From NCBI RefSeq assembly GCF_964204865.1, contig NC_135253.1, positions 22,108,001 through 22,172,000 of the forward strand: a DNA stretch of 64,000 nucleotides, read 5' to 3'. The DNA comes from Styela clava. Lineage: Eukaryota; Chordata; Ascidiacea; Stolidobranchia; Styelidae. Position numbers and translations under genes: made by a program. Of this stretch, positions 1 to 64,000 are shown piece by piece (the stretch's first letter is position 1; the number at the start of each line of letters is the position of its first letter). The notes beneath the pieces are model-generated. The model worked only from the letters and a program-made list of their open reading frames with translations. It searched no databases and was not told the DNA's origin.

Positions 1-8
1 ACGAAAAC
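1..8 (-). tRNA. tRNA-Val 5' end cut by window edge
   Basis: Eight bases of an acceptor strand (ACGAAAAC on plus) followed by a type A flank; the rest lies outside the window. Confidence 0.5.
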
Positions 9-145
9 GCTCGCCACTGGACGCCAATTGATAAGACTGTTCACTCTTGGTTATATATTACCCTCAAAAACTTCCGAGTTTCCAGTCGCAAGAATTTTCA
101 CAGACAGCCGTCACGCTTGGCGGATTAAAAAACCGTGTTCCCATA

Positions 146-517
146 ATTAAAACGTGATACAGCGCAATTTTGGATGAAATATCAGATCTCATACGATTTA
201 TAGAAAATTTAGGAATAAATCAAAGTAATATCCTTCTGACAAAAAAATCAATCTTTCACCACTAAACATTTCAAAGCAATTGGTCTAGTATTCAACGAAA
301 AAAGCGAATATATCATGACGAAGAAGAAGGACATCAACAAGAACAACAACATAATTTCAAAACGATTCAACGGTCCACGTGTCCAATAAGACAACAACAA
401 GTCTTTCAGACACTTCTTTCGCATGATTTCCACGCATTGTTGTTATTGTTGTTGCCTTTGTTTTCGTGGCCTCGCGTGTTATTTGTCAGCTTTCATACGT
501 GTTTTCAAAAAAAAAAA
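146..517. repeat. Module C
   Basis: AT-rich 372-bp segment replacing the usual spacer middle. It holds AACAAGAACAACAACATA and, about 125 bp on, TTGTTGTTATTGTTGTTG, which can form an imperfect hairpin, and ends in A11. Its 61-codon hydrophobic minus-strand frame is copied with the repeat and is not convincing as a gene. Confidence 0.75.
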
Positions 518-543
518 GTGGTCGTAAGGAAATGATAAACCCT

Positions 544-616
544 TGTTTCGGCCCGGGCTTGAACCGGGGACCTTTCGCGTGTGAAGCGAACGTGATAACC
601 ACTACACTACGGAAAC
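544..616 (-). tRNA. tRNA-Val (CAC)
   Basis: Anticodon CAC. Type A flank; module C T-run (11 T) about 27 nt downstream. Acceptor change GTTTCGG on plus weakens one pair. Confidence 0.85.
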
Positions 617-910
617 GCTCGCCACTGGACGCCAATTGATAAGACTGTTCACTCTTTTTTTATATAATACCCTCAAAAACTTCCGAGTTTCCAGTCGCAA
701 GAATTTTCACAGACGGCCGTCACACTTGGCGGATTAAAACCGTGTTCCCATAAACCCACGCAAGGTAATCAGAGGTGCGATGGCGAGTGTATTCCAACGC
801 CTAGAACGATGAGCAACACGTCCGAGGGGAGGATTCAAAATCCGAGCTATTGTATCTTTGAAATACTTATACGTGATGTTTGTGAAGGAAGTAAGTAAAA
901 AATGAACCCT

Positions 911-983
911 TGTTTCGGACCGGGCTCGAACCGGGGACCTTTCGCGTGTGAAGCGAACGTGATAACCACTACACTACGGAAAC
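911..983 (-). tRNA. tRNA-Val (CAC), variant acceptor/T stem
   Basis: Anticodon CAC. Type A flank; T6 trailer. GTTTCGGACCGG on plus departs from GTTTCCGCCCGG at two places, so folding may be impaired. Confidence 0.75.
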
Positions 984-1277
984 GCTCGCCACTGGACGCC
1001 AATTGATAAGACTGTTCACTCTTGTTTATATAATACCCTCAAAAACTTCCGAGTTTCCAGTCGCAAGAATTTTCACAGACAACAGTCACGCTTGGCGGAA
1101 TAAAAATCTTGTTCCCATAAACCCACGCAAGGTAATCAGAGGTGCGGTGGCGAGTGTATTCCAACGCCTAGAACGATGAGTAACACCTCCGAGGGGAGGA
1201 CTCAAAATTCGAGCTATTGTATCTTTGAAATACTTATACGTGATGTTTGTGAATGAAGTAAGGGAATAATAAACCCT

Positions 1278-1350
1278 TGTTTCCGCCCGGGCTCGAACCG
1301 GGGACCTTTCGCGTGTAAAGCGAACGTGATAACCACTACACTACGGAAAC
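1278..1350 (-). tRNA. tRNA-Val (UAC)
   Basis: Anticodon UAC, consensus body. Type B flank; no T4 trailer. Confidence 0.92.
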
Positions 1351-1513
1351 TCCATGATCCTATGGGTGGATTTCTGCAATACATAATTCACAAATTTCCA
1401 AACCTCCCGCAAATAACCATCCCTGCTTGGGATTCGAACCTGCAAACCCACGCAAGGTAATCAGAGGTGCGATGGCGAGCGTATTCCAACGCCTAGAACG
1501 ATGAGTACCACCT
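1351..1513 (-). repeat. Type B spacer: SINE-like tRNA-related segment (example)
   Basis: On minus this holds TAGGCGTTGGAATACGC, then a perfect B box GGTTCGAATCC (1430-1440), then GGGATGG and an AT-rich tail that runs to the tRNA gene. The order resembles the tRNA-derived head of a SINE; the A box is only approximate. About 55 units carry it, mostly upstream of AAC genes (for example right of 2420, 5412, 12160, 30552, 37794, 50579, 60204). Type A spacers share its left part and diverge at TTGCGTGGGTTT, just before the B box. I do not recognise the SINE family. Confidence 0.6.
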
Positions 1514-1602
1514 CCGAGGGGAGGACTCAAAATTCGAGCTATTTTATCTTTGAAATACTTATACGTGATGTTTGTGAAAGAATTTAGGAAATATTAAACC
1601 CT

Positions 1603-1675
1603 TGTTTCCGCCCGGGCTCGAACCGGGGACCTTTCGCGTGTAAAGAGAACGTGATAACCACTACACTACGGAAAC
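1603..1675 (-). tRNA. tRNA-Val (UAC), anticodon-stem mismatch
   Basis: Anticodon UAC. GAGAAC instead of GCGAAC on plus breaks one anticodon-stem pair (30-40). Type A flank; no T4 trailer. Confidence 0.8.
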
Positions 1676-1969
1676 GCTCACCACTGGACGGCAATTGATA
1701 AGACTGTTCACTCTTGTTTATTTAATACCCTCAAAAACTTCCGAGTTTCCAGTCGCAAGAATTTTCACAGACAGCCGTCACGCTTGGCGGATTAAAAACC
1801 GTGTTCCCATAAACCCACGCAAGGTAATCAGAGGTGCGACGGCAGGCATATTCCAACGCCTAGAACGATGAGCAACAACTCCGAGGGGAAGACTCAAAAT
1901 TCGAGCTATTGTGTCTTCGAAATACTTATACGTGATGTTTGTGAATGAAGTAAGGAAATGATAAACCCT

Positions 1970-2042
1970 TGTTTCCGCCCGGGCTCGAACCGGGGACCTT
2001 TCGCGTGTAAAGCGAACATGATAATCACTACACTACGGAAAC
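1970..2042 (-). tRNA. tRNA-Val (UAC)
   Basis: Anticodon UAC, D-arm variant CATGATAATC shared by a subfamily. Type A flank; no T4 trailer. Confidence 0.88.
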
Positions 2043-2347
2043 GCTCGCCACTGGACGCCAATTGATAAGACTGTTCTCTCTTGTTTTCTTAATACCCTCA
2101 AAATCTTCCGAGTTTCCAGTCGCAAGAATTTTCACATACAGCCGTCACGCTTGGCGGATTAAAAACCGTGTTCCCATAAACCCACGCAAGGTAATCAGAG
2201 GTGCGACGGCGAGTGTATTCCAACGCCTAGAACGATGAGCAACACCTCCGAGGGGAGGACTCAAAATCCGAGCTATTGTATGTTCGAAATACTTATACGT
2301 GACAATTGTCGATACAAAAGAATTATTACAAAGTCAAATGTAGGGTT

Positions 2348-2420
2348 TGTTTCCGCCCGGGCTCGAACCGGGGACCTTCAGCGTGTTAGGCAAACGTGAT
2401 AACCACTACACTACGGAAAC
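2348..2420 (-). tRNA. tRNA-Val (AAC)
   Basis: Anticodon AAC; CTTCAG variant after the T arm and GCAAAC in the anticodon stem. Type B flank; AAC trailer. Confidence 0.85.
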
Positions 2421-2672
2421 TCGATGATCCTATGGGTGGATTTCTGCGATACATAATTCCCAAATTCCCAAACCTATCGCAAATAACCATCCCTGCTTGA
2501 GATTCGAACCTGCAAACCCACGCAAGGTAATCAGAGGTGCGATGGCGAGTGTATTCCAACGCCTAGAACGATGAGCAACACCTCCGAGGGGAGGACTCAA
2601 AATCCGAGCTATTGTATTTTCGAAATACTAATACGTGATGTTTGTGAATGAAGTAAGGAAATGATAAACCCT

Positions 2673-2745
2673 TGTTTCCGCCCGGGCTCGAACTGGGGAC
2701 CTTTCGCGTGTAAAGCGAACGTGATAACCACTACACTACGGAAAC
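2673..2745 (-). tRNA. tRNA-Val (UAC)
   Basis: Anticodon UAC; T-stem variant AACTGGGG. Type A flank; no T4 trailer. Confidence 0.88.
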
Positions 2746-3050
2746 GCTCGCCACTGGACGCCAATTGATAAGACTGTTCACTCTTGTTTATATAATACCC
2801 TCAAAAATTTCCGAGTTTCCAGTCGCAAGAATTCTCACAGTAAGCCGGCACGCTTGGCGGATTAAAAACCTTGTTCCCATAAACCCACGCAAGGTAATCA
2901 GAGGTGCGATGGCGAGTGTATTCCAACGCCTAGAACGATAAACAACACCTCCGAGGGGAGGACTCAAAATCCGAGCTATTGGATGTTCTAAATACTTGTA
3001 CGTGACGGTTGTCGATACAAAAGAATTATGACAAAGTCAAATGGAGGGTT

Positions 3051-3123
3051 TGTTTCCGCCCGGGCTCGAACCGGGGACCTTTCGCGTGTTAGGCGAACGT
3101 GATAACCAATACACTACGGAAAC
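3051..3123 (-). tRNA. tRNA-Val (AAC)
   Basis: Anticodon AAC; CCAATAC variant in the D arm. Its 5' flank is the only unrelated spacer in the array (3124-3256); AAC trailer. Confidence 0.87.
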
Positions 3124-3256
3124 GCGCGTCCGCTTACTAATATTTACGGGTCATTATTCCAGGGGTAAGGACATTTTATGGAGAGGAAAACACATCGCCG
3201 TCAGGAATGTTTTTCTTAAATATCATATTTTGCATTTGTGAATATGTTCAATAGCT
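3124..3256. other. Unique 133-bp spacer
   Basis: This spacer between two tRNA-Val genes shares no recognisable segment with spacer types A, B or C. It may be a remnant of older flanking DNA or of an insertion. I see no gene in it. Confidence 0.6.
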
Positions 3257-3329
3257 TGTTTCCGCCCGGTCTCGAACCGGGGACCTTTCGCGTGTAAAGC
3301 GAACGTGATAACCACTACACTACGGAAAC
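3257..3329 (-). tRNA. tRNA-Val (UAC)
   Basis: Anticodon UAC; CCCGGTCTC variant in the T arm. Type A flank; the trailer is the unique spacer, without a nearby T4. Confidence 0.88.
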
Positions 3330-3465
3330 GCTCGCCACTGGACGCCAATTGATAAGACTGTTCACTCTTGTTTATATATTACCCTCAAAAACTTCCGAGT
3401 TTCCAGTCGCAAGAATTTTCACAGACAGCCGTCACGCTTGGCGGATTAAAAACCGTGTTCCCATA

Positions 3466-3837
3466 ATTAAAACGTGATACAGCGCAATTTTGGATGAAAT
3501 ATCAGATCTCATACGATTTATAGAAAATTTAGGAATAAATCAAAGTAATATCCTTCTGACAAAAAAATCAATCTTTCACCACTAAACATTTCAAAGCAAT
3601 TGGTCTAGTATTCAACGAGAAAAGCGAATATATCATGACAAAGAAGAAGGACATCAACAAGAACAACAACATAATTTCAAAACGATTCAACGGTCCACGT
3701 GTCCAATAAGACAACAACAAGTCGCTCAGACACTTCTTTCGCATGATTTCCACGCATTGTTGTTATTGTTGTTGCCTTTGATTTCGTGGCTTTGCGTGTT
3801 ATTTGTCAGCTTTCATACGTGTTTTCGAAAAAAAAAA
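3466..3837. repeat. Module C
   Basis: Copy with A10 end; lies between the CAC gene at 3864 and the type A flank of 3257. Confidence 0.75.
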
Positions 3838-3863
3838 GTGGTCGTAAGGAAATGATAAACTCT

Positions 3864-3936
3864 TGTTTCCGCCCGGGCTTGAACCGGGGACCTTTCGCGT
3901 GTGAAGCGAACGTGATAACCACTACACTACGGAAAC
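3864..3936 (-). tRNA. tRNA-Val (CAC)
   Basis: Anticodon CAC. Type A flank; module C T-run (10 T) downstream. Confidence 0.9.
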
Positions 3937-4229
3937 GCTCGCCACTGGACGCCAATTGATAAGACTGTTCACTCTTGTTTATATAATACCCTCAAAAACT
4001 TCCGAGTTTCCAGTCGCAAGAATTTTCACAGACAGCCGTCACGCTTGGCGGATTAAAACCGTGTTCCCATAAACCCACGCAAGGTAATCAGAGGTGCGAT
4101 GGCGAGTGTATTCCAACGCCTAGAACGATGAGTAACACCTCATAGGGGAGGACTCATAATCCGAGCCATTGTATCTTTGAAATACTTATACGTGATGTTT
4201 GTGAATGAAGTAAGGAAAAAATAAACCCT

Positions 4230-4302
4230 TGTTTCCGCCCGGACTCGAACCGGGGACCTTTCGCGTGTGAAGCGAACGTGATAACCACTACACTACGGAA
4301 AC
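4230..4302 (-). tRNA. tRNA-Val (CAC)
   Basis: Anticodon CAC; T-arm variant GGACTCG. Type A flank; T6 trailer. Confidence 0.88.
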
Positions 4303-4596
4303 GCTCGCCACTGGACGCCAGTTGATAAGACTGTTCACTCTTGTTTATATAATACCCTCAAAAACTTCCGAGTTTCCAGTCGCAAGAATTTTCACAGACA
4401 ACCGTCACGCTTGACGGATTAAAAATCTTGTTCCCATAAACCCACGCAAGGTAATCAGAGGTGCGGTGGCGAGTGTATTCCAACGCCTAGAACGATGAGT
4501 AACACCTCCGAGGGGAGGACTCAAAATTTGAGCTATTGTATCTTTGAAATACTTATACGTGATGTTTGTGAATGAAGTAAGGAAAAAATAAACCCT

Positions 4597-4668
4597 TGTT
4601 TCCGCCCGGGTCGAACCGGGGACCTTTCGCGTGTAAAGCGAACGTGATAACCACTACACTACGGAAAC
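4597..4668 (-). tRNA. tRNA-Val (UAC), 1-nt deletion in T arm
   Basis: Anticodon UAC; only 72 nt because CCCGGGTCGAA lacks one C beside the T loop, which touches the B box. Type A flank; T6 trailer. Confidence 0.7.
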
Positions 4669-4961
4669 GCTCGCCACTGGACGCCAATTGATAAGACTGT
4701 TCACTCTTGTTTATATAATACCCTCAAAAACTTCCAAGTTTCCAGTCGCAAGAATTTTCACAGACAACCGTCACGCTTGGCGGATTAAAAATCTTGTTCC
4801 CATAAACCCACGCAAGGTAATCAGAGGTGCGGTGGCGAGTGTATTCCAACGCCTAGAACGATGAGTAACACCTCCGAGGGGAGGACTAAAATTTGGGCTA
4901 TTGTGTCTTCGAAATACTTATACGTGATGTTTGTGAATGAAGTAAGGAAATGATAAACCCT

Positions 4962-5034
4962 TGTTTCCGCCCGGGCTCGAACCGGGGACCTTTCGCGTGT
5001 AAAGCGAACATGATAATCACTACACTACGGAAAC
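4962..5034 (-). tRNA. tRNA-Val (UAC)
   Basis: Anticodon UAC; CATGATAATC D-arm variant. Type A flank; no T4 trailer. Confidence 0.88.
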
Positions 5035-5339
5035 GCTCGCCACTGGACGCCAATTGATAAGACTGTTCACTCTTGTTTATTTAATACCCTCAAAATCTTC
5101 CGAGTTTCCAGTCGCAAGAATTTTCACATACAGCCGTCACGCTTGGCGGATTAAAAACCGTGTTGCCATAAACCCACGCAAGGTTATCAGAGGTGCGACG
5201 GCGAGTGTATTCCAACGCCTAGAACGATGAGCAACACCTCCGAGGGGAGGACTCAAAATCCGAGCTATTGTATGTTCGAAATACTTATACGTGACAATTG
5301 TCGATACAAAAGAATTATGACAAAGTCAAATGGAGGGTT

Positions 5340-5412
5340 TGTTTCCGCCCGGGCTCGAACCGGGGACCTTCAGCGTGTTAGGCGAACGTGATAACCACTA
5401 CACTACGGAAAC
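5340..5412 (-). tRNA. tRNA-Val (AAC)
   Basis: Anticodon AAC; CTTCAG variant. Type B flank; AAC trailer. Same gene as 7503 in a 2,163-bp duplication. Confidence 0.9.
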
Positions 5413-5664
5413 TCCATGATCCTATGGGTGGATTTCTGCGATACATAATTCCCAAATTCCCTAACCTATCGCAAATAACCATCCCTGCTTGAGATTCGAA
5501 CCTGCAAACCCACGCAAGGTGATCAGAGGTGCGATGGCAAACATATTCCAACGCCCAGAAAGATGAGCAACACCTCCGAGGGGAAGACTCAAAATTCGAG
5601 CTATTGTATCTTCGAAATACTAATACGTGATGTTTGTGAATGAAATAAGGAAATGATAAACCCT

Positions 5665-5737
5665 TGTTTCCGCCCGGGCTCGAACTGGGGACCTTTCGCG
5701 TGTAAAGCGAACGTGATAACCACTACACTACGGAAAC
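5665..5737 (-). tRNA. tRNA-Val (UAC)
   Basis: Anticodon UAC; AACTGGGG T-stem variant. Type A flank; no T4 trailer. Confidence 0.88.
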
Positions 5738-6031
5738 GCTCGCCACTGGACGCCAATTGATAAGACTGTTCACTCTTGTTTATATAATACCCTCAAAAAT
5801 TTCCGAGTTTCCAGTCGCAAGAATTTTCACAGACAGCCGTCACGCTTGGCGGATTAAAAACCTTGTTCCCATAAACCCACGCAAGGTAATCAGAGGTGCG
5901 ATGGCGAGTGTATTCCAACGCCTAGAACGATGAGTAACACCTCCGAGATGAGGACTCAAAATTCGAGCTATTGTATCTTAGAAATACTTATACGTGATGT
6001 TTGTGAATGAAGTAAGGAAATAATAAACCCT

Positions 6032-6104
6032 TGTTTCCGCCCGGGCTCGAACCGGGGACCTTTCGCGTGTAAAGCGAACGTGATAACCACTACACTACGG
6101 GAAC
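6032..6104 (-). tRNA. tRNA-Val (UAC), truncated 5' flank
   Basis: Anticodon UAC; acceptor change CGGGAAC. The type A flank is cut so that the TATA-like element is gone; no T4 trailer. Confidence 0.8.
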
Positions 6105-6309
6105 GCCGTCACGGCCGTCACGCTTGGCGGATTAAAAACCGTGTTCCCATAAACCCACGCAAGGTAATCAGAGGTGCGACGGCGAGCATATTCCAACGCC
6201 TAGAACGATGAGCAACAACTCCGAGGGGAAGACTCAAAATTCGAGCTATTGTATCTTCAAAATACTTATACGTGATGTTTGTGAATGAAGTAAGGGGATA
6301 ATAAACACT

Positions 6310-6382
6310 TGTTTCCGCCCGGGCTCGAACCGGGGACCTTTCGCGTGTAAAGCGAACGTGATAACCACTACACTACGGAAAC
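6310..6382 (-). tRNA. tRNA-Val (UAC)
   Basis: Anticodon UAC, consensus body. Type B flank; no T4 trailer. Confidence 0.92.
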
Positions 6383-6634
6383 TCCATGATCCTATGGGTG
6401 GATTTCTGCAATACATAATTCCCAAATTTCCAAACCTCTCGCAAATAACCATCCCTGCTTGAGATTCGAACCTGCAAACCCACGCAAGGTAATCAGAGGT
6501 GCGATGGCGAGCGTATTCCAACGCCTAGAACGATGAGTAACACCTCCGAGGTGAGGACTCAAAATTCGAGCTATTGTATCTTTGAAATACTTATACGTGA
6601 TGTTTGTGAATGAAGTAAGGGAATAATAAACACT

Positions 6635-6707
6635 TGTTTCCGCCCGGGCTCGAACCGGGGACCTTTCGCGTGTAAAGCGAACGTGATAACCACTACACTA
6701 CGGAAAC
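6635..6707 (-). tRNA. tRNA-Val (UAC)
   Basis: Anticodon UAC; local 325-bp repeat of the 6310 unit. Type B flank; no T4 trailer. Confidence 0.92.
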
Positions 6708-6970
6708 TCCATGATCCTATGGGTGGATTTCTGCAATACATAATTCCCAAATTTCCAAACCTCTCGCAAATAACCATCCCTGCTTGAGATTCGAACCTGC
6801 AAACCCACGCAAGGTAATCAGAGGTGCGATGGCGAGCGTATTCCAACGCCTAGAACGATGAGTAACACCTCCGAGGGGAGGACTCAAAATCCGAGCTATT
6901 GTATGTTCTAAATACTTGTACGTGACGGTTGTCGATACAAAAGAATTATGACAAACTCAAATGGAGGGTT

Positions 6971-7043
6971 TGTTTCCGCCCGGGCTCGAACCGGGGACCT
7001 TTCGCGTGTTAGGCGAACGTGATAACCACTACAATACGAAAAC
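6971..7043 (-). tRNA. tRNA-Val (AAC), 5' variants
   Basis: Anticodon AAC; ACAATACGAAAAC at the gene's 5' end alters the acceptor. The type B flank is cut short by a tRNA fragment at 7147; AAC trailer. Confidence 0.8.
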
Positions 7044-7146
7044 TACACGAGCCTAGGGATGGATTTCTGCGATACATAATTCCCAAATTTCCAAACCTCT
7101 CGCAAATAACCATCCCTGCTTGGGATTCGAACCTGCAAACCCTTTC

Positions 7147-7197
7147 GGGGACCTTTCGCGTGTAAAGCGAACAAGATAATCACTACACTACGGAAAC
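7147..7197 (-). pseudogene. tRNA-Val (UAC) fragment, 3' part missing
   Basis: A 51-nt remnant keeps the 5' acceptor strand, D arm, anticodon UAC and variable region but lacks the T arm and B box. It abuts a type B spacer cut at TGCAAACC. Confidence 0.8.
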
Positions 7198-7502
7198 GCT
7201 CGCCACTGGACGCCAATTGATAAGACTGTTCACTCTTGTTTATATATTACCCTCAAAAACTTCCGAGTTTCCAGTCGCAAGAATTTTCACAGACAGCCGT
7301 CACGCTTGGCGGATTAAAAACCGTGTTGCCATAAACCCACGCAAGGTTATCAGAGGTGCGACGGCGAGTGTATTCCAACGCCTAGAACGATGAGCAACAC
7401 CTCCGAGGGGAGGTCTCAAAATCCGAGCTATTGTATGTTCGAAATACTTATACGTGACAATTGTCGATACAAAAGAATTATGACAAAGTCAAATGGAGGG
7501 TT

Positions 7503-7575
7503 TGTTTCCGCCCGGGCTCGAACCGGGGACCTTCAGCGTGTTAGGCGAACGTGATAACCACTACACTACGGAAAC
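7503..7575 (-). tRNA. tRNA-Val (AAC)
   Basis: Anticodon AAC; CTTCAG variant. Type B flank; AAC trailer. Confidence 0.9.
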
Positions 7576-7827
7576 TCCATGATCCTATGGGTGGATTTCT
7601 GCGATACATAATTCCCAAATTCCCAAACCTATCGCAAATAACCATCCCTGCTTGAGATTCGAACCTGCAAACCCACGCAAGGTGATCAGAGGTGCGATGG
7701 CAAACATATTCCAACGCCCAGAAAGATGAGCAACACCTCCGAGGGGAAGACTCAAAATTCCAGCTATTGTATCTTCGAAATACTAATACGTGATGTTTGT
7801 GAATGAAATAAGGAAATGATAAACCCT

Positions 7828-7900
7828 TGTTTCCGCCCGGGCTCGAACTGGGGACCTTTCGCGTGTAAAGCGAACGTGATAACCACTACACTACGGAAAC
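7828..7900 (-). tRNA. tRNA-Val (UAC)
   Basis: Anticodon UAC; AACTGGGG variant. Type A flank; no T4 trailer. Confidence 0.88.
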
Positions 7901-8194
7901 GCTCGCGACTGGACGCCAATTGATAAGACTGTTCACTCTTGTTTATATAATACCCTCAAAAATTTCCGAGTTTCCAGTCGCAAGAATTTTCACAGACAGC
8001 CGTCACGCTTGGCGGATTAAAAACCTTGTTCCCATAAACCCACGCAAGGTAATCAGAGGTGCGATGGCGAGTGTATTCCAACGCCTAGAACGATGAGTAA
8101 CACCTCCGAGGTGAGGACTCAAAATTCGAGCTATTGTATCTTAGAAATACTTATACGTGATGTTTGTGAATGAAGTAAGGAAATAATAAACCCT

Positions 8195-8267
8195 TGTTTC
8201 CGCCCGGGCTCGAACCGGGGACCTTTCGCGTGTAAAGCGAACGTGATAACCACTACACTACGGGAAC
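8195..8267 (-). tRNA. tRNA-Val (UAC), truncated 5' flank
   Basis: Anticodon UAC; CGGGAAC acceptor change and TATA-less flank, copy of the 6032 gene; no T4 trailer. Confidence 0.8.
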
Positions 8268-8472
8268 GCCGTCACGGCCGTCACGCTTGGCGGATTAAAA
8301 ACCGTGTTCCCATAAACCCACGCAAGGTAATCAGAGGTGCGATGGCGAGCGTATTCCAACGCCTAGAACGATGAGTAACACCTCCGAGGTGAGGACTCAA
8401 AATTCGAGCTATTGTATCTTTGAAATACTTATACGTGATGTTTGTGAATGAAGTAAGGGAATAATAAACACT

Positions 8473-8545
8473 TGCTTCCGCCCGGGCTCGAACCGGGGAC
8501 CTTTCGCGTGTAAAGCGAACGTGATAACCACTACACTACGGAAAC
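8473..8545 (-). tRNA. tRNA-Val (UAC)
   Basis: Anticodon UAC; GCTTCCG acceptor change turns a pair into a wobble or mismatch. Type B flank; no T4 trailer. Confidence 0.85.
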
Positions 8546-8810
8546 TCCATGATCCTATGGGTGGATTTCTGCAATACATAATTCCCAAATTTCCAAACCT
8601 CTCGCAAATAACCATCCCTGCTTGAGATTCGAACCTGCAAACCCACGCAAGGTAATCAGAGGTGCGATGGCGAGCGTATTCCAACGCCTAGAACGATGAG
8701 TAACACCTCCGAGGGGAGGACTCAAAATCCGAGCTATTGTATGTTCTAAATACTTGTACGTGTGACGGTTGTCGATACAAAAGAATTATGACAAACTCAA
8801 ATGGAGGGTT

Positions 8811-8883
8811 TGTTTCCGCCCGGGCTCGAACCGGGGACCTTTCGCGTGTTAGGCGAACGTGATAACCACTACAATACGGAAAC
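8811..8883 (-). tRNA. tRNA-Val (AAC)
   Basis: Anticodon AAC; ACAATACGG variant. Type B flank cut at a tRNA fragment; AAC trailer. Confidence 0.87.
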
Positions 8884-8986
8884 TACACGAGCCTAGGGAT
8901 GGATTTCTGCGATACATAATTCCCAAATTTCCAAACCTCTCGCAAATACCCATCCCTGCTTGGGATTCGAACCTGCAAACCCTTTC

Positions 8987-9037
8987 GGGGACCTTTCGCG
9001 TGTAAAGCGAACAAGATAATCACTACACTACGGAAAC
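8987..9037 (-). pseudogene. tRNA-Val (UAC) fragment, 3' part missing
   Basis: Duplicate of the 7147 fragment with the same breakpoint; no T arm. Confidence 0.8.
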
Positions 9038-9172
9038 GCTCGCCACTGGACGCCAATTGATAAGACTGTTCACTCTTGTTTATATATTACCCTCAAAAAC
9101 TTCCGAGTTTCCAGTCGCAAGAATTTTCACAGACAGCCGTCACGCTTGGCGGATTAAAAACCGTGTTCCCAT

Positions 9173-9545
9173 AATTAAAACGTGATACAGCGCAATTTTG
9201 GATGAAATATCAGATCTCATACGATTTATAGAAAATTTAGGAATAAATCAAAGTAATATCCTTCTGACAAAAAAATCAATCTTTCACCACTAAACATTTC
9301 AAAGCAATTGGTCTAGTATTCAACGAAAAAAAGCGAATATATCATGACGAAGAAGAAGGACATCAACAAGAACAACAACATAATTTCAAAACGATTCAAC
9401 GGTCCACGTGTCCAATAAGACAACAACAAGTCGCTCAGACACTTCTTTCGCATGATTTCCACGCATTGTTGTTATTGTTGTTGCCTTTGTTTTAGTGGCT
9501 TTGTGTGTTATTTGTCAGCTTTCATACGTGTTTTCAAAAAAAAAA
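9173..9545. repeat. Module C
   Basis: Copy with A10 end, upstream on plus of the CAC gene at 9572. Confidence 0.75.
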
Positions 9546-9571
9546 GTGGTCGTAAGGAAATGATAAACCCT

Positions 9572-9644
9572 TGTTTCCGCCCGGGCTTGAACCGGGGACC
9601 TTTCGCGTGTGAAGAGAACGTGATAACCACTACACTACGGAAAC
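9572..9644 (-). tRNA. tRNA-Val (CAC), anticodon-stem mismatch
   Basis: Anticodon CAC; GAGAAC breaks one stem pair. Type A flank; module C T-run (10 T) downstream. Confidence 0.82.
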
Positions 9645-9948
9645 GCTCGCCACTGGACGCCAATTGATAAGACAGTTCACTCTTGTTTATATAATACCCT
9701 CAAAAACTTCCGAGTTTCCAGTCGCAAGAATTTTCACAGACGGCCGTCACGCTTGGCGGATTAAAATCGTGTTCCCATAAACCCACGCAAGGTAATCAGA
9801 GGTGCGATGGCGAGTGTATTCCAACGCCTAGAACGATGAGCAACACCTCCGAGAGGAGGACTCAAAATCCGAGCTATTGTATGTTTGAAATACTTATACG
9901 TGCCGGTTGTCGATACCAAAGAATTATGACAAAGTCAAACGGAGGGTT

Positions 9949-10021
9949 TGTTTCCACCCGGGCTCGAACCGGGGACCTTTCGCGCGTTAGGCGAACGTGA
10001 TAACCACTACGTTACGGAAAC
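9949..10021 (-). tRNA. tRNA-Val (AAC), variants
   Basis: Anticodon AAC; CCACCCGGG, CGCGCGTTAGG and GTTACGG changes spread over three arms. Type B flank; AAC-like trailer. Confidence 0.78.
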
Positions 10022-10273
10022 TCCACGAGCCTAGGGGTGGATTTCTGCGATACATAATTCCCAAATTCCCAAACTTCTCGCAAATATCCATCCCTGCTTG
10101 GGATTCGAACCTGCAAACCCACGCAAGGTAATCAGAGGTGCGATGGCGAGTGTATTCCAACGCCTAGAACGATGAGCAACACCTCCGAGGGGAGGACTCA
10201 AAATTCGAGATATTGTGTATTCGAAATAATTATACGTGATGTTTGTTAATGAAGTAAGGAAATGATAAAACTT

Positions 10274-10345
10274 TGTTTCGGCCCGGGCTCGAACGGGGAC
10301 TTTTTGCGTGTAATGCGTACGTGATAACCACTACACTACGGAAAC
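10274..10345 (-). tRNA. Degenerate tRNA-Val (UAC), probable pseudogene
   Basis: 72 nt; anticodon UAC but several anticodon-stem changes (TAATGCGTACG), a shortened T stem (AACGGGG) and GTTTCGG acceptor. T4 lies within 8 nt downstream. The same form recurs at 33463 and 41350. Confidence 0.55.
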
Positions 10346-10650
10346 GCTCACCACTGGACGGCAATTGATGAGACTGTTCACTCTTGTTTATATATTACCC
10401 TCAAAAACTTCCGAGTTTCCAGTCGCAAGAATTTTCACAGACAGCCGTCACGCTTGGCGGATTTAAAACCTTGTTCCCATAAACCCACGCAAGGTAATCA
10501 GAGGTGCGATGGCGAGTGTATTCCAACGCCTAGAACGATGAGCAACACCTCCGAGGGGAGGACTCAAAATCCGAGCTATTGTATGTTCTAAATACTTATA
10601 CGTGCCGGGTGTCGATACAAAAAAATTATGACAAAGTCAAATGGAGGGTT

Positions 10651-10723
10651 TGTTTCCGCCCGGGCTCGAACCGGGGACCTTTCGTGAGTTAGGTGAACGT
10701 GATAACCACTACACTACGGAAAC
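10651..10723 (-). tRNA. tRNA-Val (AAC), anticodon-stem mismatches
   Basis: Anticodon AAC; CGTGAGTTAGGTGAAC gives two stem mismatches and U37. Type B flank; AAC trailer. Possibly non-functional. Confidence 0.65.
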
Positions 10724-10975
10724 TACACGAGCCTAGGGGTGGATTTCTGCGATACATAATTCCCAAATTTCCAAACCTCTCGCAAATAACCATCCCTGCT
10801 TGGGATTCGAACCTGCAAACCCACGCAAGGTAATCAGAGGTGCGGTGGCGAGTGTATTCCAACGCCTAGAACGATGAGTAACACCTCCGAGGGGAGGACT
10901 CAAAATTCGAGCTATTGTATCTTCGAAATACTTATACGTGATGTTTGTGAATGAAGTAAGGAAAAAATAAACCCT

Positions 10976-11048
10976 TGTTTCCGCCCGGGCTCGAACCGGG
11001 GACCTTTCACGTGTAAAGCGAACGTGATAACCACTACACTACGGCAAC
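10976..11048 (-). tRNA. tRNA-Val (UAC)
   Basis: Anticodon UAC; CACGTG and CGGCAAC variants. Type A flank; T6 trailer. Confidence 0.82.
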
Positions 11049-11342
11049 GCTCACCACTGGACGGCAATTGATAAGACTGTTCACTCTTGTTTATTTAATA
11101 CCCTCAAAAACTTCCGAGTTTCCAGTTGCAAGAATTTTCACAGACAGCCGTCACGCTTGGCGGATTAAAAACCGTGTTCCCATAAACCCACGCAAGGTAA
11201 TCAGAGGTGCGACGGCGAGCATATTCCTACGCCCAGAACGATGAGCAACAACTCCGAGGGGAAGACTCAAAATTCGAGCTATTGTATCTTCAAAATACTT
11301 ATACGTGATGTTTGTGAATGAAGTAAGGGAATAATAAACCGT

Positions 11343-11415
11343 TGTTTCCGCCCGGGCTCGAACCGGGGACCTTTCGCGTGTAAAGCGAACGTGATAACCA
11401 CTACACTACGGCAAC
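11343..11415 (-). tRNA. tRNA-Val (UAC)
   Basis: Anticodon UAC; CGGCAAC acceptor change. Type A flank; no T4 trailer. Confidence 0.85.
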
Positions 11416-11709
11416 GCTCACCACTGGACGGCAATTGATAAGACTGTTCACTCTTGTTTATTTAATACCCTCAAAAACTTCCGAGTTTCCAGTTGCAAGA
11501 ATTTTCACAGACAGCCGTCACGCTTGGCGGATTAAAAACCGTGTTCCCATAAACCCACGCAAGGTAATCAGAGGTGCGACGGCGAGCATATTCCTACGCC
11601 CAGAACGATGAGCAACAACTCCGAGGGGAAGACTCAAAATTCGAGCTATTGTATCTTCAAAATACTTATACGTGATGTTTGTGAATGAAGTGGGGGAATA
11701 ATAAACCGT

Positions 11710-11782
11710 TGTTTCCGCCCGGGCTCGAACCGGGGACCTTTCACGTGTAAAGCGAACGTGATAACCACTACACTACGGCAAC
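11710..11782 (-). tRNA. tRNA-Val (UAC)
   Basis: Anticodon UAC; 367-bp repeat of the 11343 unit with CACGTG and CGGCAAC. Type A flank; no T4 trailer. Confidence 0.82.
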
Positions 11783-12087
11783 GCTCGCCACTGGACGCCA
11801 ATTGATAAGACTGTTCACTCTTGTTCATTTAATACCCTCAAAATCTTCCGAGTTTCCAGTCGCAAGAATTTTCCCATACAGCCGTCACGCTTGGCGGATT
11901 AAAAACCGTGTTCCCATAAACCCACGCAAGGTAATCAGAGGTGCGACGGCGAGTGTATTCCAACGCGTAGAACGATGAGCAACACCTCCGAGGGGAGGAC
12001 TCAAAATCCGAGCTATTGTATGTTCGAAATACTTATACGTGACAATTGTCGATACAAAAGAATTATGACAAAGTCAAATGGAGGGTT

Positions 12088-12160
12088 TGTTTCGGCCCGG
12101 GCTCGAACCGGGGACCTTCAGCGTGTTAGGCGAACGTGATAACCACTACACTACGGAAAC
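12088..12160 (-). tRNA. tRNA-Val (AAC)
   Basis: Anticodon AAC; GTTTCGG and CTTCAG variants. Type B flank; AAC trailer. Confidence 0.85.
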
Positions 12161-12412
12161 TCCATGATCCTGTGGGTGGATTTCTGCGATACATAATTCC
12201 CAAATTCCCAAACCTATCGCAAATAACCATCCCTGCTTGAGATTCGAACCTGCAAACCCACGCAAGGTGATCAGAGGTGCGATGGCGAACATATTCCAAC
12301 GCCTAGAACGATGAGCAACACCTCCGAGGGGAGGATTCAAAATCCGAGCTATTGTATCTTTGAAATACTTATACGTGATGTTTGTGAATGAAGTAAGGAA
12401 AAAATAAACCCT

Positions 12413-12485
12413 TGTTTCCGCCCGGGCTCGAACCGGGGAATTTTCGCGTGTAAAGAGAACGTGATAACCACTACACTACGGAAAC
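12413..12485 (-). tRNA. tRNA-Val (UAC), variants
   Basis: Anticodon UAC; GAGAAC stem mismatch and GGGGAATTTT in the variable region. Type A flank; T6 trailer. Confidence 0.75.
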
Positions 12486-12779
12486 GCTCACCACTGGACG
12501 GCAATTGATAAGACTGTTCACTCTTGTTTATTTAATACCCTCAAAAACTTCCGAGTTTCCAGTCGCAAGAATTTTCACAGACAGCCGTCACGCTTGGCGG
12601 ATTAAAAACCGTGTTCCCATAAACCCACGCAAGGTAATCAGAGGTGCGACGGCAGGCATATTCCAACGCCTAGAACGATGAGCAACAACTCCGAGGGGAA
12701 GACTCAAAATTCGAGCTATTGTGTCTTCGAAATACTTATACGTGATGTTTGTGAATGAAGTAAGGAAATGATAAACCCT

Positions 12780-12852
12780 TGTTTCCGCCCGGGGACGAAC
12801 CGGGGACCTTTCGCGTGTAAAGCGAACATGATAATCACTACACTACGGAACC
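12780..12852 (-). tRNA. tRNA-Val (UAC), variants
   Basis: Anticodon UAC; T loop GGGGACG and acceptor CGGAACC changed. Type A flank; no T4 trailer. Confidence 0.72.
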
Positions 12853-13157
12853 GCTCGCCACTGGACGCCAATTGATAAGACTGTTCACTCTTGTTTATTT
12901 AATACCCTCAAAATCTTCCGAGTTTCCAGTCGCAAGTATTTTCACATACAGCCGTCACGCTTGGCGGATTAAAAACCGTGTTCCCATAAACCCACGCAAG
13001 GTAATCAGAGGTGCGACGGCGAGTGTATTCCAACGCCTAGAACGATGAGCAACACCTCCGAGGGGAGGACTCAAAATCCGAGCTATTGTATGTTCGAAAT
13101 ACTTATACGTGACAATTGTCGATACAAAAAAATTATGACAAAGTCAAATGGAGGGTT

Positions 13158-13230
13158 TGTTTCCGCCCGGGCTCGAACCGGGGACCTTCAGCGTGTTAGG
13201 CGAACGTGATAACCACTACACTACGGAAAC
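13158..13230 (-). tRNA. tRNA-Val (AAC)
   Basis: Anticodon AAC; CTTCAG variant. Type B flank; AAC trailer with T7 instead of T4. Confidence 0.9.
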
Positions 13231-13482
13231 TCCATGATCCTATGGGTGGATTTCTGCGATACATAATTCCCAAATTCCCAAACCTATCGCAAATAACCAT
13301 CCCTGCTTGAGATTCGAACTTGCAAACCCACGCAAGGTGATCAGAGGTGCGATGGCGAACATATTCCAACGCCTAGAAAGATGAGCAACACCTCCGAGGG
13401 AAAGACTCAAAATTCGAGCTATTTTATCTTCGAAATACTAATACGTGATGTTTGTGAATGAAGTAAGGAAATGATAAACCCT

Positions 13483-13555
13483 TGTTTCCGCCCGGGCTCG
13501 AACTGGGGACCTTTCGCGTGTAAAGCGAACGTGATAACCACTACACTACGGAAAC
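13483..13555 (-). tRNA. tRNA-Val (UAC)
   Basis: Anticodon UAC; AACTGGGG variant. Type A flank; no T4 trailer. Confidence 0.88.
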
Positions 13556-13849
13556 GCTCGCCACTGGACGCCAATTGATAAGACTGTTCACTCTTGTTTA
13601 TATATTACCCTCAAAAATTTCCGAGTTTCCAGTCGCAAGAATTTTCACAGACAGCCGTCACGCTTGGCGGATTAAAAACCGTGTTCCCATAAACCCACGC
13701 AAGGTAATCAGAGGTGCGACGGCGAGCATATTCCAACGCCTAGAACGATGAGCAACAACTCCGAGGGGAAGACTCAAAATTCGAGCTAATGTATCTTCAA
13801 AATACTTATACGTGATGTTTGTGAATGAAGTAAAGGAATAATAAACCCT

Positions 13850-13922
13850 TGTTTCCGCCCGGGCTCGAACCGGGGACCTTTCGCGTGTAAAGCGAACGTG
13901 ATAACCACTACACTACGGAAAC
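13850..13922 (-). tRNA. tRNA-Val (UAC)
   Basis: Anticodon UAC, consensus body. Type B flank; no T4 trailer. Confidence 0.92.
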
Positions 13923-14174
13923 TCCATGATCCTATGGGTGGATTTCTGCAATACATAGTTCCCAAATTTCCAAACCTCTCGCAAATAACCATCCCTGCTT
14001 GGGATTCGAACCTGCAAACCCACGCAAGGTAATCAGAGGTTCGATGGCGAGCGTATTCCAACGCCTAGAACGATGAGTAACACCTCCGAGGGGAGGACTC
14101 AAAATTCGAGCTATTTTATCTTTGAAATACTTATACGTGATGTTTGTGAAAGAAGTTAGGAAATAATAAACCCT

Positions 14175-14247
14175 TGTTTCCGCCCGGGCTCGAACCGGGG
14201 ACCTTTCGCGTGTAAAGAGAACGTGATAACCACTACACTACGGAAAC
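14175..14247 (-). tRNA. tRNA-Val (UAC), anticodon-stem mismatch
   Basis: Anticodon UAC; GAGAAC. Type A flank; no T4 trailer. Confidence 0.8.
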
Positions 14248-14541
14248 GCTCGCCACTGGACGCCAATTGATAAGACTGTTCACTCTTGTTTATTTAATAC
14301 CCTCAAAATCTTCCGAGTTTCCAGTCGCAAGAATTTTCACATACAGCCGTCACGCTTGGCGGATTAAAAACCGTGTTCCCATAAACCCACGCAAGGTAAT
14401 CAGAGGTGCGACGGCGAGTGTATTCCAACGCCTAGAACGATGAGCAACACCTCCGAGGGGAGGACTCAAAATCCGAGCTATTGTATCTTTGAAATACTTA
14501 TACGTGATGTTTGTGAATGAAGTAAGGAAAAAATAAACCCG

Positions 14542-14614
14542 TGTTTCCGCCCGGGCTCGAACCGGGGACCTTTCGCGTGTGAAGCGAACGTGATAACCAC
14601 TACACTACGGAAAC
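14542..14614 (-). tRNA. tRNA-Val (CAC)
   Basis: Anticodon CAC, consensus body. Type A flank; T6 trailer. Confidence 0.92.
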
Positions 14615-14908
14615 GCTCGCCACTGGACGCCAATTGATAAGACTGTTCACTCTTGTTTATATAATACCCTCAAAAACTTCCGAGTTTCCAGTCGCAAGAA
14701 TTTTCACAGACAACCGTCACGCTTGGCGGATTAAAAATCTTGTTCCCATAAACCCAGGCAAGGTAATCAGAGGTGCGGTGGCGAGTGTATTCCAACGCCT
14801 AGAACGATGAGTAACACCTCCGAGGGGAGGACTCAAAATTCGAGCTATTGTATCTTTGAAATACTTATACGTGATGTTTGTGAATGAAGTAAGGAAATAA
14901 TAAACCCT

Positions 14909-14981
14909 TGTTTCCGCCCGGGCTCGAACCGGGGACCTTTCGCGTGTAAAGCGAACGTGATAACCACTACACTACGGCAAC
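14909..14981 (-). tRNA. tRNA-Val (UAC)
   Basis: Anticodon UAC; CGGCAAC acceptor change. Type A flank; no T4 trailer. Confidence 0.85.
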
Positions 14982-15275
14982 GCTCAGAACTAGACGGCAA
15001 TTGATAAGACTGTTCACTCTTGTTTATTTAATACCATCGAAAACTTCCGAGTTTCCAGTCGTAAGAATTTTCCCTGACAGCCGTCACGCTTGGCGGATTA
15101 AAAACCGTGTTCCCATAAACCAACGCAAGGTAATCAGAGGTGCGACGGCGAGCATATTCCAACGCCTAGAACGATAAGCAACACCTCCGAGGGGAAGACT
15201 CAAAATTCGAGCTATTGTATCTTCGAAATACTTATACGTGGTGTTTGTGAATGAAGTAAGGAAATGATAAACTCT

Positions 15276-15348
15276 TGTTTCCGCCCGGGCTCGAACCGGG
15301 GACCTTTCGCGTGTAAAGCGAACATGATAATCACTACACTACGGAAAC
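15276..15348 (-). tRNA. tRNA-Val (UAC)
   Basis: Anticodon UAC; CATGATAATC D arm. Type A flank; no T4 trailer. Confidence 0.88.
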
Positions 15349-15484
15349 GCTCGCCACTGGACGCCAATTGATAAGACTGTTCACTCTTGTTTATATAATA
15401 CCCTCAAAAACTTCCGAGTTTCCAGTCGCAAGAATTTTCACAGACAGCCTTCACGCTTGGCGGATTAAAAACCGTGTTCCCATA

Positions 15485-15856
15485 ATTAAACGTGCTACAG
15501 CGCAATTTTGGATGAAATATCAGATCTCATACGATTTATAGAAAATTTAGGAATAAATCAAAGTAATATCCTTCTGACAAAAAAATCAATCTTTCACCAC
15601 TAAACATTTCAAAGCAATTGGTCTAGTATTCAACGAGAAAAGCGAATATATCATGACGAAGAAGAAGGACATCAACAAGAACAACAACATAATATCAAAA
15701 CGATTCAACGGTCCACGTGTCCAATAAGACAACAACAAGTCGCTCAGACACTTCTTTCGCATGATTTCCACGCATTGTTGTTATTGTTGTTGCCTTTGTT
15801 TTCGTGGCTTTGCGTGTTATTTGTCAGCTTTCATACGTGTTTTCAAAAAAAAAAAA
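15485..15856. repeat. Module C
   Basis: Copy with ATTAAACGTGCT start and A12 end. Confidence 0.75.
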
Positions 15857-15882
15857 GTGGTCGTAAGGAAATGATAAACCCT

Positions 15883-15955
15883 TGTTTCCGCCCGGGCTTG
15901 AACCGGGGACCTTTCGCGTGTGAAGCGAACGTGATAACCACTACACTACGGAAAC
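15883..15955 (-). tRNA. tRNA-Val (CAC)
   Basis: Anticodon CAC. Type A flank; module C T-run (12 T) downstream. Confidence 0.9.
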
Positions 15956-16249
15956 GCTCGCCACTGGACGCCAATTGATAAGACTGTTCACTCTTGTTTA
16001 TATAATACCCTCAAAAACTTCCGAGTTTCCAGTCGCAAGAATTTTCACAGACAACCGTCACGCTTGGCGGATTAAAAATCTTGTTCCCATAAACCCAGGC
16101 AAGGTAATCAGAGGTGCGGTGGCGAGTGTATTCCAACGCCTAGAACGATGAGCAACACCTCCGAGGGGAGGACTCAAAATCCGAGCTATTGTATCTTTGA
16201 AATACTTATACGTGATGTTTGTGAATGAAGTAAGGAAAAAATAAACCCG

Positions 16250-16322
16250 TGTTTCCGCCGGGGCTCGAACCGGGGACCTTTCGCGTGTGAAGCGAACGTG
16301 ATAACCACTACACTACGGAAAC
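16250..16322 (-). tRNA. tRNA-Val (CAC)
   Basis: Anticodon CAC; GCCGGGG T-stem change. Type A flank; T6 trailer. Confidence 0.85.
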
Positions 16323-16616
16323 GCTCGCCACTGGACGCCAATTGATAAGACTGTTCACTCTTGTTTATATAATACCCTCAAAAACTTCCGAGTTTCCAGT
16401 CGCAAGAATTTTCACAGACAACCGTCACGCTTGGCGGATTAAAAATCTTGTTCCCATAAACCCAGGCAAGGTAATCAGAGGTGCGGTGGCGAGTGTATTC
16501 CAACGCCTAGAACGATGAGTAACACCTCCGAGGGGAGGGCTCAAAATTCGAGCTATTGTATCTTTGAAATACTTATACGTGATGTTTGTGAATGAAGTAA
16601 GGAAATAATAAACCCT

Positions 16617-16689
16617 TGTTTCCGCCCGGGCTCGAACCGGGGACCTTTCGCGTGTAAAGCGAACGTGATAACCACTACACTACGGTAAC
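16617..16689 (-). tRNA. tRNA-Val (UAC)
   Basis: Anticodon UAC; CGGTAAC acceptor change. Type A flank; no T4 trailer. Confidence 0.84.
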
Positions 16690-16983
16690 GCTCAGAACTA
16701 GACGGCAATTGATAAGACTGTTCACTCTTGTTTATTTAATACCATCGAAAACTTCCGAGTTTCCAGTCGTAAGAATTTTCCCTGACAGCCGTCACGCTTG
16801 GCGGATTAAAAACCGTGTTCCCATAAACCAACGCAAGGTAATCAGAGGTGCGACGGCGAGCATATTCCAACGCCTAGAACGATAAGCAACACCTCCGAGG
16901 GGAAGACTCAAAATTCGAGCTATTGTATCTTCGAAATACTTATACGTGGTGTTTGTGAATGAAGTATGGAAATGATAAACTCT

Positions 16984-17056
16984 TGTTTCCGCCCGGGCTC
17001 GAACCGGGGACCTTTCGCGTGTAAAGCGAACATGATAATCACTACACTACGGAAAC
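16984..17056 (-). tRNA. tRNA-Val (UAC)
   Basis: Anticodon UAC; CATGATAATC D arm; first member of the 1,622-bp series. Type A flank; no T4 trailer. Confidence 0.88.
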
Positions 17057-17192
17057 GCTCGCCACTGGACGCCAATTGATAAGACTGTTCACTCTTGTTT
17101 ATATAATACCCTCAAAAACTTCCGAGTTTCCAGTCGCAAGAATTTTCACAGACAGCCTTCACGCTTGGCGGATTAAAAACCGTGTTCCCATA

Positions 17193-17565
17193 ATTAAACG
17201 TGCTACAGCGCAATTTTGGATGAAATATCAGATCTCATACGATTTATAGAAAATTTAGGAATAAATCAAAGTAATATCCTTCTGACAAAAAAATCAATCT
17301 TTCACCACTAAACATTTCAAAGCAATTGGTCTAGTATTCAACGAGAAAAGCGAATATATCATGACGAAGAAGAAGGACATCAATAAGAACAACAACATAA
17401 TATCAAAACGATTCAACGGTCCACGTGTCCAATAAGACAACAACAAGTCGCTCAGACACTTCTTTCGCATGATTTCCACGCATTGTTGTTATTGTTGTTG
17501 CCTTTGTTTTCGTGGCTTTGCGTGTTATTTGTCAGCTTTCATACGTGTTTTCAAAAAAAAAAAAA
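17193..17565. repeat. Module C
   Basis: Copy with A13 end in the first 1,622-bp repeat; ATCAATAAG replaces ATCAACAAG. Confidence 0.75.
17553..17565 (-). terminator. T13 run from module C (example)
   Basis: A13 on plus at the right end of module C lies 27-39 nt downstream of the CAC gene at 17592 and would be a strong Pol III stop. Its length varies from 9 to 13 among copies. Confidence 0.6.
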
Positions 17566-17591
17566 GTGGTCGTAAGGAAATGATAAACCCT

Positions 17592-17664
17592 TGTTTCCGC
17601 CCGGGCTTGAACCGGGGACCTTTCGCGTGTGAAGCGAACGTGATAACCACTACACTACGGAAAC
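17592..17664 (-). tRNA. tRNA-Val (CAC)
   Basis: Anticodon CAC. Type A flank; module C T-run (13 T) downstream. Confidence 0.9.
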
Positions 17665-17958
17665 GCTCGCCACTGGACGCCAATTGATAAGACTGTTCAC
17701 TCTTGTTTATATAATACCCTCAAAAACTTCCGAGTTTCCAGTCGCAAGAATTTTCACAGACAACCGTCACGCTTGGCGGATTAAAAATCTTGTTCCCATA
17801 AACCCACGCAAGGTAATCAGAGATGCGGTGGCGAGTGTATTCCAACGCCTAGAACGATGAGTAACACCTCCGAGGGGAGGACTCAAAATTCGAGCTATTG
17901 TATCTTTGAAATACTTATACGTGATGTTTGTGAATGAAGTAAGGAAAAAATAAACGCT

Positions 17959-18031
17959 TGTTTCCGCCCGAGCTCGAACCGGGGACCTTTCGCGTGTAAA
18001 GCGAACGTGATAACCACTACACTACGGAAAC
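17959..18031 (-). tRNA. tRNA-Val (UAC)
   Basis: Anticodon UAC; GCCCGAGCTC T-stem change. Type A flank; T6 trailer. Confidence 0.85.
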
Positions 18032-18325
18032 GCTCACCACTGGACGGCAATTGATAAGACTGTTCACTTTTGTTTATTTGATACCCTCAAAAACTTCCGA
18101 GTTTCCAGTCGCAAGAATTTTCACAGACAGCCGTCACGCTTGGCGGATTAAAAACCGTGTTCCCATAAACCCACGCAAGGTAATAAGAGGTGCGACGGCG
18201 AGCATATTCCAACGCCTAGAACGATGAGCAACAACTCCGAGGGGAAGACTCAAAATTCGAGCTATTGTATCTTCAAAATACCTATACGTGATGTTTGTGG
18301 ATAAAGTAAGGGAATAATAAACCCT

Positions 18326-18398
18326 TGTTTCCGCCCGGGCTCGAACCGGGGACCTTTCGCGTGTGAAGCGAACGTGATAACCACTACACTACGGAAAC
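18326..18398 (-). tRNA. tRNA-Val (CAC)
   Basis: Anticodon CAC. Its type A flank is fused at 18466/18467 to the next 1,622-bp repeat; no T4 trailer. Confidence 0.9.
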
Positions 18399-18605
18399 GC
18401 TCGCCACTGGACGCCAATTGATAAGACTGTTCACTCTTGTTTATTTAATACCCTCAAAATCTTCCGGAGGTGCGACGGCGAGCATATTCCAACGCCTAGA
18501 ACGATAAGCAACACCTCCGAGGGGAAGACTCAAAATTCGAGCTATTGTATCTTCGAAATACTTATACGTGGTGTTTGTGAATGAAGTATGGAAATGATAA
18601 ACTCT

Positions 18606-18678
18606 TGTTTCCGCCCGGGCTCGAACCGGGGACCTTTCGCGTGTAAAGCGAACATGATAATCACTACACTACGGAAAC
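18606..18678 (-). tRNA. tRNA-Val (UAC)
   Basis: Anticodon UAC; copy of 16984. Type A flank; no T4 trailer. Confidence 0.88.
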
Positions 18679-18814
18679 GCTCGCCACTGGACGCCAATTG
18701 ATAAGACTGTTCACTCTTGTTTATATAATACCCTCAAAAACTTCCGAGTTTCCAGTCGCAAGAATTTTCACAGACAGCCTTCACGCTTGGCGGATTAAAA
18801 ACCGTGTTCCCATA

Positions 18815-19187
18815 ATTAAACGTGCTACAGCGCAATTTTGGATGAAATATCAGATCTCATACGATTTATAGAAAATTTAGGAATAAATCAAAGTAATATC
18901 CTTCTGACAAAAAAATCAATCTTTCACCACTAAACATTTCAAAGCAATTGGTCTAGTATTCAACGAGAAAAGCGAATATATCATGACGAAGAAGAAGGAC
19001 ATCAATAAGAACAACAACATAATATCAAAACGATTCAACGGTCCACGTGTCCAATAAGACAACAACAAGTCGCTCAGACACTTCTTTCGCATGATTTCCA
19101 CGCATTGTTGTTATTGTTGTTGCCTTTGTTTTCGTGGCTTTGCGTGTTATTTGTCAGCTTTCATACGTGTTTTCAAAAAAAAAAAAA
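18815..19187. repeat. Module C
   Basis: Copy in the second 1,622-bp repeat, seemingly identical to the first. Confidence 0.75.
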
Positions 19188-19213
19188 GTGGTCGTAAGGA
19201 AATGATAAACCCT

Positions 19214-19286
19214 TGTTTCCGCCCGGGCTTGAACCGGGGACCTTTCGCGTGTGAAGCGAACGTGATAACCACTACACTACGGAAAC
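19214..19286 (-). tRNA. tRNA-Val (CAC)
   Basis: Anticodon CAC; copy of 17592. Module C T-run (13 T) downstream. Confidence 0.9.
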
Positions 19287-19580
19287 GCTCGCCACTGGAC
19301 GCCAATTGATAAGACTGTTCACTCTTGTTTATATAATACCCTCAAAAACTTCCGAGTTTCCAGTCGCAAGAATTTTCACAGACAACCGTCACGCTTGGCG
19401 GATTAAAAATCTTGTTCCCATAAACCCACGCAAGGTAATCAGAGATGCGGTGGCGAGTGTATTCCAACGCCTAGAACGATGAGTAACACCTCCGAGGGGA
19501 GGACTCAAAATTCGAGCTATTGTATCTTTGAAATACTTATACGTGATGTTTGTGAATGAAGTAAGGAAAAAATAAACGCT

Positions 19581-19653
19581 TGTTTCCGCCCGAGCTCGAA
19601 CCGGGGACCTTTCGCGTGTAAAGCGAACGTGATAACCACTACACTACGGAAAC
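19581..19653 (-). tRNA. tRNA-Val (UAC)
   Basis: Anticodon UAC; copy of 17959 with the same T-stem change; T6 trailer. Confidence 0.85.
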
Positions 19654-19947
19654 GCTCACCACTGGACGGCAATTGATAAGACTGTTCACTTTTGTTTATT
19701 TGATACCCTCAAAAACTTCCGAGTTTCCAGTCGCAAGAATTTTCACAGACAGCCGTCACGCTTGGCGGATTAAAAACCGTGTTCCCATAAACCCACGCAA
19801 GGTAATAAGAGGTGCGACGGCGAGCATATTCCAACGCCTAGAACGATGAGCAACAACTCCGAGGGGAAGACTCAAAATTCGAGCTATTGTATCTTCAAAA
19901 TACCTATACGTGATGTTTGTGGATAAAGTAAGGGAATAATAAACCCT

Positions 19948-20020
19948 TGTTTCCGCCCGGGCTCGAACTGGGGACCTTTCGCGTGTGAAGCGAACGTGAT
20001 AACCACTACACTACGGAAAC
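19948..20020 (-). tRNA. tRNA-Val (CAC)
   Basis: Anticodon CAC; copy of 18326 that has gained AACTGGGG; no T4 trailer. Confidence 0.88.
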
Positions 20021-20227
20021 GCTCGCCACTGGACGCCAATTGATAAGACTGTTCACTCTTGTTTATTTAATACCCTCAAAATCTTCCGGAGGTGCGACGG
20101 CGAGCATATTCCAACGCCTAGAACGATAAGCAACACCTCCGAGGGGAAGACTCAAAATTCGAGCTATTGTATCTTCGAAATACTTATACGTGGTGTTTGT
20201 GAATGAAGTATGGAAATGATAAACTCT

Positions 20228-20300
20228 TGTTTCCGCCCGGGCTCGAACCGGGGACCTTTCGCGTGTAAAGCGAACATGATAATCACTACACTACGGAAAC
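20228..20300 (-). tRNA. tRNA-Val (UAC)
   Basis: Anticodon UAC; third copy of 16984. Type A flank; no T4 trailer. Confidence 0.88.
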
Positions 20301-20436
20301 GCTCGCCACTGGACGCCAATTGATAAGACTGTTCACTCTTGTTTATATAATACCCTCAAAAACTTCCGAGTTTCCAGTCGCAAGAATTTTCACAGACAGC
20401 CTTCACGCTTGGCGGATTAAAAACCGTGTTCCCATA

Positions 20437-20809
20437 ATTAAACGTGCTACAGCGCAATTTTGGATGAAATATCAGATCTCATACGATTTATAGAAAATTT
20501 AGGAATAAATCAAAGTAATATCCTTCTGACAAAAAAATCAATCTTTCACCACTAAACATTTCAAAGCAATTGGTCTAGTATTCAACGAGAAAAGCGAATA
20601 TATCATGACGAAGAAGAAGGACATCAATAAGAACAACAACATAATATCAAAACGATTCAACGGTCCACGTGTCCAATAAGACAACAACAAGTCGCTCAGA
20701 CACTTCTTTCGCATGATTTCCACGCATTGTTGTTATTGTTGTTGCCTTTGTTTTCGTGGCTTTGCGTGTTATTTGTCAGCTTTCATACGTGTTTTCAAAA
20801 AAAAAAAAA
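20437..20809. repeat. Module C
   Basis: Copy in the third, partial 1,622-bp repeat. Confidence 0.75.
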
Positions 20810-20835
20810 GTGGTCGTAAGGAAATGATAAACCCT

Positions 20836-20908
20836 TGTTTCCGCCCGGGCTTGAACCGGGGACCTTTCGCGTGTGAAGCGAACGTGATAACCACTACACT
20901 ACGGAAAC
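20836..20908 (-). tRNA. tRNA-Val (CAC), 5-nt from next gene
   Basis: Anticodon CAC. Only GCTCG remains of its upstream flank before the 3' end of the gene at 20914, so it has no TATA-like element of its own. Module C T-run (13 T) downstream. Confidence 0.88.
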
Positions 20909-20913
20909 GCTCG

Positions 20914-20986
20914 CCTTTCCGCCCGAGCTCGAACCGGGGACCTTTCGCGTGTAAAGCGAACGTGATAACCACTACACTACGGAAAC
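20914..20986 (-). tRNA. tRNA-Val (UAC), abutting, altered 3' end
   Basis: Anticodon UAC. The 3' end reads CCTTTCCG on plus, so the last acceptor base and discriminator differ. It has no trailer or terminator before the CAC gene at 20836, so read-through would give a dimeric transcript. Type A flank. Confidence 0.8.
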
Positions 20987-21280
20987 GCTCACCACTGGAC
21001 GGCAATTGATAAGACTGTTCACTTTTGTTTATTTAATACCCTCAAAAACTTCCGAGTTTCCAGTCGCAAGAATTTTCACAGACAGCCGTCACGCTTGGCG
21101 GATTAAAAACCGTGTTCCCATAAACCCACGCAAGGTAATAAGAGGTGCGACGACGAGCATATTCCAACGCCTAGAACGATGAGCAACAACTCCGAGGGGA
21201 AGACTCAAAATTCGAGCTATTTTATCTTCAAAATACCTATACATGATGTTTGTGGATGAAATAAGGGAATAATAAACCCT

Positions 21281-21353
21281 TGTTTCCGCCCGGGCTCGAA
21301 CCGGGGACCTTTCGCGTGTGAAGCGAACGTGATAACCACTACACTACGGAAAC
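21281..21353 (-). tRNA. tRNA-Val (CAC)
   Basis: Anticodon CAC, consensus. Type A flank; no T4 trailer. Confidence 0.92.
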
Positions 21354-21647
21354 GCTCGCCACTGGACGCCAATTGATAAGACTGTTCACTCTTGTTTATA
21401 TAATACCCTCAAAAACTTCCGAGTTTCCAGTCGCAAGAATTTTCACAGACAACCGTCACGCTTGGCGGATTAAAAATCTTGTTCCCATAAACCCACGCAA
21501 GGTAATCAGAGATGCGGTGGCGAGTGTATTCCAACGCCTAGAACGATGAGTAACACCTCCGAGGGGAGGACTCAAAATTCGAGCTATTGTATCTTCAAAA
21601 TACCTATACGTGATGTTTGTGGATGAAATAAGGAAATAATAAACCCT

Positions 21648-21720
21648 TGTTTCCGCCCGGGCTTGAACCGGGGACCTTTCTCGTGTAAAGCGAACGTGAT
21701 AACCACTACACTACGGAAAC
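21648..21720 (-). tRNA. tRNA-Val (UAC)
   Basis: Anticodon UAC; GGGCTTG and TTTCTCG variants. Type A flank; no T4 trailer. Confidence 0.84.
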
Positions 21721-22014
21721 GCTCACCACTGGACGGCAATTGATAAGACTGTTCACTTTTGTTTATTTAATACCCTCAAAAACTTCCGAGTTTCCAGTCG
21801 CAAGAATTTTCACATACAGCCGTCACGCTTGGCGGATTAAAAACCGTGTTCCCATACACCCACGCAAGGTAATCAGAGGTGCGATGGCGAGTGTATTCCA
21901 ACGCCTAGAACGATGAGCAACACCTCCGAGGGGAGGACTCAAAATCCGAGCTATTGTATCTTTGAAATACTTATACGTGATGTTTGTGAATGAAGTAAGG
22001 AAAAAATAAACCCG

Positions 22015-22087
22015 TGTTTCCGCCCGGGCTCGAACCGGGGACCTTTCGCGTGTAAAGCGAACATGATAATCACTACACTACGGAAAC
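22015..22087 (-). tRNA. tRNA-Val (UAC)
   Basis: Anticodon UAC; CATGATAATC D arm. Type A flank; T6 trailer. Confidence 0.9.
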
Positions 22088-22380
22088 GCTCGCCACTGGA
22101 CGCCAATTGATAAGACTGTTCACTCTTGTTTATATAATACCCTCAAAAACTTCCGAGTTTCCAGTCGCAAGAATTTTCACAGACAACCGTCACGCTTGGC
22201 GGATTAAAACCGTGTTCCCATAAACCCACGCAAGGTAATCAGAGGTGCGATGGCGAGTGTATTCCAACGCCTAGAACGATGAGCAACACCTCCGAGGGGA
22301 GGACTCAAAATCCGAGCTATTGTATCTTTGAAATACTTATACGTGATGTTTGTGAATGAAGTAAGGAAAAAATAAACCCG

Positions 22381-22453
22381 TGTTTCCGCCCGGGCTCGAA
22401 CCGGGGACCTTTCGCGTGTGAAGCGAACGTGATAACCACTACACTACGGAAAC
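22381..22453 (-). tRNA. tRNA-Val (CAC)
   Basis: Anticodon CAC, consensus. Type A flank; T6 trailer. Confidence 0.92.
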
Positions 22454-22747
22454 GCTCGCCACTGGACGCCAATTGATAAGACTGTTCACTCTTGTTTATA
22501 TAATACCCTCAAAATCTTCCGAGTTTCCAGTCGCAAGAATTTTCACATACAGCCGTCACGCTTGGCGGATTAAAAACCGTGTTCCCATACACCCACGCAA
22601 GGTAATCAGAGGTGCGACGGCGAGTGTATTCCAACGCCTAGAACGATGAGCAACACCTCCGAGGGGAGGACTCAAAATTCGAGCTATTTTATCTTCAAAA
22701 TACTTACACGTGATGTTTGTGAATGAAGTAAGGAAAAAATAAACCCT

Positions 22748-22820
22748 TGTTTCCGCCCGGGCTCGAACCGGGGACCTTTCGCGTGTAAAGCGAACGTGAT
22801 AACCACTACACTACGGAAAC
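22748..22820 (-). tRNA. tRNA-Val (UAC)
   Basis: Anticodon UAC, consensus. Type A flank; T6 trailer. Confidence 0.93.
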
Positions 22821-23114
22821 GCTCACCACTGGACGGCAATTGATAAGACTGTTCACTCTTGTTTATTTAATACCCTCAAAAACTTCCGAGTTTTCAGTCG
22901 CAAGAATTTTCACAGACAGCCGTCACGCTTGGCGGATTAAAAACCGTGTTCCCATAAACCCACGCAAGGTAATCAGAGGTGCGACGGCGAGCATATTCCA
23001 ACGCCTAGAACGATGAGCAACAACTCCGAGGGGAAGACTCAAAATTCGAGCTATTGTACCTTCAAAATACCTATACGTGATGTTTGTGGATGAAGTTAGG
23101 AAATAATAAACCCT

Positions 23115-23187
23115 TGTTTCCGCCCGGGCTCGAACCGGGGACCTTTCGCGTGTAAAGCGAACATGATAATCACTACACTACGGAAAC
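23115..23187 (-). tRNA. tRNA-Val (UAC)
   Basis: Anticodon UAC; CATGATAATC D arm. Type A flank; no T4 trailer. Confidence 0.88.
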
Positions 23188-23322
23188 GCTCGCCACTGGA
23201 CGCCAATTGATAAGACTGTTCACTCTTGTTTATATAATACCCTCAAAAACTTCCGAGTTTCCAGTCGCAAGAATTTTCACAGACAGCCTTCACGCTTGGC
23301 GGATTAAAAACCGTGTTCCCAT

Positions 23323-23694
23323 AATTAAACGTGCTACAGCGCAATTTTGGATGAAATATCAGATCTCATACGATTTATAGAAAATTTAGGAATAAATCAA
23401 AGTAATATCCTTCTGACAAAAAAATCAATCTTTCACCACTAAACATTTCAAAGCAATTGGTCTAGTATTCAACGAGAAAAGCGAATATATCATGACGAAG
23501 AAGAAGGACATCAACAAGAACAACAACATAATATCAAAACGATTCAACGGTCCACGTGTCCAATAAGACAACAACAAGTCGCTCAGACACTTCTTTCGCA
23601 TGATTTCCACGCATTGTTGTTATTGTTGTTGCCTTTGTTTTCGTGGCTTTGCGTGTTATTTGTCAGCTTTCATACGTGTTTTCAAAAAAAAAAA
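23323..23694. repeat. Module C
   Basis: Copy with A11 end before the CAC gene at 23721. Confidence 0.75.
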
Positions 23695-23720
23695 GTGGTC
23701 GTAAGGAAATGATAAACCCT

Positions 23721-23793
23721 TGTTTCCGCCCGGGCTTGAACCGGGGACCTTTCGCGTGTGAAGCGAACGTGATAACCACTACACTACGGAAAC
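23721..23793 (-). tRNA. tRNA-Val (CAC)
   Basis: Anticodon CAC. Type A flank; module C T-run (11 T) downstream. Last intact gene before the retrotransposon. Confidence 0.9.
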
Positions 23794-24087
23794 GCTCGCC
23801 ACTGGACGCCAATTGATAAGACTGTTCACTCTTGTTTATATAATACCCTCAAAAACTTCCGAGTTTCCAGTCGCAAGAATTTTCACAGACAACCGTCACG
23901 CTTGGCGGATTAAAAACCGTGTTCCCATAAACCCACGCAAGGTAATCAGAGGTGCGACGGCGAGCATATTCCAACGCCTAGAACGATGAGCAACAACTCC
24001 GAGGGGAAGACTCAAAATTCGAGCTATTGTATCTTCAAAATACCTATACGTGATGTTTGTGGATGAAGTAAGGGAATAATAAACCCT

Positions 24088-24126
24088 TGTTTCCGCCCGG
24101 GCTCGAACCGGGGACCTTTCGCGTGT

Positions 24127-24129
<3 letters not shown>
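24088..24129 (-). pseudogene. tRNA-Val (UAC) 3' part, cut by retrotransposon
   Basis: This 42-nt piece corresponds to tRNA positions 32-73: anticodon loop TTTACAC, variable region, T arm, 3' acceptor strand and discriminator. The poly(A) end of the retrotransposon joins it directly, so the break is exactly at the stem/loop junction 31/32. Confidence 0.9.

Positions 24130-24157
<28 letters not shown>
24130..24157 (-). other. Poly(A) tail of retrotransposon (A28 on minus)
   Basis: Twenty-eight T on plus, following CGTGTAAA of the tRNA. A plus-strand nick leaving a 3' end of TAAA would prime reverse transcription on a poly(A) tail, as in target-primed reverse transcription. Confidence 0.93.
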
Positions 24158-24160
<3 letters not shown>

Positions 24161-24586
24161 CTTGCGGATCAGAATTTTCCAAGGCACAGATCAGTGTCTA
24201 ATGCCACGTCATATCCGTGTCATATCGGTATAACGCTTCATAAGCATGCCACTGCATAAGCAGCAGTCATAAACTTATGGAGGCTTCAGTATCTGCCGCG
24301 CCATTGCACAGCACAAACTTCCACCCCGGGGTTCGGTATACACTGTATGTCACAGCATAACTTTCGCCCAGGGCTTCCGCCTGCACCATGCATAGCATAG
24401 CTCAACTTCCGCCCCCCGGCTTCCGTACATACTGCGTGACGCTTAACACGCACACAGCATGACATCCACCGTGAAGCTTCCGATTCATCACGTCCGCTTA
24501 ATATGTGATGGTATTTCCGACATAAAAAATGAATAAGATTGCAGAGTCCACTTGGGCAGATATGCTTTTGTTTATGGTGGATTGCG
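24158..24586 (-). other. Retrotransposon 3' UTR with degenerate 43-bp repeats
   Basis: Non-coding region between the ORF2 stop and the tail. Near 24316, 24359 and 24403 three related stretches begin AACTTCC/AACTTTCG followed by a C-rich block and CATGC/CACTG-like words, about 43-44 bp apart. A 106-codon open frame crosses it but resembles nothing and is probably chance. Confidence 0.6.
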
Positions 24587-25387
24587 TTATGTAGCTGAAT
24601 ATCCATTTAGGATCTCCTTCCAGTTATTTACTATTCCGAGAAAATTAAGGTTAGTAAAAGTGTTCTCCATTGTGTTTAAAAATTGCGTAAAGTGAGATAT
24701 TGTTTTTGAAATTATGTCATCGTCCATAGGGGTCAAATATTTATTTTGGATATCCAGTCTTATTTTGGTGCCAATTAAGTTCTTTTTCCATATTACATAA
24801 CATTTGGTGACTACTATTTGGTTATGCCCCCTGTAACTATTGTAGAATATTTCCTTTAGAGTTATTTTGATGGAGTTGCTTAGTACGCTGTTAAGAATTT
24901 TTAAAAGTTTTACCGCATATTTCCTCGTTGATTTACAGTTTATAATTATATGTCCTGTATTGTCTACAGGCCCTTTGCAAAATTTGCAGCCTAATATTTT
25001 TAAGTTTCCGAGAGCATCATACCTGAGGGACATTCCCCTCAAGCGATCGCCGAATATGTACCCCTCTCTTATAATGCGATACGAGATTATTCGTTCCGCG
25101 TTAGTAAACTTATTTTTATAATCATGGTTAAATAGGTGAGCTTCTTCCCAATTCACATTCAGCAGCTGTTGTTTGTCTTTGGCTGTCCTGTTGTTCTTCA
25201 ATTTCATGTACAGGTCTTTATGTCTTGCAACCTCCCAGGTGGATTGCGAGAAATTCAATTCTTTATAGATGTCGAGGATGTATGCCCATTGCTCTGGAAT
25301 AGTATTGCTGTGGGGCATTGAGTTGGTGTATCTATCCTTGTTAATTTGCTTGACTCTGGATCCCAAAGAGTATAATGCCTCTATTTG
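24587..25387 (-). pseudogene. ORF2 C-terminal part after in-frame TGA
   Basis: About 266 codons continue in the same frame straight after the TGA at 25388-25390 and end at TAA (24587-24589). No ATG begins this part; the first codons read QIEALYS. It carries the C-terminal zinc motif of L1/Tx1-type ORF2, C-X2-C-X8-H-X4-C (CKFC, then GH, then NC), which binds nucleic acid in related elements. With the upstream part the intended product is about 1,160 residues, normal for the family. Unless the stop is read through, this part is not made. Confidence 0.88.
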
Positions 25388-28069
25388 TCAAAATTGAGTT
25401 AGGGGTTCGTTACCCACGATGTATCTCATTTTTTCCACTGCACATGCCTTTATTTTTGCATCAACATCAATCATATTGATCCCACCATCGTTCCACATTC
25501 TTTGTAGCGATTTTCTGCTAATGGCCTCTATCTTTTGCGGGTGCCAGAGGAACTTAAACAGCGCACTCTCGATTTTCTTTATATACGTTTTCGGGATTCT
25601 CTTTACTCTCGTATGGAAGATTATGACAGACATAATCATGGAGTTGATTGATATCAGTTTACCATACCAGGTGAGGTTTCGCAGCTTAACGTAATTTAGG
25701 GTTCGTATCATCTTATTTTCGATTACCTGCCACATATTGTTTAAGTCCATATTTCCAAATTGTATTCCAAGTATTATGGTGTTTTGTTTTATGTAGTTCC
25801 CATGTGGCGAATTGTTCACTAAATTATGCGATTCTTTTGTAATACAGAGAATTTCGGTCTTATCTTTATTTATTTTTTGTCCTGTTGCTAAATGGAAATT
25901 GTCTAGCTCGTGAAAGATTTCTGTAATAGATAATTGATCTCTAACTGCGAACGTGATATCATCAGCAAACTGATCGAGTTTATGCTCGTATCTCCCCAGT
26001 TGGATACCATGTATATTGGCATTTAATTGTACCGATCTTGCTAGGGGCTCTATATTGATGGCGTAGAGAAGCATACTTAACGGGCATCCTTGTCTAATTC
26101 CTTGCCCTATATCGATTTCCTGCGTGAGTCTACCGTTTACATCTACCTGACTTTTAATTCCGTAATACATGCTTTTAATTGCTTTTGAGATTCTATTTCC
26201 AAGTCCAATTTGATGTAAAATTTTAAATAAGAAGTCATGATTCACTCTATCAAAAGCTTTAAGATTGTCTATTATTATTAGTGATCCGGGGATATTTTTC
26301 ATTTTGCAGTGTCTAATTATAGCGTCTATATTATAATGAACATCTTCCATACATCTTTGCCTGAGTGCGCATTTCTGGGATGGACTTATGATTTTGTTTA
26401 GTACCGGTTCTAATCGTTTAACAAGGATTCTTGATAGGATTTTATAGTCTGCATTGAGCGTTGTGATTGGCCTCCAATTTTTTAAATTTGTTTTGTCTCC
26501 CTTCTTGTATACTAATTTAACTTTCGCTATGGTAGCAGATTTTGGTATTTGGCCGAAATATAATATGTTATTCATAAGTTGAGTAAATTGCTTTTTAATA
26601 GAGTTCCAGAAGGTCAGGTAGAATTCTTTGGATAGACCATCAAATCCTGGGGATTTATCGTTTCCCATAAATTTTATCGCCCTATATACCTCTTCTTGTG
26701 AGATATAACTTTCTAGTATGATATTATCCTCATCTGCAATTTTAGAAGAGCCCATAAAGTTTAGATAACGATTTTGGTATTGTTCTTGCGTTATATTCTC
26801 TTTGCCCCATAGGTTCTTATAGAAACTTTCTACTATTGATATGATCTCCCCGGGATTTGTTTTCACATTTTGGTCATTTGTCACCAGCTCTTCTATTGTT
26901 GTTTGCCTAGATCTGCGCCGGATTTTTTCATAAAAGGTTTTGGTGGGCCTTTCCCCTTCTTCAAGGTTTTTCATTTTTGCCATTAGTATGTCCCTTTTGT
27001 TTCGTTCATCTTGAATTATCTCGATCTGCGATTTTAGCCTTTTGATTTCGATCATGTTTTCCGCTTTCCCCTCATTGATTAGTATATCAAATCTTTTTCG
27101 AATTTGCATTAAGCTATTATTGTGGTCACGTGTCCGGAATTTCGAGTAGGCAATGGTTTGTTTTTTAACCCTCTTTTTCACATAGTCCCACCAGTCCGAC
27201 AAGTAATCAAAGTTTTCGATATCCGTGAGTGCGTCTTTATATGTATTTTGGATGATGGTGATATACGTGGGGTCCTTATATAGCGCGGTGTTATTGCGCC
27301 ACGTTCCTTTGCCCCATCGAACCTTTTTGGTTTGTTCTAGTGTAATTTGTGGGCATAGTATGTGATCCGAAACAGTGTTGGGTATATGGGTTATGTCCGA
27401 AATGATGCTATTTACATTGGCCGAGTTATATATCCGGTCTATTCTCCGTCCTTGCGATTTGAAGTGGAAGGTATAGATTTGTTTGTTTGGATATTTTGCA
27501 CGATAGGTATCGAATATATTGTTCTGTAGGACGAATTTTCGGAAGATTTTCTCAGGGGGTCGCATTTTGAAGTTGTTGGCATTTGTGACGTCACGAATGT
27601 CCAGGACGGCATTGAAATCTCCGACTATTATTAAGTAATTTGATTCGCAGTAATTACTTAGAATGTTGGCGAGATTTTGGTAGAACTCCGTTTTATGAGG
27701 GCCGTTTTTCGCCGGGGCGTAAACATTGAATATCTTGATGATCCGCTTGTCCATTTCTATTTCTATACTATCGCACCGATGTGTGATATGTGTGGTGTAA
27801 GTTGGTGGCAATATGGTATCACAAACTTTAACCATTATCAACGTGCCTTGCCTGTAAGAGGTATGGAAACCTTCATTCCTATCCAGAGTATTATAATATA
27901 TATTATATTTTTTATCATTCGCCCACTGGGTCATGAGGGCCTTGTCGACCTTATGGGCCTCTTGTATACAAAGGACATTCGGCTTATCCGTTTCTATAAA
28001 TTTGTCCAATTCATATCTATGGTGTTGTAGACCATTTACGTTCATGGAAACAATCTTCACCTTAGCCAT
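25388..28069 (-). CDS. ORF2: APE endonuclease-reverse transcriptase (premature stop)
   Basis: An 893-residue open frame from ATG, ending at a TGA. N-terminal APE-type endonuclease, about residues 1-240: NVNGL at 10-14, QEAH with Glu37, NVYAP at 115-119, GDFN at 150-153, RRIDRIY at 208-214 and SDH at 234-236; these include the metal and catalytic residues of the fold. Reverse transcriptase, about 440-760: GFDGLSKEF near 475, NWRPIT near 531, motif A with Asp601 and Asp607 in DNLKAFDRV, RQGCPLS at 659-665, and FADD at 701-704 as the catalytic motif (Phe for the commoner Tyr). The role would be to nick the target and copy the element RNA there. The frame lies 128 nt after ORF1 on the same strand. 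The TGA removes only the zinc-motif tail, so endonuclease and RT domains could still be made, but retrotransposition would probably be impaired. The stop is likely a recent point mutation. Confidence 0.95.
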   Translation of the reverse strand: MAKVKIVSMNVNGLQHHRYELDKFIETDKPNVLCIQEAHKVDKALMTQWANDKKYNIYYNTLDRNEGFHTSYRQGTLIMVKVCDTILPPTYTTHITHRCDSIEIEMDKRIIKIFNVYAPAKNGPHKTEFYQNLANILSNYCESNYLIIVGDFNAVLDIRDVTNANNFKMRPPEKIFRKFVLQNNIFDTYRAKYPNKQIYTFHFKSQGRRIDRIYNSANVNSIISDITHIPNTVSDHILCPQITLEQTKKVRWGKGTWRNNTALYKDPTYITIIQNTYKDALTDIENFDYLSDWWDYVKKRVKKQTIAYSKFRTRDHNNSLMQIRKRFDILINEGKAENMIEIKRLKSQIEIIQDERNKRDILMAKMKNLEEGERPTKTFYEKIRRRSRQTTIEELVTNDQNVKTNPGEIISIVESFYKNLWGKENITQEQYQNRYLNFMGSSKIADEDNIILESYISQEEVYRAIKFMGNDKSPGFDGLSKEFYLTFWNSIKKQFTQLMNNILYFGQIPKSATIAKVKLVYKKGDKTNLKNWRPITTLNADYKILSRILVKRLEPVLNKIISPSQKCALRQRCMEDVHYNIDAIIRHCKMKNIPGSLIIIDNLKAFDRVNHDFLFKILHQIGLGNRISKAIKSMYYGIKSQVDVNGRLTQEIDIGQGIRQGCPLSMLLYAINIEPLARSVQLNANIHGIQLGRYEHKLDQFADDITFAVRDQLSITEIFHELDNFHLATGQKINKDKTEILCITKESHNLVNNSPHGNYIKQNTIILGIQFGNMDLNNMWQVIENKMIRTLNYVKLRNLTWYGKLISINSMIMSVIIFHTRVKRIPKTYIKKIESALFKFLWHPQKIEAISRKSLQRMWNDGGINMIDVDAKIKACAVEKMRYIVGNEPLTQF

Positions 28070-28197
28070 ATATACCTAGTAAAAAGGTGTATGCTACTAT
28101 TTATGGTATAAGCAAATAATATCCCGAATTATAGTTTATAAGTTTGTACGTCAGTAGACGTATAAGAAGCAGTTTCTGAAAATTTTAAAAGTTTCAT

Positions 28198-29664
28198 TCA
28201 CTTACGCTTTCCTTTTTTATTTTTTCCAGTCAATTTTGTTTCTGTTGTAGCCGAAAAGGATGATTCCGATGACGATTCTCTATTTCTTTTATTGTTCAGG
28301 TCGGAGTTGTCCAGGTTTGCGTCCGTCAGATCTACTATGTGTTCGTTATTTCCTAGAACTGCTGGGGCAGAGAGAATTTCATCCGGAACGTCGCTAAATA
28401 AAGACGTTGTTGTGTCGTGCGCTTCATATTTATGGACCATGACTTTAACATAGGCCTTCCCTTTCGGTGGAGGGTGGAAAGGCGTATTGCCGATGGTCGA
28501 AGTTTGTTTCAGTTTTCTGCTCGGTTCCGGTTGTTTAGGTGTTTGATGGGTATTTCCAGGTTGTGCGTCTTTGGGCGATTCTCCAAGTTGCGCGTCTTTT
28601 TGGGGGGTTTGACTCGGACTTGTTGTGTTTCCGACATCTTCACATTCCGACCAGTCACTTATTTCACGTAGTTCAGAGGCCGACGGAGAAAATTCGGAGA
28701 TGGATTTATCCTTGCCACCTTGCGTTGTTTCCTGTTTGTTCTTTGTAGGTGTAATTTCTTCGGTTGATTGGCAATTAACCTGATTAGGTGTAATTACCGG
28801 TCGGTTTTGCTTGGTGTTTCCATTGTTTTGTTTTGTTTTGCTAGGTGAATTTGTAGGAATTATCGGTTGCGTCCTCCTTTGTTTGGGAAAAGTCCAGGTT
28901 TTTGTGTAATTTCCTATGGCTGGAAAGTCTCTAGCTTTTGTTTGGCAGTCCTTTTGTAAATGTCCAGCCTGTCTACAATATCTGCAGACAGGCTCGTTAT
29001 TACAGTCTATGAATGTGTGTCCAGATTGTAGACATCTTCCACATTTTGGAATGTATAGTTCTTTCGGAAGATATGTTTTACATTTGAGGCCTTTGAACAC
29101 TACATAGTCTGGTAATCGTTCCTTTTTAAAACCCTCTATTATGAAAGCTATGTAGCCGTTATATACATCAGTCCCTCTGTGCCAATTCTTAATAGCACTC
29201 TTTACTGTCCCACAACCCAGCTGGTTGATCGTATGAACAGCTTTGTCATAGGATATTTCGTGAGGTATATCCTTCACTGAAATCCTTACGGGTGCATCGC
29301 TCGGCATTTGTACAGCGATTTGTGCTTCTGCTGTTTTAATTTGTCCTTGTGTAGCTTCCAAGAAACTTTCCCTGCAGCTGTTATTTGGACCGTCCGTAGG
29401 TGCAAACGTTAAAATCCATTGGCCCTTGCGGGTCTCATATAATCCCTTAATTTCGTTTCTATATTCCTTAGTTTTTTCATTGTTTTTCAGTAATTCCATT
29501 ATTGAGGCGAAGGTGAATTCCGTGTCCGTTTTAAGGAAAACCGTTCTTGGTCTTGCTTCTCCTGGTGATGTTTCTACTGGTGGGTTCGATGCGACAGCCG
29601 CAGAATAGTCCCGGGTTGTTGCTTCTCTCCCTGTTGTTGCACTGCCTGCTTTCGCGTAATCCAT
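28198..29664 (-). CDS. ORF1: gag-like CCHC zinc-knuckle protein
   Basis: 488 residues from the first ATG after an in-frame TAA 24 nt upstream, ending KGKRK. Two CCHC knuckles: Cys208/Cys211/His216/Cys221 and Cys227/Cys230/His235/Cys240. Before them, about residues 40-200 form a mixed alpha/beta-looking region typical of knuckle-type ORF1 proteins, possibly an RRM-like fold (not verified). After them comes a long polar, low-complexity part rich in Ser, Thr, Gln, Pro and Lys with a basic C-terminus. The expected role is binding of the element's own RNA to form the ribonucleoprotein, with ORF2. I see no frameshift or stop. The ATG lies one base beyond a tRNA-Thr-like fragment, so the 5' UTR is almost wholly tRNA-derived. 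Confidence 0.92.
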   Translation of the reverse strand: MDYAKAGSATTGREATTRDYSAAVASNPPVETSPGEARPRTVFLKTDTEFTFASIMELLKNNEKTKEYRNEIKGLYETRKGQWILTFAPTDGPNNSCRESFLEATQGQIKTAEAQIAVQMPSDAPVRISVKDIPHEISYDKAVHTINQLGCGTVKSAIKNWHRGTDVYNGYIAFIIEGFKKERLPDYVVFKGLKCKTYLPKELYIPKCGRCLQSGHTFIDCNNEPVCRYCRQAGHLQKDCQTKARDFPAIGNYTKTWTFPKQRRTQPIIPTNSPSKTKQNNGNTKQNRPVITPNQVNCQSTEEITPTKNKQETTQGGKDKSISEFSPSASELREISDWSECEDVGNTTSPSQTPQKDAQLGESPKDAQPGNTHQTPKQPEPSRKLKQTSTIGNTPFHPPPKGKAYVKVMVHKYEAHDTTTSLFSDVPDEILSAPAVLGNNEHIVDLTDANLDNSDLNNKRNRESSSESSFSATTETKLTGKNKKGKRK

Positions 29665-29665
29665 G

Positions 29666-29694
29666 CTGTTTGACAGACAGGCGCTTTAACCAAC
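29666..29694 (-). pseudogene. tRNA-Thr-like 5' fragment in retrotransposon 5' end
   Basis: Twenty-nine bases match animal tRNA-Thr from D loop to anticodon stem (GTTGGTTAAAGCGCCTGTCT), then loop CTGTCAA where tRNA-Thr AGU would have CTAGTAA. It ends about position 42, just past the anticodon loop, one base before the ORF1 ATG. No T arm follows. Confidence 0.72.
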
Positions 29695-29782
29695 GCTCTA
29701 CCACAACTAACAGATAGTAAGGTTCAGGATTAGCAGTCCATCGCCTTAACCACTCGGCCACCTCGTAGTCCAACGCTCTACC
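29690..29782 (-). repeat. 13-bp D-arm-like repeat at both ends of the tRNA mosaic
   Basis: GGTAGAGCGTTGG on minus occurs at 29690-29702 and again at 29770-29782. It resembles the D arm of GGTAGAGC-type tRNAs. The two copies sit just 5' of the Thr-like and Ser-like fragments. Confidence 0.6.
29727..29766 (-). pseudogene. tRNA-Ser (GCU) 5' half in retrotransposon 5' end
   Basis: Forty bases equal, as far as I can recall it, the conserved animal tRNA-Ser GCU from position 2 to about 41: GAGGTGGCCGAGTGGTTAAG, then anticodon loop CTGCTAA and TCC. The D-arm A box is intact; the variable and T arms are absent. Like the Thr-like piece it stops just 3' of the anticodon loop. Confidence 0.85.
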
Positions 29783-29784
29783 GA

Positions 29785-29849
29785 CCCGGGCTCGAACCGG
29801 GGACCTTCAGCGCGTTAGGCGAACGTGATAACCACTACACTACGGAAAC
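29785..29849 (-). pseudogene. tRNA-Val (AAC) lacking 3' acceptor strand
   Basis: Sixty-five nt: acceptor 5' strand through the complete T arm, with A and B boxes; the last eight positions are replaced by the retrotransposon 5' end. Variants CTTCAG and GCGCGTT. Type B flank. Its intact internal promoter points into the element. Confidence 0.85.
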
Positions 29850-30101
29850 TCCATGATCCTATGGGTGGATTTCTGCGATAGATAATTCCCAAATTCCCAA
29901 ACCTATCGCAAATAACCATCCCTGCTTGAGATTCGAACCTGCAAACCCACGCAAGGTGATCAGAGGTGCGATGGCAAACATATTCCAACGCCTAGAAAGA
30001 TGAGCAACACCTCCGAGGGGAAGACTCAAAATTCGAGCTATTGTATCTTCGAAATACTAATACGTGTTGTTCGTGAATGGAGTAAGGAAATGATAAACCC
30101 T

Positions 30102-30174
30102 TGTTTCCGCCCGGGCTCGAACTGGGGACCTTTCGCGTGTAAAGCGAACGTGATACCCACTACACTACGGAAAC
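30102..30174 (-). tRNA. tRNA-Val (UAC)
   Basis: Anticodon UAC; AACTGGGG and GATACCCAC variants. Type A flank; no T4 trailer. Confidence 0.83.
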
Positions 30175-30479
30175 GCTCGCCACTGGGCGCCAATTGATAA
30201 GACTGTTCACTCTTGTTTATATAATACCCTCAAAAATTTCCGAGTTTCCAGTCGCAAGAATTTTCACAGACAGCCGTCACGCTTGGCGGATTAAAAACCT
30301 TGTTCCCATAAACCCACGCAAGGTAATCAGAGGTGCGATGGCGAGTGTATTCCAACGCCTAGAACGATAAGCAACACCTCCGAGGGGAGGACTCAAAATC
30401 CGAGCTATTGGATGTTCTAAATACTTGTACGTGACGGTTGTCGATACAAAAAAATTATGACAAAGTCAAATGGAGGGTT

Positions 30480-30552
30480 TGTTTCCGCCCGGGCTCGAAC
30501 CGGGGACCTTTCGCGTGTTAGGCGAAGGTGATAACCACTACACTATGGAAAC
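30480..30552 (-). tRNA. tRNA-Val (AAC)
   Basis: Anticodon AAC; GCGAAGG and CTATGG variants. Type B flank; AAC trailer with T7. First of a 660-bp AAC/UAC pair series. Confidence 0.8.
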
Positions 30553-30804
30553 TACACGAGCCTAGGGATGGATTTCTGCGATACATAATTCCCAAATTTC
30601 CAAACCTCTCGCAAATAACCATCCCTGCTTGGGATTCGAACCTGCAAACCCACGCAAGGTAATCAGAGGTGCGATGGCGAGCGTATTCCAACGCCTAGAA
30701 CGATGAGTAACACCTCCGAGGTGAGGACTCAAAATTCGAGCTATTGTATCTTTGAAATACTTATACGTGATGTTTGTGAATGAAGTAAGGAAATAATAAA
30801 CCCT

Positions 30805-30877
30805 TGTTTCCGCCCGGGCTCGAACCGGGGACCTTTCGCGTGTAAAGCGAACGTGATAACCACTACACTACGGAAAC
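30805..30877 (-). tRNA. tRNA-Val (UAC)
   Basis: Anticodon UAC, consensus. Type B flank; no T4 trailer. Confidence 0.92.
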
Positions 30878-31139
30878 TCCATGATCCTATGGTGGATTTC
30901 TGCAATACATAATTCCCAAATTTCCAAACCTCTCGCAAATAACCATCCCTGCTTGAGATTCGAACCTGCAAACCCACGCAAGGTAATCAGAGGTGCGATG
31001 GCGAGCGTATTCCAACGCCTAGAACGATGAGTAACACCTCCGAGGGGAGGACTCAAAATCCGAGCTATTGTATGTTCTAAATACTTGTACGTGACGGTTG
31101 TCGATACAAAAGAATTATGACAAAGTCAAATGGAGGGTT

Positions 31140-31212
31140 TGTTTCCGCCCGGGCTCGAACCGGGGACCTTTCGCGTGTTAGGCAAACGTGATAACCACTA
31201 CAATACGGAAAC
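31140..31212 (-). tRNA. tRNA-Val (AAC)
   Basis: Anticodon AAC; GCAAAC and ACAATACGG variants. Type B flank; AAC trailer. Confidence 0.84.
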
Positions 31213-31464
31213 TACACGAGCCTAGGGATGGATTTCTGCGATACATAATTCCCAAATTTCCAAACCTCTCGCAAATAACCATCCCTGCTTGGGATTCGAA
31301 CCTGCAAACCCACGCAAGGTAATCAGAGGTGCGATGGCGAGCGTATTCCAACGCCTAGAACGATGAGTAACACCTCCGAGGTGAGGACTCAAAATTCGAG
31401 CTATTGTATCTTTGAAATACTTATACGTGATGTTTGTGAATGAAGTAAGGAAATAATAAACCCT

Positions 31465-31537
31465 TGTTTCCGCCCGGGCTCGAACCGGGGACCTTTCGCG
31501 TGTAAAGCGAACGTGATAACCACTACACTACGGAAAC
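31465..31537 (-). tRNA. tRNA-Val (UAC)
   Basis: Anticodon UAC; copy of 30805. Type B flank; no T4 trailer. Confidence 0.92.
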
Positions 31538-31799
31538 TCCATGATCCTATGGTGGATTTCTGCAATACATAATTCCCAAATTTCCAAACCTCTCGCAAAT
31601 AACCATCCCTGCTTGAGATTCGAACCTGCAAACCCACGCAAGGTAATCAGAGGTGCGATGGCGAGCGTATTCCAACGCCTAGAACGATGAGTAACACCTC
31701 CGAGGGGAGGACTCAAAATCCGAGCTATTGTATGTTCTAAATACTTGTACGTGACGGTTGTCGATACAAAAGAATTATGACAAAGTCAAATGGAGGGTT

Positions 31800-31872
31800 T
31801 GTTTCCGCCCGGGCTCGAACCGGGGACCTTTCGCGTGTTAGGCGAACGTGATAACCACTACAATACGGAAAC
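31800..31872 (-). tRNA. tRNA-Val (AAC)
   Basis: Anticodon AAC; ACAATACGG variant. Type B flank; AAC trailer. Confidence 0.87.
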
Positions 31873-32124
31873 TACACGAGCCTAGGGATGGATTTCTGCG
31901 ATACATAATTCCCAAATTTCCAAACCTCTCGCAAATAACCATCCCTGCTTGGGATTCGAACCTGCAAACCCACGCAAGGTAATCAGAGGTGCGATGGCGA
32001 GCGTATTCCAACACCTAGAACGATGAGTAACACCTCCGAGGTGAGGACTCAAAATTCGAGCTATTGTAACTTTGAAATACTTATACGTGATGTTTGTGAA
32101 TGAAGTAAGGAAATAATAAACCCT

Positions 32125-32197
32125 TGTTTCCGCCCGGGCTCGAACCGGGGACCTTTCGCGTGTAAAGCGAACGCGATAACCACTACACTACGGGAAC
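32125..32197 (-). tRNA. tRNA-Val (UAC)
   Basis: Anticodon UAC; ACGCGATAAC and CGGGAAC variants, shared with 40012. Type A flank; no T4 trailer. Confidence 0.82.
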
Positions 32198-32491
32198 GCT
32201 CAGAACTGGACGGCAATTGATAAGACTGTTCACTCTTGTTTATTTAATACCATCGAAAACTTCCGAGTTTCCAGTCGCAAGAATTTTCCCTGACAGCCGT
32301 CACGCTTGGCGGATTAAAAACCGTGTTCCCATAAACCCACGCAAGGTAATCAGAGGTGCGACGGCGAGCATATTCCAACGCCTAGAACGATGAGCAACAC
32401 CTCCGAGGGGAAGACTCATAATTCGAGCTATTGTATCTTCGAAATACTTATACGTGATGTTTGTGAATGAAGTAAGGAAATGATAAACTCT

Positions 32492-32564
32492 TGTTTCCGC
32501 CCGGGCTCGAACCGGGGACCTTTCGCGTGTAAAGCGAACAAGATAATCACTACACTACGGAAAC
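32492..32564 (-). tRNA. tRNA-Val (UAC)
   Basis: Anticodon UAC; ACAAGATAATC D-arm variant. Type A flank; no T4 trailer. Confidence 0.84.
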
Positions 32565-32700
32565 GCTCGCCACTGGACGCCAATTGATAAGACTGTTCAT
32601 TCTTGTTTATATATTACCCTCAAAAACTTCCGAGTTTCCAGTCGCAAGAATTTTCACAGACAGCCGTCACGCTTGGCGGATTAAAAACCGTGTTCCCATA

Positions 32701-33070
32701 ATTAAAACGTGATACAGCGCAATTTTGGATGAAATATCAGATCTCATACGATTTATAGAAAATTTAGGAATAAATCAAAGTAATATCCTTCTGACAAAAA
32801 AATCAATCTTTCACCACTAAACATTTCAAAGCAATTGGTCTAGTATTCAACGAGAAAAGCGAATATATCATGACGAAGAAGAAGGACATCAACAAGAACA
32901 ACAACATAATTTCAAAACGATTCAACGGTCCACGTGTCCAATAAGACAACAACAAGTCGCTCAGACACTTCTTTCGCATGATTTCCACGCATTGTTGTTA
33001 TTGTTGTTGCCTTTGTTTTCGTGGCTTTGCGTGTTATTTGTCAGCTTTCATACGTGTTTTCAAAAAAAAA
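32701..33070. repeat. Module C
   Basis: Copy with A9 end before the CAC gene at 33097. Confidence 0.75.
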
Positions 33071-33096
33071 GTGATCGTAAGGAAATAATAAACCCT

Positions 33097-33169
33097 TGTT
33101 TCCGCCCGGGCTTGAACCGGGGACCTTTCGCGTGTGAAGCGAACGTGATAACCACTACACTACGGAAAC
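33097..33169 (-). tRNA. tRNA-Val (CAC)
   Basis: Anticodon CAC. Type A flank; module C T-run (9 T) downstream. Confidence 0.9.
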
Positions 33170-33462
33170 GCTCGCCACTGGACGCCAATTGAAAAGACTG
33201 TTCACTCTTGTTTATATAATACCCTCAAAAACTTCCGAGTTTCCAGTCGCAAGAATTTTCACAGACGGCCGTCACGCTTGGCGGATTAAAACCGTGTTCC
33301 CATAAACCCACGCAAGGTAATCAGAGGTGCGATGGCGAGTGTATTCCAACGCCTAGAACGATGAGCAACACCTCCGAGGGGAGGACTCAAAATTCGAGCT
33401 ATTGTGTATTCGAAATAATTATACGTGATGTTTGTTAATGAAGTAAGGAAATGATAAAACTT

Positions 33463-33534
33463 TGTTTCGGCCCGGGCTCGAACGGGGACTTTTTGCGTGT
33501 AATGCGTACGTGATAACCACTACACTACGGAAAC
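33463..33534 (-). tRNA. Degenerate tRNA-Val (UAC), probable pseudogene
   Basis: Same 72-nt degenerate form as 10274; T4 just downstream. Confidence 0.55.
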
Positions 33535-33839
33535 GCTCACCACTGGACGGCAATTGATGAGACTGTTCACTCTTGTTTATATATTACCCTCAAAAACTTC
33601 CGAGTTTCCAGTCGCAAGAATTTTCACAGACAGCCGTCACGCTTGGCGGATTTAAAACCTTGTTCCCATAAACCCACGCAAGGTAATCAGAGGTGCGATG
33701 GCGAGTGTATTCCAACGCCTAGAACGATGAGCAACACCTCCGAGGGGAGGACTCAAAATCCGAGCTATTGTATGTTCTAAATACTTATACGTGACGGGTG
33801 TCGATACAAAAGAATTATGACAAAGTCAAATGGAGGGTT

Positions 33840-33912
33840 TGTTTCCGCCCGGGCTCGAACCGGGGACCTTTCGTGAGTTAGGCGAACGTGATAACCACTA
33901 CACTACGGAAAC
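33840..33912 (-). tRNA. tRNA-Val (AAC), anticodon-arm variant
   Basis: Anticodon AAC; CGTGAGTTAGG gives U37 and a mismatch at the top of the stem. Type B flank; AAC trailer. Confidence 0.72.
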
Positions 33913-34164
33913 TACACGAGCCTAGGGGTGGATTTCTGCGATACATAATTCCCAAATTTCCAAACCTCTCGCAAATAACCATCCCTGCTTGGGATTCAAA
34001 CCTGCAAACCCACGCAAGGTAATCAGAGGTGCGGTGGCGAGTGTATTCCAACGCCTGGAACGATGAGTAACACCTCCGAGGGGAGGACTCAAAATTCGAG
34101 CTATTGTATCTTTGAAATACTTATACGTGATGTTTGTGAATGAAGTAAGGAAAAAATAAACCCT

Positions 34165-34237
34165 TGTTTCCGCCCGGGCTCGAACCGGGGACCTTTCGCG
34201 TGTAAAGCGAACGTGATAACCACTACACTACGGAAAC
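34165..34237 (-). tRNA. tRNA-Val (UAC)
   Basis: Anticodon UAC, consensus. Type A flank; T6 trailer. Confidence 0.93.
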
Positions 34238-34531
34238 GCTCACCACTGGACGGCAATTGATAAGACTGTTCACTCTTGTTTATTTAATACCCTCAAAAAC
34301 TTCCGAGTTTCCAGTTGCAAGAATTTTCACAGACAGCCGTCACGCTTGGCGGATTAAAAACCGTGCTCCCATAAACCCACGCAAGGTAATCAGAGGTGCG
34401 AGGGCGAGCATATTCCAACGCCTAGAACGATGAGCAACAACTCCGAGGGGAAGACTCAAAATTCGAGCTATTGTATCTTCAAAATACTTATACGTGATGT
34501 TTGTGAATGAAGTAAGGGAATAATAAACCCT

Positions 34532-34604
34532 TGTTTCCGCCCGGGCTCGAACCGGGGACCTTTCGCGTGTAAAGCGAACGTGATAACCACTACACTACGG
34601 AAAC
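34532..34604 (-). tRNA. tRNA-Val (UAC)
   Basis: Anticodon UAC, consensus. Type A flank; no T4 trailer. Confidence 0.92.
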
Positions 34605-34813
34605 GCTCACCACTGGACGGCAATTGATAAGACTGTTCACTCTTGTTTATTTAATACCCTCAAAAACTTCCGAGTTTCCAGTTGCAAGAATTTTCACAGA
34701 CAGCCGTCACGCTTGGCGGATTAAAAACCGTGCTCCCTCAAAATTCGAGCTATTGTATCTTTGAAATACTTATACGTGATGTTTGTGAATGAAGTAAGGA
34801 AAAAATAAACCCT

Positions 34814-34886
34814 TGTTTCCGCCCGGGCTCGAACCGGGGACCTTTCGCGTGTAAAGCGAACGTGATAACCACTACACTACGGAAAC
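34814..34886 (-). tRNA. tRNA-Val (UAC)
   Basis: Anticodon UAC, consensus; short 282-bp unit made by an internal spacer deletion (CGTGCTCCC fused to TCAAAATTCG near 34738). T6 trailer. Confidence 0.92.
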
Positions 34887-35180
34887 GCTCACCGCTGGAC
34901 GGCAATTGATAAGACTGTTCACTCTTGTTTATTTAATACCCTCAAAAACTTCCGAGTTTCCAGTTGCAAGAATTTTCACAGACAGCCGTCACGCTTGGCG
35001 GATTAAAAACCGTGTTCCCATAAACCCACGCAAGGTAATCAGAGGTGCGACGGCGAGCATATTCCAACGCCTAGAACGATGAGCAACAACTCCGAGGGGA
35101 AGACTCAAAATTCGAGCTATTGTATCTTCAAAATACTTACACGTGATGTTTGTGAATGAAGTAAGGGAATAATAAACCCT

Positions 35181-35253
35181 TGTTTCCGCCCGGGCTCGAA
35201 CCGGGGACCTTTCGCATGTAAAGCGTACGTGATAACCACTACACTACGGAAAC
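35181..35253 (-). tRNA. tRNA-Val (UAC), stem variant
   Basis: Anticodon UAC; CATGTAAAGCGTACG breaks one anticodon-stem pair. Type B flank; no T4 trailer. Confidence 0.78.
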
Positions 35254-35505
35254 TCCATGATTCCATGGGTGGATTTCTGCAATACATAATTCCCAAATTT
35301 CCAAACCTCTCGCAAATAACCATCCCTGCTTGGGATTCGAACCTGCAAACCCACGCAAGGTAATCAGAGGTGCGATGGCGAGCGTATTCCAACGCCTAGA
35401 ACGATGAGTAACACCTCCGAGGGGAGGACTCAAAATTCGAGCTATTTTATCTTTGAAATACTTATACGTGATGTGTGTGAAAGAAGTTAGGAAATAATAA
35501 ACCCT

Positions 35506-35578
35506 TGTTTCCGCCCGGGCTCGAACCGGGGACCTTTCGCGTGTAAAGCGAACATGATAATCACTACACTACGGAAAC
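35506..35578 (-). tRNA. tRNA-Val (UAC)
   Basis: Anticodon UAC; CATGATAATC D arm. Type A flank; no T4 trailer. Confidence 0.88.
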
Positions 35579-35883
35579 GCTCGCCACTGGACGCCAATTG
35601 ATAAGACTGTTCACTCTTGTTTATTTAATACCCTCAAAATCTTCCGAGTTTCCAGTCGCAAGAATTTTCACATACAGCCGTCACGCTTGGCGGATTAAAA
35701 ACCGTGTTCCCATAAACCCACGCAAGGTAATCAGAGGTGCGACGGCGAGTGTATTCCAACGCGTAGAACGATGAGCAACACCTCCGAGGGGAGGACTCAA
35801 AATCCGAGCTATTGTATGTTCGAAATACTTATACGTGACAATTGTCGATACAAAAGAATTATGACAAAGTCAAATGGAGGGTT

Positions 35884-35956
35884 TGTTTCGGCCCGGGCTC
35901 GAACCGGGGACTTTCAGCGTGTTAGGCGAACGTGATAACCACTACACTACGGAAAC
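35884..35956 (-). tRNA. tRNA-Val (AAC)
   Basis: Anticodon AAC; GTTTCGG and CTTTCAG variants. Type B flank; AAC trailer. Confidence 0.83.
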
Positions 35957-36208
35957 TCCATGATCCTATGGGTGGATTTCTGCGATACATAATTCCCAAA
36001 TTCCCAAACCTATCGCAAATAACCATCCCTGCTTGAGATTCGAACCTGCAAACCCACGCAAGGTGAACAGAGGTGCGATGGCGAACATATTCCAACGCCT
36101 AGAAAGATGAGCAACACCTCCGAGGGGAAGACTCAAAATTCGAGCTATTGTATCTTCGAAATACTAAAACGTGATGTTTGTGAATGAAGTAAGGAAATGA
36201 TAAACCCT

Positions 36209-36281
36209 TGTTTCCGCCCGGGCTCGAACTGGGGACCTTTCGCGTATAAAGCGAACGTGATAACCACTACACTACGGAAAC
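36209..36281 (-). tRNA. tRNA-Val body with UAU anticodon
   Basis: CGCGTATAAAGCG on plus gives loop TTTATAC, so the anticodon reads UAU (isoleucine AUA) in an otherwise tRNA-Val body; AACTGGGG T-stem variant. The copy at 43447 has UAC. The stem is unchanged. Type A flank; no T4 trailer. If expressed it could be mischarged; it may equally be silent. Confidence 0.8.
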
Positions 36282-36417
36282 GCTCGCCACTGGACGCCAA
36301 TTGATAAGACTGTTCACTCTTGTTTATATATTACCCTCAAAAACTTCCGAGTTTCCAGTCGCAAGAATTTTCACAGACAGCCGTCCCGCTTGGCGGATTT
36401 AAAATCGTGTTCCCATA

Positions 36418-36789
36418 ATTAAAACGTGATACAGCGCAGTTTTGGATGAAATATCAGATCTCATACGATTTATAGAAAATTTAGGAATAAATCAAAGTAA
36501 TATCCTTCTGACAAAAAAATCAATCTTTCACCACTAAACATTTCAAAGCAATTGGTCTAGTATTCAACGAGAAAAGCGAATATATCATGACGAAGAAGAA
36601 GGACATCAACAAGAACAACAACATAATTTCAAAAAACGATTCAACGGTCCACGTGTCCAATAAGACAACAACAAGTCGCTCAGACACTTCTTTCGCATGA
36701 TTTCCACGCATTGTTGTTATTGTTGTTGCCTTTGTTTTCGTGGCTTTGCGTGTTATTTGTCAGCTTTCATACGTGTTTTCAAAAAAAAA
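36418..36789. repeat. Module C
   Basis: Copy with A9 end and a 2-nt insertion (TTTCAAAAAACG). Confidence 0.75.
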
Positions 36790-36815
36790 GTGGTCGTAAG
36801 GAAATGATAAACCCT

Positions 36816-36888
36816 TGTTTCCGCCCGGGCTTGAACCGGGGACCTTTCGCGTGTGAAGCGAACGTGATAACTACTACACTACGGAAAC
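36816..36888 (-). tRNA. tRNA-Val (CAC)
   Basis: Anticodon CAC; AACTACTAC D-arm change. Very short 88-bp spacer to the next gene, but the TATA-like part is kept; module C T-run (9 T) downstream. Confidence 0.87.
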
Positions 36889-36976
36889 GCTCGCCACTGG
36901 ACGCCAATTGATAAGACTGTTCACTCTTGTATATATAATACCCTCAAAAACTGGTCGTAAGGAAATGATAAACCCT

Positions 36977-37049
36977 TGTTTCCGCCCGGGCTTGAACCGG
37001 GGATCTTTCGCGTGTGAAGCGAACGTGATAACCACTACACTACGGAAAC
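36977..37049 (-). tRNA. tRNA-Val (CAC)
   Basis: Anticodon CAC; GGGGATC variant. Type A flank; trailer is a truncated spacer with T5 about 27 nt downstream. Confidence 0.87.
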
Positions 37050-37343
37050 GCTCGCCACTGGACGCCAATTGATAAGACTGTTCACTCTTGTTTATATAAT
37101 ACCCTCAAAAACTTCCGAGTTTCCAGTCGCAAGAATTTTCACAGACGGCCGTCACGCTTGGCGGATTAAAAATCTTGTTCCCATAAACCCACGCAAGGTA
37201 ATCAGAGGTGCGGTGGCGAGTGTATTCCAACGCCTAGAACGATGAGTAACACCTCCGAGGGGAGGACTCAAAATTCGAGCTATTGTATCTTTGAAATACT
37301 TATACGTGATGTTTGTGAATGAAGTAAGGAAAAAATAAACCCT

Positions 37344-37416
37344 TGTTCCCGCCCGGGCTCGAACCGGGGACCTTTCGCGTGTAAAGCGAACGTGATAACC
37401 ACTACACTACGGAAAC
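37344..37416 (-). tRNA. tRNA-Val (UAC)
   Basis: Anticodon UAC; GTTCCCG acceptor change. Type A flank; T6 trailer. Confidence 0.85.
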
Positions 37417-37721
37417 GCTCACCACTGGACGGCAATTGATAAGACTCTTCACTCTTGTTTATTTAATACCCTCAAAAATTTCCGAATTTCCAGTCGCAAG
37501 AATTTTCACAGACAGCCGTCACGCTTGGCGGATTAAAAACCTTGTTCCCATAAACCCACGCAAGGTAATCAGAGGTGCGATGGCGAGTGTATTCCAACGC
37601 CTAGAACGATGAGCAACACCTCCGAGGGGAGGACTCAAAATCCGAGCTATTGGATGTTCTAAATACTTGTACGTGACGGTTGTCGATACAAAAGAATTAT
37701 GACAAAGTCAAATGGAGGGTT

Positions 37722-37794
37722 TGTTTCCGCCCGGGCTCGAACCGGGGACCTTTCGCGTGTTAGGCGAACGTGATAACCACTACACTACGGAAAC
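37722..37794 (-). tRNA. tRNA-Val (AAC)
   Basis: Anticodon AAC, consensus. Type B flank; AAC trailer. Confidence 0.93.
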
Positions 37795-38046
37795 TACACG
37801 AGCCCAGGGATGGATTTCTGCGATACATAATTCCCAAATTCCCAAACCTATCGCAAATAACCATCCCTGCTTGAGATTCGAACCTGCAAACCCACGCAAG
37901 GTGATCAGAGGTGCGATGGCAAACATATTCCAACGCCTAGAAAGATGAGCAACACCTCCGAGGGGAAGACTCAAAATTCGAGCTATTGTATCTTCGAAAT
38001 ACTAATACGTGATGTTTGTGAATGAAGTAAGGAAATGATAAACCCT

Positions 38047-38119
38047 TGTTTCCGCCCGGGCTCGAACTGGGGACCTTTCGCGTGTAAAGCGAACGTGATA
38101 ACCACTACACTACGGAAAC
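38047..38119 (-). tRNA. tRNA-Val (UAC)
   Basis: Anticodon UAC; AACTGGGG. Type A flank; no T4 trailer. Confidence 0.88.
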
Positions 38120-38424
38120 GCTCGCCACTGGACGCCAATTGATAAGACTGTTCACTCTTGTTTATATAATACCCTCAAAAATTTCCGAATTTCCAGTCGC
38201 AAGAATTTTCACAGACAGCCGTCACGCTTGGCGGATTAAAAACCTTGTTCCCATAAACCCACGCAAGGTAATCAGAGGTGCGATGGCGAGTGTATTCCAA
38301 CGCCTAGAACGATGAGCAACACCTCCGAGGGGAGGACTCAAAATCCGAGCTATTGGATGTTCTAAATACTTGTACGTGACGGTTGTCGATACAAAAGAAT
38401 TATGACAAAGTCAAATGGAGGGTT

Positions 38425-38497
38425 TGTTTCCGCCCGGGCTCGAACCGGGGACCTTTCGCGTGTTAGGCGAACGTGATAACCACTACACTACGGAAAC
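38425..38497 (-). tRNA. tRNA-Val (AAC)
   Basis: Anticodon AAC, consensus. Type B flank; AAC trailer. Confidence 0.93.
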
Positions 38498-38749
38498 TAC
38501 ACGAGCCCAGGGATGGATTTCTGCGATACATAATTCCCAAATTTCCAAACCTCTCGCAAATAACCATCCCTGCTTGGGATTCGAACCTGCAAACCCACGC
38601 AAGGTAATCAGAGGTGCGATGGCGAGCGTATTCCAACGCCTAGAACGATGAGTAACACCTCCGAGGTGAGAACTCAAAATTCGAGCTATTGTATCTTTGA
38701 AATACTTATACGTGATGTTTGTGAATGAAGTAAGGAAATAATAAACCCT

Positions 38750-38822
38750 TGTTTCCGCCCGGGCTCGAACCGGGGATCTTTCGCGTGTAAAGCGAACGTG
38801 ATAACCACTACACTACGGGAAC
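38750..38822 (-). tRNA. tRNA-Val (UAC), truncated 5' flank
   Basis: Anticodon UAC; GGGGATC and CGGGAAC changes; TATA-less flank as at 6032; no T4 trailer. Confidence 0.78.
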
Positions 38823-39027
38823 GCCGTCATGGGCGTCACGCTTGGCGGATTAAAAACCGTGTTCCCATAAACCCACGCAAGGTAATCAGAGGTGCGACGG
38901 CGAGCATATTCCAACGCCTAGAACGATGAGCAACAACTCCGAGGGGAAGACTCAAAATTCGAGCTATTGTATCTTCAAAATACTTATACGTGATGTTTGT
39001 GAATGAAGTAAGGGAATAATAAACACT

Positions 39028-39100
39028 TGTTTCCGCCCGGGCTCGAACCAGGGACCTTTCGCGTGTAAAGCGAACGTGATTACCACTACACTACGGAAAC
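39028..39100 (-). tRNA. tRNA-Val (UAC), variants
   Basis: Anticodon UAC; AACCAGGG and GTGATTACC changes. Type B flank; no T4 trailer. Confidence 0.8.
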
Positions 39101-39352
39101 TCCATGATTCTATGGGTGGATTTCTGCAATACATAATTCCCAAATTTCCAAACCTCTCGCAAATAACCATCCCTGCTTGAGATTCGAACCTGCAAACCCA
39201 CGCAAGGTAATCAGAGGTGCGATGGCGAGCGTATTCCAACGCCTAGAACGATGAGTAACACCTCCGAGGTGAGGACTCAAAATTCGAGCTATTGTATCTT
39301 TGAAATACTTATACGTGATGTTTGTGAATGAAGTAAGGGAATAATAAACACT

Positions 39353-39425
39353 TGTTTCCGCCCGGGCTCAAACCGGGGACCTTTCGCGTGTAAAGCGCAC
39401 GTGATAACCACTACACTACGGAAAC
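39353..39425 (-). tRNA. tRNA-Val (UAC), variants
   Basis: Anticodon UAC; GGCTCAAACC alters the B box and GCGCACG the anticodon stem. Type B flank; no T4 trailer. Confidence 0.75.
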
Positions 39426-39687
39426 TCCATGATCCTATGGTGGATTTCTGCAATACATAATTCCCAAATTTCCAAACCTCTCGCAAATAACCATCCCTGC
39501 TTGAGATTCGAACCTGCAAACCCACGCAAGGTAATCAGAGGTGCGATGGCGAGCGTATTCCAACGCCTAGAACGATGAGTAACACCTCCGAGGGGAGGAC
39601 TCAAAATCCGAGCTCTTGTATGTTCTAAATACTTGTACGTGACGGTTGTCGATACAAAAGAATTATGACAAAGTCAAATGGAGGGTT

Positions 39688-39760
39688 TGTTTCCGCCCGG
39701 GCTCGAACCGGGGACCTTTCGCGTGTTAGGCGAACGTGATAACCACTACAATACGGAAAC
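39688..39760 (-). tRNA. tRNA-Val (AAC)
   Basis: Anticodon AAC; ACAATACGG. Type B flank; AAC trailer. Confidence 0.87.
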
Positions 39761-40011
39761 TCCATGATCCTATGGTGGATTTCTGCAATACATAATTCCC
39801 AAATTTCCAAACCTCTCGCAAATAACCATCCCTGCTTGGGATTCGAACCTGCAAACCCACGCAAGGTAATCAGAGGTGCGATGGCGAGCGTATTCCAACG
39901 CCTAGAACGATGAGTAACACCTCCGAGGTGAGGACTCAAAATTCGAGCTATTGTATCTTTGAAATACTTATACGTGATGTTTGTGAATGAAGTAAGGAAA
40001 TAATAAACCCT

Positions 40012-40084
40012 TGTTTCCGCCCGGGCTCGAACCGGGGACCTTTCGCGTGTAAAGCGAACGCGATAACCACTACACTACGGGAAC
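40012..40084 (-). tRNA. tRNA-Val (UAC)
   Basis: Anticodon UAC; copy of 32125. Type A flank; no T4 trailer. Confidence 0.82.
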
Positions 40085-40378
40085 GCTCAGAACTGGACGG
40101 CAATTGATAAGACTGTTCACTCTTGTTTATTTAATACCATCGAAAACTTCCGAGTTTCCAGTCGCAAGAATTTTCCCTGACAGCCGTCACGCTTGGCGGA
40201 TTAAAAACCGTGTTCCCATAAACCCACGCAAAGTAATCAGAGGTGCGACGGCGAGCATATTCCAACGCCTAGAACGATGAGCAACACCTCCGAGGGGAAG
40301 ACTCAAAATTCGAGCTATTGTATCTTCGAAATACTTATACGTGATGTTTGTGAATGAAGTAAGGAAATGATAAACTCT

Positions 40379-40451
40379 TGTTTCCGCCCGGGCTCGAACC
40401 GGGGACCTTTCGCGTGTAAAGCGAACAAGATAATCACTACACTACGGAAAC
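40379..40451 (-). tRNA. tRNA-Val (UAC)
   Basis: Anticodon UAC; ACAAGATAATC. Type A flank; no T4 trailer. Confidence 0.84.
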
Positions 40452-40587
40452 GCTCGCCACTGGACGCCAATTGATAAGACTGTTCACTCTTGTTTATATA
40501 TTACCCTCAAAAACTTCCGAGTTTCCAGTCGCAAGAATTTTCACAGACAGCCGTCACGCTTGGCGGATTAAAAACCGTGTTTCCATA

Positions 40588-40957
40588 ATTAAAACGTGAT
40601 ACAGCGCAATTTTGGATGAAATATCAGATCTCATACGATTTATAGAAAATTTAGGAATAAATCAAAGTAATATCCTTCTGACAAAAAAATCAATCTTTCA
40701 CCACTAAACATTTCAAAGCAATTGGTCTAGTATTCAACGAGAAAAGCGAATATATCATGACGAAGAAGAAGGACATCAACAAGAACAACAACATAATTTC
40801 AAAACGATTCAACGGTCCACGTGTCCAATAAGACAACAACAAGTCGCTCAGACACTTCTTTCGCATGATTTCCACGCATTGTTGTTATTGTTGTTGCCTT
40901 TGTTTTCGTGGCTTTGCGTGTTATTTGTCAGCTTTCATACGTGTTTTTAAAAAAAAA
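40588..40957. repeat. Module C
   Basis: Copy with A9 end before the CAC gene at 40984. Confidence 0.75.
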
Positions 40958-40983
40958 GTGGTCGTAAGGAAATAATAAACCCT

Positions 40984-41056
40984 TGTTTCCGCCCGGGCTT
41001 GAACCGGGGACCTTTCGCGTGTGAAGCGAACGTGATAACCACTACACTACGGAAAC
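40984..41056 (-). tRNA. tRNA-Val (CAC)
   Basis: Anticodon CAC. Type A flank; module C T-run (9 T) downstream. Confidence 0.9.
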
Positions 41057-41349
41057 GCTCGCCACTGGACGCCAATTGATAAGACTGTTGACTCTTGTTT
41101 ATATAATACCCTCAAAAACTTCCGAGTTTCCAGTCGCAAGAATTTTCACAGACGGCCGTCACGCTTGGCGGATTAAAACCGTGTTCCCATAAACCCACGC
41201 AAGGTAATCAGAGGTGCGATGGCGAGTGTATTCCAACGCCTAGAACGATGAGCAACACCTCCGAGGGGAGGACTCAAAATTCGAGCTATTGTGTATTCGA
41301 AATAATTATACGTGATGTTTGCTAATGAAGTAAGGAAATGATAAAACTT

Positions 41350-41421
41350 TGTTTCGGCCCGGGCTCGAACGGGGACTTTTTGCGTGTAATGCGTACGTGA
41401 TAACCACTACACTACGGAAAC
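41350..41421 (-). tRNA. Degenerate tRNA-Val (UAC), probable pseudogene
   Basis: Third copy of the degenerate 72-nt form (10274, 33463); T4 just downstream. Confidence 0.55.
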
Positions 41422-41726
41422 GCTCACCACTGGACGGCAATTGATGAGACTGTTCACTCTTGTTTACATATTACCCTCAAAAACTTCCGAGTTTCCAGTC
41501 GCAAGAATTTTCACAGACAGCCGTCACGCTTGGCGGATTTAAAACCTTGTTCCCATAAACCCACGCAAGGTAATCAGAGGTGCGATGGCGAGTGTATTCC
41601 AACGCCTAGAACGATGAGCAACACCTCCGAGGGGAGGACTCAAAATCCGAGCTATTGTATGTTCTAAATACTTATACGTGACGGGTGTCGATACAAAAGA
41701 ATCATGACAAAGTCAAATGGAGGGTT

Positions 41727-41799
41727 TGTTTCCGCCCGGGCTCGAACCGGGGACCTTTCGTGAGTTAGGCGAACGTGATAACCACTACACTACGGAAAC
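41727..41799 (-). tRNA. tRNA-Val (AAC), anticodon-arm variant
   Basis: Anticodon AAC; CGTGAGTTAGG as at 33840. Type B flank; AAC trailer. Confidence 0.72.
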
Positions 41800-42051
41800 T
41801 ACACGAGCCTAGGGGTGGATTTCTGCGATACATAATTCCCAAATTTCCAAACCTCTCGCAAATAACCATCCCTGCTTGGGATTCGAACCAGCAAACCCAC
41901 GCAAGGTAATCAGAGGTGCGGTGGCGAGTGTATTCCAACGCCTAGAACGATGAGTAACACCTCCGAGGGGAGGACTCAAAATTCGAGCTATTGTATCTTT
42001 GAAATACTTATACGTGATGTTTGTGAATGAAGTAAGGAAAAAATAAACCCT

Positions 42052-42124
42052 TGTTTCCGCCCGGGCTCGAACCGGGGACCTTTCGCGTGTAAAGCGAACG
42101 TGATAACCACTACACTACGGAAAC
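42052..42124 (-). tRNA. tRNA-Val (UAC)
   Basis: Anticodon UAC, consensus. Type A flank; T6 trailer. Confidence 0.93.
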
Positions 42125-42418
42125 GCTCACCACTGGACGGCAATTGATAAGACTGTTCACTCTTGTTTATTTAATACCCTCAAAAACTTCCGAGTTTCCA
42201 GTTGCAAGAATTTTCACAGACAGCCGTCACGCTTGGCGGATTAAAAACCGTGTTCCCATAAACCCACGCAAGGTAATCAGAGGTGCGAGGGCGAGCATAT
42301 TCCAACGCCTAGAACGATGAGCAACAACTCCGAGGGGAAGACTCAAAATTCGAGCTATTGTATCTTCAAAATACTTACACGTGATGTTTGTGAATGAAGT
42401 AAGGGAATAATAAACCCT

Positions 42419-42491
42419 TGTTTCCGCCCGGGCTCGAACCGGGGACCTTTCGCGTGTAAAGCGTACGTGATAACCACTACACTACGGAAAT
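42419..42491 (-). tRNA. tRNA-Val (UAC), variants
   Basis: Anticodon UAC; GCGTACG stem change and first base C to T on plus (CGGAAAT). Type B flank; no T4 trailer. Confidence 0.78.
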
Positions 42492-42743
42492 TCCAAGATC
42501 CTATGGGTGGATTTCTGCAATACATAATTCCCAAATTTCCAAACCTCTCGCAAATAACCATCCCTGCTTGGGATTCGAACCTGCAAACCCACGCAAGGTA
42601 ATCAGAGGTGCGATGGCGAGCGTATTCCAACGCCTAGAACGATGAGTAACACCTCCGAGGTGAGAACTCAAAATTCGAGCTATTGTATCTTCGAAATACT
42701 AATACGTGATGTTTGTGAATGAAGTAAGGGAATAATAAACCCT

Positions 42744-42816
42744 TGTTTCCGCCCGGGCTCGAACCGGGGACCTTTCGCGTGTAAAGCGAACATGATAATC
42801 ACTACACTACGGAAAC
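42744..42816 (-). tRNA. tRNA-Val (UAC)
   Basis: Anticodon UAC; CATGATAATC. Type A flank; no T4 trailer. Confidence 0.88.
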
Positions 42817-43121
42817 GCTCGCCACTGGACTCCAATTGATAAGACTGTTCACTCTTGTTTATTTAATACCCTCAAAATCTTCCGAGTTTCCAGTCGCAAG
42901 AATTTTCACATACAGCCGTCACGCTTGGCGGATTAAAAACCGTGTTCCCATAAACCCACGCAAGGTAATCAGAGGTGCGACGGCGAGTGTATTCCAACGC
43001 GTAGAACGATGAGCAACACCTCCGAGGGGAGGACTCAAAATCCGAGCTATTGTATGTTCGAAATACTTATACGTGACAATTGTCGATACAAAAGAATTAT
43101 GACAAAGTCAAATGGAGGGTT

Positions 43122-43194
43122 TGTTTCGGCCCGGGCTCGAACCGGGGACCTTCAGCGTGTTAGGCGAACGTGATAACCACTACACTACGGAAAC
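43122..43194 (-). tRNA. tRNA-Val (AAC)
   Basis: Anticodon AAC; GTTTCGG and CTTCAG. Type B flank; AAC trailer. Confidence 0.85.
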
Positions 43195-43446
43195 TCCATG
43201 ATCCTATGGGTGGATTTCTGCGATACATAATTCCCAAATTCCCAAACCTATCGCAAATAACCATCCCTGCTTGAGATTCGAACCTGCAAACCCACGCAAG
43301 GTGATCAGAGGTGCGATGGCGAACATATTCCAACGCCTAGAAAGATGAGCAACACCTCCGAGGGGAAGACTCAAAATTCGAGCTATTGTATCTTCGAAAT
43401 ACTAAAACGTGATGTTTGTGAATGAAGTAAGGAAATGATAAACCCT

Positions 43447-43519
43447 TGTTTCCGCCCGGGCTCGAACTGGGGACCTTTCGCGAGTAAAGCGAACGTGATA
43501 ACCACTACACTACGGAAAC
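43447..43519 (-). tRNA. tRNA-Val (UAC)
   Basis: Anticodon UAC; GCGAGTAAAG puts U at 37, and AACTGGGG. Positional copy of the UAU gene at 36209. Type A flank; no T4 trailer. Confidence 0.8.
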
Positions 43520-43655
43520 GCTCGCCACTGGACGCCAATTGATAAGACTGTTCACTCTTGTTTATATATTACCCTCAAAAACTTCCGAGTTTCCAGTCGC
43601 AAGAATTTTCACAGACAGCCGTCACGCTTGGCGGATTTAAAACCGTGTTCCCATA

Positions 43656-43834
43656 ATTAAAACGTGATACAGCGCAATTTTGGATGAAATATCAGATCTC
43701 ATACGATTTATAGAAAATTTAGGAATAAATCAAAGTAATATCCTTCTGACTAAAAAATCAATCTTTCACCACTAAACATTTCAAAGCAATTGGTCTAGTA
43801 TTCAACGAGAAAAGCGAATATATCATGACGAAGA
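43656..43834. repeat. Module C, truncated
   Basis: Left half only; at GACGAAGA it joins CAACCGTCACG of a type A spacer. The GAAGAC/CAGAC likeness suggests a short-homology deletion. Confidence 0.72.
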
Positions 43835-44031
43835 CAACCGTCACGCTTGGCGGATTAAAACCGTGTTCCCATAAACCCACGCAAGGTAATCAGAGGTGCG
43901 ATGGCGAGTGTATTCCAACGCCTAGAACGATGAGTAACACCTCCGAGGGGAGGACTCAAAATCCGAGCTATTGTATCTTTGAAATACTTATACGTGATGT
44001 TTATGAATGAAGTAAGGAAAAAAAAAAACCT

Positions 44032-44104
44032 TGTTTCCGCCCGGGCTCGAACCGGGGACCTTTCGCGTGTGAAGCGAACGTGATAACCACTACACTACGG
44101 AAAC
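44032..44104 (-). tRNA. tRNA-Val (CAC)
   Basis: Anticodon CAC. Type A flank; expanded T11 run within about 5 nt of the gene. Confidence 0.92.
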
Positions 44105-44398
44105 GCTCGCCACTGGACGCCAATTGATAAGACTGTTCACTCTTGTTTATATAATACCCTCAAAAACTTCCGAGTTTCCAGTCGCAAGAATTTTCACAGA
44201 CAACCGTCACGCTTGGCGGATTAAAAATGTTGTTCCCATAAACCCACGCAAGGTAATCAGAGGTGCGGTGGCGAGTGTATTCCAACGCCTAGAACGATGA
44301 GTAACACCTCCGAGGGGAGGACTCAAAATTCGAGCTATTGTATCTTTGAAATACTTATACGTGATGTTTGTGAATGAATTAAGGAAAAAATAAACCCT

Positions 44399-44471
44399 TG
44401 TTTCCGCCCGGGCTCGAACCGGGGACCTTTCGCGTGTAAAGCGAACGTGATAACCACTACACTACGGAAAC
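44399..44471 (-). tRNA. tRNA-Val (UAC)
   Basis: Anticodon UAC, consensus. Type A flank; T6 trailer. Confidence 0.93.
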
Positions 44472-44776
44472 GCTCACCACTGGACGGCAATTGATAAGAC
44501 TGTTCACTCTTGTTTATTTGATACCCTCAAAATCTTCCGAGTTTCCAGTCGCAAGAATTTTCACATACAGCCGTCACGCTTGGCGGATTAAAAACCGTGT
44601 TCCCATAAACCCACGCAAGGTAATCAGAGGTGCGACGGCGAGTGTATTCCAACGCGTAGAACGATGAGCAACACCTCCGAGGGGAGGACTCAAAATCCGA
44701 GCTATTGTATGTTCGAAATACTTATACGTGACAATTGTCGATACAAAAGAATTATGACAAAGTCAAATGGAGGGTT

Positions 44777-44849
44777 TGTTTCGGCCCGGGCTCGAACCGG
44801 GGACCTTCAGCGTGTTAGGCGAACGTGATAACCACTACACTACGGAAAC
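44777..44849 (-). tRNA. tRNA-Val (AAC)
   Basis: Anticodon AAC; GTTTCGG, CTTCAG. Type B flank; AAC trailer. Confidence 0.85.
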
Positions 44850-45101
44850 TCCATGATCCTATGGGTGGATTTCTGCGATACATAATTCCCAAATTCCCAA
44901 ACCTATCGCAAATAACCATCCCTGCTTGAGATTCGAACCTGCAAACCCACGCAAGGTGATCAGAGGTGCGATGGCGAACATATTCCAACGCCTAGAAAGA
45001 TGAGCAACACCTCCGAGGGGAAGACTCAAAATTCGAGCTATTGTATCTTCGAAATACTAAAACGTGATGTTTGTGAATGAAGTGAGGAAATGATAAACCC
45101 T

Positions 45102-45174
45102 TGTTTCCGCCCGGGCTCGAACTGGGGACCTTTCGCGTGTAAAGCGAACGTGATAACCACTACACTACGGAAAC
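45102..45174 (-). tRNA. tRNA-Val (UAC)
   Basis: Anticodon UAC; AACTGGGG. Type A flank; no T4 trailer. Confidence 0.88.
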
Positions 45175-45310
45175 GCTCGCCACTGGACGCCAATTGATAA
45201 GACTGTTCACTCTTGTTTATATATTACCCTAAAAAACTTCCGAGTTTCCAGTCGCGAGAATTTTCACAGACAGCCGTCACGCTTGGCGGATTTAAAATCG
45301 TGTTCCCATA

Positions 45311-45489
45311 ATTAAAACGTGATACAGCGCAATTTTGGATGAAATATCAGATCTCATACGATTTATAGAAAATTTAGGAATAAATCAAAGTAATATCCTT
45401 CTGACAAAAAAATCAATCTTTCACCACTAAACATTTCAAAGAAATTGGTCTAGTATTCAACGAGAAAAGCGAATATATCATGACGAAGA
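45311..45489. repeat. Module C, truncated
   Basis: Same junction as 43834. Confidence 0.72.
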
Positions 45490-45686
45490 CAACCGTCACG
45501 CTTGGCGGATTAAAACCGTGTTCCCATAAACCCACGCAAGGTAATCAGAGGTGCGATGGCGAGTGTATTCCAACGCCTAGAACGATGAGTAACACCTCCG
45601 AGGGGAGGACTCAAAATCCGAGCTATTGTATCTTTGAAATACTTATACGTGATGTTTATGAATGAAGTAAGGAAAAAATAAACCCT

Positions 45687-45759
45687 TGTTTCCGCCCGGG
45701 CTCGAACCGGGGACCTTTCGCGTGTGAAGCGAACGTGATAACCACTACACTACGGAAAC
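45687..45759 (-). tRNA. tRNA-Val (CAC)
   Basis: Anticodon CAC, consensus. Type A flank; T6 trailer. Confidence 0.92.
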
Positions 45760-46064
45760 GCTCGCAACTGGACGCCAATTGATAAGACTGTTCACTCTTG
45801 TTTATATAATACCCTCAAAAACTTCCGAGTTTCCAGTCGCAAGAATTTTCACAGACAACCGTCACGCTTGGCGGATTAAAAATCTTGTTCCCATAAACCC
45901 ACGCAAGGTAATCAGAGGTGCGATGGCGAGTGTATTTCAACGCCTAGAACGATGAGCAACACCTCCGAGGGGAGGACTCAAAATCCGAGCTATTGTATGT
46001 TCGAAATATTTATACGTGACGGGTGTCGATACAAAAGAATTATGATAAAGTCAAATGGAGGGTT

Positions 46065-46137
46065 TGTTTCCGCCCGGGCTCGAACCGGGGACCTTTCGTG
46101 GGTTAGGCGAACGTGATAACCACTACACTACGGAAAC
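46065..46137 (-). tRNA. tRNA-Val (AAC), anticodon-arm variant
   Basis: Anticodon AAC; CGTGGGTTAGG changes position 37 and 39. Type B flank; AAC trailer. First of a 549-bp tandem pair. Confidence 0.75.
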
Positions 46138-46389
46138 TACACGGGCCTAGGGGTGGATTTCTGCGATACATAATTCCCAAATTTCTAAACCTCTCGCAAA
46201 TAACCATCCCTGCTTGGGATTCGAACCTGAAAACCCACGCAAGGTAATCAGAGGTGCGATGGCTTGCGTATTCCAACGCCTAGAACGATGAGTAACACCT
46301 CCCAGGGGAGGACTCAAAATTCGAGCTATTGTATCTTTGAAATACTTATACGTGATGTTTGTGAATGAAGAAAGGAAATAATAAACCCT

Positions 46390-46462
46390 TGTTTCCGCCC
46401 GGGCTCGAACCGGGGACCTTTCGCGTGTAAAGCGAAAGTGATAACAACTACACTACGGAAAC
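46390..46462 (-). tRNA. tRNA-Val (UAC)
   Basis: Anticodon UAC; GCGAAAGTG and AACAACTAC variants. Type A flank; no T4 trailer. Confidence 0.82.
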
Positions 46463-46613
46463 GCTCGCCACTGGACGCCAATTCATGAGACTGTTCACTC
46501 TTGTTTATATAATACCCTCAAAAACTTCCGAGTTTCCAGTCGCAAGAATTTTTACAGACAGCCGTCACGCTTGGCGGATTAAAAAGAATTATGATAAAGT
46601 CAAATGGAGGGTT

Positions 46614-46686
46614 TGTTTCCGCCCGGGCTCGAACCGGGGACCTTTCGTGGGTTAGGCGAACGTGATAACCACTACACTACGGAAAC
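46614..46686 (-). tRNA. tRNA-Val (AAC), anticodon-arm variant
   Basis: 549-bp tandem copy of 46065. Type B flank; shortened AAC trailer. Confidence 0.75.
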
Positions 46687-46938
46687 TACACGGGCCTAGG
46701 GGTGGATTTCTGCGATACATAATTCCCAAATTTCTAAACCTCTCGCAAATAACCATCCCTGCTTGGGATTCGAACCTGAAAACCCACGCAAGGTAATCAG
46801 AGGTGCGATGGCTTGCGTATTCCAACGCCTAGAACGATGAGTAACACCTCCCAGGGGAGGACTCAAAATTCGAGCTATTGTATCTTTGAAATACTTATAC
46901 GTGATGTTTGTGAATGAAGAAAGGAAATAATAAACCCT

Positions 46939-47011
46939 TGTTTCCGCCCGGGCTCGAACCGGGGACCTTTCGCGTGTAAAGCGAAAGTGATAACAACTAC
47001 ACTACGGAAAC
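46939..47011 (-). tRNA. tRNA-Val (UAC)
   Basis: 549-bp tandem copy of 46390. Type A flank; no T4 trailer. Confidence 0.82.
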
Positions 47012-47316
47012 GCTCGCCACTGGACGCCAATTCATGAGACTGTTCACTCTTGTTTATATAATACCCTCAAAAACTTCCGAGTTTCCAGTCGCAAGAATTT
47101 TCACAGACAGCCGTCACGCTTGGCGGATTAAAAACCTTGTTCCCATAAACCCACGCAAGGTAATCAGAGGTGCGATGGCGAGTGTATTCCAACGCCTAGA
47201 ACGATGAGCAACACCTCCGAGGGGAGGACTCAAAATCCGAGCTATTGTATGTTCTAAATACTTATACGTGACGGGTGTTGATACAAAAGAATTATGACAA
47301 AGTCAAATGGAGGGTT

Positions 47317-47451
47317 TGTTTCCGCCCGTGCTCGAACCGGGGACCTTTGTATCGACACCCGTCACGTATAAGTATTTAGAACATACAATAGCTCGGATTT
47401 TGAGTCCTTTCGCGTGTTAGGCGAACTTGATAACCACTACACTACGGAAAC
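47317..47451 (-). pseudogene. tRNA-Val (AAC) split by inverted spacer copy
   Basis: A 73-nt AAC gene interrupted between T arm and anticodon arm by 62 bp (about 47346-47407) that is the reverse complement of its own 3' trailer at about 47227-47288. Also CCCGTGCTC T-stem and GCGAACTT changes. No known intron position; non-functional in all likelihood. Confidence 0.88.
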
Positions 47452-47703
47452 CACACGAGTCTTAAGGTAGATTTCTGCGATACATAATTCCCAAATTTCC
47501 AAACCTCTCGCAAATAACCATCCCTGCTTGGGATTCGAACCTGCAAACCCACGCAAGGTAATCAGAGGTGCGATGGCGAGCGTATTCCAACGCCTAGAAC
47601 GATGAGTAACACCTCCGAGGGGAGGACTCAAAATTCGAGCTATTGTATCTTTGAAATACTTATACGTGATGTTTGTGAATGAAGTAAGGAAAAAATAAAC
47701 CCT

Positions 47704-47776
47704 TGTTTCCGCCCGGGCTCGAACCGGGGACCTTTCGCGTGTAAACCGAACGTGATAACCACTATACTACGGAAAC
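47704..47776 (-). tRNA. tRNA-Val (UAC), stem mismatch
   Basis: Anticodon UAC; GTAAACCGAAC breaks the 31-39 pair (absent from the copy at 57329); ACTATACTAC. Type A flank; T6 trailer. Confidence 0.8.
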
Positions 47777-48081
47777 GCTCGCCACTGGACGCCAATTCAT
47801 AAGACTGTTCACTCTTGTTTATATAATACCCTCAAAAACTTCCGAGTTTCCAGTCGCAAGAATTTTCACAGACAGCCGTCACGCTTGGCGGATTAAAAAC
47901 CTTGTTCCCATAAACCCACGCAAGGTAATCAGAGGTGCGATGGCGAGTGTATTCCAACGCTTAGAACGATGAGCAACACCTCCGAGGGGTGGTCTCAAAA
48001 TCCGAGCTATTGTATGTTCGAAATACTTATATGTGAGGGTTGTCGATACAAAAAAATTATGACAAAGTCAAATGGAGGGTT

Positions 48082-48134
48082 TGTTTCCGCCCGGGCTCGA
48101 ACCGGGGACCTTTCGCGTGTTAGGCGAACGTGAT
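48082..48134 (-). pseudogene. tRNA-Val (AAC) fragment, 5' end missing
   Basis: Keeps T arm, anticodon AAC and part of the D arm; joins ACGTGATGTTTG trailer sequence of the next gene at GTGAT. Confidence 0.82.
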
Positions 48135-48174
48135 ACGTGATGTTTGTGAATGAAGTAAGGAAAACATAAACCCT

Positions 48175-48247
48175 TGTTTCCGCCCGGGCTCGAACCGGGG
48201 ACCTTTCGCGTGTAAAGCGAACGTGATAACCACTACACTACGGGAAC
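48175..48247 (-). tRNA. tRNA-Val (UAC)
   Basis: Anticodon UAC; CGGGAAC. Type A flank; T4 downstream (AAAACATAAA on plus). Confidence 0.83.
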
Positions 48248-48551
48248 GCTCGCCACTGGACGCCAATTCATAAGACTGTTCACTCTTTTTTATATAATAC
48301 TCTCAAAAACTTCCGAGTTTCCAGTCGCAAGAATTTTCACAGACAGCCGTCACGCTTGGCGGATTGAAACCGTGTTACCATAAACCCACGCAAGGTAATC
48401 AGAGGTGCGATGGCGAGTGTATTCCAACGCCTAGAACGATGAGCAACACTTCCGAGGGAAGGACTCAAAATCCGAGCTATTGTATGTTCTAAATAATTGT
48501 ACGTGACGGTTGTCGATACAAAATAATTATGACAAAGTCAAATGGAGGGTT

Positions 48552-48624
48552 TGTTTCCGCCCGGGCTCGAACCGGGGACCTTTCGCGTGTTAGGCGAACG
48601 TGATAACCACTACACTACGGAAAC
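48552..48624 (-). tRNA. tRNA-Val (AAC)
   Basis: Anticodon AAC, consensus. Truncated type B flank without the B box; AAC trailer. Confidence 0.9.
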
Positions 48625-48718
48625 CATACGAGTCTAAAGGTGGATTTCTGCGATACATAATTCCCGAATTCTCAAACCTCTCGCAAATAACCATCCCCAC
48701 GCAAGGTAATCAGCCAAG

Positions 48719-48754
48719 GTAAAGCGAACGTGATAACCACTACACTACGGAAAC
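48719..48754 (-). pseudogene. tRNA-Val 5' half ending in anticodon loop
   Basis: Positions 1-36 of a UAC gene only. The break near the anticodon shares CAAGGTAA with the joined spacer, so microhomology or slippage may explain it. Confidence 0.82.
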
Positions 48755-49059
48755 GCTCGCCACTGGACGCCAATTCATAAGACTGTTCACTCTTGTTTAT
48801 ATAATACCCTCAAAAACTTCCGATTTTCCAGTCGCAAGAATTTTCACAGACAGCCGTCACGCTTGGCGGATTAAAAACCGTGTTCCCATAAACCCACGCA
48901 AGGTAATCAGAGGTGCGACGGCGAGTGTATTCCAACGCCTAGAACGATGAGCAACACTTCCGAGGGAAGGACTCAAAATCCGAGCTATTGTATGTTCTAA
49001 ATACTTGTACGTGACGGTTGTCGATACAAAAGAGTTATGACAAAGTCAAATGGAGGGTT

Positions 49060-49132
49060 TGTTTCCGCCCGGGCTCGAACCGGGGACCTTTCCCGTGTTA
49101 GGCGAACGTGATAACCACTACACTACGAAAAC
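49060..49132 (-). tRNA. tRNA-Val (AAC), variants
   Basis: Anticodon AAC; TTCCCGTG and CTACGAAAAC changes. Type B flank; AAC trailer. Confidence 0.78.
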
Positions 49133-49384
49133 TCCACGAGCCTAGGGGTGAATTTCTGCAATACATAATTCCCAAATTCCCAAACCTCTCGCAAATAACC
49201 ATCCCTGCTTGGGATTCGAACCTGCAAACCCACGCAAGGTAATCAGAGGTGCGATGGCGAGCATATTCCAACGCCTAGAACGATGAGCAACACCTCCGAG
49301 GGGAGGACTCAAAATTCGAGCTATTGTATCTTCGAAATACTTATACGTGATGTTTGCGAATGAAGTAAGGAAATGATAAACCCT

Positions 49385-49456
49385 TGTTTCCGCCCGGGCT
49401 CGAACCGGGAATTTTCGCGTGTAAAGCGAACGTGATAACCACTACACTACGGAAAC
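49385..49456 (-). tRNA. tRNA-Val (UAC), short variable region
   Basis: 72 nt; anticodon UAC; ACCGGGAATTTTCG lacks one base beside the T arm. Type A flank; no T4 trailer. Confidence 0.72.
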
Positions 49457-49761
49457 GCTCGCCACTGGACGCCAATTGATAAGACTGTTCACTCTTGTTT
49501 ATATAATACCCTCAAAAACTTCCGATTTTCCAGTCGCAAGAATTTTCACAGACAGCCGTCACGCTTGGCGGATTAAAAACCGTGTTCCCATAAACCCACG
49601 CAAGGTAATCAGAGGTGCGACGGCGAGTGTATTCCAACGCCTAGAACGATGAGCAACACTTCCGAGGGAAGGACTTAAAATCCGAGCTATTGTATGTTCG
49701 AAATACTTATACGTGACGGTTGTCGATACAAAAGAATTGTGACAAAGTCAAATGGAGGGTT

Positions 49762-49834
49762 TGTTTCCACCCGGGCTCGAACCGGGGACCTTTCGCGTGT
49801 TAGGCGAACGTGATAACCACTACACTACGGAAAC
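49762..49834 (-). tRNA. tRNA-Val (AAC)
   Basis: Anticodon AAC; CCACCCGGG. Type A flank, unusual for AAC genes; AAC trailer. Confidence 0.86.
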
Positions 49835-50128
49835 GCTCGCCACTGGCCGCCAATTCATAAGACTGTTCACTCTTTTTTATATAATACCCTCAAAAACTTC
49901 CGAGTTTCCAGCCGCAAGAATTTTCACAGACAGCCGTCACGCTTGGCTGATTAAAAACCGTGTTACCATAAACCCACGCAAGGTAATCAGAGGTGCGACG
50001 GCGAGTGTATTCCAACGCCTAGAACGATGAGCAACACTTCCGAGGGAAGGACTCAAAATTCGAGCTATTGTATCTTCGAAATACTTATACGTGATGTTTG
50101 CGAATGAAGTAAGGAAATGATAAACCCT

Positions 50129-50201
50129 TGTTTCCGCCCGGGCTCGAACCGGGGACCTTTCGCGTGTTAGGCGAACGTGATAACCACTACACTACGGAAA
50201 C
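50129..50201 (-). tRNA. tRNA-Val (AAC) with UAC-type trailer
   Basis: Anticodon AAC body in a unit whose trailer is the no T4 type normally beside UAC genes; probably a gene-conversion hybrid. Type A flank. Confidence 0.88.
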
Positions 50202-50506
50202 GCTCGCCACTAGACGGCAATTGATAAGACTGTTCACTCTTGTTTATATAATACCCCCAAAAACTTTCGAGTTTCCAGTCGCAAGAATTTTCACAGACAG
50301 CCGTCACGCTTGGCGGATTAAAAACCTTGTTCCCATAAACCCACGCAAGGTAATCAGAGGTGCGATGGCGAGTGTATTCCAATGCCTAGAACGATGAGCA
50401 ACACCTCCGAGGGGAGGACTCAAAATCCGAGCTATTGTATGTTCTAAATACTTGTACGTGACGGTTGTCGATACAAAAGAATTATGACAAAGTCAAATGG
50501 AGGGTT

Positions 50507-50579
50507 TGTTTCCGCCCGGGCGCGAACCGGGGACCTTTCGCGTGTTAGGCGAACGTGATAACCACTACACTACGGAAAC
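50507..50579 (-). tRNA. tRNA-Val (AAC)
   Basis: Anticodon AAC; GGGCGCGAA changes the T loop/B box. Type B flank; AAC trailer. Confidence 0.82.
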
Positions 50580-50842
50580 TACACGAGCCTAGGGATGGAT
50601 TTCTGCGATACATAATTCCCAAATTTCCAAACCTCTCGCAAATAACCATCCCTGCTTGGGATTCGAACCTGCAAACCCACGCAAGGTAATCAGAGGTGCG
50701 ATGGCGAGTGTATTCCAACGCCTAGAACGATGAGCAACACCTCCGAGAGGAGGACTCAAAATCCGAGCTATTGCATGTTCTAAATACTTGTACGTGACTG
50801 TTGTCGTTACAAAAGAATTATGACAAAGTCAAATGGAGGGTT

Positions 50843-50915
50843 TGTTTCCGCCCGGGCTCGAACCGGGGACCTTTCGCGTGTTAGGCGAACGTGATAACCA
50901 CTACACTACGGAAAC
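50843..50915 (-). tRNA. tRNA-Val (AAC)
   Basis: Anticodon AAC, consensus. Type B flank; AAC trailer. Confidence 0.93.
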
Positions 50916-51167
50916 CATTCGAGCCTAGGGATGGATTTCTGCGATACATAATTCCCAAATTTCCAAACCTCTCGCAAATAACCATCCCTGCTTGGAATTC
51001 GAACCTGCAAACCCACGCAAGGTAATCAGAGGTGCGATGGCGAGCGTATTCCAACGCCTAAAACGATGAGTAACACCTCCGAGGTGAAGACTCAAAATTC
51101 GAGCTATTGTATCTTTGAAATACTTATACGTGATGTTTGTGAATGAAGTAAGGAAATAATAAAACCT

Positions 51168-51240
51168 TGTTTCCGCCCGGGCTCGAACCGGGGACCTTTC
51201 GCGTGTAAAGCGAACGTGATAACCACTACACTACGGAAAC
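51168..51240 (-). tRNA. tRNA-Val (UAC)
   Basis: Anticodon UAC, consensus. Type A flank; T4 about 4 nt downstream. Confidence 0.92.
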
Positions 51241-51549
51241 GCTCGCCACTGGCCGCCAATTCATAAGACTGTTCACTCTTTTTTATATAATACCCTCAAA
51301 AACTTCCGAGTTTCCAGCCGCAAGAATTTTCACAGACAGCCGTCACGCTTGGCGGATTAAAAACCGTGTTACCATAAACCCACGCAAGGTAATCAGAGGT
51401 GCGATGGCGAGTGTATTCCAACGCCTAGAACGATGAGCAACACTTCCGAGGGGAGGACTGACTCAAAATCCGAGCTATTGTATGTTCTAAATACTTGTAC
51501 GTGACGGTTGTCGATACAAAAGAATTATGACAAAGTCAAATGGAGGGTT

Positions 51550-51622
51550 TGTTTCTGCCCGGGCTTGAACCGGGGACCTCTCGCGTGTTAGGCGAACGTG
51601 ATAACCACTACACTACGGAAAC
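51550..51622 (-). tRNA. tRNA-Val (AAC)
   Basis: Anticodon AAC; GTTTCTG, GGGCTTG and CCTCTCG variants. Type B flank; AAC trailer. Confidence 0.8.
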
Positions 51623-51874
51623 TACACGAGCCTAGGGGTGGATTTCTGCGATACATAATTCCCGAATTCTCAAACCTCTCGCAAATAACCATCCCTGCTT
51701 GGGATTCGAACCTGCAAACCCATGCAAGGTAATCAGAGATGCGATGGCGAGCATATTCCAACGCCTAGAACGATGAGCAACACCTCCGAGGGAAGGACTC
51801 AAAATTCGAGCTATTGTATCTTCGAAATAGTTATACGTGATGTTTGCGAATGAAGTAAGGAAATGATAAACCCT

Positions 51875-51947
51875 TGTTTCCGCCCGGGCTCGAACCGGGG
51901 ACCTTTCGCGTGTAAAGCGAACGTGATAACCACTACACTACGGAAAC
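51875..51947 (-). tRNA. tRNA-Val (UAC)
   Basis: Anticodon UAC, consensus. Type A flank; no T4 trailer. Confidence 0.92.
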
Positions 51948-52252
51948 GCTCGCCACTAGAAGGCAATTGATAAAACTGTTCACTCTTGTTTATATAATAC
52001 CCTCAAAAACTTCCGAGTTTCCAGTCGCAAGAATTTTCACAGACAGCCGTCACGCTTGGCGGATTAAAAACCTTGTTCCCATAAACCCACGCAAGGTAAT
52101 AAGAGGTGCGACGGCGAGTGTATTCCAACGCCTAGAACGATGAGCAACATTTCCGAGGGAAGGACTCAAAATCCGAGCTATTGTATGTTCGAAATACTTA
52201 TACGTGACGGTTGTCGATACAAAAGAATTATGACAAAGTCAAATGGAGGGTT

Positions 52253-52325
52253 TGTTTCCGCCCGGGCCCGAACCGGGGACCTTTCGCGTGTTAGGCGAAC
52301 GTGATAACCACTACACTACGGAAAC
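52253..52325 (-). tRNA. tRNA-Val (AAC)
   Basis: Anticodon AAC; GGGCCCGAA T-loop change. Type B flank; AAC trailer. Confidence 0.86.
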
Positions 52326-52576
52326 CATACGAGTCTAAAGGTGGATTTTTGCGATACATAATTCCCGAATTCTCAAACCTCTCGCAAATAACCATCCCTG
52401 CTTGGGATTCGAACTTGCAAACCCACGCAAGGTAATCAGAGGTGCGATGGCGAGCATAATCCAACGCCTAGAAGATGAGCACCACCTCCGAGGGGAGGAC
52501 TCAAAATTCGAGCTATTGTATCTTCGAAATACTTATACGTGATGTTTGCGAATGAAGTAAGGAAATGATAAACCCT

Positions 52577-52649
52577 TGTTTCCGCCCGGGCTCGAACCGG
52601 GGACCTTTCGCGTGTAAAGCGAACGTGATAACCACTACACTACGGAAAC
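52577..52649 (-). tRNA. tRNA-Val (UAC)
   Basis: Anticodon UAC, consensus. Type A flank; no T4 trailer. Confidence 0.92.
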
Positions 52650-52954
52650 GCTCGCCACTAGAAGGCAATTGATAAAACTGTTCACTCTTGTTTATATAAT
52701 ACCCTCAAAAACTTCCGAGTTTCCAGTCGCAAGAATTTTCACAGACAGCCGTCACGCTTATCGGATTAAAAACCTTGTTCCCATAAATCCACGCAAGGTA
52801 ATCAGAGGTGCGATGGCGAGTGTATTCCAACGCCTAGAACGATGAGCAACACCTCCGAGGGGAGGACTCAAAATTCGAGCTATTGTATGTTCTAAATACT
52901 TGTACGTGACGGTTGTCGTTACAAAAGAATTATGACAAAGTCAAATGGAGAGTT

Positions 52955-53027
52955 TGTTTCCGCCCGGGCTCGAACCGGGGACCTTTCGCGTGTTAGGCGA
53001 ACGTGATAACCACTACACTACGAAAAC
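52955..53027 (-). tRNA. tRNA-Val (AAC)
   Basis: Anticodon AAC; CTACGAAAAC acceptor change. Type B flank; AAC trailer. Confidence 0.86.
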
Positions 53028-53279
53028 TCCACGAGCCTAGGGGTGAATTTCTGCAATACATAATTCCCAAATTCCCAAACCTCTCGCAAATAACCATCCC
53101 TGCTTGGGATTCGAACCTGCAAACCCACGCTAGGTAATCAGAGGTGCGATGGCGAGCATATTCCAACGCCTAGAACGATGAACAACACCTCCGAGGGGAG
53201 GACTCAAAATTCGAGCTATTGTATCTTCGAAATACTTATACGTGATGTTTGCGAATGAAGTAAGGAAATGATAAACCCT

Positions 53280-53351
53280 TGTTTCCGCCCGGGCTCGAAC
53301 CGGGAACTTTCGCGTGTAAAGCGAACGTGATAACCACTACACTACGGAAAC
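53280..53351 (-). tRNA. tRNA-Val (UAC), short variable region
   Basis: 72 nt; anticodon UAC; ACCGGGAACTTTCG lacks one base. Type A flank; no T4 trailer. Confidence 0.74.
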
Positions 53352-53656
53352 GCTCGCCACTGGACGCCAATTGATAAGACTGTTCACTCTTGTTTATATA
53401 ATACCCTCAAAAACTTCCGATTTTCCAGTCGCAAGAATTTTCACAGACAGCCGTCACGCTTGGCGGATTAAAAACCGTGTTCCCATAAACCCACGCAAGG
53501 TAATCAGAGGTGCGACGGCGAGTGTATTCCAACGCCTAGAACGATGAGCAACACTTCCGAGGGAAGGACTCAAAATCCGAGCTATTGTATGTTCGAAATA
53601 CTTATACGTGACGGTTGTCGATACAAAAGAATTATGACAAAGTCAAATGGAGGGTT

Positions 53657-53729
53657 TGTTTCCGCCCGGGCTCGAACCGGGGACCTTTCGCGTGTTAGGC
53701 GAACGTGATAACCACTACACTACGGAAAC
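53657..53729 (-). tRNA. tRNA-Val (AAC), junction of 9,625-bp repeats
   Basis: Anticodon AAC, consensus; the two 9,625-bp copies meet inside it, since the equivalent gene at 44032 is CAC. Type A flank; AAC trailer. Confidence 0.92.
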
Positions 53730-53770
53730 GCTCGCCACTGGACGCCAATTGATAAGACTGTTCACTCTTG

Positions 53771-53780
53771 TTTATATAAT
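53771..53780 (-). promoter_or_regulatory. TATA-like element of type A flank (example)
   Basis: ATTATATAAA on minus, 42-51 nt upstream of the tRNA gene at 53657. Every complete type A flank has it in this place, as TATATAA, AATATATAAA or the weaker TTAAATAAA form. Some animal tRNA genes use such upstream elements besides the internal boxes; the role here is inferred from position and conservation. Confidence 0.5.
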
Positions 53781-54009
53781 ACCCTCAAAAACTTCCGAGT
53801 TTCCAGTCGCAAGAATTTTCACAGACAACCGTCACGCTTGGCGGATTAAAAATGTTGTTCCCATAAACCCACGCAAGGTAATCAGAGGTGCGGTGGCGAG
53901 TGTATTCCAACGCCTAGAACGATGAGTAACACCTCCGAGGGGAGGACTCAAAATTCGAGCTATTGTATCTTTGAAATACTTATACGTGATGTTTGTGAAT
54001 GAATTAAGG

Positions 54010-54015
54010 AAAAAA
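54010..54015 (-). terminator. Pol III T6 terminator (example)
   Basis: T6 on minus, 9-14 nt after the tRNA at 54024. The same run follows about a quarter of the genes, e.g. at 4230, 4597, 10976, 22748, 34165, 47704. Confidence 0.75.
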
Positions 54016-54023
54016 TAAACCCT

Positions 54024-54096
54024 TGTTTCCGCCCGGGCTCGAACCGGGGACCTTTCGCGTGTAAAGCGAACGTGATAACCACTACACTACGGAAAC
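54024..54096 (-). tRNA. tRNA-Val (UAC)
   Basis: Copy of 44399. Type A flank; T6 trailer. Confidence 0.93.
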
Positions 54097-54401
54097 GCTC
54101 ACCACTGGACGGCAATTGATAAGACTGTTCACTCTTGTTTATATAATACCCTCAAAAACTTCCGATTTTCCAGTCGCAAGAATTTTCACATACAGCCGTC
54201 ACGCTTGGCGGATTAAAAACCGTGTTCCCATAAACCCACGCAAGGTAATCAGAGGTGCGACGGCGAGTGTATTCCAACGCGTAGAACGATGAGCAACACC
54301 TCCGAGGGGAGGACTCAAAATCCGAGCTATTGTATGTTCGAAATACTTATACGTGACAATTGTCGATACAAAAGAATTATGACAAAGTCAAATGGAGGGT
54401 T

Positions 54402-54474
54402 TGTTTCGGCCCGGGCTCGAACCGGGGACCTTCAGCGTGTTAGGCGAACGTGATAACCACTACACTACGGAAAC
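54402..54474 (-). tRNA. tRNA-Val (AAC)
   Basis: Copy of 44777 with GTTTCGG and CTTCAG. Type B flank; AAC trailer. Confidence 0.85.
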
Positions 54475-54726
54475 TCCATGATCCTATGGGTGGATTTCTG
54501 CGATACATAATTCCCAAATTCCCAAACCTATCGCAAATAACCATCCCTGCTTGAGATTCGAACCTGCAAACCCACGCAAGGTGATCATAGGTGCGATGGC
54601 GAACATATTCCAACGCCTAGAAAGATGAGCAACACCTCCGAGGGGAAGACTCAAAATTCGAGCTATTGTATCTTCGAAATACTAAAACGTGATGTTTGTG
54701 AATGAAGTGAGGAAATGATAAACCCT

Positions 54727-54799
54727 TGTTTCCGCCCGGGCTCGAACTGGGGACCTTTCGCGTGTAAAGCGAACGTGATAACCACTACACTACGGAAAC
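54727..54799 (-). tRNA. tRNA-Val (UAC)
   Basis: Copy of 45102; AACTGGGG. Type A flank; no T4 trailer. Confidence 0.88.
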
Positions 54800-54935
54800 G
54801 CTCGCCACTGGACGCCAATTGATAAGACTGTTCACTCTTGTTTATATATTACCCTAAAAAACTTCCGAGTTTCCAGTCGCAAGAATTTTCACAGACAGCC
54901 GTCACGCTTGGCGGATTTAAAATCGTGTTCCCATA

Positions 54936-55114
54936 ATTAAAACGTGATACAGCGCAATTTTGGATGAAATATCAGATCTCATACGATTTATAGAAAATTT
55001 AGGAATAAATCAAAGTAATATCCTTCTGACAAAAAAATCAATCTTTCACCACTAAACATTTCAAAGAAATTGGTCTAGTATTCAACGAGAAAAGCGAATA
55101 TATCATGACGAAGA
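54936..55114. repeat. Module C, truncated
   Basis: Copy of the 45311 module in the second 9,625-bp repeat. Confidence 0.72.
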
Positions 55115-55311
55115 CAACCGTCACGCTTGGCGGATTAAAACCGTGTTCCCATAAACCCACGCAAGGTAATCAGAGGTGCGATGGCGAGTGTATTCCAACG
55201 CCTAGAACGATGAGTAACACCTCCGAGGGGAGGACTCAAAATCCGAGCTATTGTATCTTTGAAATACTTATACGTGATGTTTATGAATGAAGTAAGGAAA
55301 AAATAAACCCT

Positions 55312-55384
55312 TGTTTCCGCCCGGGCTCGAACCGGGGACCTTTCGCGTGTGAAGCGAACGTGATAACCACTACACTACGGAAAC
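55312..55384 (-). tRNA. tRNA-Val (CAC)
   Basis: Copy of 45687. Type A flank; T6 trailer. Confidence 0.92.
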
Positions 55385-55689
55385 GCTCGCAACTGGACGC
55401 CAATTGATAAGACTGTTCACTCTTGTTTATATAATACCCTCAAAAACTTCCGAGTTTCCAGTCGCAAGAATTTTCACAGACAACCGTCACGCTTGGCGGA
55501 TTAAAAATCTTGTTCCCATAAACCCACGCAAGGTAATCAGAGGTGCGATGGCGAGTGTATTTCAACGCCTAGAACGATGAGCAACACCTCCGAGGGGAGG
55601 ACTCAAAATCCGAGCTATTGTATGTTCGAAATATTTATACGTGACTTGTGTCGATACAAAAGAATTATGATAAAGTCAAATGGAGGGTT

Positions 55690-55762
55690 TGTTTCCGCCC
55701 GGGCTCGAACCGGGGACCTTTCGTGGGTTAGGCGAACGTGATAACCACTACACTACGGAAAC
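55690..55762 (-). tRNA. tRNA-Val (AAC), anticodon-arm variant
   Basis: Copy of 46065; CGTGGGTTAGG. Type B flank; AAC trailer. Confidence 0.75.
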
Positions 55763-56014
55763 TACACGGGCCTAGGGGTGGATTTCTGCGATACATAATT
55801 CCCAAATTTCTAAACCTCTCGCAAATAACCATCCCTGCTTGGGATTCGAACCTGAAAACCCACGCAAGGTAATCAGAGGTGCGATGGCTTGCGTATTCCA
55901 ACGCCTAGAACGATGAGTAACACCTCCCAGGGGAGGACTCAAAATTCGAGCTATTGTATCTTTGAAATACTTATACGTGATGTTTGTGAATGAAGAAAGG
56001 AAATAATAAACCCT

Positions 56015-56087
56015 TGTTTCCGCCCGGGCTCGAACCGGGGACCTTTCGCGTGTAAAGCGAAAGTGATAACAACTACACTACGGAAAC
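56015..56087 (-). tRNA. tRNA-Val (UAC)
   Basis: Copy of 46390; GCGAAAGTG. Type A flank; no T4 trailer. Confidence 0.82.
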
Positions 56088-56238
56088 GCTCGCCACTGGA
56101 CGCCAATTCATGAGACTGTTCACTCTTGTTTATATAATACCCTCAAAAACTTCCGAGTTTCCAGTCGCAAGAATTTTTACAGACAGCCGTCACGCTTGGC
56201 GGATTAAAAAGAATTATGATAAAGTCAAATGGAGGGTT

Positions 56239-56311
56239 TGTTTCCGCCCGGGCTCGAACCGGGGACCTTTCGTGGGTTAGGCGAACGTGATAACCACTAC
56301 ACTACGGAAAC
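56239..56311 (-). tRNA. tRNA-Val (AAC), anticodon-arm variant
   Basis: Copy of 46614. Type B flank; shortened AAC trailer. Confidence 0.75.
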
Positions 56312-56563
56312 TACACGGGCCTAGGGGTGGATTTCTGCGATACATAATTCCCAAATTTCTAAACCTCTCGCAAATAACCATCCCTGCTTGGGATTCGAAC
56401 CTGAAAACCCACGCAAGGTAATCAGAGGTGCGATGGCTTGCGTATTCCAACGCCTAGAACGATGAGTAACACCTCCCAGGGGAGGACTCAAAATTCGAGC
56501 TATTGTATCTTTGAAATACTTATACGTGATGTTTGTGAATGAAGAAAGGAAATAATAAACCCT

Positions 56564-56636
56564 TGTTTCCGCCCGGGCTCGAACCGGGGACCTTTCGCGT
56601 GTAAAGCGAAAGTGATAACAACTACACTACGGAAAC
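56564..56636 (-). tRNA. tRNA-Val (UAC)
   Basis: Copy of 46939. Type A flank; no T4 trailer. Confidence 0.82.
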
Positions 56637-56941
56637 GCTCGCCACTGGACGCCAATTCATGAGACTGTTCACTCTTGTTTATATAATACCCTCAAAAACT
56701 TCCGAGTTTCCAGTCGCAAGAATTTTCACAGACAGCCGTCACGCTTGGCGGATTAAAAACCTTGTTCCCATAAACCCACGCAAGGTAATCAGAGGTGCGA
56801 TGGCGAGTGTATTCCAACGCCTAGAACGATGAGCAACACCTCCGAGGGGAGGACTCAAAATCCGAGCTATTGTATGTTCTAAATACTTATACGTGACGGG
56901 TGTTGATACAAAAGAATTATGACAAAGTCAAATGGAGGGTT

Positions 56942-57076
56942 TGTTTCCGCCCGTGCTCGAACCGGGGACCTTTGTATCGACACCCGTCACGTATAAGTAT
57001 TTAGAACATACAATAGCTCGGATTTTGAGTCCTTTCGCGTGTTAGGCGAACTTGATAACCACTACACTACGGAAAC
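56942..57076 (-). pseudogene. tRNA-Val (AAC) split by inverted spacer copy
   Basis: Duplicate of the split gene at 47317, with the same 62-bp inverted insert. Confidence 0.88.
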
Positions 57077-57328
57077 CACACGAGTCTTAAGGTAGATTTC
57101 TGCGATACATAATTCCCAAATTTCCAAACCTCTCGCAAATAACCATCCCTGCTTGGGATTCGAACCTGCAAACCCACGCAAGGTAATCAGAGGTGCGATG
57201 GCGAGCGTATTCCAACGCCTAGAACGATGAGTAACACCTCCGAGGGGAGGACTCAAAATTCGAGCTATTGTATCTTTGAAATACTTATACGTGATGTTTG
57301 TGAATGAAGTAAGGAAAAAATAAACCCT

Positions 57329-57401
57329 TGTTTCCGCCCGGGCTCGAACCGGGGACCTTTCGCGTGTAAAGCGAACGTGATAACCACTATACTACGGAAA
57401 C
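57329..57401 (-). tRNA. tRNA-Val (UAC)
   Basis: Copy of 47704 but with the normal GCGAAC stem; ACTATACTAC. Type A flank; T6 trailer. Confidence 0.9.
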
Positions 57402-57706
57402 GCTCGCCACTGGACGCCAATTCATAAGACTGTTCACTCTTGTTTATATAATACCCTCAAAAACTTCCGAGTTTCCAGTCGCAAGAATTTTCACAGACAG
57501 CCGTCACGCTTGGCGGATTAAAAACCTTGTTCCCATAAACCCACGCAAGGTAATCAGAGGTGCGATGGCGAGTGTATTCCAACGCTTAGAACGATGAGCA
57601 ACACCTCCGAGGGGTGGTCTCAAAATCCGAGCTATTGTATGTTCGAAATACTTATATGTGAGGGTTGTCGATACAAAAAAATTATGACAAAGTCAAATGG
57701 AGGGTT

Positions 57707-57759
57707 TGTTTCCGCCCGGGCTCGAACCGGGGACCTTTCGCGTGTTAGGCGAACGTGAT
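57707..57759 (-). pseudogene. tRNA-Val (AAC) fragment, 5' end missing
   Basis: Duplicate of the 48082 fragment. Confidence 0.82.
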
Positions 57760-57799
57760 ACGTGATGTTTGTGAATGAAGTAAGGAAAAAATAAACCCT

Positions 57800-57872
57800 T
57801 GTTTCCGCCCGGGCTCGAACCGGGGACCTTTCGCGTGTAAAGCGAACGTGATAACCACTACACTACGGGAAC
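57800..57872 (-). tRNA. tRNA-Val (UAC)
   Basis: Copy of 48175; CGGGAAC. Type A flank; T6 trailer here rather than T4. Confidence 0.83.
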
Positions 57873-58176
57873 GCTCGCCACTGGACGCCAATTCATAAGA
57901 CTGTTCACTCTTTTTTATATAATACTCTCAAAAACTTCCGAGTTTCCAGTCGCAAGAATTTTCACAGACAGCCGTCACGCTTGGCGGATTGAAACCGTGT
58001 TACCATAAACCCACGCAAGGTAATCAGAGGTGCGATGGCGAGTGTATTCCAACGCCTAGAACGATGAGCAACACTTCCGAGGGAAGGACTCAAAATCCGA
58101 GCTATTGTATGTTCTAAATAATTGTACGTGACGGTTGTCGATACAAAATAATTATGACAAAGTCAAATGGAGGGTT

Positions 58177-58249
58177 TGTTTCCGCCCGGGCTCGAACCGG
58201 GGACCTTTCGCGTGTTAGGCGAACGTGATAACCACTACACTACGGAAAC
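58177..58249 (-). tRNA. tRNA-Val (AAC)
   Basis: Copy of 48552. Truncated type B flank; AAC trailer. Confidence 0.9.
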
Positions 58250-58343
58250 CATACGAGTCTAAAGGTGGATTTCTGCGATACATAATTCCCGAATTCTCAA
58301 ACCTCTCGCAAATAACCATCCCCACGCAAGGTAATCAGCCAAG

Positions 58344-58379
58344 GTAAAGCGAACGTGATAACCACTACACTACGGAAAC
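58344..58379 (-). pseudogene. tRNA-Val 5' half ending in anticodon loop
   Basis: Duplicate of the 48719 fragment. Confidence 0.82.
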
Positions 58380-58684
58380 GCTCGCCACTGGACGCCAATT
58401 CATAAGACTGTTCACTCTTGTTTATATAATACCCTCAAAAACTTCCGATTTTCCAGTCGCAAGAATTTTCACAGACAGCCGTCACGCTTGGCGGATTAAA
58501 AACCGTGTTCCCATAAACCCACGCAAGGTAATCAGAGGTGCGACGGCGAGTGTATTCCAACGCCTAGAACGATGAGCAACACTTCCGAGGGAAGGACTCA
58601 AAATCCGAGCTATTGTATGTTCTAAATACTTGTACGTGACGGTTGTCGATACAAAAGAGTTATGACAAAGTCAAATGGAGGGTT

Positions 58685-58757
58685 TGTTTCCGCCCGGGCT
58701 CGAACCGGGGACCTTTCCCGTGTTAGGCGAACGTGATAACCACTACACTACGAAAAC
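58685..58757 (-). tRNA. tRNA-Val (AAC), variants
   Basis: Copy of 49060 (TTCCCGTG, CTACGAAAAC). Type B flank; AAC trailer. Confidence 0.78.
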
Positions 58758-59009
58758 TCCACGAGCCTAGGGGTGAATTTCTGCAATACATAATTCCCAA
58801 ATTCCCAAACCTCTCGCAAATAACCATCCCTGCTTGGGATTCGAACCTGCAAACCCACGCAAGGTAATCAGAGGTGCGATGGCGAGCATATTCCAACGCC
58901 TAGAACGATGAGCAACACCTCCGAGGGGAGGACTCAAAATTCGAGCTATTGTATCTTCGAAATACTTATACGTGATGTTTGCGAATGAAGTAAGGAAATG
59001 ATAAACCCT

Positions 59010-59081
59010 TATTTCCGCCCGGGCTCGAACCGGGAATTTTCGCGTGTAAAGCGAACGTGATAACCACTACACTACGGAAAC
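59010..59081 (-). tRNA. tRNA-Val (UAC), short variable region
   Basis: Copy of 49385, with a further ATTTCCG change of the last acceptor base. Type A flank; no T4 trailer. Confidence 0.68.
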
Positions 59082-59386
59082 GCTCGCCACTGGACGCCAA
59101 TTGATAAGACTGTTCACTCTTGTTTATATAATACCCTCAAAAACTTCCGATTTTCCAGTCGCAAGAATTTTCACAGACAGCCGTCACGCTTGGCGGATTA
59201 AAAACCGTGTTCCCATAAACCCACGCAAGGTAATCAGAGGTGCGACGGCGAGTGTATTCCAACGCCTAGAACGATGAGCAACACTTCCGAGGGAAGGACT
59301 TAAAATCCGAGCTATTGTATGTTCGAAATACTTATACGTGACGGTTGTCGATACAAAAGAATTGTGACAAAGTCAAATGGAGGGTT

Positions 59387-59459
59387 TGTTTCCACCCGGG
59401 CTCGAACCGGGGACCTTTCGCGTGTTAGGCGAACGTGATAACCACTACACTACGGAAAC
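59387..59459 (-). tRNA. tRNA-Val (AAC)
   Basis: Copy of 49762. Type A flank; AAC trailer. Confidence 0.86.
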
Positions 59460-59753
59460 GCTCGCCACTGGCCGCCAATTCATAAGACTGTTCACTCTTT
59501 TTTATATAATACCCTCAAAAACTTCCGAGTTTTCAGCCGCAAGAATTTTCACAGACAGCCGTCACGCTTGGCTGATTAAAAACCGTGTTACCATAAACCC
59601 ACGCAAGGTAATCAGAGGTGCGACGGCGAGTGTATTCCAACGCCTAGAACGATGAGCAACACTTCCGAGGGAAGGACTCAAAATTCGAGCTATTGTATCT
59701 ACGAAATACTTATACGTGATGTTTGCGAATGAAGTAAGGAAATGATAAACCCT

Positions 59754-59826
59754 TGTTTCCGCCCGGGCTCGAACCGGGGACCTTTCGCGTGTTAGGCGAA
59801 CGTGATAACCACTACACTACGGAAAC
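59754..59826 (-). tRNA. tRNA-Val (AAC) with UAC-type trailer
   Basis: Copy of the hybrid unit at 50129; no T4 trailer. Confidence 0.88.
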
Positions 59827-60131
59827 GCTCGCCACTAGACGGCAATTGATAAGACTGTTCACTCTTGTTTATATAATACCCCCAAAAACTTTCGAGTTTC
59901 CAGTCGCAAGAATTTTCACAGACAGCCGTCACGCTTGGCGGATTAAAAACCTTGTTCCCATAAACCCACGCAAGGTAATCAGAGGTGCGATGGCGAGTGT
60001 ATTCCAATGCCTAGAACGATGAGCAACACCTCCGAGGGGAGGACTCAAAATCCGAGCTATTGTATGTTCTAAATACTTGTACGTGACGGTTGTCGATACA
60101 AAAGAATTATGACAAAGTCAAATGGAGGGTT

Positions 60132-60204
60132 TGTTTCCGCCCGGGCGCGAACCGGGGACCTTTCGCGTGTTAGGCGAACGTGATAACCACTACACTACGG
60201 AAAC
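60132..60204 (-). tRNA. tRNA-Val (AAC)
   Basis: Copy of 50507; GGGCGCGAA. Type B flank; AAC trailer. Confidence 0.82.
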
Positions 60205-60467
60205 TACACGAGCCTAGGGATGGATTTCTGCGATACATAATTCCCAAATTTCCAAACCTCTCGCAAATAACCATCCCTGCTTGGGATTCGAACCTGCAAA
60301 CCCACGCAAGGTAATCAGAGGTGCGATGGCGAGTGTATTCCAACGCCTAGAACGATGAGCAACACCTCCGAGGGGAGGACTCAAAATCCGAGCTATTGCA
60401 TGTTCTAAATACTTGTACGTGAATGTTGTCGTTACAAAAGAATTATGACAAAGTCAAATGGAGGGTT

Positions 60468-60540
60468 TGTTTCCGCCCGGGCTCGAACCGGGGACCTTTC
60501 GCGTGTTAGGCGAACGTGATAACCACTACACTACGGAAAC
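60468..60540 (-). tRNA. tRNA-Val (AAC)
   Basis: Copy of 50843. Type B flank; AAC trailer. Confidence 0.93.
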
Positions 60541-60792
60541 CATTCGAGCCTAGGGATGGATTTCTGCGATACATAATTCCCAAATTTCCAAACCTCTCGC
60601 AAATAACCATCCCTGCTTGGAATTCGAACCTGCAAACCCACGCAAGGTAATCAGAGGTGCGATGGCGAGCGTATTCCAACGCCTAAAACGATGAGTAACA
60701 CCTCCGAGGTGAAGACTCAAAATTCGAGCTATTGTATCTTTGAAATACTTATACGTGATGTTTGTGAATGAAGTAAGGAAATAATAAAACCT

Positions 60793-60865
60793 TGTTTCCG
60801 CCCGGGCTCGAACCGGGGACCTTTCGCGTGTAAAGCGAACGTGATAACCACTACACTACGGAAAC
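60793..60865 (-). tRNA. tRNA-Val (UAC)
   Basis: Copy of 51168. Type A flank; T4 about 4 nt downstream. Confidence 0.92.
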
Positions 60866-61174
60866 GCTCGCCACTGGCCGCCAATTCATAAGACTGTTCA
60901 CTCTTTTTTATATAATACCCTCAAAAACTTCCGAGTTTCCAGCCGCAAGAATTTTCACAGACAGCCGTCACGCTTGGCGGATTAAAAACCGTGTTACCAT
61001 AAACCCACGCAAGGTAATCAGAGGTGCGATGGCGAGTGTATTCCAACGCCTAGAACGATGAGCAACACTTCCGAGGGGAGGACTGACTCAAAATCCGAGC
61101 TATTGTATGTTCTAAATACTTGTACGTGACGGTTGTCGATACAAAAGAATTATGACAAAGTCAAATGGAGGGTT

Positions 61175-61247
61175 TGTTTCTGCCCGGGCTTGAACCGGGG
61201 ACCTTTCGCGTGTTAGGCGAACGTGATAACCACTACACTACGGAAAC
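61175..61247 (-). tRNA. tRNA-Val (AAC)
   Basis: Copy of 51550; GTTTCTG, GGGCTTG. Type B flank; AAC trailer. Confidence 0.82.
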
Positions 61248-61499
61248 TACACGAGCCTAGGGGTGGATTTCTGCGATACATAATTCCCGAATTCTCAAAC
61301 CTCTCGCAAATAACCATCCCTGCTTGGGATTCGAACCTGCAAACCCATGCAAGGTAATCAGAGATGCGATGGCGAGCATATTCCAACGCCTAGAACGATG
61401 AGCAACACCTCCGAGGGAAGGACTCAAAATTCGAGCTATTGTATCTTCGAAATACTTATACGTGATGTTTGCGAATGAAGTAAGGAAATGATAAACCCT

Positions 61500-61572
61500 T
61501 GTTTCCGCCCGGGCTCGAACCTGGAACCTTTCGCGTGTAAAGCAAACGTGATAACCACTACACTACGGAAAC
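61500..61572 (-). tRNA. tRNA-Val (UAC), variants
   Basis: Copy of 51875 that has changed to AACCTGGAACC and GCAAACG, so T stem and anticodon stem are weakened. Type A flank; no T4 trailer. Confidence 0.72.
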
Positions 61573-61877
61573 GCTCGCCACTGGACGCCAATTGATAAGA
61601 CTGTTCACTCTTGTTTATATAATACCCTCAAAAACTTCCGAGTTTCCAGTCGCAAGAATTTTCACAGACAGCCGTCACGCTTGGCGGATTAAAAACCTTG
61701 TTCCCATAAACCCACGCAAGGTAATAAGAGGTGCGACGGCGAGTGTATTCCAACGCCTAGAACGATGAGCAACATTTCCGAGGGAAGGACTCAAAATCCG
61801 AGCTATTGTATGTTCGAAATACTTATACGTGACGGTTGTCGATACAAAAGAATTATGACAAAGTCAAATGGAGGGTT

Positions 61878-61950
61878 TGTTTCCGCCCGGGCCCGAACCG
61901 GGGACCTTTCGCGTGTTAGGCGAACGTGATAACCACTATACTACGGAAAC
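61878..61950 (-). tRNA. tRNA-Val (AAC)
   Basis: Copy of 52253; GGGCCCGAA and ACTATACTAC. Type B flank; AAC trailer. Confidence 0.84.
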
Positions 61951-62201
61951 CATACGAGTCTGAAGGTGGATTTTTGCGATACATAATTCCCGAATTCTCA
62001 AACCTCTCGCAAATAACCATCCCTGCTTGGGATTCGAACTTGCAAACCCACGCAAGGTAATCAGAGGTGCGATGGCGAGCATAATCCAACGCCTAGAAGA
62101 TGAGCACCACCTCCGAGGGGAGGACTCAAAATTCGAGCTATTGTATCTTCGAAATACTTATACGTGATGTTTGCGAATGAAGTAAGGAAATGATAAACCC
62201 T

Positions 62202-62274
62202 TGTTTCCGCCCGGGCTCGAACCGGGGACCTTTCGCGTGTAAAGCGAACGTGATAACCACTACACTACGGAAAC
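62202..62274 (-). tRNA. tRNA-Val (UAC)
   Basis: Copy of 52577. Type A flank; no T4 trailer. Confidence 0.92.
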
Positions 62275-62579
62275 GCTCGCCACTAGAAGGCAATTGATAA
62301 AACTGTTCACTCTTGTTCATATAATACCCTCAAAAACTTCCGAGTTTCCAGTCGCAAGAATTTTCACAGACAGCCGTCACGCTTATCGGATTAAAAACCT
62401 TGTTCCCATAAATCCACGCAAGGTAATCAGAGGTGCGATGGCGAGTGTATTCCAACGCCTAGAACGATGAGCAACACCTCCGAGGGGAGGACTCAAAATT
62501 CGAGCTATTGTATGTTCTAAATACTTGTACGTGACGGTTGTCGTTACAAAAGAATTATGACAAAGTCAAATGGAGAGTT

Positions 62580-62652
62580 TGTTTCCGCCCGGGCTCGAAC
62601 CGGGGACCTTTCGCGTGTTAGGCGAACGTGATAACCACTACACTACGAAAAC
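62580..62652 (-). tRNA. tRNA-Val (AAC)
   Basis: Copy of 52955; CTACGAAAAC. Type B flank; AAC trailer. Confidence 0.86.
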
Positions 62653-62904
62653 TCCACGAGCCTAGGGGTGAATTTCTGCAATACATAATTCCCAAATTCC
62701 CAAACCTCTCGCAAATAACCATCCCTGCTTGGGATTCGAACCTGCAAACCCACGCTAGGTAATCAGAGGTGCGATGGCGAGCATATTCCAACGCCTAGAA
62801 CGATGAGCAACACCTCCGAGGGGAGGACTCAAAATTCGAGCTATTGTATCTTCGAAATACTTATACGTGATGTTTGCGAATGAAGTAAGGAAATGATAAA
62901 CCCT

Positions 62905-62976
62905 TGTTTCCGCCCGGGCTCGAACCGGGAACTTTCGCGTGTAAAGCGAACGTGATAACCACTACACTACGGAAAC
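62905..62976 (-). tRNA. tRNA-Val (UAC), short variable region
   Basis: Copy of 53280. Type A flank; no T4 trailer. Confidence 0.74.
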
Positions 62977-63281
62977 GCTCGCCACTGGACGCCAATTGAT
63001 AAGACTGTTCACTCTTGTTTATATAATACCCTCAAAAACTTCCGATTTTCCAGTCGCAAGAATTTTCACAGACAGCCGTCACGCTTGGCGGATTAAAAAC
63101 CGTGTTCCCATAAACCCACGCAAGGTAATCAGAGGTGCGACGGCGAGTGTATTCCAACGCCTAGAACGATGAGCAACACTTCCGAGGGAAGGACTCAAAA
63201 TCCGAGCTATTGTATGTTCGAAATACTTATACGTGACGGTTGTCGATACAAAAGAATTATGACAAAGTCAAATGGAGGGTT

Positions 63282-63354
63282 TGTTTCCGCCCGGGCTCGA
63301 ACCGGGGACCTTTCGCGTGTTAGGCGAACGTGATAACCACTACACTACGGAAAC
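63282..63354 (-). tRNA. tRNA-Val (AAC), repeat junction
   Basis: Left of and within this gene the sequence follows 53657; to its right it follows 58249 onward (offset 5,105), so an exchange lies within the gene. Truncated type B flank; AAC trailer. Confidence 0.92.
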
Positions 63355-63448
63355 CATACGAGTCTAAAGGTGGATTTCTGCGATACATAATTCCCGAATT
63401 CTCAAACCTCTCGCAAATAACCATCCCCACGCAAGGTAATCAGCCAAG

Positions 63449-63484
63449 GTAAAGCGAACGTGATAACCACTACACTACGGAAAC
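63449..63484 (-). pseudogene. tRNA-Val 5' half ending in anticodon loop
   Basis: Third copy of the 48719 fragment. Confidence 0.82.
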
Positions 63485-63789
63485 GCTCGCCACTGGACGC
63501 CAATTCGTAAGACTGTTCACTCTTGTTTATATAATACCCTCAAAAACTTCCGATTTTCCAGTCGCAAGAATTTTCACAGACAGCCGTCACGCTTGGCGGA
63601 TTAAAAACCGTGTTCCCATAAACCCACGCAAGGTAATCAGAGGTGCGACGGCGAGTGTATTCCAACGCCTAGAACGATGAGCAACACTTCCGAGGGAAGG
63701 ACTCAAAATCCGAGCTATTGTATGTTCTAAATACTTGTACGTGACGGTTGTCGATACAAAAGAGTTATGACAAAGTCAAATGGAGGGTT

Positions 63790-63862
63790 TGTTTCCGCCC
63801 GGGCTCGAACCGGGGACCTTTCCCGTGTTAGGCGAACGTGATAACCACTACACTACGAAAAC
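63790..63862 (-). tRNA. tRNA-Val (AAC), variants
   Basis: Third copy of 49060 (TTCCCGTG, CTACGAAAAC). Type B flank runs to the window end; AAC trailer. Confidence 0.78.
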
Positions 63863-64000
63863 TCCACGAGCCTAGGGGTGAATTTCTGCAATACATAATT
63901 CCCAAATTCCCAAACCTCTCGCAAATAACCATCCCTGATTGGGATTCGAACCTGCAAACCCACGCAAGGTAATCAGAGGTGCGATGGCGAGCATATTCCA

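Follow-up and report, generated by a model that had tools for sequence, protein, structure and literature searches.

How a LINE comes by the sequence ahead of its first open reading frame is the question raised by one tRNA gene array of Styela clava. The window, by which we mean the whole stretch of 64,000 nucleotides that was analysed (C4:22108001-22172000), holds a minus-strand array of tRNA-Val genes broken by a minus-strand LINE (L001), and the 120 nt between the ATG of ORF1 and the 5' flank of this element (29784-29665, minus strand) are almost all host-derived. ARAGORN called 150 tRNA genes in the window, with the anticodons AAC, TAC, and CAC and one gene read as Ile, and gene positions in the array recur with a shift of 9625 bp (e.g., 46065 to 55690). 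The array layout of tRNA genes is general in the host genome; large arrays of tRNA-Thr, tRNA-Ser, and tRNA-Lys genes lie at C9:18.86-19.06 Mb, C9:21.08-21.18 Mb, and C2:15.88-16.00 Mb. All genome counts given here refer to the host assembly (376.6 Mb, 379 contigs), in which COX1 was searched for and not found.

The element belongs to the L1 group of LINEs, and it inserts into small-RNA genes or next to them, here at tRNA loci. ORF1 (28198..29664, minus strand, ATG at 29664) encodes 488 aa with a CCHC zinc-knuckle match below the Pfam cut-off. ORF2 up to its stop (25388..28069, minus strand, 893 aa) encodes an APE-type endonuclease and a reverse transcriptase (Pfam matches Exo_endo_phos, 1.7e-10, and RVT_1, 2e-29), and its best solved match is human LINE-1 ORF2p (aa 4-888, E 6.4e-65). 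An open frame past this stop (24587..25366, minus strand) represents the C-terminal part and gives a weak zf-RVT match; it is followed by a 3' UTR and an A28 tail (24130..24157, minus strand), which runs into tRNA-Val(TAC) at nt 32. ORF2 of the window copy ends after aa 893, while that of L002-L005 is open to 1162 codons, and both frames are open in these four of the six full-length copies. Insertion is target-primed, as seen from A tails, target-site duplications (11 of the 12 copies examined for them have one, the window copy being the exception), and 5' truncation in some copies (L006, L011-L014). The element may be Tx1-like. A search of a viral contig collection for it gave no match. In relatives, ORF1 opens in a similar way, with MDY, which suggests that the ATG is where the sequence proper to the element starts.

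From the outside in, the sequence ahead of this ATG consists of five host pieces, namely a second tRNA-Lys piece (Lys2), tRNA-Ser(GCU), a spacer, a first tRNA-Lys piece (Lys1), and a tRNA-Thr-like piece, all on the minus strand (tRNA positions are linear, position 1 being the start of the gene). The outermost and youngest, Lys2 (29767..29784), covers nt 15/16-33, is common to L002 and L003, and is identical to the host at 18/18 nt, or 19 with an ambiguous junction G included; there are 172 exact genome matches to the host Lys pattern. The tRNA-Ser(GCU) 5' part (29727..29766; nt 2-41) agrees with the host gene at 40/40 nt and ends at a junction identical to that of insertion L005. The exact 41-mer of the 5' part of this gene occurs 20 times in the genome, always in one C9 array, and one of these occurrences is the gene broken by L005. 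Three additional nucleotides (29724..29726), TGA in L001 and TAA in L002, L003, and L005, separate the Ser part from the spacer piece (29701..29723), which is matched at 23/23 nt at C16:2151263, within a tRNA-Lys(TTT) array; it is antisense there to a tRNA-Lys(TTT) gene that lies about 90 nt away. The spacer pattern has 58 matches in the genome (5 exact, 5 with one mismatch, 48 with two); four of the five exact matches lie in element copies, and all five one-mismatch matches are on C16. Since the two-mismatch forms stand at 48 places on many contigs, the captured spacer is part of a dispersed repeat. Lys1 (29690..29702; nt 18-30) shares GG with the spacer, is identical to the host at 13/13 nt, and has the same junction as insertion L004. 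The innermost and oldest piece is the Thr-like one (29665..29689), which ends right before the ORF1 ATG, shares TTGG at 29693-29690 with Lys1, and agrees with host tRNA-Thr(AGT) at 21/24 nt, the three mismatches being the anticodon triplet; the host Thr pattern has 147 genome matches at no more than two mismatches. What remains as non-host sequence is the three junction nucleotides and the last base ahead of the ATG.

The longest exact matches between the mosaic and the Lys, Ser, Thr, and spacer sequences are 18, 40, 20, and 24 nt, respectively, as compared to maxima of 8, 8, 9, and 7 nt for 200 random 120-nt pieces of the element and 10, 10, 10, and 9 nt for 200 shuffles of the mosaic. The initial annotation, made from the window alone, had recognised the Thr-like and Ser(GCU) pieces directly before ORF1, and their coordinates proved exact; it overlooked the two Lys pieces and the spacer. 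Its statement that both pieces stop at position 41-42 is right for Ser (41) and roughly so for Thr, while the two Lys pieces end earlier, at 30 and 33. It had also considered that the pieces might fail to match tRNA genes of the host, and they do match host tRNA loci.

Six places in the genome match the inner (Thr-like) piece with no more than two mismatches, those of L001-L005 and L007, and all six copies were compared. L004 lies in a tRNA-Lys(CTT) gene, with the Lys gene up to nt 30 as its 5' flank and the duplication (A)GCGTTGG, and L005 lies in a tRNA-Ser(GCU) gene, with nt 1-41 as its flank and the duplication TAATCC; joining the flanks gives an intact tRNA-Lys gene in the first case and an intact tRNA-Ser gene in the second. 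The Lys and Ser junctions of these two insertions recur within other copies elsewhere. L002 and L003, which were counted as one insertion because their 5' and 3' flanks are identical over the lengths seen, are in the spacer of a tRNA-Glu array with the duplication TAAAGAATA, and the whole stack, including the outer Lys piece, is inside this duplication. In these copies, the junctions of L004 and L005 are thus carried at a new site within TAAAGAATA, as is characteristic of 5' transduction. L007, whose 5' flank is the 5' part of a tRNA-Glu gene (named from intact neighbours in its array), carries the three inner pieces only (spacer, Lys, and Thr), and its 3' end is rearranged and without an A tail. 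Two of the junctions, Lys1 and Ser, can thus be observed as actual insertions; for the spacer, Lys2, and Thr pieces, matching host loci were identified. The proposal that the pieces are 5' flanks of earlier insertions is borne out by L004 and L005, with their duplications at the same junctions, and the comparison of sibling 5' ends that had been suggested as a check revealed mosaics that differ between copies and are nested, in line with serial capture and not with a fixed 5' UTR.

Insertion is not confined to a fixed position in a single gene, as Lys, Ser, Val, and Glu genes and a Glu-array spacer were all hit. In tRNA genes, the first nick was placed at linear nt 23/24 for Lys(CTT), 24/25 for Ile, 31/32 for Val, 35/36 for Ser, and 32/33 for the C2-array Lys gene that holds L011-L014 (duplication TTTAAATCC(AA)); the duplications of tRNA-gene insertions measure 6-11 nt. 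The initial annotation had reasoned from a nick at 31/32 and a duplication of about 10 nt; this nick is found in one case, that of Val, and does not hold as a rule. In total, we viewed the 5' ends of 41 of 51 scored matches (from 1819 first-look candidates), i.e., the window copy, L006, L011-L014, and 35 other copies; in several of the 41, such as L009, L021, L056, L057, and L059, the 5' junction could not be placed.

The differences among the six copies allow the captures to be ordered. Over 5502 aligned nt, 8 characters split {L001, L002, L003, L005} from {L004, L007} and 15 unite {L002, L003, L005}, with zero conflicting informative patterns. The grouping by coding differences follows the nesting of the 5' pieces except for L005, which is without the outer Lys piece and yet differs from L002 and L003 by 2-3 nt. 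We take a Ser-carrying copy to have landed in a Ser gene and to have had its 5' end joined via the Ser piece, whereby Lys2 would have been lost; conversion by an adjacent Ser gene is also possible. A tree that includes truncated copies places L011-L014 with the window copy. We also rooted the copy tree with ten relatives (~60% identity), where L004-private sites went 10 to 6, the 8 sites uniting L001, L002, L003, and L005 went 2 to 5, and L001-private sites went 7 to 8. This rooting was not used, as its polarity is mixed, and the direction of the capture order is therefore taken from the nesting.

The present landing site of the window copy is less regular than those of its siblings. Its 5' flank is nt 1-64 of a tRNA-Val(AAC) gene (29785..29848, minus strand, from the sequence and the ARAGORN gene at 29777-29848), and its 3' flank is a tRNA-Val(TAC) gene from nt 32 on (24087..24129, minus strand, end approximate). 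The two flanks derive from different Val genes, with 23 nt in common and a different anticodon, and a clean target-site duplication was looked for in them and not found. As the usual AAC-TAC spacing is 378 bp, about 345 bp of the array would be absent between the flanks. A deletion at insertion, a longer duplication altered by conversion, or a later exchange would all account for this arrangement.

The same pattern of capture is shown by relatives that are about 58% identical in ORF2 protein. L023 lies in a tRNA-Ile gene with the duplication (A)GCGTCGTGC, and the joined gene is intact. Its junction occurs three times in the genome, in L023, L024, and L082; L024 carries Ile nt 23-33 and L082 carries nt 15-33, with no tRNA seen at either site, and a duplication was sought for L024 and none found. 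L020 and L068, both inside duplications at unrelated sites, start within ~4 nt of U2 +1, a position that is based on an Rfam match of L044 at model position 1 (37.8 bits against a gathering score of 46, E 2.5e-4) and on what we take to be the 5' end of U2. They carry U2 to about nt 33-35, followed by a leader-exon-like piece, and the fusion has two exact matches in the genome. Inside duplications there are also Ile-like and Lys-like pieces in L066 and leader-exon-like pieces in L062, L063, and L065. From its exon, GTAAG donor, and stems, we assume the leader-like exon to be a spliced leader, presumably similar to that of Ciona. The 5' UTRs of the leader-like relatives seem to hold much of such a leader RNA. 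Such relatives are L008-L010, L015-L018, and L060 (C4:23.30-23.48 Mb and C6:19.28-19.62 Mb), which adjoin leader-RNA-like genes at an ATTAAG-GTAAG junction.

Capture, its nesting, and the recurrence of true insertion junctions are observed, and they strongly support a serial capture of 5' parts from one target after another. As an explanation of the whole, it is highly probable that the sequence before ORF1 in this LINE has been borrowed from its landing sites. From the carried pieces, we infer co-transcription of the R2 type, with an RNA that would include the upstream part of the target. Transcription of an inserted copy would begin within the target gene or close to it and give an RNA that opens with the target 5' part; target-primed reverse transcription would begin at the nick in a new target and copy through this captured part; and the 5' end would then be joined by microhomology (e.g., GTTGG, for Thr and Lys) or by annealing to a gene of the same type. 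Joining by microhomology fits the GTTGG that Thr and Lys have in common where L004 is joined, and the GG common to the spacer and Lys. If the new site lay in a different gene, the old piece would be kept as 5' UTR and the new 5' part would become the next layer. The ancestors of the window copy would accordingly have passed from tRNA-Thr to tRNA-Lys, a Lys-array spacer, tRNA-Ser(GCU), and tRNA-Lys again, and the copy now resides in the tRNA-Val array. Possibly, a carried 5' part also acts as a homology arm that helps the element back into genes of the type from which the part came.

What sets the 5' end of the captured RNA is less clear than the capture itself. Judged by the sequences, the capture may be driven by the target's own transcription, begun within that gene or close to it. 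The alternative that survives best accepts serial capture and holds that an upstream start or random drop-off of the reverse transcriptase sets the 5' end, the promoter of the target being irrelevant; we consider this possible but lean against it. It is favoured by the captured spacer and by the starts of five tRNA pieces, of which just that of Ser (nt 2) lies close to base 1 of its gene (the others are nt 14-15 for Lys2, 18 for Lys1, and 15 and 23 for Ile). However, none of the measured tRNA and U2 pieces extends upstream of the first base of its gene, and both U2 pieces start within about 4 nt of +1. In addition, L001 and L002/L003 are separate insertions whose starts are at most 1 nt apart, although one intermediate might explain this. 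The starts, mostly away from the first base, and the spacer piece speak likewise against a simple tRNA-promoter model, and with 19 runs of at least four T in the sense strand of the element, it is unlikely that Pol III makes the whole RNA. It is worth adding that a start in the D-loop, at nt 14-15 of the carried tRNA, appears in separate copies (L001 and L002 for the outer Lys, L082 for Ile), as if the RNA had a defined end or reverse transcription stopped there. The broader reading, which we hold to be about evenly balanced, is that LINEs without a promoter or 5' UTR of their own land just downstream of a small-RNA gene start and use its transcription; the 5' part would serve as leader, and the leader as a log of landing sites, here five deep, with relatives doing likewise at tRNA-Ile, U2, and leader-like RNA genes.

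Two further explanations dispense with serial capture. In template jumping or RNA ligation, of which U6-L1 chimeras are a known case, the reverse transcriptase would leave the element RNA and continue on cellular tRNA halves, U2, or leader RNAs. The pieces do resemble 5' tRNA halves, in that they are sense 5' parts ending near the anticodon, and they begin near U2 +1 and Ser nt 2. This process is nevertheless very unlikely to be their source: the junctions recur as true insertions with duplications in L004, L005, and L023, the ends at 30, 33, 33, and 41 define no single cleavage site, one piece is spacer DNA antisense to its tRNA gene, and the identical Ile junction goes with two different starts in L024 and L082. 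The initial annotation had named template jumping as its alternative, and it leaves the spacer DNA and the piece ends at insertion junctions unexplained. Recombination or gene conversion within the tRNA arrays after insertion, without capture during retrotransposition, draws on the highly repetitive arrays, the unlike Val flanks of the window copy, and a possible conversion in L005, but is scarcely credible when the stack in L002/L003 has moved to another chromosome inside a target-site duplication and U2 and tRNA pieces lie inside duplications at unrelated sites in L020, L068, and L066. Both were set aside in view of the recurring insertion junctions and the pieces inside duplications, and we retain serial capture from successive landing sites.

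Two questions of long standing concern the expression of LINEs without an evident promoter and the replacement of LINE 5' UTRs in the course of time. In this young family, 5' UTR replacement can be followed layer by layer, with insertions at matching junctions persisting in the genome, and the succession of earlier landing sites is legible in the DNA alone. The family also shows in a concrete way how a LINE can come to be fused with tRNA pieces.

Small-RNA genes are targets of other non-LTR elements as well. Keno targets U2, Mutsu 5S, and Dewa the tRNA-Leu spacer (PMC3706591, PMC4640811). Like the Styela LINE, these are non-LTR elements with multicopy small-RNA genes as targets, and the endonuclease of Keno is APE-like; they differ in having one target each, and a carried stack of target pieces is not mentioned in the available portions of these papers. 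NeSL/LIN families likewise target tRNA genes (tRNA-Pro, tRNA-Arg, or tRNA-Glu), but they belong to the NeSL-related lineage and not to the L1 group, with one tRNA per family (PMC4640811). We recognised no nested capture from different target RNA genes in searches of open-licence papers, which is weak evidence of absence.

The closest parallels are R2 and human L1. R2 is transcribed with its target 28S, the upstream 28S sequence kept on the RNA has been suggested to pair with the target, and there is a proposal that target duplications repeatedly extend the 5' end (PMC3774820). The R2 RNA end is set by an HDV-like ribozyme, and with one target its successive captures would look alike, whereas the differing targets of the Styela LINE make the layers distinguishable (PMC3774820). 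For human L1, 17 chimeras with gene RNAs are described, 15 of the 17 at transcript beginnings, and 5' UTR replacement is suggested by the authors (PMC13174262). The likeness to these 5' transductions is that the start of a host transcript is joined to a nearly full-length LINE 5' end and retrotransposed. The 17 human events are scattered, mostly single, often at splice donors, and their source copies were not found (PMC13174262); in the Styela LINE, the captures form a nested series, and the genome has insertions at the corresponding junctions. As far as these sources go, the capture of upstream sequence is already known from R2 and human L1, and nested capture from different RNA genes seems to be the new part.
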